A DNA stretch of 64,000 nt from Burkholderiaceae bacterium. GTDB lineage: Bacteria > Pseudomonadota > Gammaproteobacteria > Burkholderiales > Burkholderiaceae_C. The notes beneath the pieces are model-generated. The model saw only the letters and a list, made by a program, of their open reading frames with translations. It was not told the origin of the DNA and did not search any database. The stretch spans positions 25,064 through 89,063 of the forward strand of contig JAMLIT010000009.1 of the NCBI GenBank assembly GCA_023954035.1. Reading direction: 5' to 3'. The position numbers were made by a program, and so were the translations under genes. Position 1 is the stretch's first letter. The number at the start of each line of letters is the position of its first letter. Positions 1-64,000 of the stretch are shown piece after piece.

Positions 1-11
1 ATGAGAGTAGG

Positions 12-707
12 TCAGACGATCCGCAGGCGCAGCGGCGCCAGGCCGTCGACGCCGCCCTCGAGGAGGTCGCCGGGCCGCACTGCGCCCACGCCAGCCGGGG
101 TGCCGGTGTAGATGAGGTCGCCCGGCACGAGCTGCCAGGCCCTGGAGAGATGCTCGATCACTTCGCCGACGCTCCAGATCAACTGCGCCACGTGGCTGCG
201 CTGGCGCTCTTCGCCATTGACCTTGAGCCAGATGGCGGCCCGGGCCACATCGAGCGCCTGCCCTGCCGGGGTGATGGGCGTGATGGGCGCGCTGGCGTCG
301 AAACCCTTGCCAATGCACCAGGGGCGGCCCTGCTTTTTCATCTCGCCCTGCAGGTCGCGGCGGGTCATGTCCAGGCCCACGGCGTAGCCGAAGATGTGCT
401 TGGGAGCATCGGCCGCAGCGATGTTGCCTCCGCCCTCGCCGATGGCGACCACCAGTTCGACCTCGTGGTGCAGGTCCTGCGTCAGGCTGGGGTAGGGCAG
501 GAGCGCCGGCTCGTCGGTGGCCGCCAGAACCAGCGCATCGGCAGGTTTCAGGAAGAAAAACGGCGGCTCGCGGCCGGTGAACCCCATCTCCCTGGCGTGG
601 TCCTCGTAGTTGCGGCCCACGCAGTAGATGCGGTGCACGGGAAAGCGGGACTCGGTGCCCAGCACCGGAACACTGGTGACGGGCGGTGGCGGAAATACGT
701 AGTTCAT
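12..707 (-). CDS. Fumarylacetoacetate hydrolase (FAH) family protein
   Basis: Cytosolic FAH-superfamily enzyme of 231 residues. The family hydrolyses, decarboxylates or isomerises 2-oxo acids from aromatic-ring breakdown, such as fumarylpyruvate or homoprotocatechuate products. Visible signatures are GRNY at residues 31-34, the metal ligands Glu82 and Glu84 in HHEVEL, and Asp113 in GLDMTRRD. The length fits single-domain bacterial members. The gene is divergent from pgeF (62-bp gap) and has no ring-cleavage neighbours here, so the substrate is not assigned. Fumarylpyruvate hydrolase is the best single guess. Confidence 0.85.
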   Translation of the reverse strand: MNYVFPPPPVTSVPVLGTESRFPVHRIYCVGRNYEDHAREMGFTGREPPFFFLKPADALVLAATDEPALLPYPSLTQDLHHEVELVVAIGEGGGNIAAADAPKHIFGYAVGLDMTRRDLQGEMKKQGRPWCIGKGFDASAPITPITPAGQALDVARAAIWLKVNGEERQRSHVAQLIWSVGEVIEHLSRAWQLVPGDLIYTGTPAGVGAVRPGDLLEGGVDGLAPLRLRIV

Positions 708-769
708 GGAAGGCCTTTTGCACGGCCGGCCTGGGGGCGGCGCTAGCGTGCGTCGCTACACTCGCGCCC

Positions 770-1636
770 ATGCCGCAAAACCCCCATTGTTACCGCGCGG
801 CGGCGCTTTCGCTGTCTGAGGGCGATTGCTTGCGTCCCGACTGGCCTGCCCCCGCCAAGGTTCACGCCTTGTGCAGCACGCGCACCGGTGGCGTCAGCCG
901 CGCTGCATTTGCCAGCATGAACCTGGGCGACCACGTGGGCGATGCACCCGAAGCGGTACAAACCAATCGCCAGCGCCTGCAAGCCACTCTGGCCCAGGTG
1001 ACCCCGGGCGCGCGGCCCGTCTTCCTGCAGCAGGTCCATGGGACGCAGGTGGTGGAACTGGTTCCCGACCTGGCCGATGGCGTTTGCGCCGACGCTGCGC
1101 TGACGGCTCACACCGGCCTGGCCTGCACCGTCATGGTCGCCGACTGCCTGCCGGTGCTGATCACCGACCGCGCGGGCCGCGCCGTCGCAGCCGCGCACGC
1201 CGGCTGGCGCGGGCTGCTCGGCGGGGTGCTGGAGGCGGTTTTAGCGCGTTTTTGCCCTCTAGCGCTCATGGATAAAGCGTCAGACGCTATCGGTTCAAGA
1301 GCGCCGCTGGATCCGGCCGAGGTCCTCGTGTGGCTCGGCCCCTGCATTGGCCCGCAGGCTTTTGAAGTCGGTGCCGAGGTGCGTGCGGCCTTCTGCGCTA
1401 CCGACCCGCAAGCTGCAGCCTGCTTTGTGCCCCAGGCCGGGAATCGATTTCTGGCCGACCTGCCCGGGCTGGCGCGCCAGCGGCTTGCGGCATTGGGCGT
1501 GCAGTCGGTGTTCGGCAACGACGGCAGCGATGCCTGGTGCACCGTGGCCCAGTCCTCACGTTTCTTCTCGCACCGGCTGGCCGGTGGACGCGCCGGGGGC
1601 ACCGGGCGCATGGCCGCCTGCATCTGGATCGGCTGA
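770..1636 (+). CDS. pgeF: PgeF/YfiH-type peptidoglycan editing factor (laccase-domain purine nucleoside phosphorylase family)
   Basis: Cytosolic multicopper-oxidase-fold (DUF152) protein. E. coli YfiH removes wrongly incorporated L-Ser from UDP-MurNAc peptides; relatives act as purine nucleoside phosphorylases. The zinc-site residues are visible: Cys126 in DCLPVL and His143 in HAGWRG (the usual 17-residue spacing), with LGPCIGP around Cys192. I chose the ATG at 770 because the N-terminal extension possible from 686 runs back across the divergent promoter region. Residues about 160-178 are encoded by a copy of the dispersed repeat (1249-1302) and form an insertion in a loop just before LDPAEVLVWLGPC. 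The 3' end overlaps the convergent small membrane-protein gene by 81 bp. Confidence 0.9.
   Translation: MPQNPHCYRAAALSLSEGDCLRPDWPAPAKVHALCSTRTGGVSRAAFASMNLGDHVGDAPEAVQTNRQRLQATLAQVTPGARPVFLQQVHGTQVVELVPDLADGVCADAALTAHTGLACTVMVADCLPVLITDRAGRAVAAAHAGWRGLLGGVLEAVLARFCPLALMDKASDAIGSRAPLDPAEVLVWLGPCIGPQAFEVGAEVRAAFCATDPQAAACFVPQAGNRFLADLPGLARQRLAALGVQSVFGNDGSDAWCTVAQSSRFFSHRLAGGRAGGTGRMAACIWIG
1249..1302 (+). repeat. Dispersed repeat copy 1, inside pgeF
   Basis: Forward copy of the Comamonadaceae-type short repeat: T-run, GCCCTCTAGCGCT, a spacer containing GGATAAAGCG, GACGCTAT and a 3' AGC. It is read in frame within pgeF as a low-conservation loop. Seven further copies lie at 6043, 6461, 8996, 23566, 36724, 41230 and 42851. 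Confidence 0.65.
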
Positions 1637-1885
1637 AGCGCTGTCCCGTGGCGGCGCCACTGCGGCGCTTTCCATCTCGGCGGCCCGTTCCTGCATCTCG
1701 CGCGCAGCGTGCATCCTGCGCTTGCGGCCCGGCGTGCCCAGGATGTACACCAGGATCGAAAGCGGCAGCAGCCCGTAGAGAACGAAAGTGAGCACCGCAC
1801 CCAGGACGCTGCCCGTGGGGCTGCTGGCCTCGGCAACGGCCATCAGCACGGTCACGTACAACCACGCAATCACAACCAAGTACAT
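1556..1885 (-). CDS. Small two-helix membrane protein, function unknown
   Basis: 109-residue protein that I cannot name. Two hydrophobic helices (about residues 2-20 and 28-50, the second with VLYGLLPLSILVYILG) are followed by a basic GRKRRMH stop-transfer segment and a charged, then Ala/Pro/Gly-rich cytoplasmic tail. Its 3' end overlaps the end of pgeF in the convergent direction. The upstream 100 bp is shared with the divergent phaC promoter. The hydrophobic pattern supports a real gene, but no function is inferred. Confidence 0.65.
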   Translation of the reverse strand: MYLVVIAWLYVTVLMAVAEASSPTGSVLGAVLTFVLYGLLPLSILVYILGTPGRKRRMHAAREMQERAAEMESAAVAPPRDSASADPDAGGHAPGAPGASTGQPVREET

Positions 1886-1987
1886 TCAAACTCCCGAGTC
1901 AGCCAGGCGAGGGCCAGAGAGCGGTACGATAGCAGTGGCGCCAGCATTGCGGCGCGCCCGCCGCAAGCGCCCCCATGAGGAGACAGC

Positions 1988-3694
1988 ATGAGTTCCGATT
2001 CGCTTTGGGTCCAAAGCGCCCAGCAGTTCCAGCAGGTTTTTGGCGAGAGCTGGCAGCGCGCGCTGCAGGCCTTTCAGCAGATCGAGTTGCCTGCCCTGGC
2101 CGGGACGGACGCGGCCCCTGCGATCCGCCTGGCACCCGACAAGCTGCAGACTTTGCAAAAACAGTACGTGGAGGAAGCGGCCAAACTCTGGGCCGAGGGC
2201 CTGCTGGCGCAGCAGCCGCCGTCGGACAAGCGTTTTGCCGGCGAAGGCTGGTCCAGCAATCCGGTGGCGGCGTTCTCGGCTGCGGCCTACCTGCTCAATG
2301 CCCGAACGCTGATGGGGCTGACCGACGCCATCGAGGGCGACGAGAAAACCCGTGCCCAGGTGCGCTTTGGTGTCGAGCAATGGATTGCCGCCATGGCACC
2401 CAGCAACTTTCTCGCCTTCAATGCCGAAGCCCAGCGCAAGGCCATCGAGACGCGCGGAGAGAGCATTGCCAAAGGCATGGCCAACCTGATGCACGACATG
2501 CGCCAGGGCCATGTGTCCATGACCGACGAGAGCCTGTTTGAAGTGGGCCGCAATGTGGCGACCACCGAGGGCGCCGTGGTCTACGAGAACGCGCTGTTCC
2601 AGCTCATCGAATACAAGCCGCTGACGGACAAGGTCTTCGAGCGGCCGTTCCTGCTGGTGCCGCCGTGCATCAACAAGTTCTACATTCTCGATCTGCAGCC
2701 CGAGAACTCGCTCATCCGTTACAGCGTGGCCCAGGGCCACCACACCTTCGTCGTGAGCTGGCGCAACCCCGACCAGTCACTGGCCGACAAGACCTGGGAC
2801 GACTACGTCGAGCACGGGGCCATGCAGGCGATTGCGGTGGTCCGCGAAATCACCGGCGCGAGCCAGATCAATGCACTGGGCTTTTGCGTGGGAGGCACGA
2901 TCCTGAGCAACGCGCTGGCGGTGTACGCCGCGCGCGGCGAAGAACCAGTCACCAGCGCCACCTTCCTCACCACGCTGATCGACTTCACCGACACCGGCAT
3001 TCTGGACGTTTTCATCAGCGAGGCTTCCGTGCGCATGCGCGAGCTGCAAATGGGTCAGGGCGGCTTGATGAAGGGCAAGGACCTGGCGTGCACCTTCAGC
3101 TTCCTGCGCCCGAACGATCTGGTGTGGAACTACGTGGTCGGCAACTACCTTAAGGGCGAAACACCGCCGCCGTTTGACCTGTTGTACTGGAACAGCGACA
3201 GCACCAATCTGCCCGGCCCGTTCTATGCCTGGTATTTGCGCAACACCTACCTGGAGAACAACATGGTCCAGCCCGGCAAGCTGACCGTGTGCGGCGAAAA
3301 GCTCGACCTGCGCAAGGTCAAGCTCCCGGTCTACATCTACGGCTCGCGCGAAGACCACATCGTGCCCATCACGGCGGCCTATGCCAGCACCCAGGTCCTG
3401 CCGGGCAAAAAGCGCTTTGTCATGGGGGCTTCGGGCCACATCGCCGGTGTCATCAATCCGCCGTCAGCCAACAAACGCATGCACTGGGTTCGCGAGGATG
3501 GCAAATTCCCCGCCTCGCTGGACGCCTGGCTCGAAGGCGCGACCGAGCACAAGGGCAGTTGGTGGCCCGATTGGTCCGATTGGCTGGCGGGCCACGCCGG
3601 CAGACAGGTCGCGGCGCCCAAGCGCTATGGCAAGGGCGCGAAGTTCAAAGTCATCGAGCCGGCCCCTGGCCGCTACGTCAAGCAGAAAGCCTGA
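1988..3694 (+). CDS. phaC: Class I polyhydroxyalkanoate synthase PhaC
   Basis: Polymerises (R)-3-hydroxyacyl-CoA (mainly 3-hydroxybutyryl-CoA) into PHA on the granule surface. It has 568 residues; class I enzymes are usually about 560-600. The lipase-like box GFCVGG holds the nucleophile Cys300. The triad is completed by Asp456 (REDHIVP) and His484 (SGHIAG). Trp/Tyr-rich stretches typical of PhaC (SWRNPDQS, DLLYWNSDSTNLPGP) are present. A strong GAGGAGA ribosome site precedes the ATG. It is the first gene of phaCAB, with phaA 27 bp downstream. No phasin or phaR gene is linked within the window. Confidence 0.97.
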   Translation: MSSDSLWVQSAQQFQQVFGESWQRALQAFQQIELPALAGTDAAPAIRLAPDKLQTLQKQYVEEAAKLWAEGLLAQQPPSDKRFAGEGWSSNPVAAFSAAAYLLNARTLMGLTDAIEGDEKTRAQVRFGVEQWIAAMAPSNFLAFNAEAQRKAIETRGESIAKGMANLMHDMRQGHVSMTDESLFEVGRNVATTEGAVVYENALFQLIEYKPLTDKVFERPFLLVPPCINKFYILDLQPENSLIRYSVAQGHHTFVVSWRNPDQSLADKTWDDYVEHGAMQAIAVVREITGASQINALGFCVGGTILSNALAVYAARGEEPVTSATFLTTLIDFTDTGILDVFISEASVRMRELQMGQGGLMKGKDLACTFSFLRPNDLVWNYVVGNYLKGETPPPFDLLYWNSDSTNLPGPFYAWYLRNTYLENNMVQPGKLTVCGEKLDLRKVKLPVYIYGSREDHIVPITAAYASTQVLPGKKRFVMGASGHIAGVINPPSANKRMHWVREDGKFPASLDAWLEGATEHKGSWWPDWSDWLAGHAGRQVAAPKRYGKGAKFKVIEPAPGRYVKQKA

Positions 3695-3721
3695 ATCCGT
3701 TTTTCAATAGAGGACAACACC

Positions 3722-4900
3722 ATGGAAGACATCGTCATCGTTTCCGCCGCCCGCACCGCCGTGGGCAAGTTCGGCGGCGCGCTCGCCAAAACGCCGGCCA
3801 CCGAACTGGGCAGCATCGTCATCAAGGAGGCCATTGCCCGCGCCGGCGTCGGTCTGGACCAGATTGGCGAGGTCATCATGGGCCAGGTGCTCACTGCCGG
3901 CGTCGGCCAGAACCCGGCGCGCCAGGCCATGATGAAGGCGGGCGTGGCCAGGGAGACGCCTGCGCTCACCATCAACGCCGTCTGCGGCTCCGGGCTCAAG
4001 TCCGTAATGCTGGCGGCCCAGGCCATCGCCACGGGCGACAGCGAAATCGTCGTGGCCGGTGGCCAGGAAAACATGAGCTTCTCGCCCCACGTGCTGAACG
4101 GCTCGCGCGATGGCCAACGCATGGGCGATTGGAAGATGGTCGACAGCATGATCGTCGATGGGCTGTGGGATGTGTACAACCAGTACCACATGGGTATTAC
4201 GGCGGAGAACGTCGCCAAGCAATATGGCATCACGCGCGAAATGCAGGATGCGCTCGCCCTCGCCAGCCAGCAAAAGGCGGCAGCGGCCCAGGACGCAGGC
4301 CGTTTCGTGGATGAAATCGTCAGCGTCAGCATTCCTCAGCGCAAGGGCGATCCTGTGGTGTTCAACGCCGACGAATACCTCAACCGCAAGAGCAACGCCG
4401 AAGCGCTCGCCGGTCTGCGTCCGGCGTTTGACAAGGGTGGCAGTGTCACGGCGGGCAACGCTTCGGGCATCAACGACGGCGCGGCCGCGGTGGTGGTGAT
4501 GAGCGCCAAGAAGGCGGCTGCGCTCGGCCTCAAGCCCCTGGCGCGCATAGCCGCCTACGGCACCAGCGGGCTGGACCCTGCCATCATGGGCATGGGCCCG
4601 GTGTCTGCCACCCGCAAGGCCCTGCAGCGGGCGGGATGGACCGCCGGCGACATCGACCTGTTCGAGCTGAACGAAGCCTTTGGTGCCCAGGCCTGTGCGG
4701 TCAACAAGGAGCTTGCCATCGACCCGTCCAAGGTGAACGTCAATGGCGGCGCCATTGCCATTGGCCACCCCATTGGCGCCTCAGGCTGTCGCATCCTCGT
4801 CACCCTGCTGCACGAAATGCAGCGCCGCGATGCCAAAAAAGGCCTGGCGGCGCTGTGTATCGGCGGTGGCATGGGCGTGGCCATGGCGCTGGAGCGCTGA
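3722..4900 (+). CDS. phaA: Acetyl-CoA C-acetyltransferase (beta-ketothiolase) PhaA
   Basis: Condenses two acetyl-CoA to acetoacetyl-CoA, the first step of PHB synthesis; a cytosolic tetramer in the family. It has 392 residues, the normal length. The catalytic set is visible: acyl-enzyme Cys88 in [10 protein letters not shown], His349 in GHPIGASG and Cys379 in LCIGGGMG. It lies between phaC and phaB on the same strand. The spacing to phaB (121 bp) is longer than to phaC, but I see no terminator there, so co-transcription is likely. Confidence 0.96.
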
Positions 4901-5021
4901 GCGGCGGCGCCACGTTCTGCAACAAAATCGCGCCCGCCTTGGTGTTTACCTTCAGGGCTTGGGCGCCAAACGCCGCTAGAGTCGAATCCATCGGCCATGC
5001 ATTCAACAAGGGGAGATCACA

Positions 5022-5759
5022 ATGGGTCAAAAAGTAGCGTACGTCACGGGCGGCATGGGTGGAATCGGAACAGCCATCTGCCAGCGCCTGCACAAGGACG
5101 GGTTCAAGGTCATTGCCGGATGCGGCCCGACGCGCGACCATGAAAAATGGATTGGCGAGCAAAAAGAGCTGGGCTACACCTTCTATGCCTCGGTGGGCAA
5201 CGTCGGTGACTGGGATTCCACGGTCGAGGCTTTCTCCAAGACCAAGGCCGAGCACGGAAGCATCGACGTGCTGGTCAACAACGCCGGCATCACCCGCGAC
5301 CGCATGTTCATCAAGATGTCGCGCGAAGACTGGGACGCCGTCATCGAGACCAACCTCAACAGCATGTTCAACGTCACCAAGCAGGTGGTCGCCGACATGG
5401 TGGAAAAGGGCTGGGGCCGCATTGTCAACATCAGCAGCGTCAACGGGGAGAAGGGCCAGGCCGGCCAGACCAACTATTCGGCCGCCAAGGCCGGAATGCA
5501 CGGGTTTTCAATGGCCCTGGCGCAGGAGCTGGCCACCAAGGGCGTGACGGTGAACACCGTGAGCCCGGGCTACATCGGTACCGACATGGTCAAGGCCATC
5601 CGCCCCGACGTGCTGGAAAAAATCGTTGCCACCGTCCCCGTCAAGCGCCTGGGCGAGCCCAGCGAAATCGCCTCCATCATTGCCTGGCTGGCATCCGACG
5701 AAGGTGGCTATGCCACCGGCGCCGACTTCTCGGTCAATGGCGGTCTGCACATGGGCTGA
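5022..5759 (+). CDS. phaB: Acetoacetyl-CoA reductase PhaB
   Basis: NADPH-dependent short-chain dehydrogenase/reductase that reduces acetoacetyl-CoA to (R)-3-hydroxybutyryl-CoA for PhaC. It has 245 residues. The glycine-rich cofactor motif (TGGMGGIG) is at the N-terminus, NNAGITRD about residues 87-94, the catalytic Ser in NISSVNG and YSAAKAG supplies the Tyr and Lys. An AAGGGGAG ribosome site precedes the ATG. It is the last gene of the operon, with a strong intrinsic terminator 27 bp after the stop codon. Confidence 0.97.
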   Translation: MGQKVAYVTGGMGGIGTAICQRLHKDGFKVIAGCGPTRDHEKWIGEQKELGYTFYASVGNVGDWDSTVEAFSKTKAEHGSIDVLVNNAGITRDRMFIKMSREDWDAVIETNLNSMFNVTKQVVADMVEKGWGRIVNISSVNGEKGQAGQTNYSAAKAGMHGFSMALAQELATKGVTVNTVSPGYIGTDMVKAIRPDVLEKIVATVPVKRLGEPSEIASIIAWLASDEGGYATGADFSVNGGLHMG

Positions 5760-5786
5760 ACTTGCGAGGGCCCATCGGGCCCAGCA

Positions 5787-5821
5787 AAAAACCCCGCTCA
5801 GCAGCGCTCAGCGGGGTTTTT
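5787..5821 (+). terminator. Intrinsic terminator of the phaCAB operon
   Basis: Perfect 12-bp stem AAAAACCCCGCT / AGCGGGGTTTTT with an 11-nt loop and a T-run. It ends phaCAB. The flanking A-run means it could also work on the opposite strand. Confidence 0.9.
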
Positions 5822-6143
5822 CTTGTCTGAAAGCTCCAGCGAGGCTGGGAGAGAATCAGAATCGAGCCGGTGCGCGTTTGCGATCGCGCTCGTCTTCGGG
5901 CCATGCGCAGAGAACAAAAGGGGTGTTGGTCATGCTGGGGTAACTCCTGAGATGGAGCTACAACGGCGGCTGAGGGGGCAGGGTTGACACGCGGTGCAGA
6001 TAAAAATGCAACTAGGTAATAACCCGGTAAGCAAATGATCAGTCGCTACGTTTTAGATAGCTAAAAAACTAATCCAGATAAGCGCTAGATCGAAAAAACC
6101 CTGCAATTTGCATTCTCCGGGCATTCCGGTCTGCAGCCCCCGC
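5822..6143. other. Intergenic stretch between phaB and the ABC-F gene
   Basis: Gene-free stretch between the convergent phaB and ABC-F genes. It contains the dispersed repeat copy at 6043-6101 and otherwise no coding signal, RNA gene or operator that I recognise. Short open frames here have no ribosome site. Confidence 0.6.
6043..6101 (-). repeat. Dispersed repeat copy 2, intergenic
   Basis: Reverse-orientation copy. Read on the minus strand it gives TTTTTTCGATCTAGCGCTTA, a spacer, then TTAGCTATCTAAAACGTAGC. It lies 3' of the ABC-F gene and is the copy closest to the presumed full element. Confidence 0.65.
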
Positions 6144-8186
6144 TTACGCGGCCTGCGCCGCAGCCTCCAGCGCTGCCGAAAGTTCCAGCCAACGCTCTTC
6201 CAGCCGCTGGGTTTCTTCGACCGCCGCCTTGAGCCGGCGGCCGCATTCGGCGATGTCGGCGGGTGCCAGGTGGGTAGAGAGTTTGGCCTCCATCTCGGTG
6301 CGCTCCTGGGCCAGCTGCGGCAGACGCTGGTCGATGCGTTCCAACTCCTGCCGCAGCGGCCGCAAGGCCTGGGCCTGCTGCGCGCGAGCCTGCGCGGCGT
6401 GGCGGCGCTGCTCGCGCGCGTCCGGTGAGGGTGCAGAAGGTGCAGCCCACTTTTCTGACGATTTTTTGCCTCCAGCGCTTGCTGCGCTTACGGAAGCAGC
6501 TACACTTTGAATAGCAGACGGGGTGGCTTCCTCTGCCGGCGCTTGCGCCTCACTGCGGGCCAGTTCGCGCTGGCGCCTGGCTTCGTCGAGCAGGTAGCGC
6601 TGGTAGTCGTCCAGATCGCCGTCGAACGGTCCCACCGCCCCGCGCCCCACCATCCAGAACTCGTCGCACACGGCGCGCAGCAGGGCGCGGTCGTGGCTGA
6701 CCAGCATGACGGTGCCTTCGAACTCGTTGAGCGCCATGGACAGCGCCTCGCGCGTGGCCAAGTCGAGGTGGTTGGTGGGCTCGTCCAGCAGCAGCAGGTT
6801 GGGGCGCTGCCAGACGATCATGGCCAGCACCAGGCGAGCCTTTTCGCCGCCGCTCATGCTGCCCACGCTCTGCTTGACCATGTCGCCGCTGAAGTTGAAG
6901 CTGCCCAGGTAGCTGCGCAAATCCTGCTCCCGGCTGGGCTCGCGGCTGTTCGGGCCAAGCTCGCGGGCCAGGCGGATCATGTGCTCGAGCGGGTTCTCCT
7001 GCGGGCGCAGCACGTCGAGTTCCTGCTGGGCGAAGTAGCCGATCTGCAGGCCCTTGCCTTCGGTGATGGTGCCCGCCAGCGGAGCCATGGTGCGGGCAAT
7101 GGTCTTGACCAGGGTGGATTTGCCCTGGCCATTGGCGCCCAGGATGCCGATGCGCTGGCCGGCCAGCACGCTGCGGCTGACGTTGTGCAGAATGGTTGTT
7201 TCCACACCGTCCTCGCCCAGGTAGCCGAACGAGGCGTCGCTGATGGCCAGCATGGGGTTGGGCAGGTTGGTCGGTTCCTTGAATTCAAAGGTGAATTCGG
7301 CGTCGGCCAGCACCGGGGCGATCTTTTCCATGCGCTCCAAGGCCTTGACCCGGCTTTGTGCCTGCTTGGCCTTGCTGGCCTTGGCCTTGAAGCGAGCGAT
7401 GAACTTTTGCAGGTGGGCGATCTTGTCCTGCTGCTTGGCAAAGCTCGCCTGCTGCAGTTCGAGCTGCTCGGCACGCAGGTCCTCGAACTTGCTGTAGTTG
7501 CCGCCATAGCGCGTGAGCTGGGCTTGGTCGATGTGCAGGGTGACGTCGGTCACGGCGTCGAGGAATTCGCGGTCGTGGCTGATGACGATCATCGTGCCCT
7601 CGTAGCGCTTGAGCCAGGCTTCCAGCCAGACGAGCGCGTCCAAATCGAGGTGGTTGGTGGGTTCGTCCAGCAGCAGCAGGTCGCTGGGGCACATCAGCGC
7701 GCGGGCCAGTTGCAGGCGCATGCGCCAACCCCCGGAGAAGCTGCTCACGGGTTTGTCCAGCTCCGGCACCTTGAACCCCAGGCCCAGAATCAGCGCCTGG
7801 GCGCGTGGCACGGCGTCGTGGGCGCCGGCGTCGTGCAGGTCGGTGTAGGCGTGGGCAATGGCCATGCCGTCGTCCTGCGCTTCGGCCTGGGCGAGCTGGG
7901 CTTGCACTTCCATGAGCCGGGTGTCGCCGGCGACGACGAAATCCGTCGCGGGCTGGTCGGTTTCCGGCATGTCTTGCGCCACTTGGGACATGCGCCACTG
8001 GGGCGGGATGAAGAAGTCACCACCGTCCTCGTGCAGACCGCCGTTGAACAGGGCGAACAGACTGGACTTGCCAGCGCCATTGCGGCCGACCAGGCCGACG
8101 TGTTCTCCGGGATTGATGGTGGTGTTGACGCGGTCGAGCAGCACTTTGGCGCCGCGGCGAAGAATGACGTTTTTGAGAGTGATCAT
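6144..8186 (-). CDS. ABC-F family ATPase (YheS-like), two ABC domains
   Basis: Soluble ABC-F protein of 680 residues without membrane domains. The family acts on the ribosome (translation factors and antibiotic protection). Two nucleotide-binding domains are visible: Walker A GRNGAGKSS and GANGQGKST, signatures FSGGWRMRLQLA and MSGGEKARLVLA, and Walker B LLLLDEPTNHLDL in both. A charged inter-domain linker (about 225-300) and a C-terminal Gln/Arg-rich coiled coil (about 590-680) are typical of YheS/Uup types; MITLKNVILRRG at the start favours YheS. I placed the start at the ATG at 8186 because the upstream frame is shadow of prmB. The linker before the coiled coil includes a repeat copy (6461-6516). 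Confidence 0.92.
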   Translation of the reverse strand: MITLKNVILRRGAKVLLDRVNTTINPGEHVGLVGRNGAGKSSLFALFNGGLHEDGGDFFIPPQWRMSQVAQDMPETDQPATDFVVAGDTRLMEVQAQLAQAEAQDDGMAIAHAYTDLHDAGAHDAVPRAQALILGLGFKVPELDKPVSSFSGGWRMRLQLARALMCPSDLLLLDEPTNHLDLDALVWLEAWLKRYEGTMIVISHDREFLDAVTDVTLHIDQAQLTRYGGNYSKFEDLRAEQLELQQASFAKQQDKIAHLQKFIARFKAKASKAKQAQSRVKALERMEKIAPVLADAEFTFEFKEPTNLPNPMLAISDASFGYLGEDGVETTILHNVSRSVLAGQRIGILGANGQGKSTLVKTIARTMAPLAGTITEGKGLQIGYFAQQELDVLRPQENPLEHMIRLARELGPNSREPSREQDLRSYLGSFNFSGDMVKQSVGSMSGGEKARLVLAMIVWQRPNLLLLDEPTNHLDLATREALSMALNEFEGTVMLVSHDRALLRAVCDEFWMVGRGAVGPFDGDLDDYQRYLLDEARRQRELARSEAQAPAEEATPSAIQSVAASVSAASAGGKKSSEKWAAPSAPSPDAREQRRHAAQARAQQAQALRPLRQELERIDQRLPQLAQERTEMEAKLSTHLAPADIAECGRRLKAAVEETQRLEERWLELSAALEAAAQAA
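6461..6516 (+). repeat. Dispersed repeat copy 3, inside the ABC-F gene
   Basis: Copy reading ATTTTTTGCCTCCAGCGCTT, a spacer, then GCAGCTACACTTTGAATAGC on the plus strand, antisense to the gene. It encodes a Ser/Ala-rich segment of the linker before the C-terminal coiled coil and keeps the reading frame. Confidence 0.6.
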
Positions 8187-8319
8187 GAAATGGAAAACTT
8201 TGGGGCGATTATCCCGCCTGCGTCCGGCCTGGCCGAATGCGGGGGAACAGCCTTCGAAAAGATGTGCGAGGCGCCACCCGCGCACGGACGGGGCGCCGGG
8301 CGACGTAGATCCGCCGCAG

Positions 8320-9246
8320 CTAACGCAGGCCGGCGCTGTTGCGCAGGGCGGCCTGAGTAATGAGCAGCACCTGGTCGGCGCCGGCGCTGGTCCCTTGCCA
8401 ATACACCGGCAGCGCGGGGAAGGCCGCTTCGAAATGCTGGCGCTCGTTGCCGATCTCCAGCAGCAGGACGCCGTCTTCCGAGAGCTTCTCCGGCAGCTCG
8501 CGCAGCAGGCGGCGAATGAAATCCATGCCGTCGCTGCCGCCGGCCAGTGCCAGGGCGGGCTCGGCGCGGTATTCCGGGGGCAACGTCTGCATGCTTGCCT
8601 CATTCACGTAAGGCGGGTTGCAGAGCACCAGGTCCCAGGGTCCCGGCAGGGCCGCCAGGCCGTCGGATTCCACCAGCGCAATCCGCGCCTGCATGCCGTG
8701 CCGGTCGACATTGATACGGGCCACGGCCAGCGCGTCGGCGGAAATGTCGGCGCCGGTGACCGCCACCTCGGGCCAGGCCATCGCGGCGAGCACGGCCAGG
8801 CTGCCGTTGCCGGTGCACAGATCAAGCACCTGGCGTGTGCTGTCGCTGAGGAAGGGGTCGATGCTGCCATCGGCAATCAGTTCGGCAATCAGGCTGCGCG
8901 GAACGATGCTGCGCTCGTCCACATAGAAGGGCACGCCTTGCAGCCAGGCCTCATGCGTGAGGTAGGCTGCGGGTTGGCGCGTGGCAATGCGTGCTTCAAA
9001 AAGTGTAGCTATCTGCGCAATATCTGCCTGCGCTAGAGGCCAATTTTCCTTTGAATCTGGCGCGTCCCCCAGTGGCGTATCGAGCGGCAGGCCCAGGCGC
9101 CAGAGCACCAGCCAGGCGGCTTCGTCGCGGGCATTGGTGGTGCCGTGGCCGAAGGACACGCCGGCCGCTTCGAGCAGGGCGGCACCCCAGGCGACCAGCG
9201 CCCCCAGCGTGGTGCCGGCGCGCGGCGGCAGCGTGGGCCCCCTCAT
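8320..9246 (-). CDS. prmB: Ribosomal protein L3 N5-glutamine methyltransferase PrmB
   Basis: SAM-dependent class I methyltransferase that methylates a glutamine of ribosomal protein L3. It has 308 residues: an N-terminal helical domain, then the Rossmann fold with [11 protein letters not shown] for SAM binding (about residues 142-152) and the catalytic NPPYVNE motif for glutamine recognition. PrmB is favoured over PrmC by length and by [18 protein letters not shown] after NPPY. The start overlaps the dapE stop by 4 bp, indicating translational coupling. A repeat copy (8996-9047) encodes part of the N-terminal helical domain. Confidence 0.92.
8996..9047 (-). repeat. Dispersed repeat copy 4, inside prmB
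   Basis: On the coding strand it reads AATTGGCCTCTAGCGCAGG, a spacer, then GCGCAGATAGCTACACTTTT. It is translated in frame as part of the N-terminal helical domain ([14 protein letters not shown]). Confidence 0.6.
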
Positions 9247-10448
9247 GGCTGGGTGGCCGCGAGGGTGTTCAAGTGCTCCAGCGTGCGGCGGTAGATGTTC
9301 TTGAGCGGCTCGACGTCGGCCAGCGCAATGTGCTCGTCAATTTTGTGGATGCTGGCGTTCGGCGGGCCGACTTCGACCACCTGCGGGCACAGCGTGGCGA
9401 TGAAGCGCCCGTCGCTGGTGCCGCCGGTGGTGGAGAGTTCGGTCGTCAGCCCCGTCTCGTCGGCAATCGCGCGCTCGACCGCGTCCACCAGTTCGCCCGG
9501 CGTGGTCAGGAACGGCTGGCCACCCAGCGTCCATTGCAGCTCGTACTCCAGCTCGTGGCGGTCGAGCACGGCATGCACGCGCTGCTTGAGGTTTTCGGCG
9601 CTCGATTCGGTGCAAAAGCGGAAGTTGAAGTCCACCACCACTTCACCGGGGATGACGTTGCTCGCGCCGGTGCCGCCGTGGATGTTGCTCATCTGCCAGC
9701 TGGTGGGCGGGAAAAACGCATTGCCTTCGTCCCAGCGCATGGCGGCCAGTTCGGTCAGCGCCGGTACCGCCTGGTGGATCGGGTTGCGCGCCAGGTGCGG
9801 GTAGGCGATGTGGCCCTGGATGCCGCGCACCACCAGTCTGCCGCTGAGCGTGCCGCGGCGGCCGTTCTTGATCATGTCGCCGGTGCGCGCGACCGACGTG
9901 GGCTCACCGACGATGCACCAGGCGAGCTGTTCACCACGCGCGCGCAATTGCTCGACCACGACCTTGGTGCCATCGACGGACGGGCCTTCCTCGTCGCTGG
10001 TGAGCAGCAGGGCGATGCCGATGGCCGGCGCCGGCGTGCCGGCAAGAAACTCTTCTACCGCCACCACAAAGGCCGCAATCGAGGTTTTCATGTCGCTCGC
10101 GCCACGGCCATAGAGCTTGCCGCCCCGCCGGGTGGGCACGAAAGGGTCGCTGCCCCACTGCGCGAGCGGCCCGGTGGGCACGACGTCGGTATGGCCGGCA
10201 AATACGATGGTTTTGCTGGCTGCCAGTGCACGTCCTTCCTGCGCTGCAGGCCGTTTTGACCATAAATTCTGCACGCGGAAACTGGCCGGTCCGCTGTCCA
10301 TGCGCTCGCATGCAAATCCCAGGGGCGCCAGGCGTTCGGCGAGCAATTCCAGGCAGCCCGCGTCGTCGGGCGTCACGGAGGGACGGGCGATGAGTTGCTC
10401 GGCAAGAGCCAGAGTGGACGAAGATTTCGAGTGCGAGCGGGCGTTCAA
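9243..10448 (-). CDS. dapE: Succinyl-diaminopimelate desuccinylase DapE
   Basis: M20-family di-zinc hydrolase converting N-succinyl-LL-DAP to LL-DAP plus succinate in lysine and peptidoglycan-precursor synthesis. It has 401 residues. Metal and catalytic motifs are visible: [12 protein letters not shown] (His, Asp), GRGASDMKT and [10 protein letters not shown] (Glu general base and ligand). The dimerisation domain has [16 protein letters not shown]. It overlaps pilU and prmB by 4 bp each and belongs to the dapC-dapD-pilU-dapE-prmB unit. The alternative M20 function in the window (62639 onward) lacks these DapE-specific blocks. Confidence 0.95.
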
Positions 10449-11614
10449 TCACTGCCTTTCACGTCGAGCACGATCTCGGTGAACGAAGGTTCCTCGTCCT
10501 GGGCCTGCGCCTCGCGGGCTTGCTGCGACGCCTGCGCCGCTTTGCCGGCAATGGAAAAATCGTTTTGCAGCCGCCACATGAGGTTGGTCGGCGAATCGGC
10601 GTAGGCCAGGCCTTCCTTGCGATCGATGCGCTTTTGCAAAATCAGCCTGGCCAGGTCTTCCTCGAAAGTCTGGGACCCCTCGGCCATGGATTTTTCCATC
10701 GCGTCCTTGACGCCGGAGAAGTCGCCGTTCTCGATGAGTTCGGCTACCAGTTTGGTGTTGAGCATGACTTCGGCCGCCGGCACGCGCTCGCCCGACACGG
10801 TGCGCACCAGGCGCTGCGAAACGATGGAGCGCAGCGCGGATGCCAGATCACCCAGCATGGTTTCGCGCACTTCCACCGGATAGAAACTCAGGATCCGGTT
10901 GAGTGCCTGGTAGCTGTTGTTGGCGTGCAAGGTGGCCAGGCACAAATGGCCCGACTGCGCGTAGGCAATCGCGGCGGACATGGTCTCCCGGTCGCGGATT
11001 TCGCCGATCAAAATCACGTCGGGCGCCTGGCGCAGGGCGTTCTTGAGCGCGACCTGGAGCGATTGGGTGTCCGAGCCGACTTCGCGCTGGTTGATGATGG
11101 ATTTCTTGTTCTTGAACTGGTATTCGACCGGGTCTTCGATCGTCAGAATGTGTCCGGTCTGCAGGCCGTTGCGCCGATCGATCATGGCTGCCAGCGTGGT
11201 GCTCTTGCCGGAACCGGTCGCGCCGACCAGCAGGACCAGTCCGCGCTTTTCCAGGATCAGATCGCCCAGGATCGAGGGCAGATTCAAACTGTCGAGTTCC
11301 GGCACTTGTTGGCTGATGAAGCGGATCACCACCGCATAGCTGCCGCGCTGGCGCATGCCGCTGACGCGAAAGCGCCCCACACCCGACAGTGGCACGCCCA
11401 TGTTGAGTTCGCCGGTTTCCTCCAGCTCCTCGATACGGTCGGGCGGGACGACTTCAGAGAGCAGGTTGCGCGGCGCCTCGGGCGGCAGGATCTGGTTGTT
11501 GATCGGCACGCATTCGCCGTTGATCTTGATCAGCGCCGGTGCGTTGGCCGACAGATAGACGTCCGAAGCCTTTTTTTCGGCCATCAGGCGCAGGATGCGT
11601 TCCATCGTGCTCAT
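10445..11614 (-). CDS. pilU: Type IV pilus retraction ATPase PilU
   Basis: Hexameric cytosolic ATPase of the PilT/PilU family, accessory to PilT in pilus retraction and twitching. It has 389 residues: Walker [11 protein letters not shown], the Asp box and Walker [15 protein letters not shown], and the His box [30 protein letters not shown] at the start and the C-terminal FTEIVLD tail fit PilU. I set the start at the ATG at 11614 because the in-frame ATG five codons earlier is part of its own GGAGGAGA ribosome site. No pilT is adjacent; the gene sits between dapD and dapE. Confidence 0.93.
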
Positions 11615-11654
11615 GCGTGTCTCCTCCATATAGAGCGCGGGGGCTCATGCTCCA

Positions 11655-12479
11655 TCAGTCGCGCAGCAAATCGTTGATGCTTGTCTTGGCGCGGGTTTGT
11701 GCATCCACGCGTTTGACGATGATGGCCGCATACAGGCTGTAGCGCCCGCCGTCTTTGGGCAGGTTGCCGCTGACAACCACCGACCCCGCAGGAATGCGGC
11801 CGTAGCTCGTCTCCCCCGTCGTGCGGTCGTAAATAGGCGTGCTCTGGCTGATGTAGACGCCCATGCTGATGACCGAGTTTTCCTCGACGATCACGCCCTC
11901 GACGACTTCGGAGCGGGCGCCGATGAAGCAGTTGTCCTCAATGATGGTCGGGTTGGCCTGCAAGGGCTCGAGCACGCCTCCCAGGCCGACACCCCCCGAG
12001 AGGTGCACGTTCTTGCCGACCTGCGCGCACGAGCCCACGCAGGCCCAGGTGTCGACCATGGTGTTTTCATCAACGTAGGCGCCAATGTTGACGTAGGAAG
12101 GCATGAGGACGGCCCCCTTGGCAATGAAGCTGCCGCGCCGTGCGACCGCCGGCGGAACGACCCGCACGCCCGTGGCCGCCATGTCGGCGGGAGACAGGTG
12201 CGAGAACTTGGTCTGCACCTTGTCGAAAAAGGCCAGGTCGCCCGCGCGCATGATCTCGTTGTCCTTCAGGCGAAAAGACAGCAGCACGGCCTTCTTGATC
12301 CATTGGTGCACCGTCCACTGGCCGATGCCCTCGCGCGTGGCCACGCGCAGATGGCCGGTGTTGAGTTCCGAGATCACGTGCTCGACGGCGTCCTGCACCT
12401 CTTTGGGTGCGCTGGCGGGCGAGAGGCTGGCGCGGTCTTCCCACGCGGTGTTGATGAGACTCTGGAGTTGCTGCGTCAT
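11655..12479 (-). CDS. dapD: Tetrahydrodipicolinate N-succinyltransferase DapD
   Basis: Transfers succinyl from succinyl-CoA to tetrahydrodipicolinate in the succinylase branch of lysine synthesis. It has 274 residues, the usual length. An N-terminal helical domain precedes the left-handed beta-helix of hexapeptide repeats ([20 protein letters not shown], then [19 protein letters not shown]). The start at 12479 overlaps the dapC stop (ATGA), so the longer in-frame extension into dapC is not used. pilU follows after 40 bp. Confidence 0.96.
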
Positions 12480-13693
12480 GAAGTTGATTTGGAGGAAAGC
12501 GATTGGACGAATTGCACGATGCGCTGCGCGGCTTGCACACATTCGCTGGTGGGCGCCACCAGCGCCATGCGAATGCGCTGCGCACCCGGATTGGCGCCCT
12601 GCGCCTCGCGCGCGAGATAGCTTCCCGGGAGGACCGTCACATTGTATTGAGCTTGCAGCGCGCGGGCGAATTCGGTGTCCGACAGGCCCAGCGCGTCCGG
12701 GATCCGCGCCCACAGATAAAAACCCGCGTCGGGCAAGGCCACATCCAGTATGGACGCCAGCAGCGGCGTCACGGCTTCGAACTTCTCGCGGTACATCTGG
12801 CGGTTCTCCACCACATGGTCTTCGTCGCTCCAGGCGGCAATGCTGGCCGCCTGTACCGGCGGCGACATGGCACCGCCGTGGTAGGTGCGATACAGCAAAA
12901 AGTCCTTGATCAAGGCCGCATCGCCGGCCACGAAACCGCTGCGCAAGCCGGGCACGTTGCTGCGTTTGGACAGGCTGGTAAAGGCCAGGAGATTGCGAAA
13001 ACCGCTGCGCCCGAGCTGCGCCGCGGCTTGCAGGCTGCCCAGTGGGGGCTCGCCCTGAAAGTAAATTTCGCTATAGCACTCGTCCGAGGCAATCACAAAG
13101 CCATGGGCATCCGACAGCGCAAACAGCTTTTTCCATTCGCTCAGCGGCATCACCGCACCCGTGGGGTTGCCCGGCGAGCACACATAGAGCAGCTGGGTGC
13201 GCTGCCAGACCTCGGGGGGCACGCTGTCCCAGTCGACGGCAAAATTGCGTGCCGGGTCGCTGGGCGCATACCAGGGGGTGGCTCCGGCGAGCAGGGCCGC
13301 GCCTTCATAAATCTGATAGAAGGGATTGGGGCACACCACGACCGGCTCTGGGCAACTGACGTCGACCACGGTTTGCGCGATGGCAAACAAGGCTTCGCGC
13401 GAGCCATTGACGGGCAGCACCTGCGTCATCGGGTCGAGCTGCAGCTGGTAGCGCGTGCAAAGCCAGCGGACAAAGGCCTTTCGCAGCTCAGGTTCTCCCG
13501 CAGTTGCGGGATAGCGGGATAAACCTGTCAGATTACTGACAAGAAACTGTGTAATAAACGGCGGCGTGGGATGGCGTGGCTCACCAATGCCCAGACTGAT
13601 GGGGGACAGGTGCTCAGGCGCAACCACCCCCGAAAAAAGTTGACGCAGCCGCTCGAATGGATACGGTTGCAGTCGTTGCAACAGGGGATTCAT
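12476..13693 (-). CDS. dapC: N-succinyl-diaminopimelate aminotransferase DapC
   Basis: PLP-dependent class I/II aminotransferase making N-succinyl-LL-DAP from the keto precursor and glutamate. It has 405 residues. The PLP lysine is in [15 protein letters not shown]; the Asp/Tyr contacts are in [13 protein letters not shown] and the asparagine in [30 protein letters not shown] is the typical DapC start. It is the first gene of the minus-strand dap operon and diverges from the chemoreceptor gene, with 91 bp between the starts. Confidence 0.93.
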
Positions 13694-13784
13694 GGGACGG
13701 GATTATCCGTGAAGCTTGCACCTGAGTGCTGGATTGGGCGAGATCGGGAAGTCTTTCGCGATTGAGAATACTGGGAGGGCTGAC

Positions 13785-15296
13785 ATGTTTTTCACGACGA
13801 TTTTGCAACCTGGGCAGTGGGTGTTGGCGCGCCTGCGTGTGTCGGTGCAAATGGCATTGATCGGGGCGCTGGCCATTGCAGCCATGCTTGTCTTTCCCGT
13901 CCTCTCAGAGGCAGGGGTATCCGGGCCAGTGCAGTGGACCGCAGTGGGCGCGCTGGCCCTGCTGCTGATTTACCTGCTCGCTGTGGTCAGCCAGGGTCTG
14001 TCGGTAGACATGGCTTGCCTCGCACGGGCGATGGAGCAGACCACCGGGGGCGATCTGCGGGCCCGAACTGCCAAGCCCGGCAGCGCCGAGATGGCAAGAT
14101 TGGCGCGGCTCCTTGACGGGATGGTGGTTACGCTTTCGGCCATGGTGGCCGACGTTCGAAGCAATTCGGCACTGGTGTCGCATGCTGGCGAGGTGCTCGT
14201 CACGGCCAACCGGGCGCTTGCGGATCGCACCGAGCAGCAGGCCGCCAGCCTGGAACAAACTGCTGCCAGTGTCGAAGAGCTTTCGGGTACGGTGCAAAAC
14301 AACGCCGAGACCGCCAAAGGTGCGGACGCGCGTGCCAGCCAGGTCAGCCAGGCTGCAGAGCAGGGCGCGCAGGCCATGGCCCGCGCGGTCGAGTCGGTCG
14401 AGGCGATTCAGCAGGGAGCGCGGCGCATGAACGAAATCATCGGCGTGATCGACGGCATAGCATTCCAAACCAACATCCTTGCGCTCAATGCCGCGGTGGA
14501 AGCTGCTCGCGCTGGCGAGCAGGGACGGGGTTTTGCCGTGGTCGCGTCCGAGGTGCGCACGTTGGCGGGTCGCTCCGGCGAAGCCGCACGCGAGATACGC
14601 CAATTGATCGGTGCGTCCGTTCAGCAGGTCGAGTCGAGCGCGGGGTTGATTCGCACAGCGGGCCAGAGCATTGCCGGGATGGCATCGGGTATACGTTCTG
14701 TGGCGCTCACCATGTCCGAGATTGCGACTACGGGGGCCGAACAAAGCACCGGGCTGGCCGAAATCACCACGGCCGTGCAACAGCTGGACCAGATCACGCA
14801 GCAAAACGCCCAAATGGTCGAGCAGGCGGTGGCACAGTCGATGGCCTTGGGCGAGCGTGCGAGCACCTTGGCCAAGGCGGTGTCCCGGTTCCAGCTGCAG
14901 CAGGGGACCGCCGAGGAAGCGCGGGCACTGGTCGAGGGCGCGGTCGCCATGGGCCGGGGCCTGTCGCGTGAGCAGTTTCTGCGGACCCTGACCGACAAGA
15001 ATCAGCCCTGGCACGACCGCGACATGTATGTGTTCGCGCTGGACCGCGAGGGACGCTACCTGGCCTTTGGAGGCAACAGTGCCAAGGTCGGAACCAGGGT
15101 GCAGGATGTGCCCGGCGTGGACGGCGACCGCTTGACCGCCGATATCGTGGCGCAGGCTGAGACTGCCCCGGGCTGGGTCGAGTACGACTACGTCAATCCC
15201 ACTTCAGGCAAAGTGCAGACCAAGATGTCCTACGTTTGCATGGTCGGAGACTTGTACGTGGGCTGCGGCGTATACAAAGCCCTTGTCGGGGTCTAA
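13785..15296 (+). CDS. Methyl-accepting chemotaxis protein with C-terminal Cache-like domain
   Basis: 503-residue chemoreceptor. Two closely spaced transmembrane helices (about residues 20-38 and 47-66) leave almost no periplasmic loop. HAMP-like and methylation helices follow ([19 protein letters not shown]), with the conserved signalling tip [35 protein letters not shown]. After the receptor coiled coil, residues about 395-503 look like a single Cache domain ([32 protein letters not shown]). By topology this sensor would be cytoplasmic. The start at 13785 is set by GGGAGGG eight bases upstream. No che genes are nearby. Confidence 0.88.
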
Positions 15297-15318
15297 TGCG
15301 CCGCGCTGAGCCAGGCAA

Positions 15319-15927
15319 CTAAGAGGGCGAACGCCGGGCTCTGGCACGTGCCAAAGCCGCCTCAATGGTCGATTGCTTGTCGGCTCCTGCCGATGCCAAA
15401 TCCCCGGCTCTGTCGGCTTCGTCCGCCCGCGCCAGCCGGGATTGCCTCGCCGCGTAACGCGCCTGCGCGTCCGCGGCCTGAGCCAATGACCAGGCTGCCC
15501 AGCCTGTCGCTTGGCCACTTGCGTTTTCCATGGCGATACAGTCCACGGGACACGCAGGAACGCACAGGGCGCAACCCGTGCAATGCTCCGGCACCACGGT
15601 GTGCATGAACTTGTTGGCGCCAACAATCGTATCGGTCGGGCAAGCGGCCAGGCACAGCGTGCAGCCAATGCACCAATCCTCGTCGATCACCGCCACGCCG
15701 CGCGGTTCCTCGACTCCCACTTCCGGGTCCAGGATGGGAAGTGGATGGCCGGTGATGGTCGCCAGACGCGCAATGCCCTCGGCGCCGCCCGGCGGGCAGC
15801 GATTGATGTCGGCTTCTCCTTGCGCCATGGCATGCGCGTAGGCCGCGCAATCGGGGTAGCCGCAGCGCGTGCACTGCGTTTGCGGCAAGGCAGCGGCCAG
15901 GCGCGCCGCCAGGCTTGCTGTCGCCAT
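15319..15927 (-). CDS. rsxB: RnfB/RsxB-like electron transport ferredoxin
   Basis: 202-residue iron-sulfur protein. An N-terminal 4Fe-4S motif (CTRCGYPDC...C) is followed by two ferredoxin motifs, [12 protein letters not shown] and [12 protein letters not shown], and an Ala/Arg-rich tail. It belongs to the RnfB/RsxB family, which passes electrons to the membrane Rnf/Rsx complex or reduces SoxR. No other rnf/rsx genes are present and there is no N-terminal membrane anchor, so it is the orphan soluble form common in Burkholderiales. The start at 15927 lies 4 bp after the phaZ stop, so the two genes are probably co-transcribed. Confidence 0.85.
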
Positions 15928-15931
15928 GAGA

Positions 15932-17569
15932 TCAAGCCTTGGTACGGGACGCCGGCCGCGTGTCGGTGGGCGGAGGGGCCGCTGTGACCGCGGTGGCTTT
16001 CTCTCGTGCGTCGGGTGCGGCGGCCGGCGCGGCCGCACCCGTCGGCGCGCCGGGGGCGTCGGCCGAAGTCACCCACCGGGTAACGGGCGCAGCGGCTTGG
16101 CCCGGCTGAGGCCTGGCCGCAGGGACTGAGGTTGCGCCGGCGGAAGCCTTCTTGCCGACGGCAAGAGCGGGGGCTGGCTTTGCCTTGGGCAGCCTGACGC
16201 CCTTTTTCGCTGCGGCTTGCACCGACTGGGGCTGGGCCTGAGGGCGGCGGGCGGGCTCTGGCGTCGCGACTGGAGCAAGCGCCTGCGCGGGGCTCCCCTC
16301 TGCGCTGCGTTGGTGCTCTGCAATGAAGTCCCGCACCCTGGGATACACCGACTCGCGCCAACGGCGACCGCTGAAGATGCCATAGTGCCCGGCACCTTTG
16401 ACTTCCATGTGGCGCTGTTCCTTGCCAGGCAGCCCCGAGCACAATGCATGCGCCGCCCGCGTCTGACCGCAGCCGGAGATGTCGTCGAGTTCACCTTCCA
16501 CCGTCAACAAGGCGCCTGCACGTATGTCCTGCGGACGTACGCGTTCCAGGGTCCCGTCAGGCGCACGCACGTCCCAGGTGCCGTTGACCAGCTTGTATTT
16601 CTGAAAAACTGTTTCGATGGTTTCCAGGTAATAGTCGGCGTCCATGTCCAGGACGGCGTTGTATTCGTCGTAAAAGGCGCGATGCGCGTCGGTGCTGGTG
16701 TCGTCGCCTTTGACCAGGTTCTTGAAGTAGTCGTAATGGTTGCCGGCGTGACGGTCGGGGTTCATGGCGACGAAGCCCGTGTGTTGCAGGAAGCCTGGGT
16801 AGACCCGCCGGCCCTTGCCGGGAAAACTCGCTGGGACCCGGTAAATGACGTTGTTTTCAAACCATTCGTAGCTCCGCTTGGCGGCCAGATCGTTCACGGC
16901 CGTCGGCGAACTGCGGGCGTCGATCGGGCCGCCCATCATGGTCATCGACAGGGGCACTTTTTCCCCGCGTGTCGCCATGAGCGAGACGGCAGCCAGTACC
17001 GGAACGGTGGGCTGACACACGCTCATGACGTGGCAGTTGCCGTATTTCTGCTGCAAGTGCCGTATGAAATCTTCAATGTAGTTGACGTAGTCGTCCAGAT
17101 GGAAACTGCCTTCGCTCAATGGCACGAGGCGGGCGTTTTTCCAGTCGGTAATGTAGACCTTGTGACCCTGCAGCATGCTGCGCACGGTATCTCGCAGCAG
17201 CGTCGCGTAGTGACCCGAAAGCGGCGCCACGATCAAGACCACGGGTTGATTCTTGAGCGCCGTCAGCGTGTCGGGGTCATCCGAGAAACGCTTGAACCGA
17301 CGCAGTTCGCAAAATGGCATGTTCAGTTCAACACGCTCGTGGATCGCCACTTCCACGCCTTCGACCTCGACCGTGTTGATGCCGAACTCCGGCTTCTCAT
17401 AGTCCTTGGCCAAGCGATACATGAGGTCGAATGCAGCGGACATGCGCTGCCCAAAAGCCGTTTTTTGGAGGGGAAGATGGGGGTTGCTGTAGAGCTTGGA
17501 GGTTGCCAGGGCGTAATCGGCAAAGGGCTCCATGAAGGAGCGCTGGGTTTCGTAGATCTGATAAAGCAT
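15932..17569 (-). CDS. phaZ: Intracellular polyhydroxyalkanoate depolymerase PhaZ
   Basis: Granule-associated depolymerase that mobilises stored [14 protein letters not shown] at the start, the nucleophile Cys185 in SVCQPTVP and [17 protein letters not shown] at the end of the catalytic domain identify the PhaZ1 type (Cupriavidus uses Cys183). The catalytic part ends near residue 420. The last 125 residues are an Ala/Pro/Lys-rich low-complexity tail that the classical enzyme lacks. The ATG at 17569 is preferred to the upstream ATG at 17596, which lies inside a TTGCACTGCAA palindrome that is probably an operator. It complements phaCAB 10 kb away. Confidence 0.92.
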
Positions 17570-17585
17570 CGGAATTCCATCTATG

Positions 17586-17596
17586 TTGCAGTGCAA
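17586..17596 (-). promoter_or_regulatory. PhaR-like operator candidate upstream of phaZ
   Basis: Perfect palindrome TTGCACTGCAA (TTGC-N3-GCAA) 17-27 bases before the phaZ start, overlapping a possible minus-strand -10 TATATT (17595-17600). It resembles the CTGC-N3-GCAG site known for the PHA repressor PhaR in Paracoccus. A related perfect palindrome stands before the acyl-CoA ligase gene (53530-53544). Confidence 0.5.
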
Positions 17597-17751
17597 TATA
17601 CCAGCGTTTGCCAGCGTCTGCCGACCGTAGAACTACGCAGAATGAGTCGCTCATGGGACAGTGGGGCTGAGACCGGGTGGCGTTTGCAAGCGCCATTGCG
17701 CTCCCCAATATAGAGCCCCCAGTCCTATGAAACCGGGGCATAAGCGCGCTG

Positions 17752-18816
17752 TTAAACCGGCTTTTCTCGGACTAGCTGGCCCTGAATCCATCCGTCGAAT
17801 CGGGTCCGGGCCATTTTGCGCAGGGCCGGGCCAAACGTTTCCCGGTCCCCAAGGTACAAGCAGTGGCGCATCACCGTGTAGGGGTTGAAAGATCCTGCGC
17901 CTTCGTGTTCCTCGAGCCACTGCCGGTAGCGCTTGACGGTGCCAATGTGGCTGCGCACCAAGTGGTTGAAGCGGGAGCGCGTGATCTTTGGGGCCCAGCC
18001 ATGGATGTCCTCGACGAAGCCATCGACCTTGTGCGGTTCGAACGGGAAATCTTTGAAAAAATGCGTGGCGATTTTCAGGAATGTGAAAGCATTGAGTTGG
18101 CTGTTCGCCACATCGCGCGGCGCAGGCTGCGCGTTGCTGCCGGGTTCCAATTCGCTTTCGTCCGGCGCTTCGCGCAGTTCGAGTTCGGTTTCGTCGCGTA
18201 TCTGACGGAACTCACGATCGGCCAGTTCAAACAGGGCCGCGAGCACGTTGATGCGTCGTTTGAGCGGTCCGGGAATCGCCTTCTTGTATTTGATTTTGTG
18301 GTCCAGCACGGCCCAGGAGTCCTGGATGACGGTGCGAATCTGCAGCTCAAAAGACAGTCCCTGCGTGTGCACCAACCCCGCGCCCGTTGGTTGTACCGGG
18401 CGCAGGTCCAGATGCAGTCCCTTGTAGCCAAACGATGCTTCGGTGCTCTCCACCGCAGCGACCTTGTCCGTCATCTCGATCACATCGAAGTGCGCACGCA
18501 CCAGGCCCGCAACCTTTTCCAACTCGTCTTCGTACAAACACACCACGCGTACGCCAATGAGGTCGCTCAAGTAGTGTTCAATCGCATACGGCGCGCCACT
18601 TTCCTCCAGCGCAGTGCGGTACTTGCGGGAGAATTTTCGCAAGGACTCCTGGGCGTCCTTGACCCGCCATTCCAATTTACAGCCCGGGACCGACTGCGCC
18701 AGGATGTCGGTCAACTGCGCGGTATAGGCGGCAGCGGCACTGCACCACTGGGCCTCATGCTGGGCGTGAAAATCCAGAAAACGCCGGCGTTCGTGCTCAA
18801 AGTCAAATGTGGGCAT
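17752..18816 (-). CDS. RelA/SpoT-domain (p)ppGpp synthetase, stand-alone
   Basis: 354-residue protein with the RelA/SpoT nucleotidyltransferase domain. WRVKDAQESLRKFSRKYR (about residues 48-65), LIGVRVVCLYEDE, the GYKGLHLDL substrate loop and ELQIRTVIQDSWAVLDHKIKYK are all present, so the synthetase core looks intact. There is no HD hydrolase domain before it and no TGS/ACT region after it; instead about 130 residues follow, with a helical AANQ-like end. It is longer than typical small alarmone synthetases. I infer (p)ppGpp synthesis; the trigger is unknown. It starts 14 bp after dusA, suggesting co-transcription. Confidence 0.85.
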   Translation of the reverse strand: MPTFDFEHERRRFLDFHAQHEAQWCSAAAAYTAQLTDILAQSVPGCKLEWRVKDAQESLRKFSRKYRTALEESGAPYAIEHYLSDLIGVRVVCLYEDELEKVAGLVRAHFDVIEMTDKVAAVESTEASFGYKGLHLDLRPVQPTGAGLVHTQGLSFELQIRTVIQDSWAVLDHKIKYKKAIPGPLKRRINVLAALFELADREFRQIRDETELELREAPDESELEPGSNAQPAPRDVANSQLNAFTFLKIATHFFKDFPFEPHKVDGFVEDIHGWAPKITRSRFNHLVRSHIGTVKRYRQWLEEHEGAGSFNPYTVMRHCLYLGDRETFGPALRKMARTRFDGWIQGQLVREKPV

Positions 18817-18830
18817 AGGCGGCAGAAAAC

Positions 18831-19892
18831 TCAGACGGCAAGCGCCGCGTCCGGTTCGGCCATGGCCTGAGCGGCACGCGCCCGTGCCATGACCGCCGCG
18901 GGTGGCAAGTCCTTGAGCCGGTGATTGCTCCAGACCTGGCGCCACAGACGCGCGCCGCGCAATCCGTGCTGCAGGCCCAGCATGTGGCGGGCAATGGCCG
19001 GCCACGGCGTGCCGTAGTGCTGGTATTCGCGAATCATGTAAGTCACCATGGCTTCCTCGATCGCCTCGCGCTCGACGCGCTGTGGCGCGGCGCCAAAATA
19101 GAGCGCGTCCCAGCGTGAGAGCCACCAGGGGCGGTGGTAGGCTTCGCGGCCAATCATTGCACCATCGACACGGTCGAGTTGCTCCGCAATGGCTTGATCG
19201 CTCGTCAGCCCGCCATTGGTGACGAAGGTCAGCGAGGGAAAATCCATCTTGAGCTGCTGCACCACCTCATAGCGCAGCGGCGGAATCTCGCGGTTCTGTT
19301 TGGGCGACAAACCTTCGAGCCAGGCATTGCGGGCGTGGACGACGAATACTTCACAACCCGCGTCCGCTACCCTGCCAACGAAATCACGCACAAAGGCGTA
19401 ACTCTCAACCCGGCCGATCCCCACGCGGTGTTTGACCGTCACCGGAACATGTACCGCATCGCGCATGGCTTTCACGCAATCGGCGACAAGGCCCGGCTCC
19501 TTCATCAGACCGGCACCAAAAGCGCCGCGCTGCACACGCTCGCTCGGGCAGCCGCAGTTGAGATTAATTTCCCGGTAGCCCCATTGCTCGCCCAGTCGCG
19601 CGGCGCGCGCAAGGTCGCCCGGCTCGCAGCCGCCCAACTGCAGAGCGACGGCTTGCTCTTCCTCATTAAAACGCAGATGGCGATCGGTCCCGCCATGCAG
19701 CACCGCACCCGCGTTGACCATCTCGGTATACAAAAGCGTATGCCGGGTGAGGAGCCGATGGAAGTAACGGCAGTGCCGATCGGTCCAATCCATCATTGGG
19801 GCGACGGACAGGCGCCATGGGCTGAAGGTTGGTCTATTGAAGAGATGCTGCACGTTCAAAAGGGCGAGTAAGCGCCTTGGCGGAATTCTCAC
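18831..19892 (-). CDS. dusA: tRNA-dihydrouridine(20/20a) synthase DusA
   Basis: FMN-dependent reductase that makes dihydrouridine at positions 20/20a of tRNA. SVAPMMDWTDRHCRYFHRL (about residues 29-47), the catalytic Cys in NLNCGCPSERVQRGAFGAGLM, VKHRVGIG and VFVVHARNAWLEGLSPKQNR are DusA-specific. It has 353 residues if the first ATG is used; conservation only begins near residue 22, so the start could be somewhat later. It is divergent from the thrS leader. Confidence 0.93.
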   Translation of the reverse strand: MRIPPRRLLALLNVQHLFNRPTFSPWRLSVAPMMDWTDRHCRYFHRLLTRHTLLYTEMVNAGAVLHGGTDRHLRFNEEEQAVALQLGGCEPGDLARAARLGEQWGYREINLNCGCPSERVQRGAFGAGLMKEPGLVADCVKAMRDAVHVPVTVKHRVGIGRVESYAFVRDFVGRVADAGCEVFVVHARNAWLEGLSPKQNREIPPLRYEVVQQLKMDFPSLTFVTNGGLTSDQAIAEQLDRVDGAMIGREAYHRPWWLSRWDALYFGAAPQRVEREAIEEAMVTYMIREYQHYGTPWPAIARHMLGLQHGLRGARLWRQVWSNHRLKDLPPAAVMARARAAQAMAEPDAALAV

Positions 19893-19955
19893 ACGAATGC
19901 GCCCAGTCGGCCCGCGCGCTTCGGCGCGCGTTCGGGGGAGGTGATGTCGACAGGC

Positions 19956-19961
19956 TAAAAT
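19956..19961 (+). promoter_or_regulatory. Candidate -10 box of the thrS operon
   Basis: TAAAAT, which would start transcription near 19968, just before the Thr leader peptide. No convincing -35 hexamer is visible upstream, so this is tentative. Confidence 0.35.
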
Positions 19962-20002
19962 AAGAACGTGAATCCACCAGCAAGCAAGAAAAACTTTTGG
20001 TT

Positions 20003-20044
20003 ATGACACCGCGAACTACGTGGGAGAGATTGACTGGCCTCTAA
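20003..20044 (+). CDS. Threonine-rich leader peptide of thrS
   Basis: Thirteen-codon open frame encoding [13 protein letters not shown], with threonine at four of thirteen positions including the pair ACT-ACG at 20015-20020, then TAA. No good ribosome site is visible (only an A-rich AAGAAAAAC 9-15 bases upstream). The reading is supported by the RNA architecture around it. CGCGAAC (20010-20016), inside the Thr codons, is fully complementary to GTTCGCG (20053-20059); the CGCGC at 20056-20060 is in turn complementary to GCGCG of the terminator's left arm (20094-20098). This is the classic layout of ribosome-mediated attenuation. Confidence 0.6.
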
Positions 20045-20090
20045 GGCCAGAGGTTCGCGCCTGCTCGGTAGTTCTCACCCCTGCCACAAG

Positions 20091-20118
20091 AAAGCGCGTA
20101 TCGATTCCGCGCTTTTTT
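20091..20118 (+). terminator. Attenuator terminator in the thrS leader
   Basis: Perfect 8-bp stem AAAGCGCG / CGCGCTTT with a 9-nt loop, followed by TTT, G, TTTT. It lies 46 bases after the leader-peptide stop and 53 bases before the thrS start, so it controls entry into the thrS-infC-rpmI-rplT-pheST-ihfA operon. Confidence 0.75.
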
Positions 20119-20171
20119 GTTTTCTGAGGAAGCGCCGCGCGGTGGGTACACACGATTTGACAAGGATTCCC

Positions 20172-22091
20172 ATGATTCACATCACCCTTCCTGACGGTTC
20201 CCGACGCGAGTTCTCGGGGCCTGTCACGGTGGCCGAGGTTGCGGCCTCGATTGGCTCTGGTCTGGCCAAGGCAGCGCTTGCCGGAAAGGTGGGCGGCAAG
20301 GTCGTCGATACAAGTCACCGAATCGAAGAGGACAGTGTGCTGGCCATCGTCACTGCCAAGGATGACGAAGGCCTGGAGGTGATTCGCCACTCGACCGCGC
20401 ACTTGCTCGCCTATGCGGTCAAAGAGCTGTTCCCCGAGGCGCAGGTCACAATTGGCCCGGTCATCGAAAACGGCTTCTATTACGACTTCGCTTACAAAAG
20501 GCCATTCACACCAGAGGACCTCGAAGCCATTGAAAAGCGCATGGCGCAACTGGCTGCGAGAGACGAACCGGTCGTGCGGCGTGTACTGCCGCGCGATGAG
20601 GCGGTCGCGTATTTCAAGAGTCTGGGCGAACACTACAAGGCCGAGATCATTTCGAGCATTCCCAGCAACGAAGACGTCAGCCTATACCGCGAAGGGGGCT
20701 TTGAAGACCTGTGCCGCGGGCCGCACGTGCCCAGCACCGGCAAGCTCAAGCATTTCAAACTGATGAAAGTCGCTGGGGCCTATTGGCGCGGCGATCATCG
20801 CAACGAGATGCTGCAACGCATCTACGGTACCGCTTGGGCAAGCAAGGAGGAACTGCAGCACTACCTCACCATGCTCGAGGAAGCCGAAAAACGGGATCAC
20901 CGCAAACTGGGCCGGGAGCTGGACTTGTTCCATCTCGACGAACATTCGCCCGGCACCGTGTTCTGGCACCCCAAGGGTTGGACCGTGTGGCAGGAGGTCG
21001 AGCAGTACATGCGTCGCGTGTACCAGGACAATGGCTACCAGGAAGTCAAGGGGCCGCAGATTCTGGACGCCTCGCTTTGGGAAAAAACCGGTCACTGGGA
21101 CAAATACCGCGAAAACATGTTCACGACGGAATCGGAAAAGCGCGAGTACGCACTCAAGCCGATGAACTGCCCGGGCCACATCCTCATCTACAAGCAAGGC
21201 ATCAAGAGCTATCGGGATCTGCCGCTGCGATTGGGCGAGTTTGGCCAATGCCACCGCAATGAGCCCAGCGGCGGACTGCACGGCATCATGCGTGTACGCG
21301 CTTTCACCCAGGACGACGGGCACATCTTCTGCACCGAAGACCAGATACTGGAAGAATGCGCGGCGTTTACCAAGCTGCTGCAGCGCGTCTACCGCGACTT
21401 CGGGTTTGAGGAAGTGATCTACAAGGTCGCCACCCGTCCCGAGGCGCGAATCGGCTCGGATGAGTACTGGGATCGCACCGAGAGCGCTTTGATGGAGAGC
21501 CTGCGCCAGACCGGTTGCGAATTCGAGATCGCAAAAGGCGAGGGCGCGTTCTATGCGCCCAAGATCGAGTACACGCTCAAGGACGCGTTGGGCCGACAGT
21601 GGCAGTGCGGCACCATCCAGATCGACCCCAACATGCCGGAACGGCTTGGCGCCGAGTATGTCGACGAAGCGGGCGTGCGCCGCACCCCGATCATGCTGCA
21701 CCGGGCGATTGTCGGAAGTCTGGAGCGATTCATCGGTATTCTGATTGAGCAGCATGCCGGCGCGCTCCCGGTCTGGCTTGCGCCGGTCCAGGCTGCGATC
21801 CTCAACATCACCGATGCGCAGGCCGACTACTGTCGCGAAATTGCTGAAAAACTGGCTCAGGCGGTGCCCCACCATCCTTTGCGCGTGGCGCTGGACTTAA
21901 GAAACGAGAAGATTACGTATAAAATACGTGAGCATTCGTTGCAAAAGCTGCCCTTCATTCTGGTTGCTGGCGAGAAGGAGCGAGCAGCCGGAGCGGTTGC
22001 AGTGCGTGCCCGAGGCAACCAAGACCTTGGGATGATGCCGGTCGAAGAGTTCATTCAACGCATCACGCGCGCCATTGCCGACAAAGCTTGA
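20172..22091 (+). CDS. thrS: Threonyl-tRNA synthetase ThrS
   Basis: Class II synthetase charging tRNA-Thr, with editing of Ser-tRNA. It has 639 residues: N-terminal TGS domain (1-60), editing domain with [11 protein letters not shown] near residue 72, the catalytic domain with [12 protein letters not shown] and [13 protein letters not shown]-like motif 2 (the Cys and His zinc ligands), and the C-terminal anticodon-binding domain (about 535-639). The ATG at 20172 is chosen over the in-frame one at 20142 because AAGGA sits eight bases upstream and [10 protein letters not shown] is the family start. First structural gene of the operon; probably controlled by the Thr attenuator. Confidence 0.97.
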
Positions 22092-22107
22092 TCAGCCGTC
22101 ATTGCTT

Positions 22108-22129
22108 GGCTACACCGTTCGGTGAAGCC
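22108..22129 (+). promoter_or_regulatory. Hairpin in the thrS-infC spacer
   Basis: GGCT-A-CACCG / CGGTG-A-AGCC, a nine-pair stem with one A-A mismatch and a two-base loop. It lies 50 bases before the infC start and has no T-run, so it is not an intrinsic terminator. It may be an RNA-processing or translational control element. Confidence 0.35.
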
Positions 22130-22179
22130 GTGGCGCGTTGGCCCCAAGTGGAGGGCGTCCTAATTAAGAGGTGAGAACC

Positions 22180-22782
22180 ATAGCTACTGAATTTCGTGAT
22201 CGTCGCCACCGTGAAGAGCGCAAGCACCGCCTGAACCGTGAAATCATGGCCCCCGAAGTCCGCTTGTCGGGGCCGGACAATGAGCCCTTAGGGGTCGTCA
22301 GCCTGATGGATGCGTTGCGCATGGCGGGCGAGCTCGATGTGGATCTGGTGGAAATTTCCGCCACCGCCAACCCGCCCGTGTGCCGTTTGATGGACTATGG
22401 CAAGTTCAAGTACATCGAGCAAAAGCGCGCCGCGGAGGCCAAGGCCAAGCAGACGGTCATAGAGATCAAGGAAGTTAAGTTCCGTCCCGGCACGGACGAC
22501 GGTGACTACAACATCAAGTTGCGCAATATCCGGCGTTTCTTGGCCGAGGGCGACAAGTGCAAGATCACGCTGCGTTTTCGCGGCCGTGAGATCACGCACC
22601 AGGATCTGGGCTTGGCACTCTTGAACCGATTGCGCGACGATCTCGGCGATACGATTTTGGTCGAGCAGTTTCCCCGTCTGGAAGGGCGGCAGATGATCAT
22701 GATGATCGCGCCGGCCCGCAAAAAGACGGCAGCGGCACGCTCAGCGGAAGCGACTTCCGGTGCGGATGCCAATGCGTCCTGA
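22180..22782 (+). CDS. infC: Translation initiation factor IF-3
   Basis: Binds the 30S subunit, blocks premature 50S joining and checks the start codon. It has 200 residues from the proposed start: N-domain ([25 protein letters not shown]), the linker with the conserved [16 protein letters not shown], and the C-domain ([25 protein letters not shown]). The likely start is the ATA at 22180, seven bases after AGAGGTGAG; the in-frame GTG at 22171 is part of that ribosome site. Non-AUG starts are the rule for infC because IF-3 represses its own translation through them. Confidence 0.93.
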
Positions 22783-22806
22783 GACGCCGGTGTGGAGGAA
22801 TGGGGT

Positions 22807-22861
22807 TGCTCAGGCACGCGGTGCCTGAGCACTTGCACAGGAACACCGTTTTCGGTGTTCC
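22807..22861 (+). promoter_or_regulatory. Twin-hairpin leader upstream of rpmI-rplT
   Basis: Two strong adjacent hairpins in the infC-rpmI spacer: TGCTCAGGCAC / GTGCCTGAGCA (22807-22831, 3-nt loop) and GGAACACCG / CGGTGTTCC (22840-22861, TTTT loop). Neither has a T-run after it. L20 represses rpmI-rplT by binding a leader RNA in other bacteria; these hairpins are in the right place for such control, which is inference here. Confidence 0.5.
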
Positions 22862-22962
22862 AGCGTCGGCTGAAATGCCGGCAACAAAGAAGTGTCTCGG
22901 GGCCAGCAAGTTTGCAAGCTGTTTTGCAAACGCCTCACGAGCACAAACTAAGGAGCATTTTC

Positions 22963-23166
22963 ATGCCCAAGATGAAGTCCAAGAGCAGCGCCAAGAAGCG
23001 CTTTCGCGTTCGCCCGGGTGGCACTGTCAAGCGCGGCCACGCCTTCAAGCGTCACATCCTGACCAAGAAGACCACCAAGAACAAGCGCCACTTGCGTGGC
23101 ATCACGGCTGTCCATGAGACCAATATGGCCTCCATGGCACAGATGCTGCCCTTCGCTGGCCTGTAA
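22963..23166 (+). CDS. rpmI: 50S ribosomal protein L35
   Basis: 67-residue basic ribosomal protein. [19 protein letters not shown] and the [13 protein letters not shown] block are the L35 signature. The ATG at 22963 follows AAGGAG with proper spacing; longer in-frame extensions cross the leader hairpins and are not used. Always paired with rplT, whose start is 26 bp downstream. Confidence 0.97.
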
Positions 23167-23192
23167 TCAACGGACGAACAAGGAGTACTCCC

Positions 23193-23552
23193 ATGCCTCG
23201 CGTCAAACGTGGTGTCACGGCTCACGCCCGTCACAAAAAAGTTCTGGCCCTTGCCAAGGGTTTCCGCGGCCGCCGCGGCAATGTTTTCCGGATCGCCAAA
23301 CAGGCGGTCATGAAGGCTGGGCAATATGCCTACCGTGATCGCCGTGCCAAGAAGCGCGTCTTCCGCCGCCTCTGGATTGCCCGTATCAATGCCGGCGCGC
23401 GTGAACTGGGTCTGACCTACAGCCAGTTCGTGAGTGGCCTGAAAAAGGCATCCATCGAGATCGACCGCAAGATGCTGGCCGATCTGGCGGTGCACGACAA
23501 AGCGGCTTTCGGCAGCATCGTCGAACAGGTGAAGGCCAAGCTGGCCGCTTGA
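23193..23552 (+). CDS. rplT: 50S ribosomal protein L20
   Basis: 119-residue ribosomal protein needed for early 50S assembly and, in other bacteria, for repression of its own operon. [42 protein letters not shown] is the standard L20 N-terminus, followed by the conserved [28 protein letters not shown] precedes the ATG. Confidence 0.98.
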
Positions 23553-23565
23553 GCGAATCGCCAAC

Positions 23566-23624
23566 AGCTATTTTATTGATAGCTTTTAGCGCAATTACAG
23601 CAAGGGCTAGGGCTTGAAAAGGCA
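23566..23624 (-). repeat. Dispersed repeat copy 5, rplT-pheS spacer
   Basis: On the minus strand: TTTCAAGCCCTAGCCCTTGC, a spacer, GCGCTAAAAGCTATC, then AATAAAATAGCTG. It fills most of the rplT-pheS gap and supplies the left arm of the hairpin at 23601-23634. Confidence 0.65.
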
Positions 23625-23640
23625 CTAGCCCTTGTTTTTT
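23601..23640 (+). terminator. Intrinsic terminator/attenuator between rplT and pheS
   Basis: Perfect 10-bp stem CAAGGGCTAG / CTAGCCCTTG with a 14-nt loop and a six-T run, only 11 bases before pheS. It should reduce transcription from rplT into pheST. There is no Phe-rich leader peptide of the pheM type. The left arm lies inside repeat copy 5. Confidence 0.75.
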
Positions 23641-23651
23641 GAAGAAACCAT

Positions 23652-24704
23652 ATGAACGACCTGGATTCCTTGGTTGAGACTGCCCGGCAGGCGTTTGCGC
23701 AAAGCACAGCGCCCGCCGAACTCGAAAATGCGAAAGCCCGCTTTTTGGGCAAATCCGGGCGCATGACCGAACTCATGAAGGGCATGGCGCAGCTCTCGCC
23801 GGAGGAGAAAAAATCGCGCGGTGCGGCCATCAACCTCGCCAAGCAGGCTATCGAGGCCGCCTTGACGGCGCGACGCCAAGCCCTCTCAGAGGCCGAGTTG
23901 GAACGGCAACTGCAGGCCGAAGCGCTGGACGTCAGCCTCCCCGGACGTCAGCGGGGGCAGGGCGGTTTGCACCCAGTCTCCTTGACACTCGAGCGCATCG
24001 AGGGCCTCTTCGGCTCCATGGGATTTGAGGTGGCGGACGGGCCCGAGATTGAAACCGACTGGTTCAACTTTACTGCGCTCAATACGCCACAGGACCATCC
24101 GGCGCGCTCCATGCACGACACCTTCTACATCGAAGGCGGCGATGAACAAGCGCCCCACCTGCTGCGCACCCACACCAGCCCGATGCAGATTCGGCATGCG
24201 ATCGCCCATGTCAAGCGCCACCGCGCCGCACTGGACGCTGGCCAGGCGATCCCGGAAATTCGGGTCATCGCTCCCGGACGGACGTACCGTGTGGACAGTG
24301 ATGCCACCCACTCACCCATGTTTCATCAATGCGAGGGCCTGTGGATTGGGGAGAACGTCAGTTTCAAAGATCTGAAGTACGTCTTTACCGCCTTTTGCCG
24401 CCGCTTTTTTGAGACCGACGAACTGGTGTTGCGTTTTCGTCCCAGCTTTTTCCCGTTCACCGAGCCCAGTGCCGAAATCGACATCCAGTTCCAGCAAGGC
24501 CCACTGGCGGGACGCTGGCTGGAAGTGGCGGGTTCCGGCCAGGTGCATCCGAATGTGGTGCGCAACATGGGGCTTGACCCGGAGCGCTTCATCGGATTTG
24601 CCTTTGGCATGGGGTTCGATCGTTTGACCATGTTGCGCTATGGCGTCAGCGATCTGCGTTTGTTTTTTGACGGAGACATCCGATTTCTATCGCAATTCCA
24701 ATAG
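23652..24704 (+). CDS. pheS: Phenylalanyl-tRNA synthetase alpha subunit
   Basis: Catalytic subunit of the alpha2-beta2 class II synthetase. It has 350 residues: an N-terminal coiled coil that binds tRNA (about 1-90), motif 2 ([22 protein letters not shown]), [11 protein letters not shown] and motif 3 ([17 protein letters not shown]). The start ATG lies 11 bases after a strong hairpin with a T-run; the stem partly covers the translation start region. pheT follows after 72 bp. Confidence 0.97.
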
Positions 24705-24776
24705 GGCAATGCGGAGGCCCTGAAGTCTGGGGGCTTGTTCCGCAAGGCCAGCTTGTGACGTACGAACATTTTTCCT

Positions 24777-27221
24777 ATGCAATTTCCTGAATCCTGGCTG
24801 CGCGAATTCTGCAATCCGCCGTTGAGTTCCGCTGAGCTGGCGGACACCTTGACCATGGCGGGGCTGGAAGTCGAAGCGATGGAGCCTGTCGCTCCGCCCT
24901 TTGAAGGCGTGGTGGTGGGCGAAATCCGCTCGGCAGTACAGCACCCCGATGCCGATCGCCTGCGCATATGCCAGGTGGACGTGGGCCAGCCCGAGTGGCT
25001 GAACATCGTTTGCGGTGCGCCCAATGCCCGCCCAGGCATCAAGGTGCCCTGCGCACTGGTGGGCGCGCGGCTCCCGGCGGCAGACAACGCAGAGGCTTTC
25101 GTCATTCGCATCGGAAAGCTGCGTGGCGTGGACAGCCACGGCATGCTGTGCTCGGCCAAAGAACTCAAGCTTTCCGATGACCACGGCGGCTTGCTGGAGC
25201 TGCCGGACAATGCCCCGCTGGGAGCAGACGTTCGCCAAGTGCTGTCGCTCGACGATACGCTGTTCACGCTCAAGCTCACGCCCAATCTGGCGCACTGCCT
25301 GAGCGTGTATGGCGTCGCTCGCGAGCTGGCCGCGCTGACCGGTGCAAGACTCGATACGCCAGTCTTTCCAGCTGCGGCAGTGGACATCGAGGACACGCTC
25401 CCGGTTCAGATCAGCGCGCCGGATCTGTGCGGGCGGTTTTCTGGTCGCATCGTTCGCGGCTTGAACCCGGGTGCGACTACGCCGCCCTGGATGGTCGAGC
25501 GCCTGGCGCGCTGTGGCCAGCGAAGCGTTTCGCCCCTGGTGGACATTTCGAACTACGTGATGTTCGAGTTCGGCCGACCCTCCCACATCTTTGATCTGGA
25601 CAAGATCCACGGCGGTCTCGACGTGCGCTGGGCGGGGGCCGGCGAGTCGCTCACGCTGCTGAGCGGCGCCACCGTTGCGCTGGATGCCGACGTGGGCGTG
25701 ATCGCCGACGAAACGCAGGTGGAGTCGCTGGCGGGCATCATGGGCGGCTTGGCAACGGCGGTGTCCGACGAAACGAGGAACATTTACATCGAAGCCGCGT
25801 TTTGGTGGCCGCAGGCGGTGGCGGGCCGATCGCGCCGCTTGCGGTTTTCCACGGAGGCGGGACACCGTTTCGAGCGCGGCGTCGATCCGGAGCACACCGT
25901 GGAGCACATCGAACGCATTACCCAGTTGGTGCTCGACATTTGCGGCACGTCCGACTCGGTGTGCGGGCCGGTGGACGACCAAAAGCCGAGCATGCCCGAG
26001 CGCCATCCTGTGCGTTTGCGCATCGCACGTGCTGCCAAGGTAATCGGCATGCCTGTCTCACAAGCGCAATGCGTGCAAGTCCTCGAGCGTTTGGGTCTGC
26101 AAGTTGCGCAATCCGACGGGGAGCTGACAGTTCGCCCCCCAGCCTACCGTTTTGATCTGGCGCACGAGGAAGATTTGATCGAAGAGGTCGCGCGCATCGT
26201 CGGTTACGGCCAGCTGCCTGATACGCCTCCGCTCGCACCGGTCACGCCTATTCTGCGGGCTGAGCGCAAGCGCAGCCCGTTTGCCTTGCGGCGCCAGCTT
26301 GCCGTGCTGGGCTATCAGGAGACGATCAACTTCAGCTTTGTCGACGCCGATTGGGAACGCGAACTCGCAGGTGTCCGCGACCCCATCCGCCTGTTGAACC
26401 CGATTTCTAGCCAAATGAGCGTTATGCGCTCGTCCCTACTGGGTTCTTTGCTACAAGTTTTGAAATTCAACGTGGATAGACGTGCAGAGCGCGTGCGCGT
26501 TTTTGAGCTCGGCCGCGTGTTTTTACGCGACGCTGCAGTGGCCGAATCCGATACCACGGTGGCGGGCTACCGCCAACCCCAGCGTGTTGCAGGCCTTGCT
26601 TATGGGCCAGCCGACCGTGTGCAATGGGGTCTCGCTGGCCGCAACGTAGACTTTTATGACGCCAAAGGGGACGTCGAGGCCTTGCTGGCGCCGCGCAAGC
26701 CGGCTTTCGAGAGAGCGGAGCATCCCGCGATGCATCCGGGGCGCTGCGCGCAGATCTTGCTCGATGGCCGTCCTGTCGGTTGTGTCGGCGAGTTGCATCC
26801 CAAATGGCGGCAGTCCTGGGGGCTTGCCCAGGCCCCCGTACTTTTTGAGTTGGAGCTCGATGCGGTTCTGACCAAGCCCTTGCCTGAGTTCGCGCCCGTC
26901 GCGCGGCATCAGGCTGTGGAGCGCGATATTGCGGTGGTCGTGGGCGAAGACGTCACGCACGGCCAGTTGATGCAGTCGATCGCTTTGGCATTGGACGCCG
27001 CGATGCTGCGTGATGCGATTTTGTTTGATGTTTATCGTCCGAAATCCCTCAAGCGCGACGAGCCGTCTGGCGCCGTCGGCCTCGCACAGGGGGAAAAGAG
27101 CATGGCGATTCGCTTGGTGCTTGGAGGCGACACGACGCTTACGGAAGCTCAGATCGACGCGGCTGTCGCCTCTGTGGTCGAGCAATTGGCACTGCGTCAC
27201 GGCGCGCGCCTGCGGGTCTAG
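24777..27221 (+). CDS. pheT: Phenylalanyl-tRNA synthetase beta subunit
   Basis: 814-residue beta subunit. Visible parts are an EMAP-like tRNA-binding domain (about residues 40-150, with [12 protein letters not shown]), the B3/B4 editing domain (about 210-400), B5 (about 400-475) and the C-terminal ferredoxin-fold anticodon-binding domain ([21 protein letters not shown]). [16 protein letters not shown] is the conserved catalytic-like core segment. No frame break. ihfA starts 10 bp after the stop. Confidence 0.97.
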
Positions 27222-27231
27222 GAGAGGAACG

Positions 27232-27552
27232 ATGCAACGCGTGGAATTCACCGTCGATAGTCTGGAAACCCCTGCCTTGACCAAGGCGCAGCTTGCCGAC
27301 CTGTTGTTCGATCAGATTGGCCTGAACAAGCGCGAGTCCAAGGACATGGTCGATGCATTCTTTGACCTGATTGCGCGCAGCCTGGTCGATGGCGACGACG
27401 TCAAGCTGTCCGGTTTTGGCAACTTCCAGATTCGCACCAAGGCGCCACGACCTGGGCGCAATCCCCGCACCGGTGAGGCCATACCGATCGGCGAGCGCCG
27501 CGTGGTGACATTTCACGCGAGCAGCAAGCTCAAGGAACAGATTCAGGGCTAG
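27232..27552 (+). CDS. ihfA: Integration host factor subunit alpha
   Basis: 106-residue DNA-bending protein of the HU/IHF family; heterodimer with Ihf[29 protein letters not shown] forms the dimerisation helices; [26 protein letters not shown] is the DNA-contacting arm with the intercalating proline. GGAGAGG before the ATG at 27232 fixes the start; the longer upstream frame is shadow of pheT. Position after pheT is conserved across proteobacteria. Confidence 0.96.
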
Positions 27553-27661
27553 CTCTTGGAGAAGGCGTTGTTCGTTTTGTAACACCTGATGGCACAAAGC
27601 ACGCGTCTGCTGTAGGCTTGAAGGTTTGTTGCATCTCTGCGCGCTGCCGCGCATTGTTCCC

Positions 27662-28075
27662 ATGGGCCTCGTGCTTCCTTCGATACCAGCCAAGCGCTAT
27701 TTCACCATTGGGGAAGTAGCGGACCTGTGTGCGGTCAAGCCGCACGTGCTGCGTTACTGGGAGCAAGAATTCACCCAACTGCGACCCATCAAACGCAGGG
27801 GCAACCGCCGCTATTACCAGCACCATGAGGTGTTGATGATCCGGCGCATTCGTGACCTGCTCTACGACCAGGGTTTTACGATCAGTGGCGCGCGCAACCA
27901 ATTGCAGGAGGTATCGCCAGGCAGCATCCGGCACGCGGAGATTCCAGGCCATGACGGGGAGGCTTGCGACCTCGACGCGTCCGGCCTGGAAGCGCCCGGC
28001 ATTGAGTTGCCAGACATGGAAGCCGTGCGGCGTGAGCTGTTCGAAATCCGTGGCCTGCTTCAGGCTGCGGTGTGA
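27662..28075 (+). CDS. MerR-family transcriptional regulator
   Basis: 137-residue regulator. An N-terminal winged helix, RYFTIGEVADLCAVKPHVLRYWEQEF (about residues 10-35), is followed by the wing RRGNRRYYQHHEVLMIRRI and a short dimerisation/effector region with no metal-binding cysteines. This MlrA/YcgE-like type after ihfA is conserved in betaproteobacteria. Its target is unknown. The ATG at 27662 lacks a clear ribosome site, so the start is less certain. Confidence 0.85.
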   Translation: MGLVLPSIPAKRYFTIGEVADLCAVKPHVLRYWEQEFTQLRPIKRRGNRRYYQHHEVLMIRRIRDLLYDQGFTISGARNQLQEVSPGSIRHAEIPGHDGEACDLDASGLEAPGIELPDMEAVRRELFEIRGLLQAAV

Positions 28076-28083
28076 TTTGGACC

Positions 28084-28089
28084 TATAAT
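28084..28089 (+). promoter_or_regulatory. -10 box of the tRNA-Pro gene
   Basis: Perfect TATAAT eleven bases before the mature tRNA. The -35 region falls in the end of the merR gene and is not clearly conserved. Confidence 0.6.
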
Positions 28090-28100
28090 CCGAGGCTTGT

Positions 28101-28177
28101 CGGCGTGTGGCGCAGCCTGGTAGCGCACTTGCATGGGGTGCAAGGGGTCGAAGGTTCGAATCCTTTCACGCCGACCA
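28101..28177 (+). tRNA. tRNA-Pro (anticodon GGG)
   Basis: 77-nt cloverleaf. The acceptor stem CGGCGTG pairs with CACGCCG, with the discriminator and CCA encoded. D arm GCGCAGCCTGGTAGCGC; anticodon stem CTTGC / GCAAG with loop ATGGGGT, giving anticodon GGG; T arm with GGTTCGAATCC. The CGGCG acceptor start is typical of bacterial tRNA-Pro. Confidence 0.97.
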
Positions 28178-28194
28178 TTTGTTCGAATAGAGAC

Positions 28195-28228
28195 ACGGGT
28201 TACAACAGCCATGTTGTAACCCGTTTTT
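28195..28228 (+). terminator. Terminator after tRNA-Pro
   Basis: Perfect 12-bp stem ACGGGTTACAAC / GTTGTAACCCGT with a 6-nt loop and a T-run, 17 bases after the tRNA 3' end. Confidence 0.9.
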
Positions 28229-28283
28229 CATTTCTGCCGCCCCTGCCTGCATCCATCGGCCCAGGGGCATGAGGAGTCCGCCC

Positions 28284-30971
28284 ATGGACAAACATTATCT
28301 GACGCCGCTTTTTTCTCCTGAAACCATAGTCGTCTTCGCCGGCAGCGAAGAGCGCGAAGCCAGCCAGACCGTGCAGGGCCAGGCGCTGCGCGATGCCGTT
28401 CGGTCCCAGCGTTTCACGGGCAAACTGGTTTTTGTCGACATCGAAACCAAGGGGACCTTGGCCGATCTGGCGCAGGCGAGGGCGGATCTGGCCATCATTG
28501 CGCTGCCTGCTTCAGACGTGGCTGCGGCGCTTGAGCTCGCGGGTCGCATGGCATGCCGTGCCGCGCTCGTCATCTCCAGCGGCATCGGTCCGGAAGCGGC
28601 CTTGCAATTGGCCAAGTTGGCACAACGCGAAGGCGTGCATCTTTTGGGGCCCAATACCTCGGGCTTTCAGCGTCCCGCGCTTGGGCTCAACGCCAGTATC
28701 GCCGGGGCGCTCGCTCGCCCGGGTTCGCTGGCGCTCGTGTCGCAGTCCGGGGCGCTGACGGCTTCGATCCTGGACTGGGCAGACAAAAATGCCGTAGGCT
28801 TTTCGTCGGTGATCTCGCTCGGTCCCAACACCGCGGTCGACATCTCGCAGGTGCTCGACTATTTGGCCAGCGATCCGCAGACGCACAGCATCGTGGTCTA
28901 CCTGGAAGGTATTTCCAACGCCCGCAGTTTCATGAGCGCATTGCGCTCCGCTGCCAATGCGAAGCCGGTGGTGATGCTCAAGTCCGGCCGAAAGCCGGCG
29001 GGCAATGCGGCCGCGCAGACGCACAGCGGCGCCATCGTCGGCAGCGATGATGTGTTCGATGCCGCGCTGGCGCGGGCTGGCGCGGTGCGGGTTCGCTCCT
29101 TCGTCGAACTGTTCTCGGCGGCCAAGTGTCTGGCCTCGCGCTATCGACCCGTCGGTCGGCGCCTGGCGGTGGTGACCAATGGTGGTGGGCCTGGCGTGCT
29201 GGCAGCCGACTGGATCAATGAAATTTTTCTCGATCTTGGTCGTTTGTCGCAGGAATCGGTGGCCACACTGCAGCCGCAGCTACCGCCGCTGGCATCCTTG
29301 ATTGATCTGATTGATCTGTCAGAAGAAGCGGGCCCGGAACACTTTCGCATCGCCGTGGAAACGGCAAGCCGCGATCGTCAGGTCGATGGCGTTTTGGCCA
29401 TCTACTCGCCAAAAGCCGGAATTGATGCGACGCAAGTTGCCCGTGCGCTGGCCGACGTAAAGCGCAAGATGAGCAAGCCGCTGCTCTCTTGCTGGATGGG
29501 CGACACTTCTGTGGTGCCAGCGCGCGCGGTCCTGCTCGAAGCGAGCATTCCCAGTTTTCGCACGCCCGAGGCGGCCGTGGGAGCCTTTGGAAATATCGCG
29601 TCGTTCTATCAAAACCAACAGCTTTTGCTGCAAACCCCACCGCCGCTCTCGAACCTGGCAAAACCGGACATCGAGGGCGCTCGCCTGGTGATCGAGGGCG
29701 TGCTGGCCGAGCGGCGCAAGGTGCTGACCGAGATGGAATCGAAGACGCTGCTTGCTGCGTTTCACATCCCCGTGACCAACACCATTCTTGCGCGCAGTCC
29801 CACCGAGGCGATGATGATTGCGACGCAGCTGGGGTTTCCTGTTGCGTTGAAGATCGATTCGCCCGACGTCAGCCACAAGTCCGACGTGCAGGGCGTAGCG
29901 CTCAACATCATGAGCGGCGCCAGCGCGCGCGACACCTACACGGACATGGTCCAGCGGGTCGCAAAGCTGCTGCCGCAGGCCCGCATCAATGGCGTGACCG
30001 TGCAAAAGATGGCCCGAGCAAGGCGTGGACGTGAAATTTGCATTGGTCTGGTGACCGACGATCCCTTCGGTCCCGTCATCACCTTTGGCGCCGGTGGCAC
30101 CATGATCGAACTGATCAACGATCGGGCGATGGAGCTGCCTCCGTTGAATTTGTTCCTGGCCAGGCGGCTCATCGAACGCGCGCGTGTTGCGGAAACCCTG
30201 GACGTCTGGCGCGGAGCCGGGGCGGTGGACCGCAATGCGCTGGAACAGGTGCTGCTGCGTGTCTCCGAAATGGTCTGTGAACTGCCGCAGCTGCGCGAAA
30301 TGGACATCAACCCCCTGATCGTCGACGAAGAAGGTGTCGTGGCGGTGGACGCCCGGATCGTGGTTGAACATGCGCCCAGCCAGGGTTCCGGCGCTGCGCA
30401 ATACGGTCATTTGGCGATTCTGCCGTACCCGGCCCGGTTCCGTCAGGTGTGGCCGCTCAGCGGCGGCGGGGAATACACGGTGCGTCCGGTGCGCCCGGAC
30501 GACGCGCAAATGCTACAGGCCCTGGTGCAAAGCCTGTCACCGCAAAGCCGCTATTTCCGCTTCATTTCGTCCATGGCGCAGCTGCCGCCCAGCATGTTGG
30601 CACGGTTCACACTGATCGACTATGACCGCGAGATGGCTCTGGTGGCTATCCTGAAGGACCGCGCGCCAGGCGCGGACGGCGAGGTCGTCGAATCCGAGCG
30701 CATCGTCGGCGTGTCGCGCTACATCACCAATCCGGACCGCAGCAGTTGCGAGTTCGCCTTGGTCGTCGCCGACGATTTCACCGGGCGTGGTCTGGGGTCG
30801 CGCCTGATGCTGAGCATCATGGAGGTGGCGCGCGAGCGGGGCCTCAGCGAGATCGAGGGACTGGTGCTGGCCAACAATCCCGGCATGCTCAAACTGATGC
30901 GCAGCCTGGGTTTCACCGTCAAGGCCTACCCGGAAGACCCCGACTTCAAGCTCGTGACGCACCCGCTTTGA
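28284..30971 (+). CDS. Pat/PatZ-type protein lysine acetyltransferase (acyl-CoA synthetase-like plus GNAT)
   Basis: 895-residue fusion. The first 700 residues are an NDP-forming acyl-CoA synthetase-like region: CoA-binding Rossmann domain (residues 5-130), succinyl-CoA-ligase-like domain (SQSGALTASILDWA) and ATP-grasp domain (about 480-700). The last 160 residues are a GNAT acetyltransferase (YTVRPVRPDDAQML to GLGSRLMLSIMEVARERGL). In the PatZ/YfiQ family this protein acetylates lysines such as that of acetyl-CoA synthetase. The start is the ATG at 28284 with GAGGAG upstream. Single gene behind tRNA-Pro, convergent with putA. Confidence 0.9.
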   Translation: MDKHYLTPLFSPETIVVFAGSEEREASQTVQGQALRDAVRSQRFTGKLVFVDIETKGTLADLAQARADLAIIALPASDVAAALELAGRMACRAALVISSGIGPEAALQLAKLAQREGVHLLGPNTSGFQRPALGLNASIAGALARPGSLALVSQSGALTASILDWADKNAVGFSSVISLGPNTAVDISQVLDYLASDPQTHSIVVYLEGISNARSFMSALRSAANAKPVVMLKSGRKPAGNAAAQTHSGAIVGSDDVFDAALARAGAVRVRSFVELFSAAKCLASRYRPVGRRLAVVTNGGGPGVLAADWINEIFLDLGRLSQESVATLQPQLPPLASLIDLIDLSEEAGPEHFRIAVETASRDRQVDGVLAIYSPKAGIDATQVARALADVKRKMSKPLLSCWMGDTSVVPARAVLLEASIPSFRTPEAAVGAFGNIASFYQNQQLLLQTPPPLSNLAKPDIEGARLVIEGVLAERRKVLTEMESKTLLAAFHIPVTNTILARSPTEAMMIATQLGFPVALKIDSPDVSHKSDVQGVALNIMSGASARDTYTDMVQRVAKLLPQARINGVTVQKMARARRGREICIGLVTDDPFGPVITFGAGGTMIELINDRAMELPPLNLFLARRLIERARVAETLDVWRGAGAVDRNALEQVLLRVSEMVCELPQLREMDINPLIVDEEGVVAVDARIVVEHAPSQGSGAAQYGHLAILPYPARFRQVWPLSGGGEYTVRPVRPDDAQMLQALVQSLSPQSRYFRFISSMAQLPPSMLARFTLIDYDREMALVAILKDRAPGADGEVVESERIVGVSRYITNPDRSSCEFALVVADDFTGRGLGSRLMLSIMEVARERGLSEIEGLVLANNPGMLKLMRSLGFTVKAYPEDPDFKLVTHPL

Positions 30972-30984
30972 GCGCGGGGCCGAG

Positions 30985-33900
30985 TCAGCCAATCGTCATC
31001 AGGCTGGCGTTGCCGCCGGCAGCGGCAGTATTGACGCTCAGTGAGCGCTCCAACACCAGCCGATCCAGGTCAAAGTCCCGTTCGCCCGGCGCCAGGCTTT
31101 GCAGGCCGACGATGGGCCCCGGGCGCAGCGCCAGGGCCTCGCAGCTCGTTTGGACCTGTTCCGCCGTGCCGTGCTGAAGCATGGCGCCAAGCTCTGGCAC
31201 CTGCAACAGACCGGAGGCAAGCACTCGGATGCGCTGCTGCACGGCGGCGGGCAGTTGCGCGCAGAGACGTTGCGCACGTTCGCCTTCCCAAAGTGCCGTG
31301 GAATTCACCGCCAGCACGGCGGCCAGCTGGACAAGCAAGTCGTCCTCACTGGCTGCCAGGCAGCCGACGTAGGCCCGCGCAAGCACGGTGTACACGTTGC
31401 GCTCGCCAGTGGGTCCGGACAGAGTGTGTGAGACGCCGACCGGCGACTGGGCAGCAAGGCGGCTGCAGGCCTCGGCCAGGGCGCCGCGCCCCTCGTCCAT
31501 CGCCCAGGCTTGCAGCGCTTTCAATGCGGCGTCGGGTTCCGCAATTGCAGGCTCAGCCGGGCTTAGCGCCTTGCGCAGGTTGGCAGGCGCGTGCGCGCAG
31601 AGCCGGCGCAGATACAGGGGTCCGCCGGCCTTGGGACCTGTGCCAGAGAGCCCTTCGCCGCCAAACGGCTGCACGCCGACCACCGCACCCACCATGTTGC
31701 GGTTGACGTAGGCATTGCCCGCGCGCGCGCGCGCCAGCACCTGGGCGATGGTTTCGTCGATGCGGGTGTGCACGCCCAGCGTCAGGCCATAGCCTGTCGC
31801 GTTGATGTCGTCGAGCAGCTTGGGCAGGGCGGTGCGTGCAAAGCGCAGCACGTGCAGGACGGGGCCGAAGACCTCGCGCTCAAGCTGGTCCATGCGCTCG
31901 ATTTCAATCAAGGTGGGCGCCACGAAAGTGCCTGGACCGGCGAGCGCGGCGTCATGGGCCTGGAAGATGTCGTTTCCGCGGCCTCGCATCGTCTCGATGT
32001 GGCCCAGGATGCCGGCCTGGGCTTCGACGTCGATCACCGGCCCCACGTCCGTGGCCAGACGGGCAGGGTTGCCCAGCTGCAGTTCCCTCATGGCGCCGCG
32101 CAGCATCGGCAAGACGTGGTCTGCAGCGTCCTCCTGGATGCATAGCACGCGCAGCGCCGAGCAGCGCTGGCCGGCGCTGTCAAACGCTGAAGCGACGATA
32201 TCCACCACCGCCTGTTCTGCGAGCGCCGATGAATCGACGATCATCGCGTTTTGGCCGCCGGTTTCAGCTATCAAGGTCACGGGCTTGCCGTGGGCGTCCA
32301 AGCGGCCCGACAAGCTGCGCTGTATCGCCCTTGCCACCTGCGTTGAACCCGTGAATACCACGCCCATCACCCGCGCGTCGGCCACCAGTGCCGCGCCTAC
32401 CGTTTCACCCTGACCAGGGAGCAGTTGCAGCGCGGCGCGCGGCACACCCGCCTGCCACAAAAGGCGCACGGCGTGGGCCGCAATCAATGGCGTCTGCTCG
32501 GCTGGCTTGGCCAGAACGCGGTTGCCCGCCGCCAAAGCCGCTGACAGCTGACCGACGAAGATGGCAAGTGGAAAATTCCAGGGGCTGATGCACACCACGG
32601 TGCCCAGCGCCGGCGATGGCGTGGCGGTCAGGGTGGCGCTCGCCTGCTGCGCGTAATAGCGCAGAAAGTCGATCGCTTCGCGCACTTCGGCAATGGCGTT
32701 GGCCGCGCTTTTGCCCGCTTCGCGAATCAGCAGCGCGATCAGGTTGGGCATCTGATCCTGCAGCAGATCGGCGGCCCGAAGCAGGGCCTGGGCGCGTTCT
32801 GCCGGCGCGGTTTCGGTCCAGGCCAGGCCGTCGCTGCATGCCAGCGCCAGGGCATGCTCCACGTCTCGCAAGTCGGCCTGTTCGACTTCGCCCACACGCT
32901 CCTGGCTGTCCGCCGGGTTGAAGATCGGCTGCGCTGCGCGCGGCGCAGCGGTGCAAGCGAGCATCGGACCCGCATGCCAGCGCTCTTGGCGCGACGCCTG
33001 CAGGGCCTGGTCGATGTCGGTCAGCGCAGGCTCGCTGGCGAGATCGAGACCGGCCGAGTTGCGCCGCAGATCGCCGTACAGCGCCAGAGGGTGTGCGATG
33101 CGGGGATGCGGGAGAGCAGCCGCGCCTTCAAGTGCCGATGCCGCGTCAACGAGTTCCACAGGGTCGCGCACCAGATCGTCCAGCGCAATGCTTTCGTCGG
33201 CAATGCGGTTCACGAACGAAGTGTTGGCGCCGTTTTCCAACAGACGGCGCACCAGGTAGGCCAGCAGGGTTTCGTGCGTGCCTACGGGAGCGTACACGCG
33301 GCAGGGGCGCCCCAGGCCTCCATCTGCGACTGGACGCACCACCTGCTCATACAGGGGCTCGCCCATGCCGTGCAGGCACTGAAACTCGTACTGCCCAGGG
33401 TCGTACCTGGCCGGATCGGCGATTTCGTAGATGGCCGCCAGCGTGTGCGCGTTGTGCGTGGCGAACTGCGGATACACCGCATCAGGCGCCGCCAACAACT
33501 TGCGCGCGCAGGCAATGTAGGAAACGTCGGTATGCGCTTTGCGCGTGTAGACCGGGAAGTCGCTCAATCCGTCGACCTGGGCGCGCTTGACTTCGCTGTC
33601 CCAGTAGGCGCCTTTCACCAGCCGAACCATCAGGCGACGGCGGCTGCGCTGCGCCAGAGCAATGACTTCGTCGATGACTGCGGGGCAGCGCTTCTGGTAG
33701 GCCTGGATCACAAAGCCCAGGCCGTTCCAGCCGGCCAGCGCTTGCTCGTGGCAAAGGCGTGCTAGCAGTTCCAGGGAAAGCTCCAGACGGTCGCTCTCCT
33801 CCGCATCGATGTTCAGGCCGATGTCGTACTGGCGCGCGAGCATGGCCAGGGACAGCAGTGTCGGATACAGCTCGCCATGGACGCGAGCGCTTTGCGCCCG

Positions 33901-34701
33901 CGCATAGCGTGGGTGCAGCGCGGACAGCTTGATCGAGATGCCCGGCCCGGCGTAAATGCCGCGGCCGCCCGCGGCGCGGCCGATGGCGTGGATGGCCGCT
34001 TCGTAGGACTGCAGGTAGCGCGCTGCGTCGCGCTGCGTCAGCGCTGCTTCGCCCAGCATGTCGTAGGAGAAACGAAAACCTGCCGCTTCGCGCGCGCGCG
34101 CATTGGAGAGTGCCTGGGCGATGGTTTCGCCGGTGACGAACTGCTCGCCCATCATGCGCATGGCCATGTCCACGCTTTTGCGAATGAGCGGCTCGCCACC
34201 CTTGGCCGTCAGGCGCGTCAGCAGGGACGACAGCGATTTTTCGCTGTGCGTGGCGACCAGCTTGCCTGTCAGCAGCAAGCCCCAGGTCGCGGCGTTGACG
34301 AACAGCGAAGGGCTCTTACCCAGGTGCGCTTCCCACTGGCCGTTGCCGATCTTGTCCCGAATCAGCGCGTCGCGCGTGGCTTTGTCGGGGATGCGCAGAA
34401 GCGCTTCGGCCAGACACATCAGGGCCACGCCTTCCTGCGAAGACAGCGAAAACTCCTGCAGCAGGCTTTGCACCAGACCCGCACGCCCGGCGCCGCTCTT
34501 TCGATGGCGCAAGGCGCCCGCCAGGCGGCGCGCCAGGCCGTGGATGCGCTGGGCCGTGGCGGCGTCGCTGCGGGCCAGGGCGAGCAGCGGCTCCAGAGCC
34601 ACCGGCTCTGGGGCGCGGCACAAGCGCTGCAATGCCCCTCGCTCAAGCGTACCCTGAAAGGCGCTGGGGGCAAAAACAAGCGAGTCTGGCGAGGTGGACA
34701 T
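30985..34701 (-). CDS. putA: Bifunctional proline dehydrogenase / glutamate-semialdehyde dehydrogenase PutA
   Basis: 1238-residue enzyme oxidising proline to glutamate in two steps. Order of parts: N-terminal helical arm (residues 1-170), FAD proline dehydrogenase barrel (about 190-490, with MVRLVKGAYWDSEVKRAQ), aldehyde dehydrogenase (about 560-1000; WNFPLAIFVGQ, catalytic Glu in AETGGQNAM and Cys in SAGQRCSALRV) and a C-terminal domain. It lacks the ribbon-helix-helix DNA-binding domain of E. coli PutA, so repression must come from elsewhere, presumably the divergent Lrp-type protein. The start at 34701 avoids an N-terminal extension through the intergenic region. Confidence 0.95.
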   Translation of the reverse strand: MSTSPDSLVFAPSAFQGTLERGALQRLCRAPEPVALEPLLALARSDAATAQRIHGLARRLAGALRHRKSGAGRAGLVQSLLQEFSLSSQEGVALMCLAEALLRIPDKATRDALIRDKIGNGQWEAHLGKSPSLFVNAATWGLLLTGKLVATHSEKSLSSLLTRLTAKGGEPLIRKSVDMAMRMMGEQFVTGETIAQALSNARAREAAGFRFSYDMLGEAALTQRDAARYLQSYEAAIHAIGRAAGGRGIYAGPGISIKLSALHPRYARAQSARVHGELYPTLLSLAMLARQYDIGLNIDAEESDRLELSLELLARLCHEQALAGWNGLGFVIQAYQKRCPAVIDEVIALAQRSRRRLMVRLVKGAYWDSEVKRAQVDGLSDFPVYTRKAHTDVSYIACARKLLAAPDAVYPQFATHNAHTLAAIYEIADPARYDPGQYEFQCLHGMGEPLYEQVVRPVADGGLGRPCRVYAPVGTHETLLAYLVRRLLENGANTSFVNRIADESIALDDLVRDPVELVDAASALEGAAALPHPRIAHPLALYGDLRRNSAGLDLASEPALTDIDQALQASRQERWHAGPMLACTAAPRAAQPIFNPADSQERVGEVEQADLRDVEHALALACSDGLAWTETAPAERAQALLRAADLLQDQMPNLIALLIREAGKSAANAIAEVREAIDFLRYYAQQASATLTATPSPALGTVVCISPWNFPLAIFVGQLSAALAAGNRVLAKPAEQTPLIAAHAVRLLWQAGVPRAALQLLPGQGETVGAALVADARVMGVVFTGSTQVARAIQRSLSGRLDAHGKPVTLIAETGGQNAMIVDSSALAEQAVVDIVASAFDSAGQRCSALRVLCIQEDAADHVLPMLRGAMRELQLGNPARLATDVGPVIDVEAQAGILGHIETMRGRGNDIFQAHDAALAGPGTFVAPTLIEIERMDQLEREVFGPVLHVLRFARTALPKLLDDINATGYGLTLGVHTRIDETIAQVLARARAGNAYVNRNMVGAVVGVQPFGGEGLSGTGPKAGGPLYLRRLCAHAPANLRKALSPAEPAIAEPDAALKALQAWAMDEGRGALAEACSRLAAQSPVGVSHTLSGPTGERNVYTVLARAYVGCLAASEDDLLVQLAAVLAVNSTALWEGERAQRLCAQLPAAVQQRIRVLASGLLQVPELGAMLQHGTAEQVQTSCEALALRPGPIVGLQSLAPGERDFDLDRLVLERSLSVNTAAAGGNASLMTIG

Positions 34702-34756
34702 GGTGGCGGGAGGAGTGGGGGGCGATGGCGCATCATGCGGGAACAGGTGAAGAATT

Positions 34757-34794
34757 AAAATCTGAAAATCCAATGCAATTCAGTACAAAATCCA
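34757..34794. promoter_or_regulatory. AT-rich putA/lrp intergenic region with AAAATC repeats
   Basis: Between the divergent putA and lrp-type genes AAAATC occurs at 34757, 34765 and 34787 (spacings 8 and 22). This is an AT-rich island in GC-rich DNA. Lrp-family regulators bind phased AT-rich sites, so this is a reasonable operator region for autoregulation and putA activation; inference only. Confidence 0.4.
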
Positions 34795-34797
34795 AAG

Positions 34798-35274
34798 ATG
34801 AATCCAATTACATTAAATATCGACAGAATTGATCAAAAAATCCTCTCGATCCTGCAGGAAGACGGGCGCATTTCGAACCTGAAGCTCTCCGAATTGGTGG
34901 GTCTGTCGCCTACGGCGGTGCTCGGGCGCGTGCAAAGGCTCTCGCGCGAGGGCTATGTCTTGGGCTACGAGGCGCGACTTAACCCTTTGAAGCTTGGCGC
35001 CGGCATGCTGGTGTTCGTGGAGGTGTTGCTCGATCGGACCACACCCAATGTGTTTGAGCAGTTCAATGCTGCGGTGCAAGTGCGGCCGGAAATCATGGAG
35101 TGCCACATGGTGGCGGGCGGGTTCGACTACTTGCTCAAGACGCGAACGGCCGACATGAATGCGTACCGCGCTTTTGCTGGCGCGGTCCTGTGGCAATTGC
35201 CGGGCGTGCGTGAGACCCGCACCTACGCGGTGATGGAAGAGGTCAAACACTCCACCCGCCTGCCGTTGCCTTGA
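34798..35274 (+). CDS. Lrp/AsnC-family regulator, probable activator of putA
   Basis: 158-residue regulator. The N-terminal helix-turn-helix (IDQKILSILQEDGRISNLKLSELVGLSPTAVLGRVQRL, about residues 10-47) is followed by an Asp/Glu-rich RAM effector domain (GGFDYLLKTRTADMNAYRAF). Divergently transcribed from putA with 96 bp between the starts, the arrangement of PutR/BkdR-type proline regulators. Proline sensing is inferred from this context. Confidence 0.9.
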   Translation: MNPITLNIDRIDQKILSILQEDGRISNLKLSELVGLSPTAVLGRVQRLSREGYVLGYEARLNPLKLGAGMLVFVEVLLDRTTPNVFEQFNAAVQVRPEIMECHMVAGGFDYLLKTRTADMNAYRAFAGAVLWQLPGVRETRTYAVMEEVKHSTRLPLP

Positions 35275-35337
35275 ACGGATGGCTGGCAGAACATGCTTGC
35301 ATAATGGCTGGCAACGCAACACGCTGAGGAGACTCCC

Positions 35338-35643
35338 ATGCATTTGCTACGGTCAGCGGCCGTCCTGTTGGCGGCCACCGCGTTCGGTCAGGCGGCCCAG
35401 GCGGCTTGTTATCTCGTCTACGCGCCGGATGGCACCGTGGTGTACCGCTCGGTGCAGTCGCCGGTGGATCTGTCCAAACCACTGCATCTGACGATGCCGC
35501 AGGCAGCTCCCGGCGGGCGTCTGGTCTTCTCGCTGGACAACAACGGCTGCGAGCTGGAAGTGCACAAGCTCGACACGCTGCACAGTCTGTCCCAATCGGC
35601 GACTCGCCCGGGATCGCCCGCGCGCAAAGCGCGGGGCGCCTGA
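35338..35643 (+). CDS. Small exported protein, function unknown
   Basis: 101-residue protein that I do not recognise. A signal peptide (MHLLRSAAVLLAATAFGQAAQA, cleavage near residue 22) leads to a mature part with two cysteines (one directly after the cleavage site) and a short beta-rich region (YAPDGTVVYRS, GGRLVFSLDNNGC), then a basic tail. AGGAGA precedes the ATG. It lies 63 bp downstream of the lrp-type gene and 49 bp before rlmD. A periplasmic location is likely. Confidence 0.75.
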   Translation: MHLLRSAAVLLAATAFGQAAQAACYLVYAPDGTVVYRSVQSPVDLSKPLHLTMPQAAPGGRLVFSLDNNGCELEVHKLDTLHSLSQSATRPGSPARKARGA

Positions 35644-35692
35644 GCGGTTCGCACCTGGTTTTCCTCCCTGGCCGGCCTGAGACAATCGGGCC

Positions 35693-37123
35693 ATGAGTGA
35701 CAAGACTGACATCGCGCCTGCAGCGGCGCCCGACTGGCTGAGCGTCGAGTCGTTGAACCTGGACGCCCAAGGCGTTGCCAGGCGGCCCGACGGGAAGGTG
35801 GTGTTCATTGACGGCGCGCTGCCGTTCGAGCAGGTCAGTGCCAGCGCCTACAGAAGCAAGAACAACTGGGAACAAGCCCATTTGACGGCGATTCATGCCG
35901 AATCGTCGCAGCGTGTGCGGCCTGGCTGCCCGCATTTTGGCCTGCACGCAGGCGCTTGCGGAGGCTGCAAGATGCAGCACCTGCATTCTGCTGCCCAGGT
36001 TGCTGTCAAGCAGCGGGTGCTGGAAGACAACCTTTGGCATCTGGGCAAGGTCAAGCCGGAAACGGTGCTCAGGCCCATCGAGGGCCCTGCCTGGGGCTAC
36101 CGCTACCGTGCGCGGCTTTCGGTGCGCTACGTGGCAAAGAAGGGCGAGGTGCTGATCGGCTTTCACGAGCGCAAAAGCCGCTACGTGGCCGACATGCGCG
36201 TCTGCCCGGTGTTGCCCGAGCATGTGAGCCGCATGCTGCTGCCGCTGCGCGTGCTGATCGCCAGCCTGGACGCGCGCGACACCTGTCCGCAGATCGAACT
36301 GGCCTGCGGCGACGCGGTCACGGCCTTGGTGCTGCGCCATCTGGAGCCACTCTCGAGCGACGACGTGGATCGCCTGCGCCGTTTTTCTGCACAGCGCGGC
36401 GTGCAGTGGTGGCTGCAATCCAAGGGTCCCGACACCGTGCGTCTCCTTGATCCGGGCGGCCCGACGCTTTCCTATGCGTTGCCTGAATTTGGCGTCACCA
36501 TGCCGTTCAAGCCCACCGATTTCACGCAGGTGAACCCGCACATCAACCGCGTGCTCGTGGCGCGCGCGCTGCGACTGCTGGACGTGCAGCGGGACGAGCG
36601 TGTGATCGACTGGTTTTGCGGTCTGGGCAACTTCAGCCTGCCGCTGGCGACCCAGGCGCGCGAGGTGCTGGGCATCGAGGGCAGCGAAGTGCTGGTGGCG
36701 CGTGCGCAGCAAAATTATGAGTCAAATAGTGCTCTAGCGCTTGATGGAAAAGCATTTTCAGCTACTCAATTTGTAGCAAGAAACCTGTTTGAGATGACAC
36801 CCGAAATGCTGGTGCAGGACGGAATCGCCGAGAAGTGGTTGGTCGACCCCCCGCGCGAGGGGGCGTTTGCGCTCGCCAAGGCGCTCGCCGACCTCGAGCA
36901 GGCGCGCATTGGCGCCCAGGGAGCGCCTCCCTTGCCTGCGGGCGCGCAAACATGGCGGCCACCGCGACGCATCGTCTACGTCAGCTGCAACCCGGCTACC
37001 CTGGCCCGCGACGCCGGCTTGATGGTGCATCTGGCTGGCTACCGCTGTATTGCGGCGGGCATGGTCAACATGTTTCCCCATACGGCGCACGTGGAGAGCA
37101 TGGCGGTGTTCGAGCGCCCCTGA
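35693..37123 (+). CDS. rlmD: 23S rRNA (uracil(1939)-C5)-methyltransferase RlmD
   Basis: SAM-dependent methyltransferase of the TrmA/RlmD family. It has 476 residues: N-terminal TRAM-like part (about residues 15-70), iron-sulfur cysteines C79, C89 and C92 in [14 protein letters not shown], the SAM-binding [13 protein letters not shown] block and the catalytic cysteine in [15 protein letters not shown] repeat copy (36724-36778) is read in frame between the SAM-binding strands ([15 protein letters not shown]), close to catalytic-domain sequence, without breaking the frame. RlmC is the main alternative. Confidence 0.9.
36724..36778 (+). repeat. Dispersed repeat copy 6, inside rlmD
   Basis: Forward copy: AAATAGTGCTCTAGCGCTTG, a spacer, CAGCTACTCAATTTGTAGCA. 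It is read in frame as the AT-rich part of the rlmD methyltransferase domain. Confidence 0.65.
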
Positions 37124-37137
37124 ACCTCGGTCCTGCG

Positions 37138-37500
37138 CTACTTCTTGACCGCAGTGCCTGCGTCGCTGGCGGGCGCCGACGCTTCTTCCGCATCGCTCCC
37201 GGCCGCAGAGCCATTGGCAGGAATGCCGTCGATCTTGTTCTCGCGCATGTATCCGTCCATGTCCTTCCAGCCGGCGAAAATGGCCGCCTTGGACGCTTTC
37301 GGGTTGTTCGCGTAGCAGTCTTCAATGCCGCGCATCGCATAGCGGCAGGCGCCACCAATGGCCTTGGCTTCTTCTTCGCGTTGGGCAATGCGCGGATCGG
37401 GGCCCAGGCCCGGAATGTCGCAGGCGCCCAGCAGCGCCGGCGCGGTCAGCGCGAGGACAACGCGCAAGCGAGGCAGAGAAATCGATCGCATGCTGTTCAT
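37138..37500 (-). CDS. Small lipoprotein, function unknown
   Basis: 120-residue protein with a lipoprotein signal: basic start, hydrophobic stretch and lipobox LLGAC (Cys near residue 27). The mature part has CRYAMRGIEDCYANNPKASKAAIFAGWKDMDGYM, with two cysteines probably forming a disulfide, and an Ala/Ser/Glu-rich tail. The start could also be the ATG three codons later. It lies just after the terminator of the BI-1-like gene and is convergent with rlmD. No function assigned. Confidence 0.8.
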   Translation of the reverse strand: MNSMRSISLPRLRVVLALTAPALLGACDIPGLGPDPRIAQREEEAKAIGGACRYAMRGIEDCYANNPKASKAAIFAGWKDMDGYMRENKIDGIPANGSAAGSDAEEASAPASDAGTAVKK

Positions 37501-37533
37501 ATCGGCGCCAGGGCGCATTGCTTGAGCTTCAGA

Positions 37534-37568
37534 CGCAACAAAGGCCCCGCACAGGGGCCTTTGTTGCG
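37534..37568 (-). terminator. Strong hairpin terminator after the BI-1-like gene
   Basis: Perfect 15-bp stem CGCAACAAAGGCCCC / GGGGCCTTTGTTGCG with a 5-nt loop. It lies between the BI-1 gene and the lipoprotein gene, which are both on the minus strand. Confidence 0.8.
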
Positions 37569-37585
37569 CGGTGTCGACAGGCGAC

Positions 37586-38287
37586 TCAATCGCTGTCGCC
37601 ACCCATGATACCGAGGAGCATGAGCAGGCTCTGAAAAACGTTGAACATGTCCAGATACAGAGCCAGCGTGGCGCTGATGTAGTTGGTTTCGCCGCCGTCC
37701 AGAATGCGCTTCAGGTCGTACAGCATGTAGGCGCTGAACACCCCAATGGCTGCCACCGAAATTGCCATCATGCCTGCCGTGGAGCCGACAAACACGTTGA
37801 TGATGGCGCCGACCACAATCACCATGGCACCGACGAAAAGCCACTTGCCCATGCCGGACAGGTCGCGCTTGATCACCGTAGCCAAACTGGCCATGACGAA
37901 AAACACGCCCGCCGTGCCGGCAAACGCCGTCATGATCAGTTCGCTGCCGTTGGAAAAGCCCAGCACCATGCCAATCAGCCGAGAGAGCATCAGGCCCATG
38001 AAGAGGGTGAAGCCCAGCAGCACCGGCACGCCGGCAGCGGAATTCTTGGTTTTCTCGATGGCGTACATGAACCCGAAGGCGCCGCCGAGGAAGACGATGA
38101 GCCCCAGGCCGCCAGTAAGCGACTGGGTTATTCCGGTGGCGACGCCGATCCAGGCGCCAAGCACGGTGGGCAGCAGGCTCAGGGCAAGCAGCCAATAGGT
38201 GTTGCGCAGCACCTTGTGGCGCTGCTCCTGCGATACGCCGTAGCCGTAGCCCGCAGAGGAGGGGAAGGGGGTGACCCGATCGTTCAT
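37586..38287 (-). CDS. Bax inhibitor-1/YccA family membrane protein
   Basis: Integral inner-membrane protein of 233 residues with seven hydrophobic helices (for example LLALSLLPTVLGAWIGVAT, GLIVFLGGAFGFMYAIEKT, ISVAAIGVFSAYMLYDLKRIL). The family includes YccA, a modulator of FtsH proteolysis, and calcium-leak channels. The C-terminal region with YDLKRILDGGETNYISATLALYLDMFNVFQSLL matches the family. Cellular role here not assigned. Confidence 0.92.
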   Translation of the reverse strand: MNDRVTPFPSSAGYGYGVSQEQRHKVLRNTYWLLALSLLPTVLGAWIGVATGITQSLTGGLGLIVFLGGAFGFMYAIEKTKNSAAGVPVLLGFTLFMGLMLSRLIGMVLGFSNGSELIMTAFAGTAGVFFVMASLATVIKRDLSGMGKWLFVGAMVIVVGAIINVFVGSTAGMMAISVAAIGVFSAYMLYDLKRILDGGETNYISATLALYLDMFNVFQSLLMLLGIMGGDSD

Positions 38288-38507
38288 TGCTGTATCTCCA
38301 GAGTGGCCCGCACGGTGCGGGTGATTGGGATTCTAGTTGGTGGCCTGCGAGTCCATTGCAAGACCACGCGGCCGACAGACGCACTGGCCCTGTCCAGGTC
38401 ATGATTCTTTCGACCTGCGTTTGGTTCCCCCGCGACGCCAGCGCCGCTATGCTCGAATGCTTCTGGCCGGGCAGTCCGCCGGGCCCAGCACACGATGGGA
38501 CGCTTGC

Positions 38508-38912
38508 ATGAAGACCACCACTGAACTCGAACTCGCGGACATCCGCAAGATTGCCGCCGCCGCAGAAGCCGAAGCCATGGCCCATGGCTGGGCGGTAACG
38601 ATCGCCATTGTCGATGCCGGCGGCCACCTGCTGTGGCTGCAGCGGCTTGATGGCGCAGCGCCCGTGTCCGCGCACATCGCGCCCGCCAAGGCCCGCACCG
38701 CGGCCCTGGGGCGGCGCGATAGCAAAACCTACGAAGACATGGTCAACGGCGGGCGCATGTCGTTTTTAAGCGCGCCGGGGGTCGAGGCCTTGCTCGAAGG
38801 CGGCGTTCCCATCTTGCACGGCGGCCAGTGCCTGGGTGCCGTCGGCGTGAGCGGGGTGAAATCCAGCGAAGACGTGCAGATTGCCCGGGCGGGGATTGCT
38901 GCGCTGAACTGA
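38508..38912 (+). CDS. GlcG/HbpS family heme-binding-like protein
   Basis: 134-residue single-domain protein of the GlcG/HbpS family (DUF336). AAAEAEAMAHGWAVTIAIVDAGGHLLWLQRLDGA and the closing GAVGVSGVKSSEDVQIARAGIAAL are typical. Members bind heme or are linked to glycolate/propanediol use; neither is shown here. The ATG at 38508 gives the normal family start; upstream frame is non-coding. Convergent with hemP, 112 bp apart. Confidence 0.88.
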   Translation: MKTTTELELADIRKIAAAAEAEAMAHGWAVTIAIVDAGGHLLWLQRLDGAAPVSAHIAPAKARTAALGRRDSKTYEDMVNGGRMSFLSAPGVEALLEGGVPILHGGQCLGAVGVSGVKSSEDVQIARAGIAALN

Positions 38913-39024
38913 ACGGTGCCTGGACAACCGGGACCAAAAAACGGCCTGGCTACCTGGGCAAGGCCCGTTGGCTGGCCAAAAACGACCTGTGCCCTATGGC
39001 ACTGGGGTCGCCCCACGATGAAAT

Positions 39025-39261
39025 CTATTTCGTCAAAATGAGCTTGCCTTGGCGCGTAGCCTGTAGTTGGTAGCAGGCGCCGTTGTGCGCAATCTGCACC
39101 CGCTTGCTGCCCTGCAACAGGTCCGCGCTTTGCCAGACGAAGCACGGCGCTGCGCTGTTCGAGCAGACCGGTCTGGTGCCTGGCACTTCTGGGTCCCCCA
39201 GGACATCCATGGCGACCGTGGAATGGGTCGAAGCAGGAGCAGAATTCGGTCGTGCTGACAT
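39025..39261 (-). CDS. hemP: Hemin uptake protein HemP
   Basis: 78-residue protein. The last 33 residues (LLQGSKRVQIAHNGACYQLQATRQGKLILTK) are the HemP domain; the first 45 are a weakly conserved extension. In Burkholderia the homologue is needed for heme-dependent growth and is strongly iron-regulated. A Fur-like box (39266-39286) starts five bases upstream of the ATG, so the gene has its own iron-controlled promoter even though it lies downstream of exbD on the same strand. Confidence 0.88.
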   Translation of the reverse strand: MSARPNSAPASTHSTVAMDVLGDPEVPGTRPVCSNSAAPCFVWQSADLLQGSKRVQIAHNGACYQLQATRQGKLILTK

Positions 39262-39265
39262 ATTT

Positions 39266-39286
39266 AAATAATAGTGATTCGCATTT
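39266..39286 (-). promoter_or_regulatory. Fur-like box upstream of hemP
   Basis: 21-bp AT-rich site whose minus strand begins AAATGCGAATCACTATTATT. It shares 17 of 21 positions with the site before the TonB-dependent receptor (45970-45990) and has the AATGCGAAT arm common in beta-proteobacterial Fur boxes. Confidence 0.7.
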
Positions 39287-39360
39287 AACAGGTCAAGAAT
39301 TTTTTGGCGAGCATTTTTGGCCGCGCTCCTGAGGCGCAGCGACGAGGTGCAACAGCCGGA

Positions 39361-39773
<413 letters not shown>

Positions 39774-39777
<4 letters not shown>

Positions 39778-40493
39778 GCGCCCTTCTTGAGGGGCCGCAC
39801 ATTGCTGCCGCCTTCGCCGTTCGAAATACGGGCTCCGGTAACGAAGTAGGCGTGCAGATCATGGGCAAAGCTGTTCAGGCGCACCAAAATGAACTTGTTG
39901 CCGCGCACCAGCGCGTTGTAGCCCAGCACCGCGGGGATCGCCACGGCCAGGCCCAGCGCGGTCATGATCAGCGCTTCGCCCACCGGGCCGGCGACCTTGT
40001 CGATGGTCGACTGCCCCGAGGTGCCAATGGCGATCAAGGCGTGGTAAATGCCCCATACCGTGCCAAAAAGACCCAGAAACGGCGCGGTAGATCCCACCGA
40101 TGCGAGGATCGCCAGGCCTGATTGCAGGCGCGCGGTAAATTCGTCGATGCTGTTGCGCAGGCTCCCGGTGACCCAGTCGCTCACGTCCAGACTCTCATGC
40201 AGCTGGCCCTTGGTATTGCGGTGGTGCGCCGTGGCCTCGCGCCCTTCGATGGCCAGGGCGCGAAAAGGGTTGGCCGGGTCGCTGCCCAGGCTCGAGAGCG
40301 CCGCAGAAAAGTCGTCGCTGTGCCAGAAGCTTTGCACCGCCCGGGCATGGCGCTTGAAGCGCACGATGTCCAGGGCCTTGATGACGATAACGGCCCAGGT
40401 GGCCAGCGACATCAGCAGCAGCAGCACAGCGACGCCGCGGGTGATAAGGTCGCCTTGGTTCCATAGGTGGGTCAGGCCGAATTGCGATTCCAT
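39774..40493 (-). CDS. exbB: ExbB, TonB-complex proton channel subunit
   Basis: 239-residue inner-membrane protein of the MotA/TolQ/ExbB family with three helices: VAVLLLLMSLATWAVIVIKAL, then LASVGSTAPFLGLFGTVWGIYHAL and ALIMTALGLAVAIPAVLGYN in the conserved core. The ATG at 40493 gives MESQFGLTHLWNQGD; the longer frame runs back into tonB. Order tonB-exbB-exbD on the minus strand, 23 bp after the tonB stop. Confidence 0.95.
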
Positions 40494-40516
40494 GAAAGCT
40501 CCAGAAGATCGGTAGG

Positions 40517-41227
40517 TTATTCGAGAACGAAGTGAATGGGTACGAGGTACCACATGGCTTCGGGCACGCCATTGCGCTTGCCCGGCACGAAGCGCCAGCG
40601 CTGCACCGTGTCGTATGCCTGGCGGTCCAGGCGCTCGTAGCCGCTTGACTGTTTGATTTCCACCTGTTCGGGCAAGCCTTCGGCGCTGATGAGCACGCGC
40701 AGCAGCACCTTGCCCTGCTCGCCCATGCGTTTGCTGATCGATGGATAAGAGGGCGAGGGATTCTTGAGATAAGCCGCATTGCTCGACGGCAATTCAATGC
40801 GCGGGGCTGCGGGCGGGGAGGGGGGCGCAGGCGGTGCCGGGGCCGTGTTGACCGGCGCCGCCACCGGCGGGCGAACCACCGGTGCATTCGGTGCGGCCTC
40901 GGCCTCCGCTGCCGGCACCGGGGTGGGCTCAGGAGCGCGCACCGGTCTGGGCTGCGGCGTCGGTTTCGCCAAACGCGGCGGCGGGACGGGCGGGGGTGGT
41001 GTCGGTAGCACGGGTTGAGGAGGCGGCACAGCGGGAGGGGCTGGGGGCGCCGGAGGCGCCACAAATTCGCTGAGCAGCACCGCAGGAACGATGATTTCCT
41101 CTGGCTGCTTGTGCCCCAACGCGCCTTGCAGAGCCCACAAGGCGGCGCCGTGTGCAAGAGCGATGCCGACCACGATCGCGGCATTGCGTTTGCGCTGAGG
41201 CACTGGCAGGAAAAGATCAGAAGACAT
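40517..41227 (-). CDS. tonB: Energy transducer TonB
   Basis: 236-residue periplasm-spanning protein. An N-terminal anchor (residues 14-34, AAIVVGIALAHGAALWALQG) is followed by a long Pro/Ala/Val-rich spacer (about residues 45-140) and the C-terminal TonB domain (YPSISKRMGEQGKVLLRVLISAEGLPEQVEI, then AYDTVQRWRFVPGKRNG). It transmits proton-motive force from ExbBD to outer-membrane receptors such as the one encoded at 43628-45868. A dispersed repeat (41230-41277) ends two bases before the ATG, and no ribosome site is visible in it. Confidence 0.93.
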   Translation of the reverse strand: MSSDLFLPVPQRKRNAAIVVGIALAHGAALWALQGALGHKQPEEIIVPAVLLSEFVAPPAPPAPPAVPPPQPVLPTPPPPVPPPRLAKPTPQPRPVRAPEPTPVPAAEAEAAPNAPVVRPPVAAPVNTAPAPPAPPSPPAAPRIELPSSNAAYLKNPSPSYPSISKRMGEQGKVLLRVLISAEGLPEQVEIKQSSGYERLDRQAYDTVQRWRFVPGKRNGVPEAMWYLVPIHFVLE

Positions 41228-41229
41228 TA

Positions 41230-41277
41230 AAAAAATAGCTGCCAGCGCAGGCAGGATCTGCGCTGGCAGCCCATTGG
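41230..41277 (-). repeat. Dispersed repeat copy 7, directly upstream of tonB
   Basis: Reverse copy. On the minus strand CCAATGGGCTGCCAGCGCAG, a short spacer, then CTGCGCTGGCAGCTATTTTT. Its two GCTGCCAGCGCAG / CTGCGCTGGCAGC arms form a 13-bp hairpin immediately before the tonB ATG. Confidence 0.65.
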
Positions 41278-41366
41278 ACTACAAATTCAGCGCTTGAAAA
41301 TCCAGGGCAAAGCGAGGCCTGTCACGATCAGCGAAAAGCCCAGTGCCCAGACCAACATGGGAACTT

Positions 41367-41609
41367 TCAGGCGGCGCAAGCGCAGGCGCTGCCACCCGCG
41401 CAGGCGCAGGCAAGGACGGAGTCGTTCCGAAGGGCCGCCACCGGGCTGCTGGCGCTGCATTGTGCAACCACCTCGCGCGCGCAGCTTTCGCATTGGCCGC
41501 ATTGCGTGGCCACGCCCAGCTCCCATTGGATTTCGTCAAAGCCCATCCCGGCCCGGGCATGGCGGGCAATTTCGCGATCAGAAATTCGGCGGCAGACGCA
41601 GACGATCAT
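41367..41609 (-). CDS. Bacterioferritin-associated ferredoxin-like (2Fe-2S) protein
   Basis: 80-residue Bfd-type protein. [21 protein letters not shown] and the later CGQCESC supply the four 2Fe-2S cysteines (CxC ... CxxC spacing). Bfd releases iron from bacterioferritin when iron is low. The last 15 residues ([14 protein letters not shown]) carry four more cysteines that the family does not have. A Fur-like box lies 47-67 bases upstream. It sits between the oxidase and tonB genes on the same strand. Confidence 0.85.
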
Positions 41610-41655
41610 GGCAAGAGATGGCAGGGCCGTGGAATGAAAAAGGAGGTTTGATTAT

Positions 41656-41676
41656 AAATGCGAATAGGTTGCATTA
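41656..41676 (-). promoter_or_regulatory. Fur-like box upstream of the bfd-like gene
   Basis: Plus-strand AAATGCGAATAGGTTGCATT at 47-67 bases before the Bfd start. It shares the AAATGCGAAT arm exactly with the hemP Fur box; the second arm is weaker (14 of 21 positions). Confidence 0.5.
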
Positions 41677-41718
41677 ACAATCTATTTTGTATCTTTCCTG
41701 GATCTGCAAGCCAGCGGC

Positions 41719-42852
41719 TCAGCGAGGCGAATCGAGCGCCGCAGCTGAAATGTTGGCCAGCGTGGCGCAGCCACTCAGCGCCATGCAGGCTTCGAGTTCG
41801 TCGCGCAGCAAGCGCAGAACATGGGCCACGCCCGCAGCGCCTGCGTTGGCCAGACCCCAGAGCGCAGGCCGGCCAATGAGGACGGCGCTGGCACCGAGCG
41901 CCAAGGCCTTGAAAACGTCTGTGCCACGGCGCAGGCCTCCGTCCACCAGCAAGGGCAGGGCGCCTCCCACGGCGTCGGCAATGCGGGGCAGGGCGCGCGC
42001 CGTGCTGATCGCGGTATCCAATGTGCGGCCGCCATGGTTGGAAACGATCAGGCCGTCCATGCCTTGGGCCAATGCCAGGCGCGCATCTTCGGCGTGCAGC
42101 ACGCCCTTGAGCAGCACCGGAAGGCGTGTCTGGGCCTGCAGCCAGGCGATGTCGTCCCAAGTCGGCGCGTGCCGCAGCCAGCCGTCAAACAGTGCGCTCT
42201 GTCCAGGTGTCAGCGGCGCCTGGACAGCAGGGGCCATGCGCGCGAGGTTCACCGCCTGCACCTCGGGCGGCAAGGCAAAGGCGGCGCGGCGCTCACGGTC
42301 ACGCACGCCGCTGGTGGGCGCGTCGACAGTGACCACCAGTGCCTCGCAACCGGCCGCTTCAGCGCGCTCCACGAGATCCCGCACCAGCGCGCGATCGTGC
42401 TGCAGATAGAGCTGTAGCCACAGCGGTCCGGCGCCGGGATCGCCGTGCATGGCCGCCGCCACATCTTCCAGCGGCGAGCTTGCCTGCATGCTCAGCACCA
42501 GGCCCGCGCCCATTGCGCCAGCGGCGTAGGCGCTGCCGATTTCACCGTCCGGGTGCGCCAGGCGCTGGTAGGCCACGGGCGCCAGAAGAATAGGATGGGC
42601 CAGCTCGCGACCCAGCAGCGTGCAGCGGGTGTGGCCACCGGCCAGGGGACGCAGCACGCGCGGCAGCAGCGCCAGCTCGTCCCAGGCACTGCGGTTGGCG
42701 TGCAGCGTGATTTCGTCGCCGGCACCACCGCTGAAGTAGGCCCAGGCCTTGGCGTCAAGCTGCCGTTGGGCACTGCGCTCGTGATCGGCCAGGGTAAAGA
42801 GGTCGGGTGCTACGCGCTGGCGAGTGGGGGTCTGAGAGAGTTTTTTAAGCAA
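41719..42852 (-). CDS. FMN-dependent alpha-hydroxy-acid oxidase/dehydrogenase (lactate oxidase-like)
   Basis: 377-residue FMN enzyme. FSGGAGDEITLHANR near residue 40, LLAPVAYQRLAHPDGE, the FMN-binding and catalytic His in LIVSNHGGRTLD and the Arg of DGGLRRGTDVFKAL show an intact active site. Members oxidise L-lactate, glycolate or other 2-hydroxy acids; the substrate is not assigned and the length fits lactate monooxygenase or LldD. The only in-frame start is TTG at 42852, inside a dispersed repeat whose AGAGG seems to serve as ribosome site; a TAG closes the frame just upstream. Confidence 0.88.
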   Translation of the reverse strand: MLKKLSQTPTRQRVAPDLFTLADHERSAQRQLDAKAWAYFSGGAGDEITLHANRSAWDELALLPRVLRPLAGGHTRCTLLGRELAHPILLAPVAYQRLAHPDGEIGSAYAAGAMGAGLVLSMQASSPLEDVAAAMHGDPGAGPLWLQLYLQHDRALVRDLVERAEAAGCEALVVTVDAPTSGVRDRERRAAFALPPEVQAVNLARMAPAVQAPLTPGQSALFDGWLRHAPTWDDIAWLQAQTRLPVLLKGVLHAEDARLALAQGMDGLIVSNHGGRTLDTAISTARALPRIADAVGGALPLLVDGGLRRGTDVFKALALGASAVLIGRPALWGLANAGAAGVAHVLRLLRDELEACMALSGCATLANISAAALDSPR

Positions 42853-42902
42853 AAAATGCCTCTAGCGCTTACTGGTGTTACGTTTATAGCTATCAAATCA
42901 GG
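42851..42902 (+). repeat. Dispersed repeat copy 8, at the start of the hydroxyacid oxidase gene
   Basis: Forward copy: AAAAAATGCCTCTAGCGCTT, a spacer, TTATAGCTATCAAATCAGGA. On the gene's strand its GCTAGAGGC lies seven bases before the TTG start codon. Confidence 0.65.
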
Positions 42903-42923
42903 ATCAAACATCAGGCCACGAAG

Positions 42924-43613
42924 CTATGCATCCGCCCACATGCGCAGCAGGTTGTGGTACGTGCCGGTCAGACCCACCACGGCGCTGTCGCTCTCTCCCA
43001 CACGCTGGCGCAGGCGAAGCAAATCCATGTCCATGGCAAACAGCAGTTGACGCTGCTCGGTGCTGCGTACCATGCTTTGCACCCAGAAAAAACTGGCGAT
43101 GCGGGCGCCGCGCGTCACCGGGGTCACCTGGTGCACCGTGGAGCCGGGGTAGAGGATGGCGTCGCCAGCAGGCAGCTTGATGCGCTGGTCGCCGCCGGGG
43201 CCGGCAATCAGCAGTTCGCCGCCGTCGTATTCCTCAGGGGCGCTGAAAAAAACGGTGCACGAAAGGTCGCTGCGCACCCATTCGCCCGTGGCCTGCGAGC
43301 GCAGCACGGCGCCATCGACATGGGCGCCGTAGAAGTTGGAGTCCCCGCTGTAGCGGTTGAAGAGCGGGTTGAAGATCTTGCGCGGCAATGCGGCCGAGAA
43401 AAATAGCGCGTCGCGCTGCAAAGCCGCCAGTACGAGGGGGCGCAGGGCGCTGGCCGCATCGCTGGTTTGCGCCAATTGCTGATTGCGCTTGTGCGCCAGT
43501 GCCTGGGTGCCGGCGCTGGTTCGCCCATCCACCCAGGGCGCGTCGTCTGCCAGCAGGCCACGGGCTTGTGCGACTTCTTCTGCGGTCAGCAGGTTCTTGA
43601 GGTGCAAAAACAT
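42924..43613 (-). CDS. PiuC-type Fe(II)/2-oxoglutarate dioxygenase (PKHD hydroxylase)
   Basis: 229-residue enzyme of the PiuC/YbiX family, which is encoded next to iron-siderophore receptors. The facial triad is visible: His98 and Asp100 (YGAHVDG) and His161 (GSTVHQV), with Arg near residue 180 for 2-oxoglutarate. The ATG at 43613 gives MFLHLKNLLTAEEV, the family start. It lies 14 bp after the receptor stop, so the two form one transcript. The substrate of PiuC is not established. Confidence 0.92.
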   Translation of the reverse strand: MFLHLKNLLTAEEVAQARGLLADDAPWVDGRTSAGTQALAHKRNQQLAQTSDAASALRPLVLAALQRDALFFSAALPRKIFNPLFNRYSGDSNFYGAHVDGAVLRSQATGEWVRSDLSCTVFFSAPEEYDGGELLIAGPGGDQRIKLPAGDAILYPGSTVHQVTPVTRGARIASFFWVQSMVRSTEQRQLLFAMDMDLLRLRQRVGESDSAVVGLTGTYHNLLRMWADA

Positions 43614-43627
43614 GGCCTGGGACTTCC

Positions 43628-45868
43628 TTAAAAGCGCGTCATGAGCGTCAGTTGTGCGCAACGGCCTGCGCCCGGCGCGTAAAAACCGCGATACAGCGTG
43701 TCTGCGTAGAGCTTGTTGCTGAGGTTGGTCACGTTGAGCTTGACGGTCGTCTTGTCGTTCACGGTGTATTCCAGCATGGCTTCGAACACCGCGAAACTGT
43801 CGGCCGTGACCGCGCGCTGGCCTTCAGGGTTCTGCTCGCCACGGTAGTTCACGCCCACGCCGAGGCGCCACTGCGGCGCCACGGCATAGGTGCTCCAGAG
43901 GCTGCCGCTGTGGCGCGGGGTCAGGCCTGGCCGGTCGCCCTTGACCTGCGCGCCGCCGCCATTGCCTGCGAGTACCACGTTGCTCTCGTCAATCTTGGCG
44001 CTCGGGATCCAGGTGTGGTTGAAGAACACTTCCCACTTGGGCGTGATGCGGCCCGCCAGGTTGAACTCCATACCGGCGGCGTGGCGCTTGCCCGACAGCA
44101 GTTCCTGCGCGGCCGCCGAATCGGGGTCGGTGTTGCGTTCGTTGTATTTCTCGCTGTAGAAAGCCGCGACGCCCAGCAGCGCGCGCTTGTCGAACAGGTC
44201 GAACTTTCCGCCGATTTCGAAATTTCGGCTTTTCTCGGGCGGCGTTTGCGATTGCCGCTGCGTGCGGTCGTCAAAGCTCAGGCCAAACTGGTAGGTGTCG
44301 CCAGACGTGTTGTACGAGGTGCCGTAGGAGGCGTAGTAAGAACTGGACTCGGTTGGCTGATAAATGACGCCTACGCGTGGGCTCCACAAGCCGTCCGACC
44401 GCTCGTTCGACGTTGCCGTCGGCGTGTGGTACGAGGCCTTGAAGTGGTCGTAGCGCAGACCGCCGAGCAGCTTGACGGTTTCGGTGATCGAGACGGTGTC
44501 TTGGGCATACAAGCCGATGTTGCTTGCATCGAAAGTGTTGAAGGTCGGCTCGCCACGTGGCGTGGGGCGCATGGCACCGTCGTTGGGCGTGCCCACCGTG
44601 GTGCTGGGCAGGCTGCCGGTGCCGGTGTAGCGCTGGTCGCGCTTGGCGTCGTCGTGGTACAGGTCGACGCCGGCAATCAGCGCATGCTTGCGGCCACCCC
44701 AGTGGAAGCTGTTGGTGTAATCGCTTTGCAGCTGCGTCAGTTCGCTGATGCCCAGGCGGCCTTTGGCTGAGCGGGTGATGGCGGTGTTGTCGTTGAGGTT
44801 GTCCTGCGTGGTACCGGCGGCAAAGCGCACGGCGCTGGCCAGCAGGTCGCGTTCGTATCGGCCGTGGCGCAATCGCGTCTTGAGTTCGCCGTTGTCGTCG
44901 AAGCGGTGCGTGTGCGCCAGCGTGACGTACTGCGCCGAGGTGTCGAGTTTGTCGCTGGCCAGACCGTAATAGTTGCGCGCCGGCAGCGAAGGCACAAGCT
45001 TGCCATCGTTGAGGAACCAAGGGTGGTTGTAGAGCGGCCGTCCCTCAATATCGAGAGAATACAGGCCGACCGAGAATTCGTCGCGCGTGCCTATGCCCCA
45101 GCTGTAGGTGGGCGCGATGCCGAGCTTGCGTTGCGTGGCGCCGAAGTTCTTTTCGTCGTGCACCAGGGCATTCAGGCGGAAGGCGGCGTTTTCGCCGGTG
45201 AGAAAGTTGAAATCGCCCGTCAGCCGGTTTTCCTGGCCGGTACCCAGGGTGTAGCTCACTTCGTGCTGGTTCATCAGCAGCGGCATCTTGTTGACCTGGT
45301 TGACCACACCGCCGGTCGAGCCTTTGCCGAACAGCATGGAAGCCGAGCCCTTGAGCACTTCGACGCTGTCGTTGTTGAAGGTGTCGCGCTCGTAGAGCGG
45401 CGCGTCCTTCATGCCGTCCACATAGATGTCGCCTGCCTGGCCGAGCGAGAAGCCGCGCAGGCGGATGTCCTCTTCGCCGGTTTCACCGGCCTGGAAGGTG
45501 ACGCCTGCCGTGCTGCGCAGCACGTCGCGGAAGTCGTCCTGGTTGCGGTCGGTCATGAGCCGCTCGGTGAACACGGTCACGCTTTGAGGAATGTCGCGCA
45601 GCGCCTGCTTGCCCTTGCCGATGGTCGTGGTCGCAGGCTTGAGCGTGTCCTTGTTCTGGATTTCCGCGCTTTCCTTGACGGTGACTGTGGGCAGCTGGCC
45701 GCTGACGGGAGGCACAGACTGGGCCCAGCTTCCCACGGAAGCGAGCAGCATCAGCGCGCCCAGGGGAATCAGGGCCTTGTCCGAGGTGCAGGGTGCTGCT
45801 GCATCGGTAGGAAAAAGCGCAGAGATGCGCGGTGTGCTGTGAGCTGTCAAAGGATTCTCCCGTTGCAA
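43628..45868 (-). CDS. TonB-dependent catecholate siderophore receptor (Fiu-like)
   Basis: 746-residue outer-membrane receptor. Signal region (about residues 1-49), TonB box-like and plug domain (DIPQSVTVFTERLM to VEVLKGSASMLFGKGSTGGVVNQVNK, about residues 85-210), then a 22-strand barrel ending in LTLMTRF with the terminal Phe needed for outer-membrane insertion. It imports ferric siderophores using TonB-ExbBD. The Fiu/CirA-like assignment rests on plug motifs and linkage to PiuC. A Fur-like box lies about 100 bases upstream (45970-45990). Confidence 0.93.
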   Translation of the reverse strand: MQRENPLTAHSTPRISALFPTDAAAPCTSDKALIPLGALMLLASVGSWAQSVPPVSGQLPTVTVKESAEIQNKDTLKPATTTIGKGKQALRDIPQSVTVFTERLMTDRNQDDFRDVLRSTAGVTFQAGETGEEDIRLRGFSLGQAGDIYVDGMKDAPLYERDTFNNDSVEVLKGSASMLFGKGSTGGVVNQVNKMPLLMNQHEVSYTLGTGQENRLTGDFNFLTGENAAFRLNALVHDEKNFGATQRKLGIAPTYSWGIGTRDEFSVGLYSLDIEGRPLYNHPWFLNDGKLVPSLPARNYYGLASDKLDTSAQYVTLAHTHRFDDNGELKTRLRHGRYERDLLASAVRFAAGTTQDNLNDNTAITRSAKGRLGISELTQLQSDYTNSFHWGGRKHALIAGVDLYHDDAKRDQRYTGTGSLPSTTVGTPNDGAMRPTPRGEPTFNTFDASNIGLYAQDTVSITETVKLLGGLRYDHFKASYHTPTATSNERSDGLWSPRVGVIYQPTESSSYYASYGTSYNTSGDTYQFGLSFDDRTQRQSQTPPEKSRNFEIGGKFDLFDKRALLGVAAFYSEKYNERNTDPDSAAAQELLSGKRHAAGMEFNLAGRITPKWEVFFNHTWIPSAKIDESNVVLAGNGGGAQVKGDRPGLTPRHSGSLWSTYAVAPQWRLGVGVNYRGEQNPEGQRAVTADSFAVFEAMLEYTVNDKTTVKLNVTNLSNKLYADTLYRGFYAPGAGRCAQLTLMTRF

Positions 45869-45969
45869 TGTGACTTGAACCTGCGGGCACGCGAACGTGC
45901 GCCAAGAGCAAGAAGCAGTGGCTGGGGAAAACCGTGGCTGTGCCTCGAAACAGCGATTTATTCTAAGTC

Positions 45970-45990
45970 AAATAAGAGTCATTCGCGTTC
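45970..45990 (-). promoter_or_regulatory. Fur-like box upstream of the siderophore receptor
   Basis: Plus-strand AAATAAGAGTCATTCGCGTT, 102-122 bases before the receptor ATG. 17 of 21 positions match the hemP site at 39266-39286. Confidence 0.7.
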
Positions 45991-46033
45991 GCAATGGAGA
46001 AAATGAGCTGTAGCCCTGTCGGCATCCAGCAAC

Positions 46034-46057
46034 AAAAAAGCCGGCAGCAGCCGGCTT
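46034..46057 (-). terminator. Terminator after the SWIB-domain gene
   Basis: Minus-strand stem AAGCCGGC / GCCGGCTT with a 4-nt loop and a T-run (plus-strand A-run), 20 bases after the stop codon. Confidence 0.85.
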
Positions 46058-46077
46058 CGGAGCAGACGCGACGCGTC

Positions 46078-46389
46078 TTATTTGACGTGCTTGCCAATCA
46101 GGCCAGCCATCTCGAACATGGACACCTGGGGTTTGCCAAAGACTTCCTTGAGCTTGGCGTCCGCATTGATCATGCGCTTGTTGGCAGCGTCCTGCAGCTT
46201 GTGCGCCTTGATGTAGACCCACAGCTTGCTGATGATTTCGGTGCGCGGCAGAGGCGCGGAGCCGACGACGGCGGCCAATGCAGGGCTTGGCGTCAAAGCC
46301 TTCATGAACGCTGCGTTGGGAGTGCGCTTCTTGGCGGGAGCGGCCTTGGTGGCGCCGGCAGCGGCCGGGGCTTTTTTTGCAGTTGCCAT
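46078..46389 (-). CDS. SWIB/MDM2-domain protein
   Basis: 103-residue basic protein. An Ala/Lys-rich tail (residues 1-23, MATAKKAPAAAGATKAAPAKK) resembles histone H1-type tails. The rest is a SWIB domain (LTPSPALAAVVGSAPLPRTEIISKLWVYIKAH, then NADAKLKEVFGKPQVSMFEMAGLIGKHV). Bacterial SWIB proteins occur in chlamydiae and betaproteobacteria; a chromatin or DNA role is inferred from the tail and is not proven. The start at 46389 is the first ATG giving the tail; single-gene unit with its own terminator. Confidence 0.9.
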   Translation of the reverse strand: MATAKKAPAAAGATKAAPAKKRTPNAAFMKALTPSPALAAVVGSAPLPRTEIISKLWVYIKAHKLQDAANKRMINADAKLKEVFGKPQVSMFEMAGLIGKHVK

Positions 46390-46530
46390 GTTGGTTTTTT
46401 CCTGGTTGGGAGTATTCAATGGACCAGCGAAAATCCGTTTCTCCACTGGCAGGGGGATGCTACTGGCAAAAAAACGGCTTTCCAAGCTGCGACCGAGGTT
46501 TTTTTGCTTCAGGCTGTTGCTCCGATCGCT

Positions 46531-47340
46531 TCAGCGACATTCCTGCTGGCTGTTGACGATGCGCTTGAGCGCCTCGGCATCCAGAATGCGCACGTGGCGC
46601 TGCTTGACTTCGACGATGCCGTCGTCGACGAATTTTGAGAAAGTTCGGCTCACCGTTTCCAGCTTCAGCCCCAGGTAGCTGCCGATTTCTTCGCGAGTCA
46701 TGCGCAGCACCAGCTCGGTTTGCGAAAAGCCTCGGGCGTGCAGACGCTGCACCAGGTTGAGCAGGAAGGCGGCCAGCCGCTCTTCGGCGCGCATGCTTCC
46801 CAAGAGCAGCATCACGCCATGCTCGCGCACGATCTCGCGGCTCATGATCTTGTGCACGTGGTGCTGCAGGGCATTGACCTCGCGCGAAATCTCTTCGATA
46901 CGGTCAAAGGGCATGACGCACACTTCGGCGTCTTCCAGGGCCACGGCGTCGCAGCTGTGGTGGTCGTTGACGATGCCATCGAGCCCGATGATTTCCCCCG
47001 CCATTTGAAAACCGGTGACCTGGTCGCGCCCGTCTTCCGTGGCAACACAAGTCTTGAAAAAACCCGTGCGGATGGCGTAGAGCGAGGTGAACGCCTCGCC
47101 ATTTCGAAACAGCGAGCCGCCGCGCTTGATCTTGCGGCGTACCGCGACCACGTCGTCCACGCGCTCCATTTGCTCGCTGGTCAAGCCCATGGGGAGGCAC
47201 AGTTCGCGCAGATTGCAGTTGGAGCAGGCGACCCGTATCGTCTGCTGCGTATCTTGCGCGTGGGCGTGGCCAGCCGCATTCGCTTCGGAGAGAGGCTTTG
47301 CGGGTGTTTTGCGGAAGATGGGGGTGCTGGATGCTGACAT
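46531..47340 (-). CDS. fnr: FNR oxygen-sensing transcription regulator
   Basis: 269-residue Crp-family regulator. The oxygen-labile 4Fe-4S ligands are visible: C39, C42 and C48 in CSNCNLRELC and C98 in KTCVATEDG. Then comes the cyclic-nucleotide-like domain and the helix-turn-helix MTREEIGSYLGLKLETVSRTFSKF, whose ETVSR recognition element is FNR-type and binds TTGAT-N4-ATCAA. Divergent from hemN, which has such a site in front of it. Confidence 0.95.
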   Translation of the reverse strand: MSASSTPIFRKTPAKPLSEANAAGHAHAQDTQQTIRVACSNCNLRELCLPMGLTSEQMERVDDVVAVRRKIKRGGSLFRNGEAFTSLYAIRTGFFKTCVATEDGRDQVTGFQMAGEIIGLDGIVNDHHSCDAVALEDAEVCVMPFDRIEEISREVNALQHHVHKIMSREIVREHGVMLLLGSMRAEERLAAFLLNLVQRLHARGFSQTELVLRMTREEIGSYLGLKLETVSRTFSKFVDDGIVEVKQRHVRILDAEALKRIVNSQQECR

Positions 47341-47402
47341 ACATCAAATTATGAACGATTGCGGGTTTTCCCCTCCAAGGCTTGTGGAGCGGCCGTTAAT
47401 TC

Positions 47403-47416
47403 TTGATTTTGGTCAA
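47403..47416 (+). promoter_or_regulatory. FNR box between fnr and hemN
   Basis: TTGATTTTGGTCAA, one mismatch from the FNR consensus TTGAT-N4-ATCAA, 50-63 bases upstream of the hemN ATG and 63-76 upstream of fnr. Confidence 0.85.
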
Positions 47417-47465
47417 GTGACCGGTTGCCGCTCTCAGGCACAGTGCCAGCTCTCCAGGAGAATCC

Positions 47466-48848
47466 ATGACCGTTGCTACGCCCGAGTTGCTGACCCGTTT
47501 CGATGTCTCGGGTCCGCGCTACACGTCCTATCCGACCGCGGACCGTTTTGTCGAGGCCTTTGGGGAGGACGACTACGTTCTGGCGCTCAAGCAGCGCCAC
47601 CTGGGCAGCGTGGCCAAGGCCATGCCGCTGTCCCTGTATGTACATATCCCTTTCTGCGAGTCGCTCTGCTACTACTGTGCTTGCAACAAGATCATCACCA
47701 AGCACCACGAACGGGCCGACGTTTACCTGCGCTATCTGAGTCGCGAGGTCGACCTGCACACCGCGCACTGCGGTACTGGCCAGGTGGTCAGCCAGTTGCA
47801 TCTGGGGGGAGGCACGCCGACCTTCTTGTCCGACGAGGGTCTTCGGGACCTCATGGACACCTTGCGCCGCAGCTTCACTCTGGTGCCGGGCGGCGAGTAT
47901 TCGATCGAGGTCGACCCTCGCACGGTTGACGCAGGTCGCTTGAAGGTGCTGGCCGAACTGGGCTTCAACCGCCTGAGCTTCGGCGTGCAGGATTTCGACC
48001 CCGAGGTCCAGAAGGCCGTACATCGCATCCAGCCCGCAGAGCAGGTGTTCGCGCTGGTGGAAGCTGCACGCTCGATTGGATTCGATTCCATCAATGTCGA
48101 CCTCATCTACGGTCTTCCCAAGCAAACGCCGGAGTCGTTCGACCGGACCCTGGCACAAGTCAACGCGCTGCGCCCGGACCGCATCGCGCTGTATGCCTAT
48201 GCACATCTGCCCGAGCGTTTCAAGCCGCAACGGCGCATCGTCTGGGCCGATCTTCCGATGGCTTCGGCCAAGGTGTCCATGCTGTCTCGATCGCTCGACG
48301 CATTTACCGAGGCGGGTTACGTGTACGTCGGGATGGACCACTTTGCCCTGCCGGAAGACGCCTTGGCCGTCGCCAAACGTCAGGGGCGCCTGCATCGCAA
48401 TTTCCAGGGCTACAGCACCCAGCCCGATTGCGACCTCATCGCGCTAGGCGTATCTGCCATTGGCCGGGTGGGTGCCACCTACAGCCAGAACGCGAAGACG
48501 CTGGAGGAGTACTACGACCTGCTCAACCAGGGGCACCTGCCCATCGTGCGCGGCCTGGCGCTCTCGCGCGACGATCTGGTGCGCCGCTCCGTCATCATGG
48601 CCATCATGTGCCAGGGAGCATTGACCATCGAATCCGTGGAGCAGTCGTGGTTGATCGACTTTCGTGCGTACTTTGCGCGCGAACTGGAACAACTGGCCGA
48701 AATGGAGCAGCAAGGCCTGGTGGCGCTCAGTCCCGAGGGTGTCGAAGTGACCCCGATGGGCTGGTACTTCGTGCGCGGCATCGCCATGGTGTTCGACCGC
48801 TACCTCCAATCGGACCGCAACCGCGCGCGTTTCTCGCGCATCATCTGA
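47466..48848 (+). CDS. hemN: Oxygen-independent coproporphyrinogen III oxidase HemN
   Basis: 460-residue radical-SAM enzyme decarboxylating coproporphyrinogen III to protoporphyrinogen IX without oxygen. The cluster cysteines C64, C68 and C71 are in FCESLCYYC (CxxxCxxC). LHLGGGTPTFLS and INVDLIYGLPKQTPESF follow; the C-terminal HemN-specific domain ends near 455. The start ATG with AGGAGA upstream is well placed. Probably induced by FNR under low oxygen through the box at 47403. Confidence 0.96.
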   Translation: MTVATPELLTRFDVSGPRYTSYPTADRFVEAFGEDDYVLALKQRHLGSVAKAMPLSLYVHIPFCESLCYYCACNKIITKHHERADVYLRYLSREVDLHTAHCGTGQVVSQLHLGGGTPTFLSDEGLRDLMDTLRRSFTLVPGGEYSIEVDPRTVDAGRLKVLAELGFNRLSFGVQDFDPEVQKAVHRIQPAEQVFALVEAARSIGFDSINVDLIYGLPKQTPESFDRTLAQVNALRPDRIALYAYAHLPERFKPQRRIVWADLPMASAKVSMLSRSLDAFTEAGYVYVGMDHFALPEDALAVAKRQGRLHRNFQGYSTQPDCDLIALGVSAIGRVGATYSQNAKTLEEYYDLLNQGHLPIVRGLALSRDDLVRRSVIMAIMCQGALTIESVEQSWLIDFRAYFARELEQLAEMEQQGLVALSPEGVEVTPMGWYFVRGIAMVFDRYLQSDRNRARFSRII

Positions 48849-48849
48849 G

Positions 48850-49587
48850 GTGCTGGGTGCGCTGGCCTGGACGGCCTTGGCCATGGGTTTGCTCGGCGGA
48901 TCGCACTGCCTGGCCATGTGTGCAGCACCGTGCAGCGCGGTGGTAGGTGCGGGCGCAGGGGTCGACTCGGGGTTCGGTTCCGGCGGCGCAGTGCATGTAC
49001 TTCGTGGGCCTGGATCGGACCGCCCCATGGGACGCCGCCTGGTCGCCTTTCACTTGGGCCGGCTCGTGGGGTATGCCAGCGCAGGCGCTACCGTGGCTGT
49101 GGCGGTGCAAAGCTTTGCCTGGATCACTCAGCAGGCCCAGGCCCTGCGTTCGATCTGGACTTTCATGCACCTTGGCGTGCTGGCCTGGGGACTGATGCTG
49201 CTGCTGCTTGCGCGTCAGCCTGCCTGGGTCGAATCCGCAGGCCGAAGGCTCTGGGGTCGCGTTCGTCCCTGGGTCGGCGCATCCGGCGGCGTGTTTGCCA
49301 CCGGCTTTCTTTGGGCCCTGATGCCCTGCGGATTGCTCTATTCCGCCCTTCTGGTGGCAGCACTCAGCGGTGGCCCGGCCGAAGGCGCCATCGTCATGGC
49401 CCTGTTTGCGGCGGGCAGCAGCGTGTGGCTGATCGCCGGGCCATGGGCATGGCTGGGCTTGCGCCAGCGCCTGAACCGCGCCCGCGCCGACTGGGGTACG
49501 CGGCTGGGCGGGCTGCTGCTGTGTGGTGTCGCGGGATGGGCGCTTTGGCAGGACCTCGTAGTGCGTCCTTCGCTCATGTGTCAATAG
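48850..49587 (+). CDS. SafE/TauE-like membrane protein (UreH-like domain)
   Basis: 245-residue integral membrane protein with about six helices. The N-terminal GGSHCLAMCAAPC (family GxxHCxxMC signature) and LWALMPCGLLYSALLVAALSGG identify the sulfite-exporter TauE/SafE, UreH-like group that includes heavy-metal and cytochrome-assembly-associated members. It begins with GTG one base after the hemN stop and is probably translationally coupled to it. A function in metal or sulfur export is inferred from the family only. Confidence 0.88.
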   Translation: MLGALAWTALAMGLLGGSHCLAMCAAPCSAVVGAGAGVDSGFGSGGAVHVLRGPGSDRPMGRRLVAFHLGRLVGYASAGATVAVAVQSFAWITQQAQALRSIWTFMHLGVLAWGLMLLLLARQPAWVESAGRRLWGRVRPWVGASGGVFATGFLWALMPCGLLYSALLVAALSGGPAEGAIVMALFAAGSSVWLIAGPWAWLGLRQRLNRARADWGTRLGGLLLCGVAGWALWQDLVVRPSLMCQ

Positions 49588-49707
49588 CAAAGAATCCGCA
49601 CCGCTGTTGCGCTGGCGCCGCAGTTGGCGGACAAACGGGCAGGCATTTGATTTTCGTCGTCTGATAATGCGTTTTCCTAGACTCGCTTCTGGCGGCAAGG
49701 CCCATCG

Positions 49708-51006
49708 GTGAACCATTCCCTCGTCATTCCCATCGCACAACTGCGTGTTGGCATGTTCATCCAGCTGGATCTGGGCTGGATGCAGCATCCCTTCCCCGTG
49801 GGGAGCTTTCGGGTTGCGTCCGAGGCGCAGATCGATACCTTGCGCAGCCTGGGGCTCAAGCAGATTCGCTACGTTCCGGGCAAGAGCGACCCCGAATTCC
49901 AGGCGGTGCGGGCGCCCGGAACCTCGGCCGGGGTGGCTCAAACGATGCCAGACGAACCCGGGCCCGAGCCCGGGTCCGAGCAGGCGGCACAGGCGCACAG
50001 GATCAGTGCGCTCAGAGCCCAGCTGCAGGCACAGCACCAGGCCCTTGCTGCCTGTGACCAGCGGTTTCTGATAGCCACCCGAACCTGTCTGCGGCTGGGG
50101 CCCTTGGCCGACAAGGAGCCCATCCAGGCCCGAGCGCAAGGCGAGTCGCTGGTGGGAGGCTGTGTCGACGAGCTGCTCGACAATGGCGAGTCGGTCATTC
50201 GGCTTCTCTCGGAAGGGGTGGGGGAGCGCAACGCGCTCCATCCCGTCAATGTCATGGTTCTCAGCCTGCTTCTGGGCAAAGCCGAAGGTGCGAGCGCCGA
50301 TGCCCTGCGCGAGATCGGCCTGACCGCACTCTTTCATGACCTGGGCAAGACGCGCCTGCCGGCGCACCAGTGGGTGCGCAACCCCGACATGACGGCAGGT
50401 GACCTGCTGGGCTACCAGAAACATGTGGCGCATTCCGTGGCCATTGCCCGCCGCATGGGCCTGCCTGCGCCCGTTCTCCGCGGCATTGCAGAGCACCACG
50501 AAATGGCGGACGGCAGCGGATTTCCCGAAGGGCTGAGCGGCCCAGCCATGGGCAACGCGGCGCGCGTCGTCGGGCTGGTCAACTACTACGACCGTTTGTG
50601 CAACCCCGTGCACGGCGCGCAGGCCTTGACGCCGCACGAAGCGCTGTCGCTGATGTTTGCCAAGCACAAGGCAAAGTTCGATACGCGCATTCTGGGCGTA
50701 TTCATTCGCATGATGGGCATCTATCCGCCGGGCTCCATCGTGCAGCTGGTCAACGATCGCTATGCCATTGTGGTGTCGGTCAACTCCTCGCGGCCGCTGA
50801 AGCCCCGGGTCATCGTGCACGACCCGCAGGTGCCCAAGGACGAGGCGCTCATCCTCGACCTGGAAACCGTGCCCGAGCTGGGTATTCGCCGCAGTCTCAA
50901 GCCGACCCAGCTGCCGCGCGAAGCCTTGGACTATCTCTCGCCGCGCAAGCGCATCTGTTACTTTTTTGAGCGCGCGGTGGACCACCAAGGCCTGGCGCAA
51001 CCGTGA
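49708..51006 (+). CDS. HD-GYP domain c-di-GMP phosphodiesterase
   Basis: 432-residue cytosolic protein. An N-terminal DUF3391 region (IPIAQLRVGMFIQLDLGWMQHPFPVGSF, about residues 7-100) is followed by the HD-GYP domain: His210-Asp211 (FHDLGKTRLP), His263-His264 (EHHEMADGSGFP). The GYP residues read GFP, a conservative change. HD-GYP enzymes hydrolyse c-di-GMP to pGpG or GMP. Start at GTG 49708. The next gene overlaps by 4 bp, so both are produced together. Confidence 0.88.
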   Translation: MNHSLVIPIAQLRVGMFIQLDLGWMQHPFPVGSFRVASEAQIDTLRSLGLKQIRYVPGKSDPEFQAVRAPGTSAGVAQTMPDEPGPEPGSEQAAQAHRISALRAQLQAQHQALAACDQRFLIATRTCLRLGPLADKEPIQARAQGESLVGGCVDELLDNGESVIRLLSEGVGERNALHPVNVMVLSLLLGKAEGASADALREIGLTALFHDLGKTRLPAHQWVRNPDMTAGDLLGYQKHVAHSVAIARRMGLPAPVLRGIAEHHEMADGSGFPEGLSGPAMGNAARVVGLVNYYDRLCNPVHGAQALTPHEALSLMFAKHKAKFDTRILGVFIRMMGIYPPGSIVQLVNDRYAIVVSVNSSRPLKPRVIVHDPQVPKDEALILDLETVPELGIRRSLKPTQLPREALDYLSPRKRICYFFERAVDHQGLAQP

Positions 51007-53435
51007 TGCATCTGGCACCCGATCCTGGCTGGTATCGCGCCTTCGACGACCTGCAGGAGGCGGTGTGGGTGGTGGACGCCGACGCGCGCAGCATAGCCTT
51101 TGCCAACCTGAGCGCGGCGCGTCTGCTTGGATTGCCGCGGGAGCAATTGCTGGGCGCGGCGGTGGAGCGCTTTGCGGCCACCCCACAAGACCAGGCCTTC
51201 TGGGCCGACACGCGGCTGGTCGTTGCCAACGGGATCGAGTCGCTTTCTGCCGTGCTGCGCGCCGACGGCGAACTCGTTCCCGTGATGCGCCGCGTGACAC
51301 CACTTGCGATGAATCCAGGCACAGGCGCCATGCTGGTGACCATGGTCGACTGCAGTGAGCGCCAACGCGCAGAGACCGAGCTCGAACGTTTGCTGGCTGA
51401 GCTGCGTGCAACGCTCGATTCGGTGGCCGATGGCATCCTGGTATGCGGGCTCGATGGCCGCATTCGAGCCTTCAATCAACGCCTGGTAAACATCTGGCGC
51501 ATTCCGCAGTCTCTGCTGCTGCAGCGCGACGACGCACGCCTGCATGCCTTTCTGGCCAGCCGGGTCAAGAATGCCGATGCCTACCGCGACCAGCTTGGAC
51601 GGATGCAAGGCGATCCCCATCTGTCCACCCGCGACGTCCTGCAGTTGCAGGGAGGACAGATGGTAGAGCGCCGCTGCGTGCCGCAACTGAGCCATGGCAG
51701 CGTCACCGGCAGGGTCTTTTCGTTTCGCGACATCACGGAAGAAGCCCAGTCCGAAGCCGCCTTGCGCATGGCAGCGCTCGCGTTCGAGGCCAGTCCTTAC
51801 GCCATCTTCTGCACGGACGGCAAAAGGATGCTCACGCAGGTCAACCCGACGCTCGAGCGGCTGACGGGTTTGCCGATGTCGCAGCTTTTGGGCCAGGTCG
51901 CAGACTCGCTTTTTGGCTCTTCGGAACCGCAGTGGATGCAACAAGTGGAACTGGCATGGAAGGGCTCGGATGCATGGACAGGTGAGCTTACGCTGGCCCG
52001 GGATTCCGACGTCCCCTGTGCCGTCCAGCTGTCCTGGGTCGTGCTGCGAGACGCGGATGGAGGGGTCGAGCAAAGCATCGGCTTCGTGCGCGACCTGACG
52101 CAGCAGCATGCCGCGAGGAAGCGCATTGACGAGCTGGCGTACCACGACGTGCTCACCGGACTGCCCAACCGCTTGCAGCTGTCACAGCGCGTGGAGTCCG
52201 CTCTGCGCGGCTCGCGCCCCGGTGCACCGGGCTTTGCCATCCTCGAGCTGGATCTGGACCGTTTCAAAATCATCAACGATTCGCTGGGGCACGCGTTTGG
52301 CGACCGCGTGCTTCGCCTCGTGGCTGCGCGTCTCCAGATCTGCCTGCGGCAGGTCGACATGCTGTGTCGCATGGGTGGCGACGAATTCGTGGTCTACCTG
52401 CACGCCAGCGATCGCGCCACGGCAGAGCACGTGGCCCGGCGCATGTTGCACGAGATGGAGCAGCCGTTCGCGCTCGATGGCATCAGTTTTTCGATCCAAC
52501 TGAGCATGGGCATTTCCTTGTTCCCCCAGGATGGCCGGGGGCTGGACGAACTCATCAAGCACGCGGATACCGCCATGTACCGGGTGAAAGAACGCGGGCG
52601 AGGCAATTTTGGCTTCTACCAGGCCGAGATGAACGCCAATGTACGCGCGCGCATGCAGATCGAACATGCGATGCGCCAGGCCTTGGGGCGTGACGCCATG
52701 CAGGTGCATTTCCAGCCCCAGATCGACACCACCACCGGTGCCATCGTCGCTGCCGAGGCCTTGCTGCGTTGGACGGACGAGGAGCTGGGTTCGGTTTCTC
52801 CCGCCACCTTTGTCCCCATTGCCGAGGACTCGGGCTACATCGTCACGCTGGGTGCCTGGGTCTTGGAACAATCGGTAAAGGAGGCCGTGCGCTGGCTGCA
52901 AAGTGGGCATTCGCTGGTCGTCTCGGTCAATGTGTCCGCGCTGGAGTTGCGCCAGCCCGACTTCGTCGAACGCATCGCCCGCGTGCTGCGCGAGTCGCAA
53001 TTGCCGGCGCAACTGCTGGAACTCGAACTCACCGAGTCCATGCTTCTGCAGGACGCCGAAGAAGCCGCCCAGCGATTGCAGGCGCTCGCCCGGTTGGGGA
53101 TCGCGCTGGCCATTGACGATTTCGGTACCGGTTACTCCAGCCTGGCCTACCTGAAGAATTTGCCCATTCACAAGCTCAAGATCGATCAGTCCTTCGTGCG
53201 CGGGCTGCCGGAGGACGAGGGCGACCGTGCGATCGTCAGTGCCATCGTCCACCTGGGTCAGGCGCTTAAGCTGCAGGTCGTCGCCGAAGGGGTGGAATCC
53301 GAAGCCCAGCGGACCAGCCTGCAGGCCCTGCAGTGCAGCCACTTCCAGGGCTATCTCTGTTCGGCGGCCCTGGCTCCTGCCGACTTCGCGCAGTGGCTCT
53401 CTGCCCGCAAGCCGCCCCTGGCCGTGACGGTCTGA
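51003..53435 (+). CDS. PAS-GGDEF-EAL sensor (diguanylate cyclase/phosphodiesterase)
   Basis: 810-residue cytosolic protein. Three PAS-type regions (about residues 8-125, 135-250 and 255-375) lead to a GGDEF domain with an intact active site at residues 458-462 (MGGDEFVVYL) and an EAL domain with Glu585 in AAEALLRW plus DDFGTGYSSLAYL and the LKIDQSFVRGLP block. Both catalytic sites look complete, so it could make or break c-di-GMP. No transmembrane helices, so the signal is sensed in the cytoplasm. The ATG overlaps the end of the HD-GYP gene by 4 bp. Confidence 0.95.
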   Translation: MMHLAPDPGWYRAFDDLQEAVWVVDADARSIAFANLSAARLLGLPREQLLGAAVERFAATPQDQAFWADTRLVVANGIESLSAVLRADGELVPVMRRVTPLAMNPGTGAMLVTMVDCSERQRAETELERLLAELRATLDSVADGILVCGLDGRIRAFNQRLVNIWRIPQSLLLQRDDARLHAFLASRVKNADAYRDQLGRMQGDPHLSTRDVLQLQGGQMVERRCVPQLSHGSVTGRVFSFRDITEEAQSEAALRMAALAFEASPYAIFCTDGKRMLTQVNPTLERLTGLPMSQLLGQVADSLFGSSEPQWMQQVELAWKGSDAWTGELTLARDSDVPCAVQLSWVVLRDADGGVEQSIGFVRDLTQQHAARKRIDELAYHDVLTGLPNRLQLSQRVESALRGSRPGAPGFAILELDLDRFKIINDSLGHAFGDRVLRLVAARLQICLRQVDMLCRMGGDEFVVYLHASDRATAEHVARRMLHEMEQPFALDGISFSIQLSMGISLFPQDGRGLDELIKHADTAMYRVKERGRGNFGFYQAEMNANVRARMQIEHAMRQALGRDAMQVHFQPQIDTTTGAIVAAEALLRWTDEELGSVSPATFVPIAEDSGYIVTLGAWVLEQSVKEAVRWLQSGHSLVVSVNVSALELRQPDFVERIARVLRESQLPAQLLELELTESMLLQDAEEAAQRLQALARLGIALAIDDFGTGYSSLAYLKNLPIHKLKIDQSFVRGLPEDEGDRAIVSAIVHLGQALKLQVVAEGVESEAQRTSLQALQCSHFQGYLCSAALAPADFAQWLSARKPPLAVTV

Positions 53436-53529
53436 ACCCGGGCGCCGGCGCACAGGAGGCGGCGCACGGCTGCGCGTTCGGGCCTCCCTGTGCAGCCAGC
53501 CAACTTTGCACGTCGCCCAGGCGGCTTCA

Positions 53530-53544
53530 TGCTGCATTGCAGCA
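53530..53544. promoter_or_regulatory. PhaR-like palindrome upstream of the acyl-CoA ligase gene
   Basis: Perfect 15-bp palindrome TGCTGCATTGCAGCA, 50-64 bases upstream of the ATG. It contains CTGC-ATT-GCAG, an exact match to the CTGC-N3-GCAG site of the Paracoccus PHA repressor PhaR. Related site at phaZ (17586-17596). Confidence 0.55.
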
Positions 53545-53593
53545 GAAAAACCGACGGTAGGATGCGCTTTGAATCATTTCTGAAGGAGCACAC

Positions 53594-55231
53594 ATGCTGG
53601 GTTTGATGCAGAGTCAGCCACTCTTGATTTCTTCGCTGATCGAATTTGCCGAGCGCCACCACGGCGACGGCGAAATCGTCTCGCGCCGGGTGGAGGGAGA
53701 CATCCACCGCTACACCTACCGCGACCTGGCAGCACGTTCGCGCCAGCTCGCCAACGCGCTGGACGACGCGGATCTGGCTTTTGGCGACCGCGTCGCCACC
53801 CTCGCATGGAACGGCTACCGCCACATGGAGATGTATTTTGGGGTGAGCGGCTCAGGTCGGGTGGTGCACACCGTCAATCCGCGCCTGCATCCGGAACAGA
53901 TCGCCTGGATCATGAACCACGCGGAGGACAAAGTCCTCTGCTTCGATCTCACGTTTCTGCCCCTGGTGCAAGCCGTGCACGCCAAGTGCCCGAGCGTGAA
54001 ACACTGGGTGGCGCTGTGCGATGCAGACCGACTGCCAGCCGACAGCGGCGTGCCCGGGCTGGTGAGCTATGAGGACTGGATCGGCTCCAGGTCGGCGGAC
54101 TATGCCTGGCCTCAGTTCGACGAGAACACTGCGTCCAGCATGTGTTACACCAGCGGCACCACGGGCAACCCCAAGGCAGCGCTCTACAGCCACCGCTCGA
54201 CCGTGTTGCACGCCTACGCCGCGGCACTTCCCGACGTCATGTGTCTTTCGGCCCGCGACGCGGTGCTGCCGGTGGTCCCCATGTTCCACGTCAATGCCTG
54301 GGGTATTCCGTATTCGGCTGCGCTGACGGGCTGCAAGCTGGTCTTCCCCGGCCCGGCCCTTGATGGAAAGTCGATCTACGAACTGATCGAAGCCGAAAAG
54401 GTCACTTATGCGGCGGGTGTCCCCACCGTATGGCAGATGCTGCTGGGCCATCTGCGTCCTGCAGGTTTGAAATTCACCACGCTCAAGCGCACCGTCATTG
54501 GCGGATCGGCCTGCCCGCCCGCAATGATCACCGCGTTCCAGGACGAGTTCGGCGTGGAGGTCCTGCATGCCTGGGGCATGACGGAAATGAGCCCGCTGGG
54601 CACGCTGTGCACGCTCAAGAATAAACAGCTGGAACTGCCCAAGGACGATCAAATGAAGATCCTGCAGAAGCAGGGCCGCGCTATTTTTGGCGTGGACATG
54701 AAGATCGTGGACGGCGAGGGCAAGGAGCTGCCCTGGGACGGCAAGACCTATGGCGATCTACTGGTGCGTGGCCCCTGGATCATCGAAAGCTACTACAAGG
54801 GTGAGAACCCGCTGGTCCAAGATGCCCAGGGGCGTGGCTGGTTTCCCACCGGCGACGTGGCCACCATCGACCCCGATGGCTTCATGCAAATCACCGACAG
54901 AAGCAAGGACGTGATCAAGTCGGGCGGCGAGTGGATCAGCTCCATCGACATCGAGAATATTGCCATGGCGCATCCGGCAGTGGCCATGGCGGCGTGCATC
55001 GGCATGCCACATCCCAAATGGGACGAACGCCCCATCGTCGCGATCACCCTCAGGCCCGGCGCCGAACTGACGCGGGATGAACTGTTGAAATTCTACGAGG
55101 GCAAGACCGCGAAATGGCAGATACCCGACGACGTGGTGTTTGTGGACGCGATCCCGCTGGGCGCGACCGGCAAGATGCTCAAGACGCGGCTGCGCGAACA
55201 GCTCAAAGACTACCGGCTGCCGGGCCTTTGA
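53594..55231 (+). CDS. Medium/long-chain acyl-CoA ligase (AMP-forming)
   Basis: 545-residue AMP-binding enzyme activating a carboxylic acid to its CoA thioester with ATP. P-loop [21 protein letters not shown] (about residues 182-202), [15 protein letters not shown] (acyl-binding), [15 protein letters not shown] and the C-terminal catalytic Lys in [11 protein letters not shown] are complete. The length and motifs fit the medium-chain or 3-methylmercaptopropionyl-CoA ligase group. AAGGAG precedes the ATG. Adjacent LIV-type transporter and FadB-like genes suggest uptake, activation and degradation of one acid. Confidence 0.92.
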
Positions 55232-55334
55232 CGCGGCAAAGTCGCACGCGTGATAGCGGCTAGGGGCAATCCCTGACCGCTTTCGTGGCACCAGCGGTTA
55301 GGCTGAGGCCAGATATTTCTACAGGAGACAACCG

Positions 55335-56570
55335 ATGAATTTTGCAATCAAAACAGTAGCGGCATCCATCCTGCTGGCAAGCGCTGGCGGCGTTTTTGCT
55401 CAAAATGGTGAGACGGTCAAAATCGCCTGGCTGGATCCACTTTCCGGCCTGATGGCTGCCGTGGGAACCAATCAGCTCAAGAGTTGGCAGTTCGTGGCGG
55501 AGGAGTTCAACAAGAAGAACGCCGCCGGCGTGAAATACGAAATCATCGGTATCGACAACAAACTCAGCCCTCAGGAAACCACCAGTGCCTTGCGCTCGGC
55601 CATGGACCAGGGAGCCCGCTACGTGGTGCAGGGCAACGGCTCGGGCCCAGCGCTTGCCATCATCGATGCGGTGGAAAAGCACAACGCCCGTAATCCTGGC
55701 AAAGAGGTGCTGTACCTGAACTACGCTGCGGTGGACCCAGACCTCACCAACAGCAAGTGCAGCTACTGGCATTTCCGCCTGGACGCAGACACTTCCATGA
55801 AGATGGAGGCGCTGACGACTTACATGAAGGACCAGAAGGAGATCAAAAAGGTCTACCTGCTGAACCAGAACTACTCCCATGGCCACCAGGTCTCCAAGTA
55901 CGCCAAGGAGATGCTCAAGCGCAAGCGCCCGGACGTCGAAATCGTTGGTGACGACCTGCACCCCTTGGCTCAGGTGCGCGATTTCTCGCCCTACATCGCC
56001 AAAATCAAGCAGTCGGGCGCCGACAGCGTGATCACCGGCAACTGGGGCTCTGACCTGGCGCTGCTCATCAAGGCCGCCAATGATGCCGGCCTGAACAACG
56101 TCAACTTCTATACCTACTACGGCGCCGTCACCGGCAGCCCGACCGCCATGGGCGCCGGGGCCGCAGGCCGCGTGTACATGGTGTCGTACGCCCACGCCAA
56201 CATGCCGGGCGAGATCAGCAAGATCACGGCCGACTACAAGAAGAAGTTCAACGACGACATGTACACCAACGCCATTTACAACGGTTTTGCCATGCTCACC
56301 GAGGCGTTCGTGAAAACCAAGTCCACCGATCCGGTGAAGGTGGCCAAGGCCCTGGAAGGAATGAAGTTCAAGGGCTTCAACGGAGAGGTGGAAATGCGCA
56401 AGACGGACCACCAGCTGCAGCAGGGCCTGTTCATTTCCAAGTGGGACAAGGCCGGGGGCAAGTATCCAGTGGACGCGGAGAACACCGGCTACACCTTCGT
56501 ACCTGTCAAGTACTACGAGCCCTACGTGGCCAGCACGCCCACGTCCTGTGACATGAAGCGGCCCTCCTGA
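55335..56570 (+). CDS. LIV-type ABC transporter substrate-binding protein
   Basis: 411-residue periplasmic protein of the type I substrate-binding family. A signal peptide (residues 1-21, ILLASAGGVFA) is followed by the two-lobe fold (VKIAWLDPLSGLMAAVGTNQLKSW, then TGNWGSDLALLIKAANDAGL). Although grouped with branched-chain amino acid binders, many relatives bind aromatic or fatty carboxylates; the neighbours favour that. AGGAGA precedes the ATG. A terminator separates it from the permease genes. Confidence 0.92.
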   Translation: MNFAIKTVAASILLASAGGVFAQNGETVKIAWLDPLSGLMAAVGTNQLKSWQFVAEEFNKKNAAGVKYEIIGIDNKLSPQETTSALRSAMDQGARYVVQGNGSGPALAIIDAVEKHNARNPGKEVLYLNYAAVDPDLTNSKCSYWHFRLDADTSMKMEALTTYMKDQKEIKKVYLLNQNYSHGHQVSKYAKEMLKRKRPDVEIVGDDLHPLAQVRDFSPYIAKIKQSGADSVITGNWGSDLALLIKAANDAGLNNVNFYTYYGAVTGSPTAMGAGAAGRVYMVSYAHANMPGEISKITADYKKKFNDDMYTNAIYNGFAMLTEAFVKTKSTDPVKVAKALEGMKFKGFNGEVEMRKTDHQLQQGLFISKWDKAGGKYPVDAENTGYTFVPVKYYEPYVASTPTSCDMKRPS

Positions 56571-56590
56571 GGGCGGGAACTGCCGGTCCA

Positions 56591-56617
56591 GAGGCCCGAT
56601 CCCGGGCCTCTTTTTTT
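56591..56617 (+). terminator. Partial terminator between the binding-protein and permease genes
   Basis: Perfect 8-bp stem GAGGCCCG / CGGGCCTC with a 4-nt loop and a seven-T run, 21 bases before livH. Such elements let the binding protein be made in excess over the permease. Confidence 0.85.
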
Positions 56618-56637
56618 GATCCGATCCAGACACTTCC

Positions 56638-57591
56638 ATGAACGCCGAGTTTTTCACGATCTCCCTGCTCAACGGGGTGAGCTATGGCCTGCTGCTGTTC
56701 ATGCTCAGCTCGGGCCTGACGCTCATCTTCAGCATGATGGGCGTGCTCAATTTCGCGCACACCAGCTTTTACATGCTGGGGGCCTATTTCGCCTACACGC
56801 TCTCGGGCGTGGTCGGTTTCTGGCCGGCTCTGGTGATCGCTCCCCTGGTCATTGGTGTTCTTGGGGCCTTGTTCGAGCGCTACAGTTTGCGACGCGTCCA
56901 CAAGTTCGGACATGTTCCCGAGCTGCTGGTCACGTTTGGCTTGTCCTATCTGATTCTGGAACTGGTGCAGCTGGTCTGGGGGCGTTCCACAGTGCCCTAC
57001 GGGCTGCCGCAACAGCTGCAAGGTCCGCTCTTCACGATCTACGGCACGCAGTTTCCAAAATCGCGCTCTTTCATCATGCTCGTCGCACTGCTCATGCTTT
57101 TGACGGTGTGGCTGCTGCTGACCCGCACACGCATTGGTCTGGTGATCCAAGCCGCACTCAAGCACCCCGAGATGGTGCAGGCCCTGGGCCACAACGTACC
57201 AAGGGTGTTCATGCTGGTCTTTGGCGGGGGCTGCGCACTGGCGGGTCTGGCCGGTGTCATTGGAGGAAACACCTACATCACCGAGCCTGCCATGGCGGGT
57301 TCGGTGGGCTCCATCATCTTTGTCGTCGTCGTTGTCGGTGGCATGGGGTCGCTCGCCGGGGCGTTTCTTGCCTCGCTCATCATCGGTCTTGTCCAGACTT
57401 TTGCCGTTGCCATCGACTACTCGCTGGCCAGCGCGCTGCAGGGCATGGGCGTCGGCGTGTCGCCCGAGACCTTTGGCTGGCCGGTGCTCAAGCTGACCTT
57501 GTCACAGGTGGCGCCGATCCTTCCGTATCTTTTCCTGGTACTGATCCTGATTTTCCGTCCCAGAGGCCTGCTTGGCACGCGCGAGGATTGA
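56638..57591 (+). CDS. livH: LIV-type ABC transporter permease LivH
   Basis: 317-residue inner-membrane permease with about eight hydrophobic helices (NGVSYGLLLFMLSSGLTLIFSMMGVLNFAH at the start, FVVVVVGGMGSLAGAFLASLIIGLVQTFA near residue 230 with the coupling EAA-like loop). It pairs with LivM in the membrane. Starts 20 bp after the terminator T-run; livM follows after 5 bp. Confidence 0.92.
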   Translation: MNAEFFTISLLNGVSYGLLLFMLSSGLTLIFSMMGVLNFAHTSFYMLGAYFAYTLSGVVGFWPALVIAPLVIGVLGALFERYSLRRVHKFGHVPELLVTFGLSYLILELVQLVWGRSTVPYGLPQQLQGPLFTIYGTQFPKSRSFIMLVALLMLLTVWLLLTRTRIGLVIQAALKHPEMVQALGHNVPRVFMLVFGGGCALAGLAGVIGGNTYITEPAMAGSVGSIIFVVVVVGGMGSLAGAFLASLIIGLVQTFAVAIDYSLASALQGMGVGVSPETFGWPVLKLTLSQVAPILPYLFLVLILIFRPRGLLGTRED

Positions 57592-57596
57592 CAACC

Positions 57597-58925
57597 ATGA
57601 CCCCATCCATAAGCCCTAACCAGCATGCGGGCAACATCAAATACCACCGATTTCGCCCGCTCAACATCGGCCGTTACTTGATCTGGTCGCTGTTCGCCAT
57701 TGCCCTGATCGTTCTGCCCATGCTGTTCACCAGCAGCCTGGCGGTGACCATGCTCTCGCAGATGGGCTACGCCATCATCATCTGCCTGAGCTACAACATC
57801 CTGCTGGGGCAGGGCGGCATGTTGAGTTTTGGCCACGCGGTATACACCGGCCTGGGCTCGTTCATTGCCATCCACGCCATGAATCTGGCGGGAGACGGCA
57901 AATTGCCCATTCCCCTGGTCCTGATCCCGCTGGTAGGCGGGCTCGCGGGCATGTTCTTCGCGATTTTGCTGGGTTTCGTGACCACCAAGAAGTCGGGGAC
58001 AACCTTTGCCATGATCACCCTGGGCATCGGTGAGCTGGTCGCATCCATGGCGCTCATGTTCCCCGAATTCTTCGGCGGCGAGGGCGGGGTAACCACGAAC
58101 CGCGTCTACGGCCAGGCATTTTTCGGCATCACTTTTGGCCCGGCCATCCAGGTGTATTACTTGATTGCCGTCTACTGCTTCGTCTGCACCGCTGCCATGT
58201 TTGCGTTTACCGCGACGCCGCTGGGGCGCATTCTGAATGCGGTGCGCGACAACCCGGAGCGGGTGGAATTCATTGGCTACAACACGCAGCGCGTGCGCTA
58301 CTTCGCCTTCATCATTGCCGGCTTCTTCGCCGGTATCGGCGGGGGCCTGGCGGCCATCAATTTTGAAATCGTCACCGGCGCCGACAGCGTGAACATGGTG
58401 CGCTCGGGGGGCTACTTGCTGTTTACCTTTCTTGGGGGCGCCACCTTCTTCTTCGGCCCCATCATTGGCGGTGTGCTGCTGGTGTTCGCCTCGGTGCTGC
58501 TGTCCGAGCTGTCCAAGGCCTGGCTGCTCTATCTGGGCCTGGTGTTTCTCTTCATGGTGATGTACGCGCCCGGCGGTGTCGCCAGCCTGATCATGATGAA
58601 TCTGCGCGTGGCCAAATTCGGAAAACTGCGGCCTCTGCTGCCCGCGTACCTGGCATTGGGCGGGACGGCCCTGGTGGCCTTGCTGGGCGTCGCCGCCATG
58701 GTGGAAATGCTCTACCACCTGCAACTCAATGCGGCGCTGGGGCCGGAGATGGAGTTCTTTGGCGCAAGTGTGAACGCTGCCAAGCTCAGCAGCTGGTTTG
58801 GTGCCGGGTTTGTGCTGGTGACGGGGCTGGCGCTGTTTGAACTCTGCCGGCGCCAGTTTGTGGCCCAGTGGGGGCAGGCGCAGGAAGAAATAGAACACGA
58901 AATCAAACGCGGGGAGGCTTTGTAA
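57597..58925 (+). CDS. livM: LIV-type ABC transporter permease LivM
   Basis: 442-residue inner-membrane permease. About ten helices include LIWSLFAIALIVLPMLFTS, MGYAIIICLSYNILLGQGGMLSFGHAVYTGLGS and the coupling region FIIAGFFAGIGGGLAAINFE. The last 90 residues, with an extra helix pair and a charged tail, make it longer than most LivM. The start at 57597 follows livH by 5 bp; a longer open frame reaching back to 56616 is shadow of livH. Confidence 0.92.
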   Translation: MTPSISPNQHAGNIKYHRFRPLNIGRYLIWSLFAIALIVLPMLFTSSLAVTMLSQMGYAIIICLSYNILLGQGGMLSFGHAVYTGLGSFIAIHAMNLAGDGKLPIPLVLIPLVGGLAGMFFAILLGFVTTKKSGTTFAMITLGIGELVASMALMFPEFFGGEGGVTTNRVYGQAFFGITFGPAIQVYYLIAVYCFVCTAAMFAFTATPLGRILNAVRDNPERVEFIGYNTQRVRYFAFIIAGFFAGIGGGLAAINFEIVTGADSVNMVRSGGYLLFTFLGGATFFFGPIIGGVLLVFASVLLSELSKAWLLYLGLVFLFMVMYAPGGVASLIMMNLRVAKFGKLRPLLPAYLALGGTALVALLGVAAMVEMLYHLQLNAALGPEMEFFGASVNAAKLSSWFGAGFVLVTGLALFELCRRQFVAQWGQAQEEIEHEIKRGEAL

Positions 58926-58928
58926 GCG

Positions 58929-59711
58929 ATGGCGGACGACGCAAATTACGCGCTGGAATTGCGTGCGCTGCGCAAGAGCTTCGGCAAGACGGAAATCATT
59001 CGCGGGGTCGATCTGGCGGTGCGCGCTGGCGAGCGCGTGGCCATCATTGGCCCCAACGGCGCGGGCAAATCCACGCTTTTCAACCTGATCAGCGGGCGCT
59101 TTGCGCCCACCAGCGGCGAGGTGCTGCTTCATGGCGCGCGCATAGAGGGCAAGAAGCCGTTTGAAATCAACCGCATGGGCCTCTCGCGCAGTTTTCAGAT
59201 CACCAACATATTTCCGAAGTTGAGCGTCTTCGAGAATTTGCGTTGCGGGGTGCTCTGGAGCATGGGCTACCGCTACAGCTTCCTGCGCTTTCTTTCACGT
59301 CTGGACGATGCCAACGAGCGGGCGCAGCAGCTCATGGAAATGATCAAGCTCGACAAGAAGCGCGACGTGCTGGCCATCAACCTGACCTACGCTGAGCAGC
59401 GCGCGCTCGAGATCGGGATCACCATTGCTGGCGGTGCCAGCGTCATCCTGCTCGACGAGCCGACGGCGGGCATGAGCGTGAGCGAAACCACCCGCTTCAT
59501 CACGCTCATCAAGGAAGTGACCGAAGGCCGAACCCTGCTGACCGTAGAGCACGACATGGGCGTGGTTTTCGGTCTGGCCGATCGCATCGCTGTGGTCGTC
59601 TACGGCGAAGTCCTGGCCTTTGATACCCCGGACGCCGTGCGCGCCAACGCCCGCGTTCAGGAAGCCTATCTGGGTTCCATCGTGGCCGATGCCCAGGCGC
59701 AAGGACACTGA
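58929..59711 (+). CDS. livG: LIV-type ABC transporter ATPase LivG
   Basis: 260-residue ATPase. Walker A GPNGAGKST, signature LTYAEQRALEIGI (the usual LSGG region is degenerate, as in many LivG), Walker B VILLDEPTAGMS and the His of VEHDMGVVF are in place. It energises LivHM with LivF. Starts 3 bp after livM. Confidence 0.93.
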   Translation: MADDANYALELRALRKSFGKTEIIRGVDLAVRAGERVAIIGPNGAGKSTLFNLISGRFAPTSGEVLLHGARIEGKKPFEINRMGLSRSFQITNIFPKLSVFENLRCGVLWSMGYRYSFLRFLSRLDDANERAQQLMEMIKLDKKRDVLAINLTYAEQRALEIGITIAGGASVILLDEPTAGMSVSETTRFITLIKEVTEGRTLLTVEHDMGVVFGLADRIAVVVYGEVLAFDTPDAVRANARVQEAYLGSIVADAQAQGH

Positions 59712-59712
59712 C

Positions 59713-60408
59713 ATGCTGCACATTCGCAATCTGCACGCCTACTATGGCAAAAGCCATGTGCTCCATGGCGTCAATCTTGACATCGGCGACGGTGAGATCG
59801 TGGCGTTGCTGGGGCGCAATGGCTCGGGCCGCTCCACCACGGCCAAGGCGGTCATGAACCTTGTCGACTGGGAAGGCAGCATGGAATGGAAAGGCCAGCC
59901 ACTCAAGAACCGCAAGGCGTACGAGATCGCGCACCTGGGCATTGGCTACGTTCCCGAGAGCCGCGACGTGTTTCCCAGCCTCACCGTGCATCAGAATCTG
60001 ATTCTCGGGCAGAAGGGAAGCGGCAAGGGCAGCCGCTGGAGTTTTGACGACATGTATGCCATGTTCCCGCGCCTCAAGGAGCGCCAGCATATCGAGGCAG
60101 GGCTGATGTCGGGAGGCGAGCAGCAGATGTTGACGCTGTGCCGCACGCTGATGGGGAACCCCGACCTCATCATGATCGACGAGCCCACGGAAGGCCTGGC
60201 CCCCAAGATCGTCGAGCAGGTCGGTGCCTTCCTCACCACGCTCAAGGGCCGGGGTGTTTCGGTGCTGCTGATCGAACAGAAGCTCACGATCGCCATGACG
60301 GTGTCTGACCGTGCGCTGGTCATGGGCCACGGCAGCATCGTCTTCGATGGCACCCCCGAGAGCCTGCGCGCCCACGACAGCGTGCGCAGGGAATGGCTCG
60401 AGGTCTGA
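59713..60408 (+). CDS. livF: LIV-type ABC transporter ATPase LivF with Walker A Lys-to-Arg change
   Basis: 231-residue ATPase, partner of LivG. The Walker A motif reads GRNGSGRST, so Arg40 replaces the lysine that holds the ATP beta/gamma phosphates; the codon is CGC, not a frame artefact. Signature MSGGEQQMLTLCR, Walker B LIMIDEPTEGL and the switch region VLLIEQKL are normal. The ATG at 59713 follows the livG stop by one base. The pair could run on one catalytic site. Confidence 0.92.
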   Translation: MLHIRNLHAYYGKSHVLHGVNLDIGDGEIVALLGRNGSGRSTTAKAVMNLVDWEGSMEWKGQPLKNRKAYEIAHLGIGYVPESRDVFPSLTVHQNLILGQKGSGKGSRWSFDDMYAMFPRLKERQHIEAGLMSGGEQQMLTLCRTLMGNPDLIMIDEPTEGLAPKIVEQVGAFLTTLKGRGVSVLLIEQKLTIAMTVSDRALVMGHGSIVFDGTPESLRAHDSVRREWLEV

Positions 60409-60473
60409 ACGCGTGCGCTTTGTCCCGGCTGAGACAAGGCGCTGGCGGCAATTCGGCACGAACGGCCTACAAT

Positions 60474-60496
60474 AAAAACGCACGATCGTTCTTTTT
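60474..60496. promoter_or_regulatory. Palindromic operator candidate upstream of the FadB-like gene
   Basis: An ACGATCGT core (60482-60489) between an A-run and a T-run, next to a possible -10 TACAAT (60468-60473). ACG-NN-CGT cores flanked by A/T runs are typical of TetR-type regulators of fatty-acid degradation; the regulator is not in the window. Confidence 0.4.
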
Positions 60497-60521
60497 CTAA
60501 TCTATGCAAGGAACAACCACC

Positions 60522-62621
<2,100 letters not shown>

Positions 62622-62638
62622 TCGCGGGGTTACGCGCC

Positions 62639-64000
62639 GTGATCAAGAAGATCTTCCTGGCCCTGCTGGGGCTTGTCGTGGTGCTGGTGGTGGCCGTGGC
62701 CGTCAACACACTGCGCAAGGGCTCGCGCCAGCTGGATGTGCCGCCGTTGGCCGTGCTGCCGGTGGACGAGCAGGGCGCCGCCCAGCGCCTCGGCGAGGCG
62801 GTGCGGCTCTCCACCATCTCGTCGCGTGAAGACGCAACGCTCAATGCCGACCAGTTCCTGCAATTCCATGCCTTGCTGCAGCAGCGCTTCCCGAAAACGC
62901 ATGCCGCCCTCAAGCGTGAGTTGGTAGCCGACCTGAGCCTGCTCTACACCTGGCCCGGCAGCAAGCCCGAGCTCAAGCCCATCTTGCTGTTGGCGCACCA
63001 GGACGTCGTGCCAATAGCGCCTGGCACCGAAGGCGACTGGGCCGTGCCGCCGTTCAGCGGTGAGGTAAAGGACGGCTTCGTCTGGGGCCGGGGCTCGTGG
63101 GACGACAAGGGCAACCTGATGTCGCAACTCGAAGCGGTGGAAATGCTGGTTGCCAGCGGATTCCAGCCCGAGCGCACGGTCTACCTGGCCTATGGCGCTG
63201 ATGAGGAAGTGAGCGGTCTGCGCGGCGCTGCGGCCATGGCGGCCCTGCTCAAGCAGCGCGGCGTGCAGCTGGATTTCGTCATTGACGAAGGGCTGTTGAT
63301 TCTCGATGGCATCTTGCCGGGCCTGTCCCAACCGGCGGCCTTGATTGGTGTGGCCGAAAAAGGCTACATGTCTGTGGCGCTGTCGGTTTCTGCCACGCCG
63401 GGGCATTCGTCCATGCCGCCCAAGCACGGTACCAGCGCGATTGCCATGATGAGCACGGCTTTGAAGCAGCTTGAAGACAAGCAACTGCCGGCGGGCATTC
63501 GCGGTGTCGGCGGCGAAATGTTCGACACCATTGCCCCGGAAATGAGCGGCTTTTCGCGCGTTGCGCTGTCGAACCTGTGGCTGTTTGGCCCCGTCGTGCA
63601 AAAGCAGCTTGAAGGCGCCGCCAGCACCAACGCCATGCTGCGCACCACCACGGCGCTGACCATCGTGAACGCCGGCAACAAGGAAAACGTGCTGCCCGGC
63701 CGCGCCGATGCCACCGTGAACTTCCGCATCTTGCCGGGCGACACCCAGGCCGGCGTGCTGGAGCATGTGACGTCCGAGCTGGCCCAGGCAGTAGGCGAGG
63801 GCAAGGTGGCAGTCACCACGCTGCCCGGAGCGAAAGAGGCGTCCAAAGTGGCGCCGACCGATTCCAGCCAGTACCGCCTGGTGAACAAGACCATCCGCGA
63901 AATCTTCCCCGGCACACTGGTGGCGCCGGGCTTGATGGTGGCGGCCACGGATTCGGTTCATTACGAAGAGCTGAGCGACCACGTCTTCAAGTTCTCGCCG
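62639..64000 (+). CDS. M20-family metallopeptidase (partial, cut by window end)
   Basis: Frame open from the GTG at 62639 to the window end, 454 codons without a stop, so the 3' end is missing. An N-terminal anchor (residues 2-22, IKKIFLALLGLVVVLVVAVAV) is followed by the di-zinc M20 domain: LLAHQDVVP (His, Asp), GRGSWDDKGNL and YGADEEVSGLRG (Glu), the dimerisation part (VSATPGHSSMPPKHGTSAIAM) and FRILPGDT near residue 365. It resembles CPS1-type carboxypeptidases. Membrane anchoring is inferred from the helix. Starts 17 bp after the FadB-like stop. Confidence 0.88.
   Translation, partial: MIKKIFLALLGLVVVLVVAVAVNTLRKGSRQLDVPPLAVLPVDEQGAAQRLGEAVRLSTISSREDATLNADQFLQFHALLQQRFPKTHAALKRELVADLSLLYTWPGSKPELKPILLLAHQDVVPIAPGTEGDWAVPPFSGEVKDGFVWGRGSWDDKGNLMSQLEAVEMLVASGFQPERTVYLAYGADEEVSGLRGAAAMAALLKQRGVQLDFVIDEGLLILDGILPGLSQPAALIGVAEKGYMSVALSVSATPGHSSMPPKHGTSAIAMMSTALKQLEDKQLPAGIRGVGGEMFDTIAPEMSGFSRVALSNLWLFGPVVQKQLEGAASTNAMLRTTTALTIVNAGNKENVLPGRADATVNFRILPGDTQAGVLEHVTSELAQAVGEGKVAVTTLPGAKEASKVAPTDSSQYRLVNKTIREIFPGTLVAPGLMVAATDSVHYEELSDHVFKFSP

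Follow-up and report, generated by a model that had tools for sequence, protein, structure and literature searches.

The leader in front of thrS is probably a ribosome-mediated (leader-peptide) transcription attenuator in the window, by which we mean the whole stretch of 64,000 nucleotides that was analysed. The gene, encoding threonyl-tRNA synthetase (20172..22091, + strand), was identified with NCBIfam TIGR00418 (721 bits), and dusA lies upstream of the leader in the divergent orientation. A TAAAAT box (19956..19961, +) is the probable -10 element of the leader promoter, with like boxes visible by eye in many relatives, and would place the transcription start at about 19968; a promoter scanner returned no sigma-70 match for the leader promoter, including at this box. 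Further along the same strand lies the conserved core GGTTATGACACCGCGAAC (18 nt, 19999..20016), which spans the start codon of a frame of 13 codons (20003..20044) that is also present in relatives, with its ATG at 20003, its TAA at 20042-20044 and Thr at codons 2, 5, 6 and 11. Segment 1, CGCGAAC (20010..20016, +), defined from folds and the family alignment, is located within this frame at the Arg and Thr codons. Predicted folds also contain a helper hairpin, CTGGCC-TCTAA-GGCCAG (20034..20050, +), carrying the leader stop codon in its loop, and visual inspection showed similar GGCC-stop-GGCC sequences in several family members. Segment 2, GTTCGCGC (20053..20060, +), a conserved island of the family alignment, could partner either segment 1, which it faces through GTTCGCG (20053-20059), or segment 3, which it faces through CGCGC (20056-20060). 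Segment 3, AAAGCGCG (20091..20098, +; AAAGCGCGGAC in many relatives), is the 5' arm of a terminator, and its GCGCG (20094-20098) pairs with CGCGC (20108-20112) of segment 4, CGCGCTTT, the 3' arm followed by the U-tract (20108..20118, +). Every segment named in the first-pass annotation, as well as the Thr-containing frame of 13 codons, the intrinsic terminator of 8 bp and the three competing pairings it had proposed before thrS, was found in the window sequence exactly where it had been placed.

The terminator combines an 8-bp stem, a 9-nt loop and a U-tract reaching 20118, and forms part of the minimum-energy fold of the window's leader; a simple terminator scanner, with its loop limit of 8 nt, did not list 20091-20118. 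An intrinsic terminator no more than 220 nt upstream of thrS was present in 60 of 80 relatives, compared with a mean of 1.2 after dinucleotide shuffling, these relatives being the best 80 of 581 thrS matches, taken from named records and not selected for a leader. Of the 29 loci that scored best among 60 genomes of the order, 22 had the same feature (shuffled, 0.5), as did 7 of the 29 that scored best among 38 genomes of the class outside that order (shuffled, 0.2), the window's own locus being left out. These data bear out the presence of an intrinsic terminator between leader and thrS, both in the window and in relatives.

Directly observed are the elements in the sequence, how far they are conserved, and the fact that the 2:3 and 3:4 arms match in a species-specific way. 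In a family alignment of 44 sequences, not fitted to structure, paired cells amounted to 276 of 308 for 1:2, 300 of 333 for 2:3 and 376 of 396 for 3:4, counts that are not independent, as the sequences share ancestry. These 44 are the nearer kin, by locus number, in a set of 78 sequences from which duplicates and two loci with the core and no terminator by rule (L014, L142) were excluded; a 77-sequence set further drops L004. Sliding the partner by 1-4 columns, for 1:2 or 2:3, lowered pairing from 0.90 to at most 0.54. When partners were permuted between species, the own 2:3 and own 3:4 pairings were better than those of all 5000 permutations, whether 77 sequences or 49 representatives were used. 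For 1:2, the outcome depended on the length given to segment 1: with 15 nt, 177 (77 sequences) and 29 (49 representatives) of the 5000 permutations matched the own pairing, and with 25 nt, 4195 and 847 did so. The own duplex surpassed the swapped-partner mean in 59 of 78 sequences for 2:3 and in 38 of 78 for 1:2, and single sequences reached the 0.05 level against composition shuffles in 29 and 21 of 77 cases, respectively. A search for long 1:2 duplexes could not tell true partners from swapped ones and was discarded as a failed test. Segments 2 and 3 change together across clades, as in GTTCGCGC/GCGCGGAC, AGTCCGCG/CGCGGACT, CGCTAGTCG/CGCGGCTAGT, ATAGCTGCG/GTGCGGCTGG and CGCTAGTCGAGG/GCGGCCCCTCG. 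In addition, where segment 2 recurrently reads GTCCGCG in place of GTTCGCG, an A-U pair of 1:2 becomes A-C (11 of 44 rows) and a G-U pair of 2:3 becomes G-C (12 rows); because the change breaks 1:2 and improves 2:3, the reading of 2:3 as the more constrained pairing is favoured. The complementarity expected in relatives therefore stands for 2:3 and 3:4, and the sequences suggest weaker support for 1:2.

Thr is the most enriched leader residue at the 60 terminator-bearing loci drawn from the best 80 of 581 thrS matches. An upstream ORF with at least three Thr in five codons was found at 33 of these 60 loci, against 8 for the runner-up, Val, and the Val-rich ORF matches look like tRNA-Val read-through; the order sample gave a weaker signal (Thr 7, Val 5, of 22 terminator loci). 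Among 71 distinct core peptides, Thr occupied codon 2 in 69, codon 5 in 71, codon 6 in 42, codon 7 in 27, codon 8 in 11, codon 9 in 15 and codon 10 in 3, together with codon 11 in 15 of 67 and codon 12 in 0 of 61. Codon 6 lacked Thr in the other 29 of 71, peptides such as MTPRTCKVSEPRR have Thr at codons 2 and 5 alone, and several clades have these two or little more. Less Thr-rich peptides, such as MTPRTRWSPSTCR and MTPRTCRSPATSR, also occur within the genus. A Thr-rich frame is thus conserved at codons 2 and 5, which nearly always encode Thr, and not consistently at codon 6. At codon 5, the codon is ACT in 62 of the 71 peptides. ACT accounts for 5% of its codon family in nine window genes, and ACA and CGA for 7% each of theirs, but rare leader codons need not mean sensitivity, since the E. 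coli thr leader uses the major codon ACC according to the accessible part of PMC1183508. In one genome of another order (L184), a short frame ending MSTTTAQR precedes a terminator and is perhaps an independent case.

Counting that of the window, 20 of the 26 genomes in the genus carry the core without mismatch, and with at most one mismatch it was found in 35 of 300 order genomes, representing 24 of 135 genera, where the reversed control gave 0. The window's genome has one copy at up to three mismatches (the reversed control pattern gave 2), which rules out a second core copy within that limit. Fetching loci by the core pattern yielded 52, of which 47 contained thrS, and in 47 of 47 the core lay 113-223 nt upstream of it. 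The five others comprise L098, an exact match on a locus of 1609 bases whose genome shows no thrS, and four matches with two mismatches, L087 (G005) and L103-L105 (G008 and G009), rejected as chance matches, with no thrS in the fetched DNA. In a set of 33 loci, made up of the window and 32 loci from the best 80 of 581 thrS matches, the wobble bases of the core codons ACA, CCG and CGA were identical in 33, 33 and 32 of 33, as were the three bases preceding the leader ATG in 33 of 33, whereas at these loci the four-fold codon columns of thrS averaged 0.653, with 0 of 67 invariant; this set was picked by core similarity (at most three mismatches), which inflates conservation, although exact matches dominate it. 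The bases before the leader ATG (19999-20002 in the window; L128-L134) read GGTT or CGTT, the common variation of the core, and GGT and CGT each correspond to an anticodon for Thr. A decayed core was noted at L004, 146 nt before thrS, with ATA for the leader ATG, two more changes and the terminator kept.

The conservation of the leader start has a feature of its own: GTTATGACACCGCGAAC is almost invariant, wobble bases included, though its pairing partner differs between clades, segment 1 staying constant while segment 2 varies. This is a constraint beyond what the textbook attenuation model predicts. It might reflect a second job beyond coding: the stretch could serve as a sequence-specific sensor where the leader starts, for instance by mimicking an NGU anticodon to which ThrRS binds, or by giving the start site and codons a context that suits slow decoding of ACA/CGA. 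We regard such a second job as unlikely.

The leader is unevenly distributed among relatives. Among the best 80 of 581 thrS loci, 22 have core, terminator and Thr, 10 core and terminator, and 2 the core without a terminator; of those lacking the core, 11 have terminator and Thr, 17 the terminator only and 18 neither. In the same order, the six classes count 2, 3, 1, 4, 13 and 6 loci among the 29 best-scoring of the order, and 0, 0, 0, 1, 6 and 22 among the 29 best-scoring of the class. The complete set of elements is thus frequent, although some betaproteobacteria do without it, and it hardly occurs in the class sample. Within the genus, 23 of 26 genomes show the core or thrS, 20 with the exact core and three with thrS and no leader peptide; the other three (G007, G015 and G024, all less than 80% complete) show neither thrS nor an exact core. 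The three leaderless genomes (G005, G013 and G014; loci L194-L196) have thrS, a TAAAAT-like box and a terminator about 30 nt after the box. None of their thrS loci contains the core at up to five mismatches, and the sole core match of G005, with two mismatches, lies away from thrS. Because these genomes possess thrS and a terminator without the leader, a minority of close kin have lost the leader or never acquired it. Loss of the frame in close relatives, which the first-pass annotation had named as evidence against its proposal, was found in part, three same-genus genomes being leaderless and the frame being unevenly Thr-rich.

Six more leaderless relatives among the best 80 of 581 (L015, L020, L024, L026, L027 and L052) keep a promoter-like box and the terminator, and in the last 100 nt before thrS the leaderless loci retain the terminator GCGCGG...CCGCGC. 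The same-genus leaderless thrS copies sit downstream of a frame ending ...STEEEQFH, which we take to be isocitrate lyase. This neighbour is also present at leaderless L015, L020, L024, L027 and L052, and L049 seems, by eye, to have it yet keeps the leader. Conversely, leaders without the core, viewed partly in 23 picked loci, have Thr runs before the same kind of terminator: MIQAPRTTTASERQ in Ralstonia, MFFPPARTTTRNFRPMSR, MFKRTTTTRISR, ...MFRTTTEAGN (from an inner ATG of a longer frame) and ...KHWRTTTTRHSHAS in Aquitalea. In Aquitalea, ACAACCCG pairs with CGGGTTGT, and the Vogesella counterpart pairs CCGTAT with ATACGG; the sequences differ and the pairing is kept inside or beside the Thr codons. 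A tRNA-Val(GAC) gene on the same strand before thrS was observed at 18 of 18 loci that were picked because it was seen there (L028, L032, L034, L036, L042, L044, L048, L057, L059, L061, L066, L069, L071, L072, L076, L078, L080 and L081), with two copies at two of them, and the leader or thrS may be co-transcribed with it at those loci.

Three other explanations were weighed against ribosome-mediated attenuation. That the elements resemble an attenuator by chance, in a GC-rich intergenic region, draws on the window's pairings, which are not significant alone, and is already contradicted by the core recurring in 24 of 135 order genera and preceding thrS at 47 of 52 fetched loci, and by terminators before thrS far above shuffled expectation; we consider it close to negligible. 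The region could instead supply a terminator that acts early and constitutively, or yield a stable 5' RNA, with no amino acid being sensed, in keeping with the box and terminator that persist without a leader peptide in six relatives from the best 80 of 581 and in three same-genus genomes. Such a function would leave unexplained the Thr enrichment, the conserved core and the co-adapted 2:3 arms of the leader-bearing loci, and appears quite improbable.

The remaining explanation gives the short frame a secondary role and makes the core the binding site of a trans-acting factor that decides termination, for instance ThrRS recognising the tRNA-Thr anticodon-like GGU/CGU beside the AUG. It would account for wobble bases that are near-invariant where thrS has no invariant four-fold column, for a segment 1 that stays as segment 2 changes between clades, for a usual first-base variant (GGT to CGT) that exchanges one Thr anticodon for another, and for clades whose leader has scarcely any Thr beyond codons 2 and 5. 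However, no anticodon-type stem was visible by eye around the core, and a weak GGU/ACC hairpin at the start codon, proposed by RNAalifold from 44 sequences, was rejected, as the CGTT variants break its pairing. Moreover, relatives retain the frame, its ATG and an excess of Thr at codons 6, 7 and 9, Thr runs exist in lineages without the core, and the apparent invariance comes from loci chosen by core similarity. We judge a trans-factor site to be improbable. Taken together, the relatives support Thr-codon attenuation of thrS by competing pairings, and do not support a leader universal in close kin.

If the leader acts as a ribosome-mediated attenuator, its promoter, translation, termination, response to Thr and stalled-ribosome geometry would fit together as follows. 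Transcription would begin near 19968. With plentiful Thr-tRNA, the ribosome would pass the Thr codons fast and arrive at the stop codon at 20042, where it would mask segment 2, or leave and let 1:2 form; either outcome would allow 3:4 to fold and transcription to terminate near 20118. With scarce charged Thr-tRNA, the ribosome would stall at codon 2, 5 or 6, and since its footprint reaches some 14 nt downstream of the A site, each of these stalls would cover segment 1. As segment 3 emerged from RNA polymerase, segment 2 would then pair with it, which would block the terminator and let thrS be transcribed.

The window's own copy may be a weakened member of the family. Its pairings alone are not strongly significant against shuffles (1:2, p 0.07; 2:3, p 0.36), so the case rests on the relatives. 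The window reads AAGCAAGAAAAAC where most relatives read AAG(A/G)GCGAGAAAGGCA, and GCGCGT where many read GCGCGGAC, and window 19980-19998 lacks the Shine-Dalgarno-like AAAGG that most relatives have. Its minimum-energy fold retains the terminator even with segment 1 cut away, so antitermination in the window would need kinetic folding. The genome is 89% complete, and a draft error in this copy is possible.

Other solutions to the control of thrS and of Thr genes are known. In E. coli, thrS is under autogenous control by a translational operator made of tRNA-like stems at the ribosome site, to which ThrRS binds. The window proposal shares the autogenous control of thrS, and no E. coli-type conserved tRNA-like stem was noticed by eye in relatives between the terminator and the thrS ATG. 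The thr operon leader (Rfam RF00506) senses Thr-tRNA through Thr codons and controls biosynthesis genes, whereas the window leader precedes thrS; its model scored 17.7 bits against the window, below the gathering score of 55. A T-box was rejected, with no match to such a family in Rfam at gathering or, within 19900-20200, at E values as high as 5. All other matches in that interval were likewise sub-threshold, and over window 1-64000 Rfam 15 returned a tRNA and nothing else at gathering score. The leader of E. coli pheST contains Phe codons.

Published precedents led us to moderate the statement that attenuation of thrS would be a different solution, which proved too strong. As far as the accessible portions of the reports go, leader-peptide attenuation is known for the synthetase operon pheST of E. 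coli, which resembles the window in this respect, and attenuation also for trpS and leuS of Streptomyces (PMC1262725); the thr operon leader has eight ACC codons (PMC1183508). In Streptomyces lividans, an actinobacterium, the thrL-thrS leader was annotated as an attenuator from RNA-seq and, like that of the window, has Thr codons in a short peptide ahead of thrS; it is a leaderless 18-aa peptide, MKRVRPFLETTPGFVPAR, with two Thr, for which the available text calls termination not clear (PMC8079986, Table 4). The window family differs in its core, its strong terminator and its co-adapted segments. The uORFC-8-2 motif before cysS of Rhodobacterales is a predicted attenuator that likewise combines a synthetase gene, a uORF whose cognate codons fall in the first stem, and a U-run terminator, and differs in its Cys codons, usually at positions 14-15, and in belonging to alphaproteobacteria (accessible part of PMC8632094). 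In B. cenocepacia, the tRNA-synthetase genes BCAL3373 and BCAL3436 are listed among short 5'UTRs in the part available of PMC5688073. Our search, in which subscription journals were thinly covered and which did not extend to the survey Vitreschak 2004, returned no report of thrS attenuation in betaproteobacteria. What appears new from these sequences is a conserved betaproteobacterial thrS attenuator, of a kind already known from other synthetase genes.

Downstream of thrS, and on the same strand, follow infC, rpmI, rplT, pheS, pheT, ihfA, an unnamed frame and tRNA-Pro(GGG) (22171..28177, +), named from NCBIfam and a tRNA scan; the unnamed frame (27626-28072) had no NCBIfam match. A crude scan detected no + strand promoter-like site in 22000-28300, and 12 terminator-like sites on both strands against 6.8 expected, among them 28195-28224 after the tRNA. 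Because these genes are co-directional and no + strand promoter-like site was found in that interval, it is possible that the attenuator also controls the genes for IF3, L35, L20, PheRS and IHF, a predicted coupling to Thr-tRNA supply that the first-pass annotation had put forward. If so, a Thr-tRNA switch would head this row of genes.

For many betaproteobacteria, the leader offers a testable answer to how ThrRS is adjusted, through ribosome stalling and not as in E. coli, with its ThrRS-mRNA operator, or in Gram-positives, with their T-box. A genus in which some members miss the leader and keep the terminator provides a natural comparison. If the start region also acted as a second sensor, thrS would be controlled by Thr-tRNA charging via the ribosome and, in addition, by direct contact at the leader start codon.
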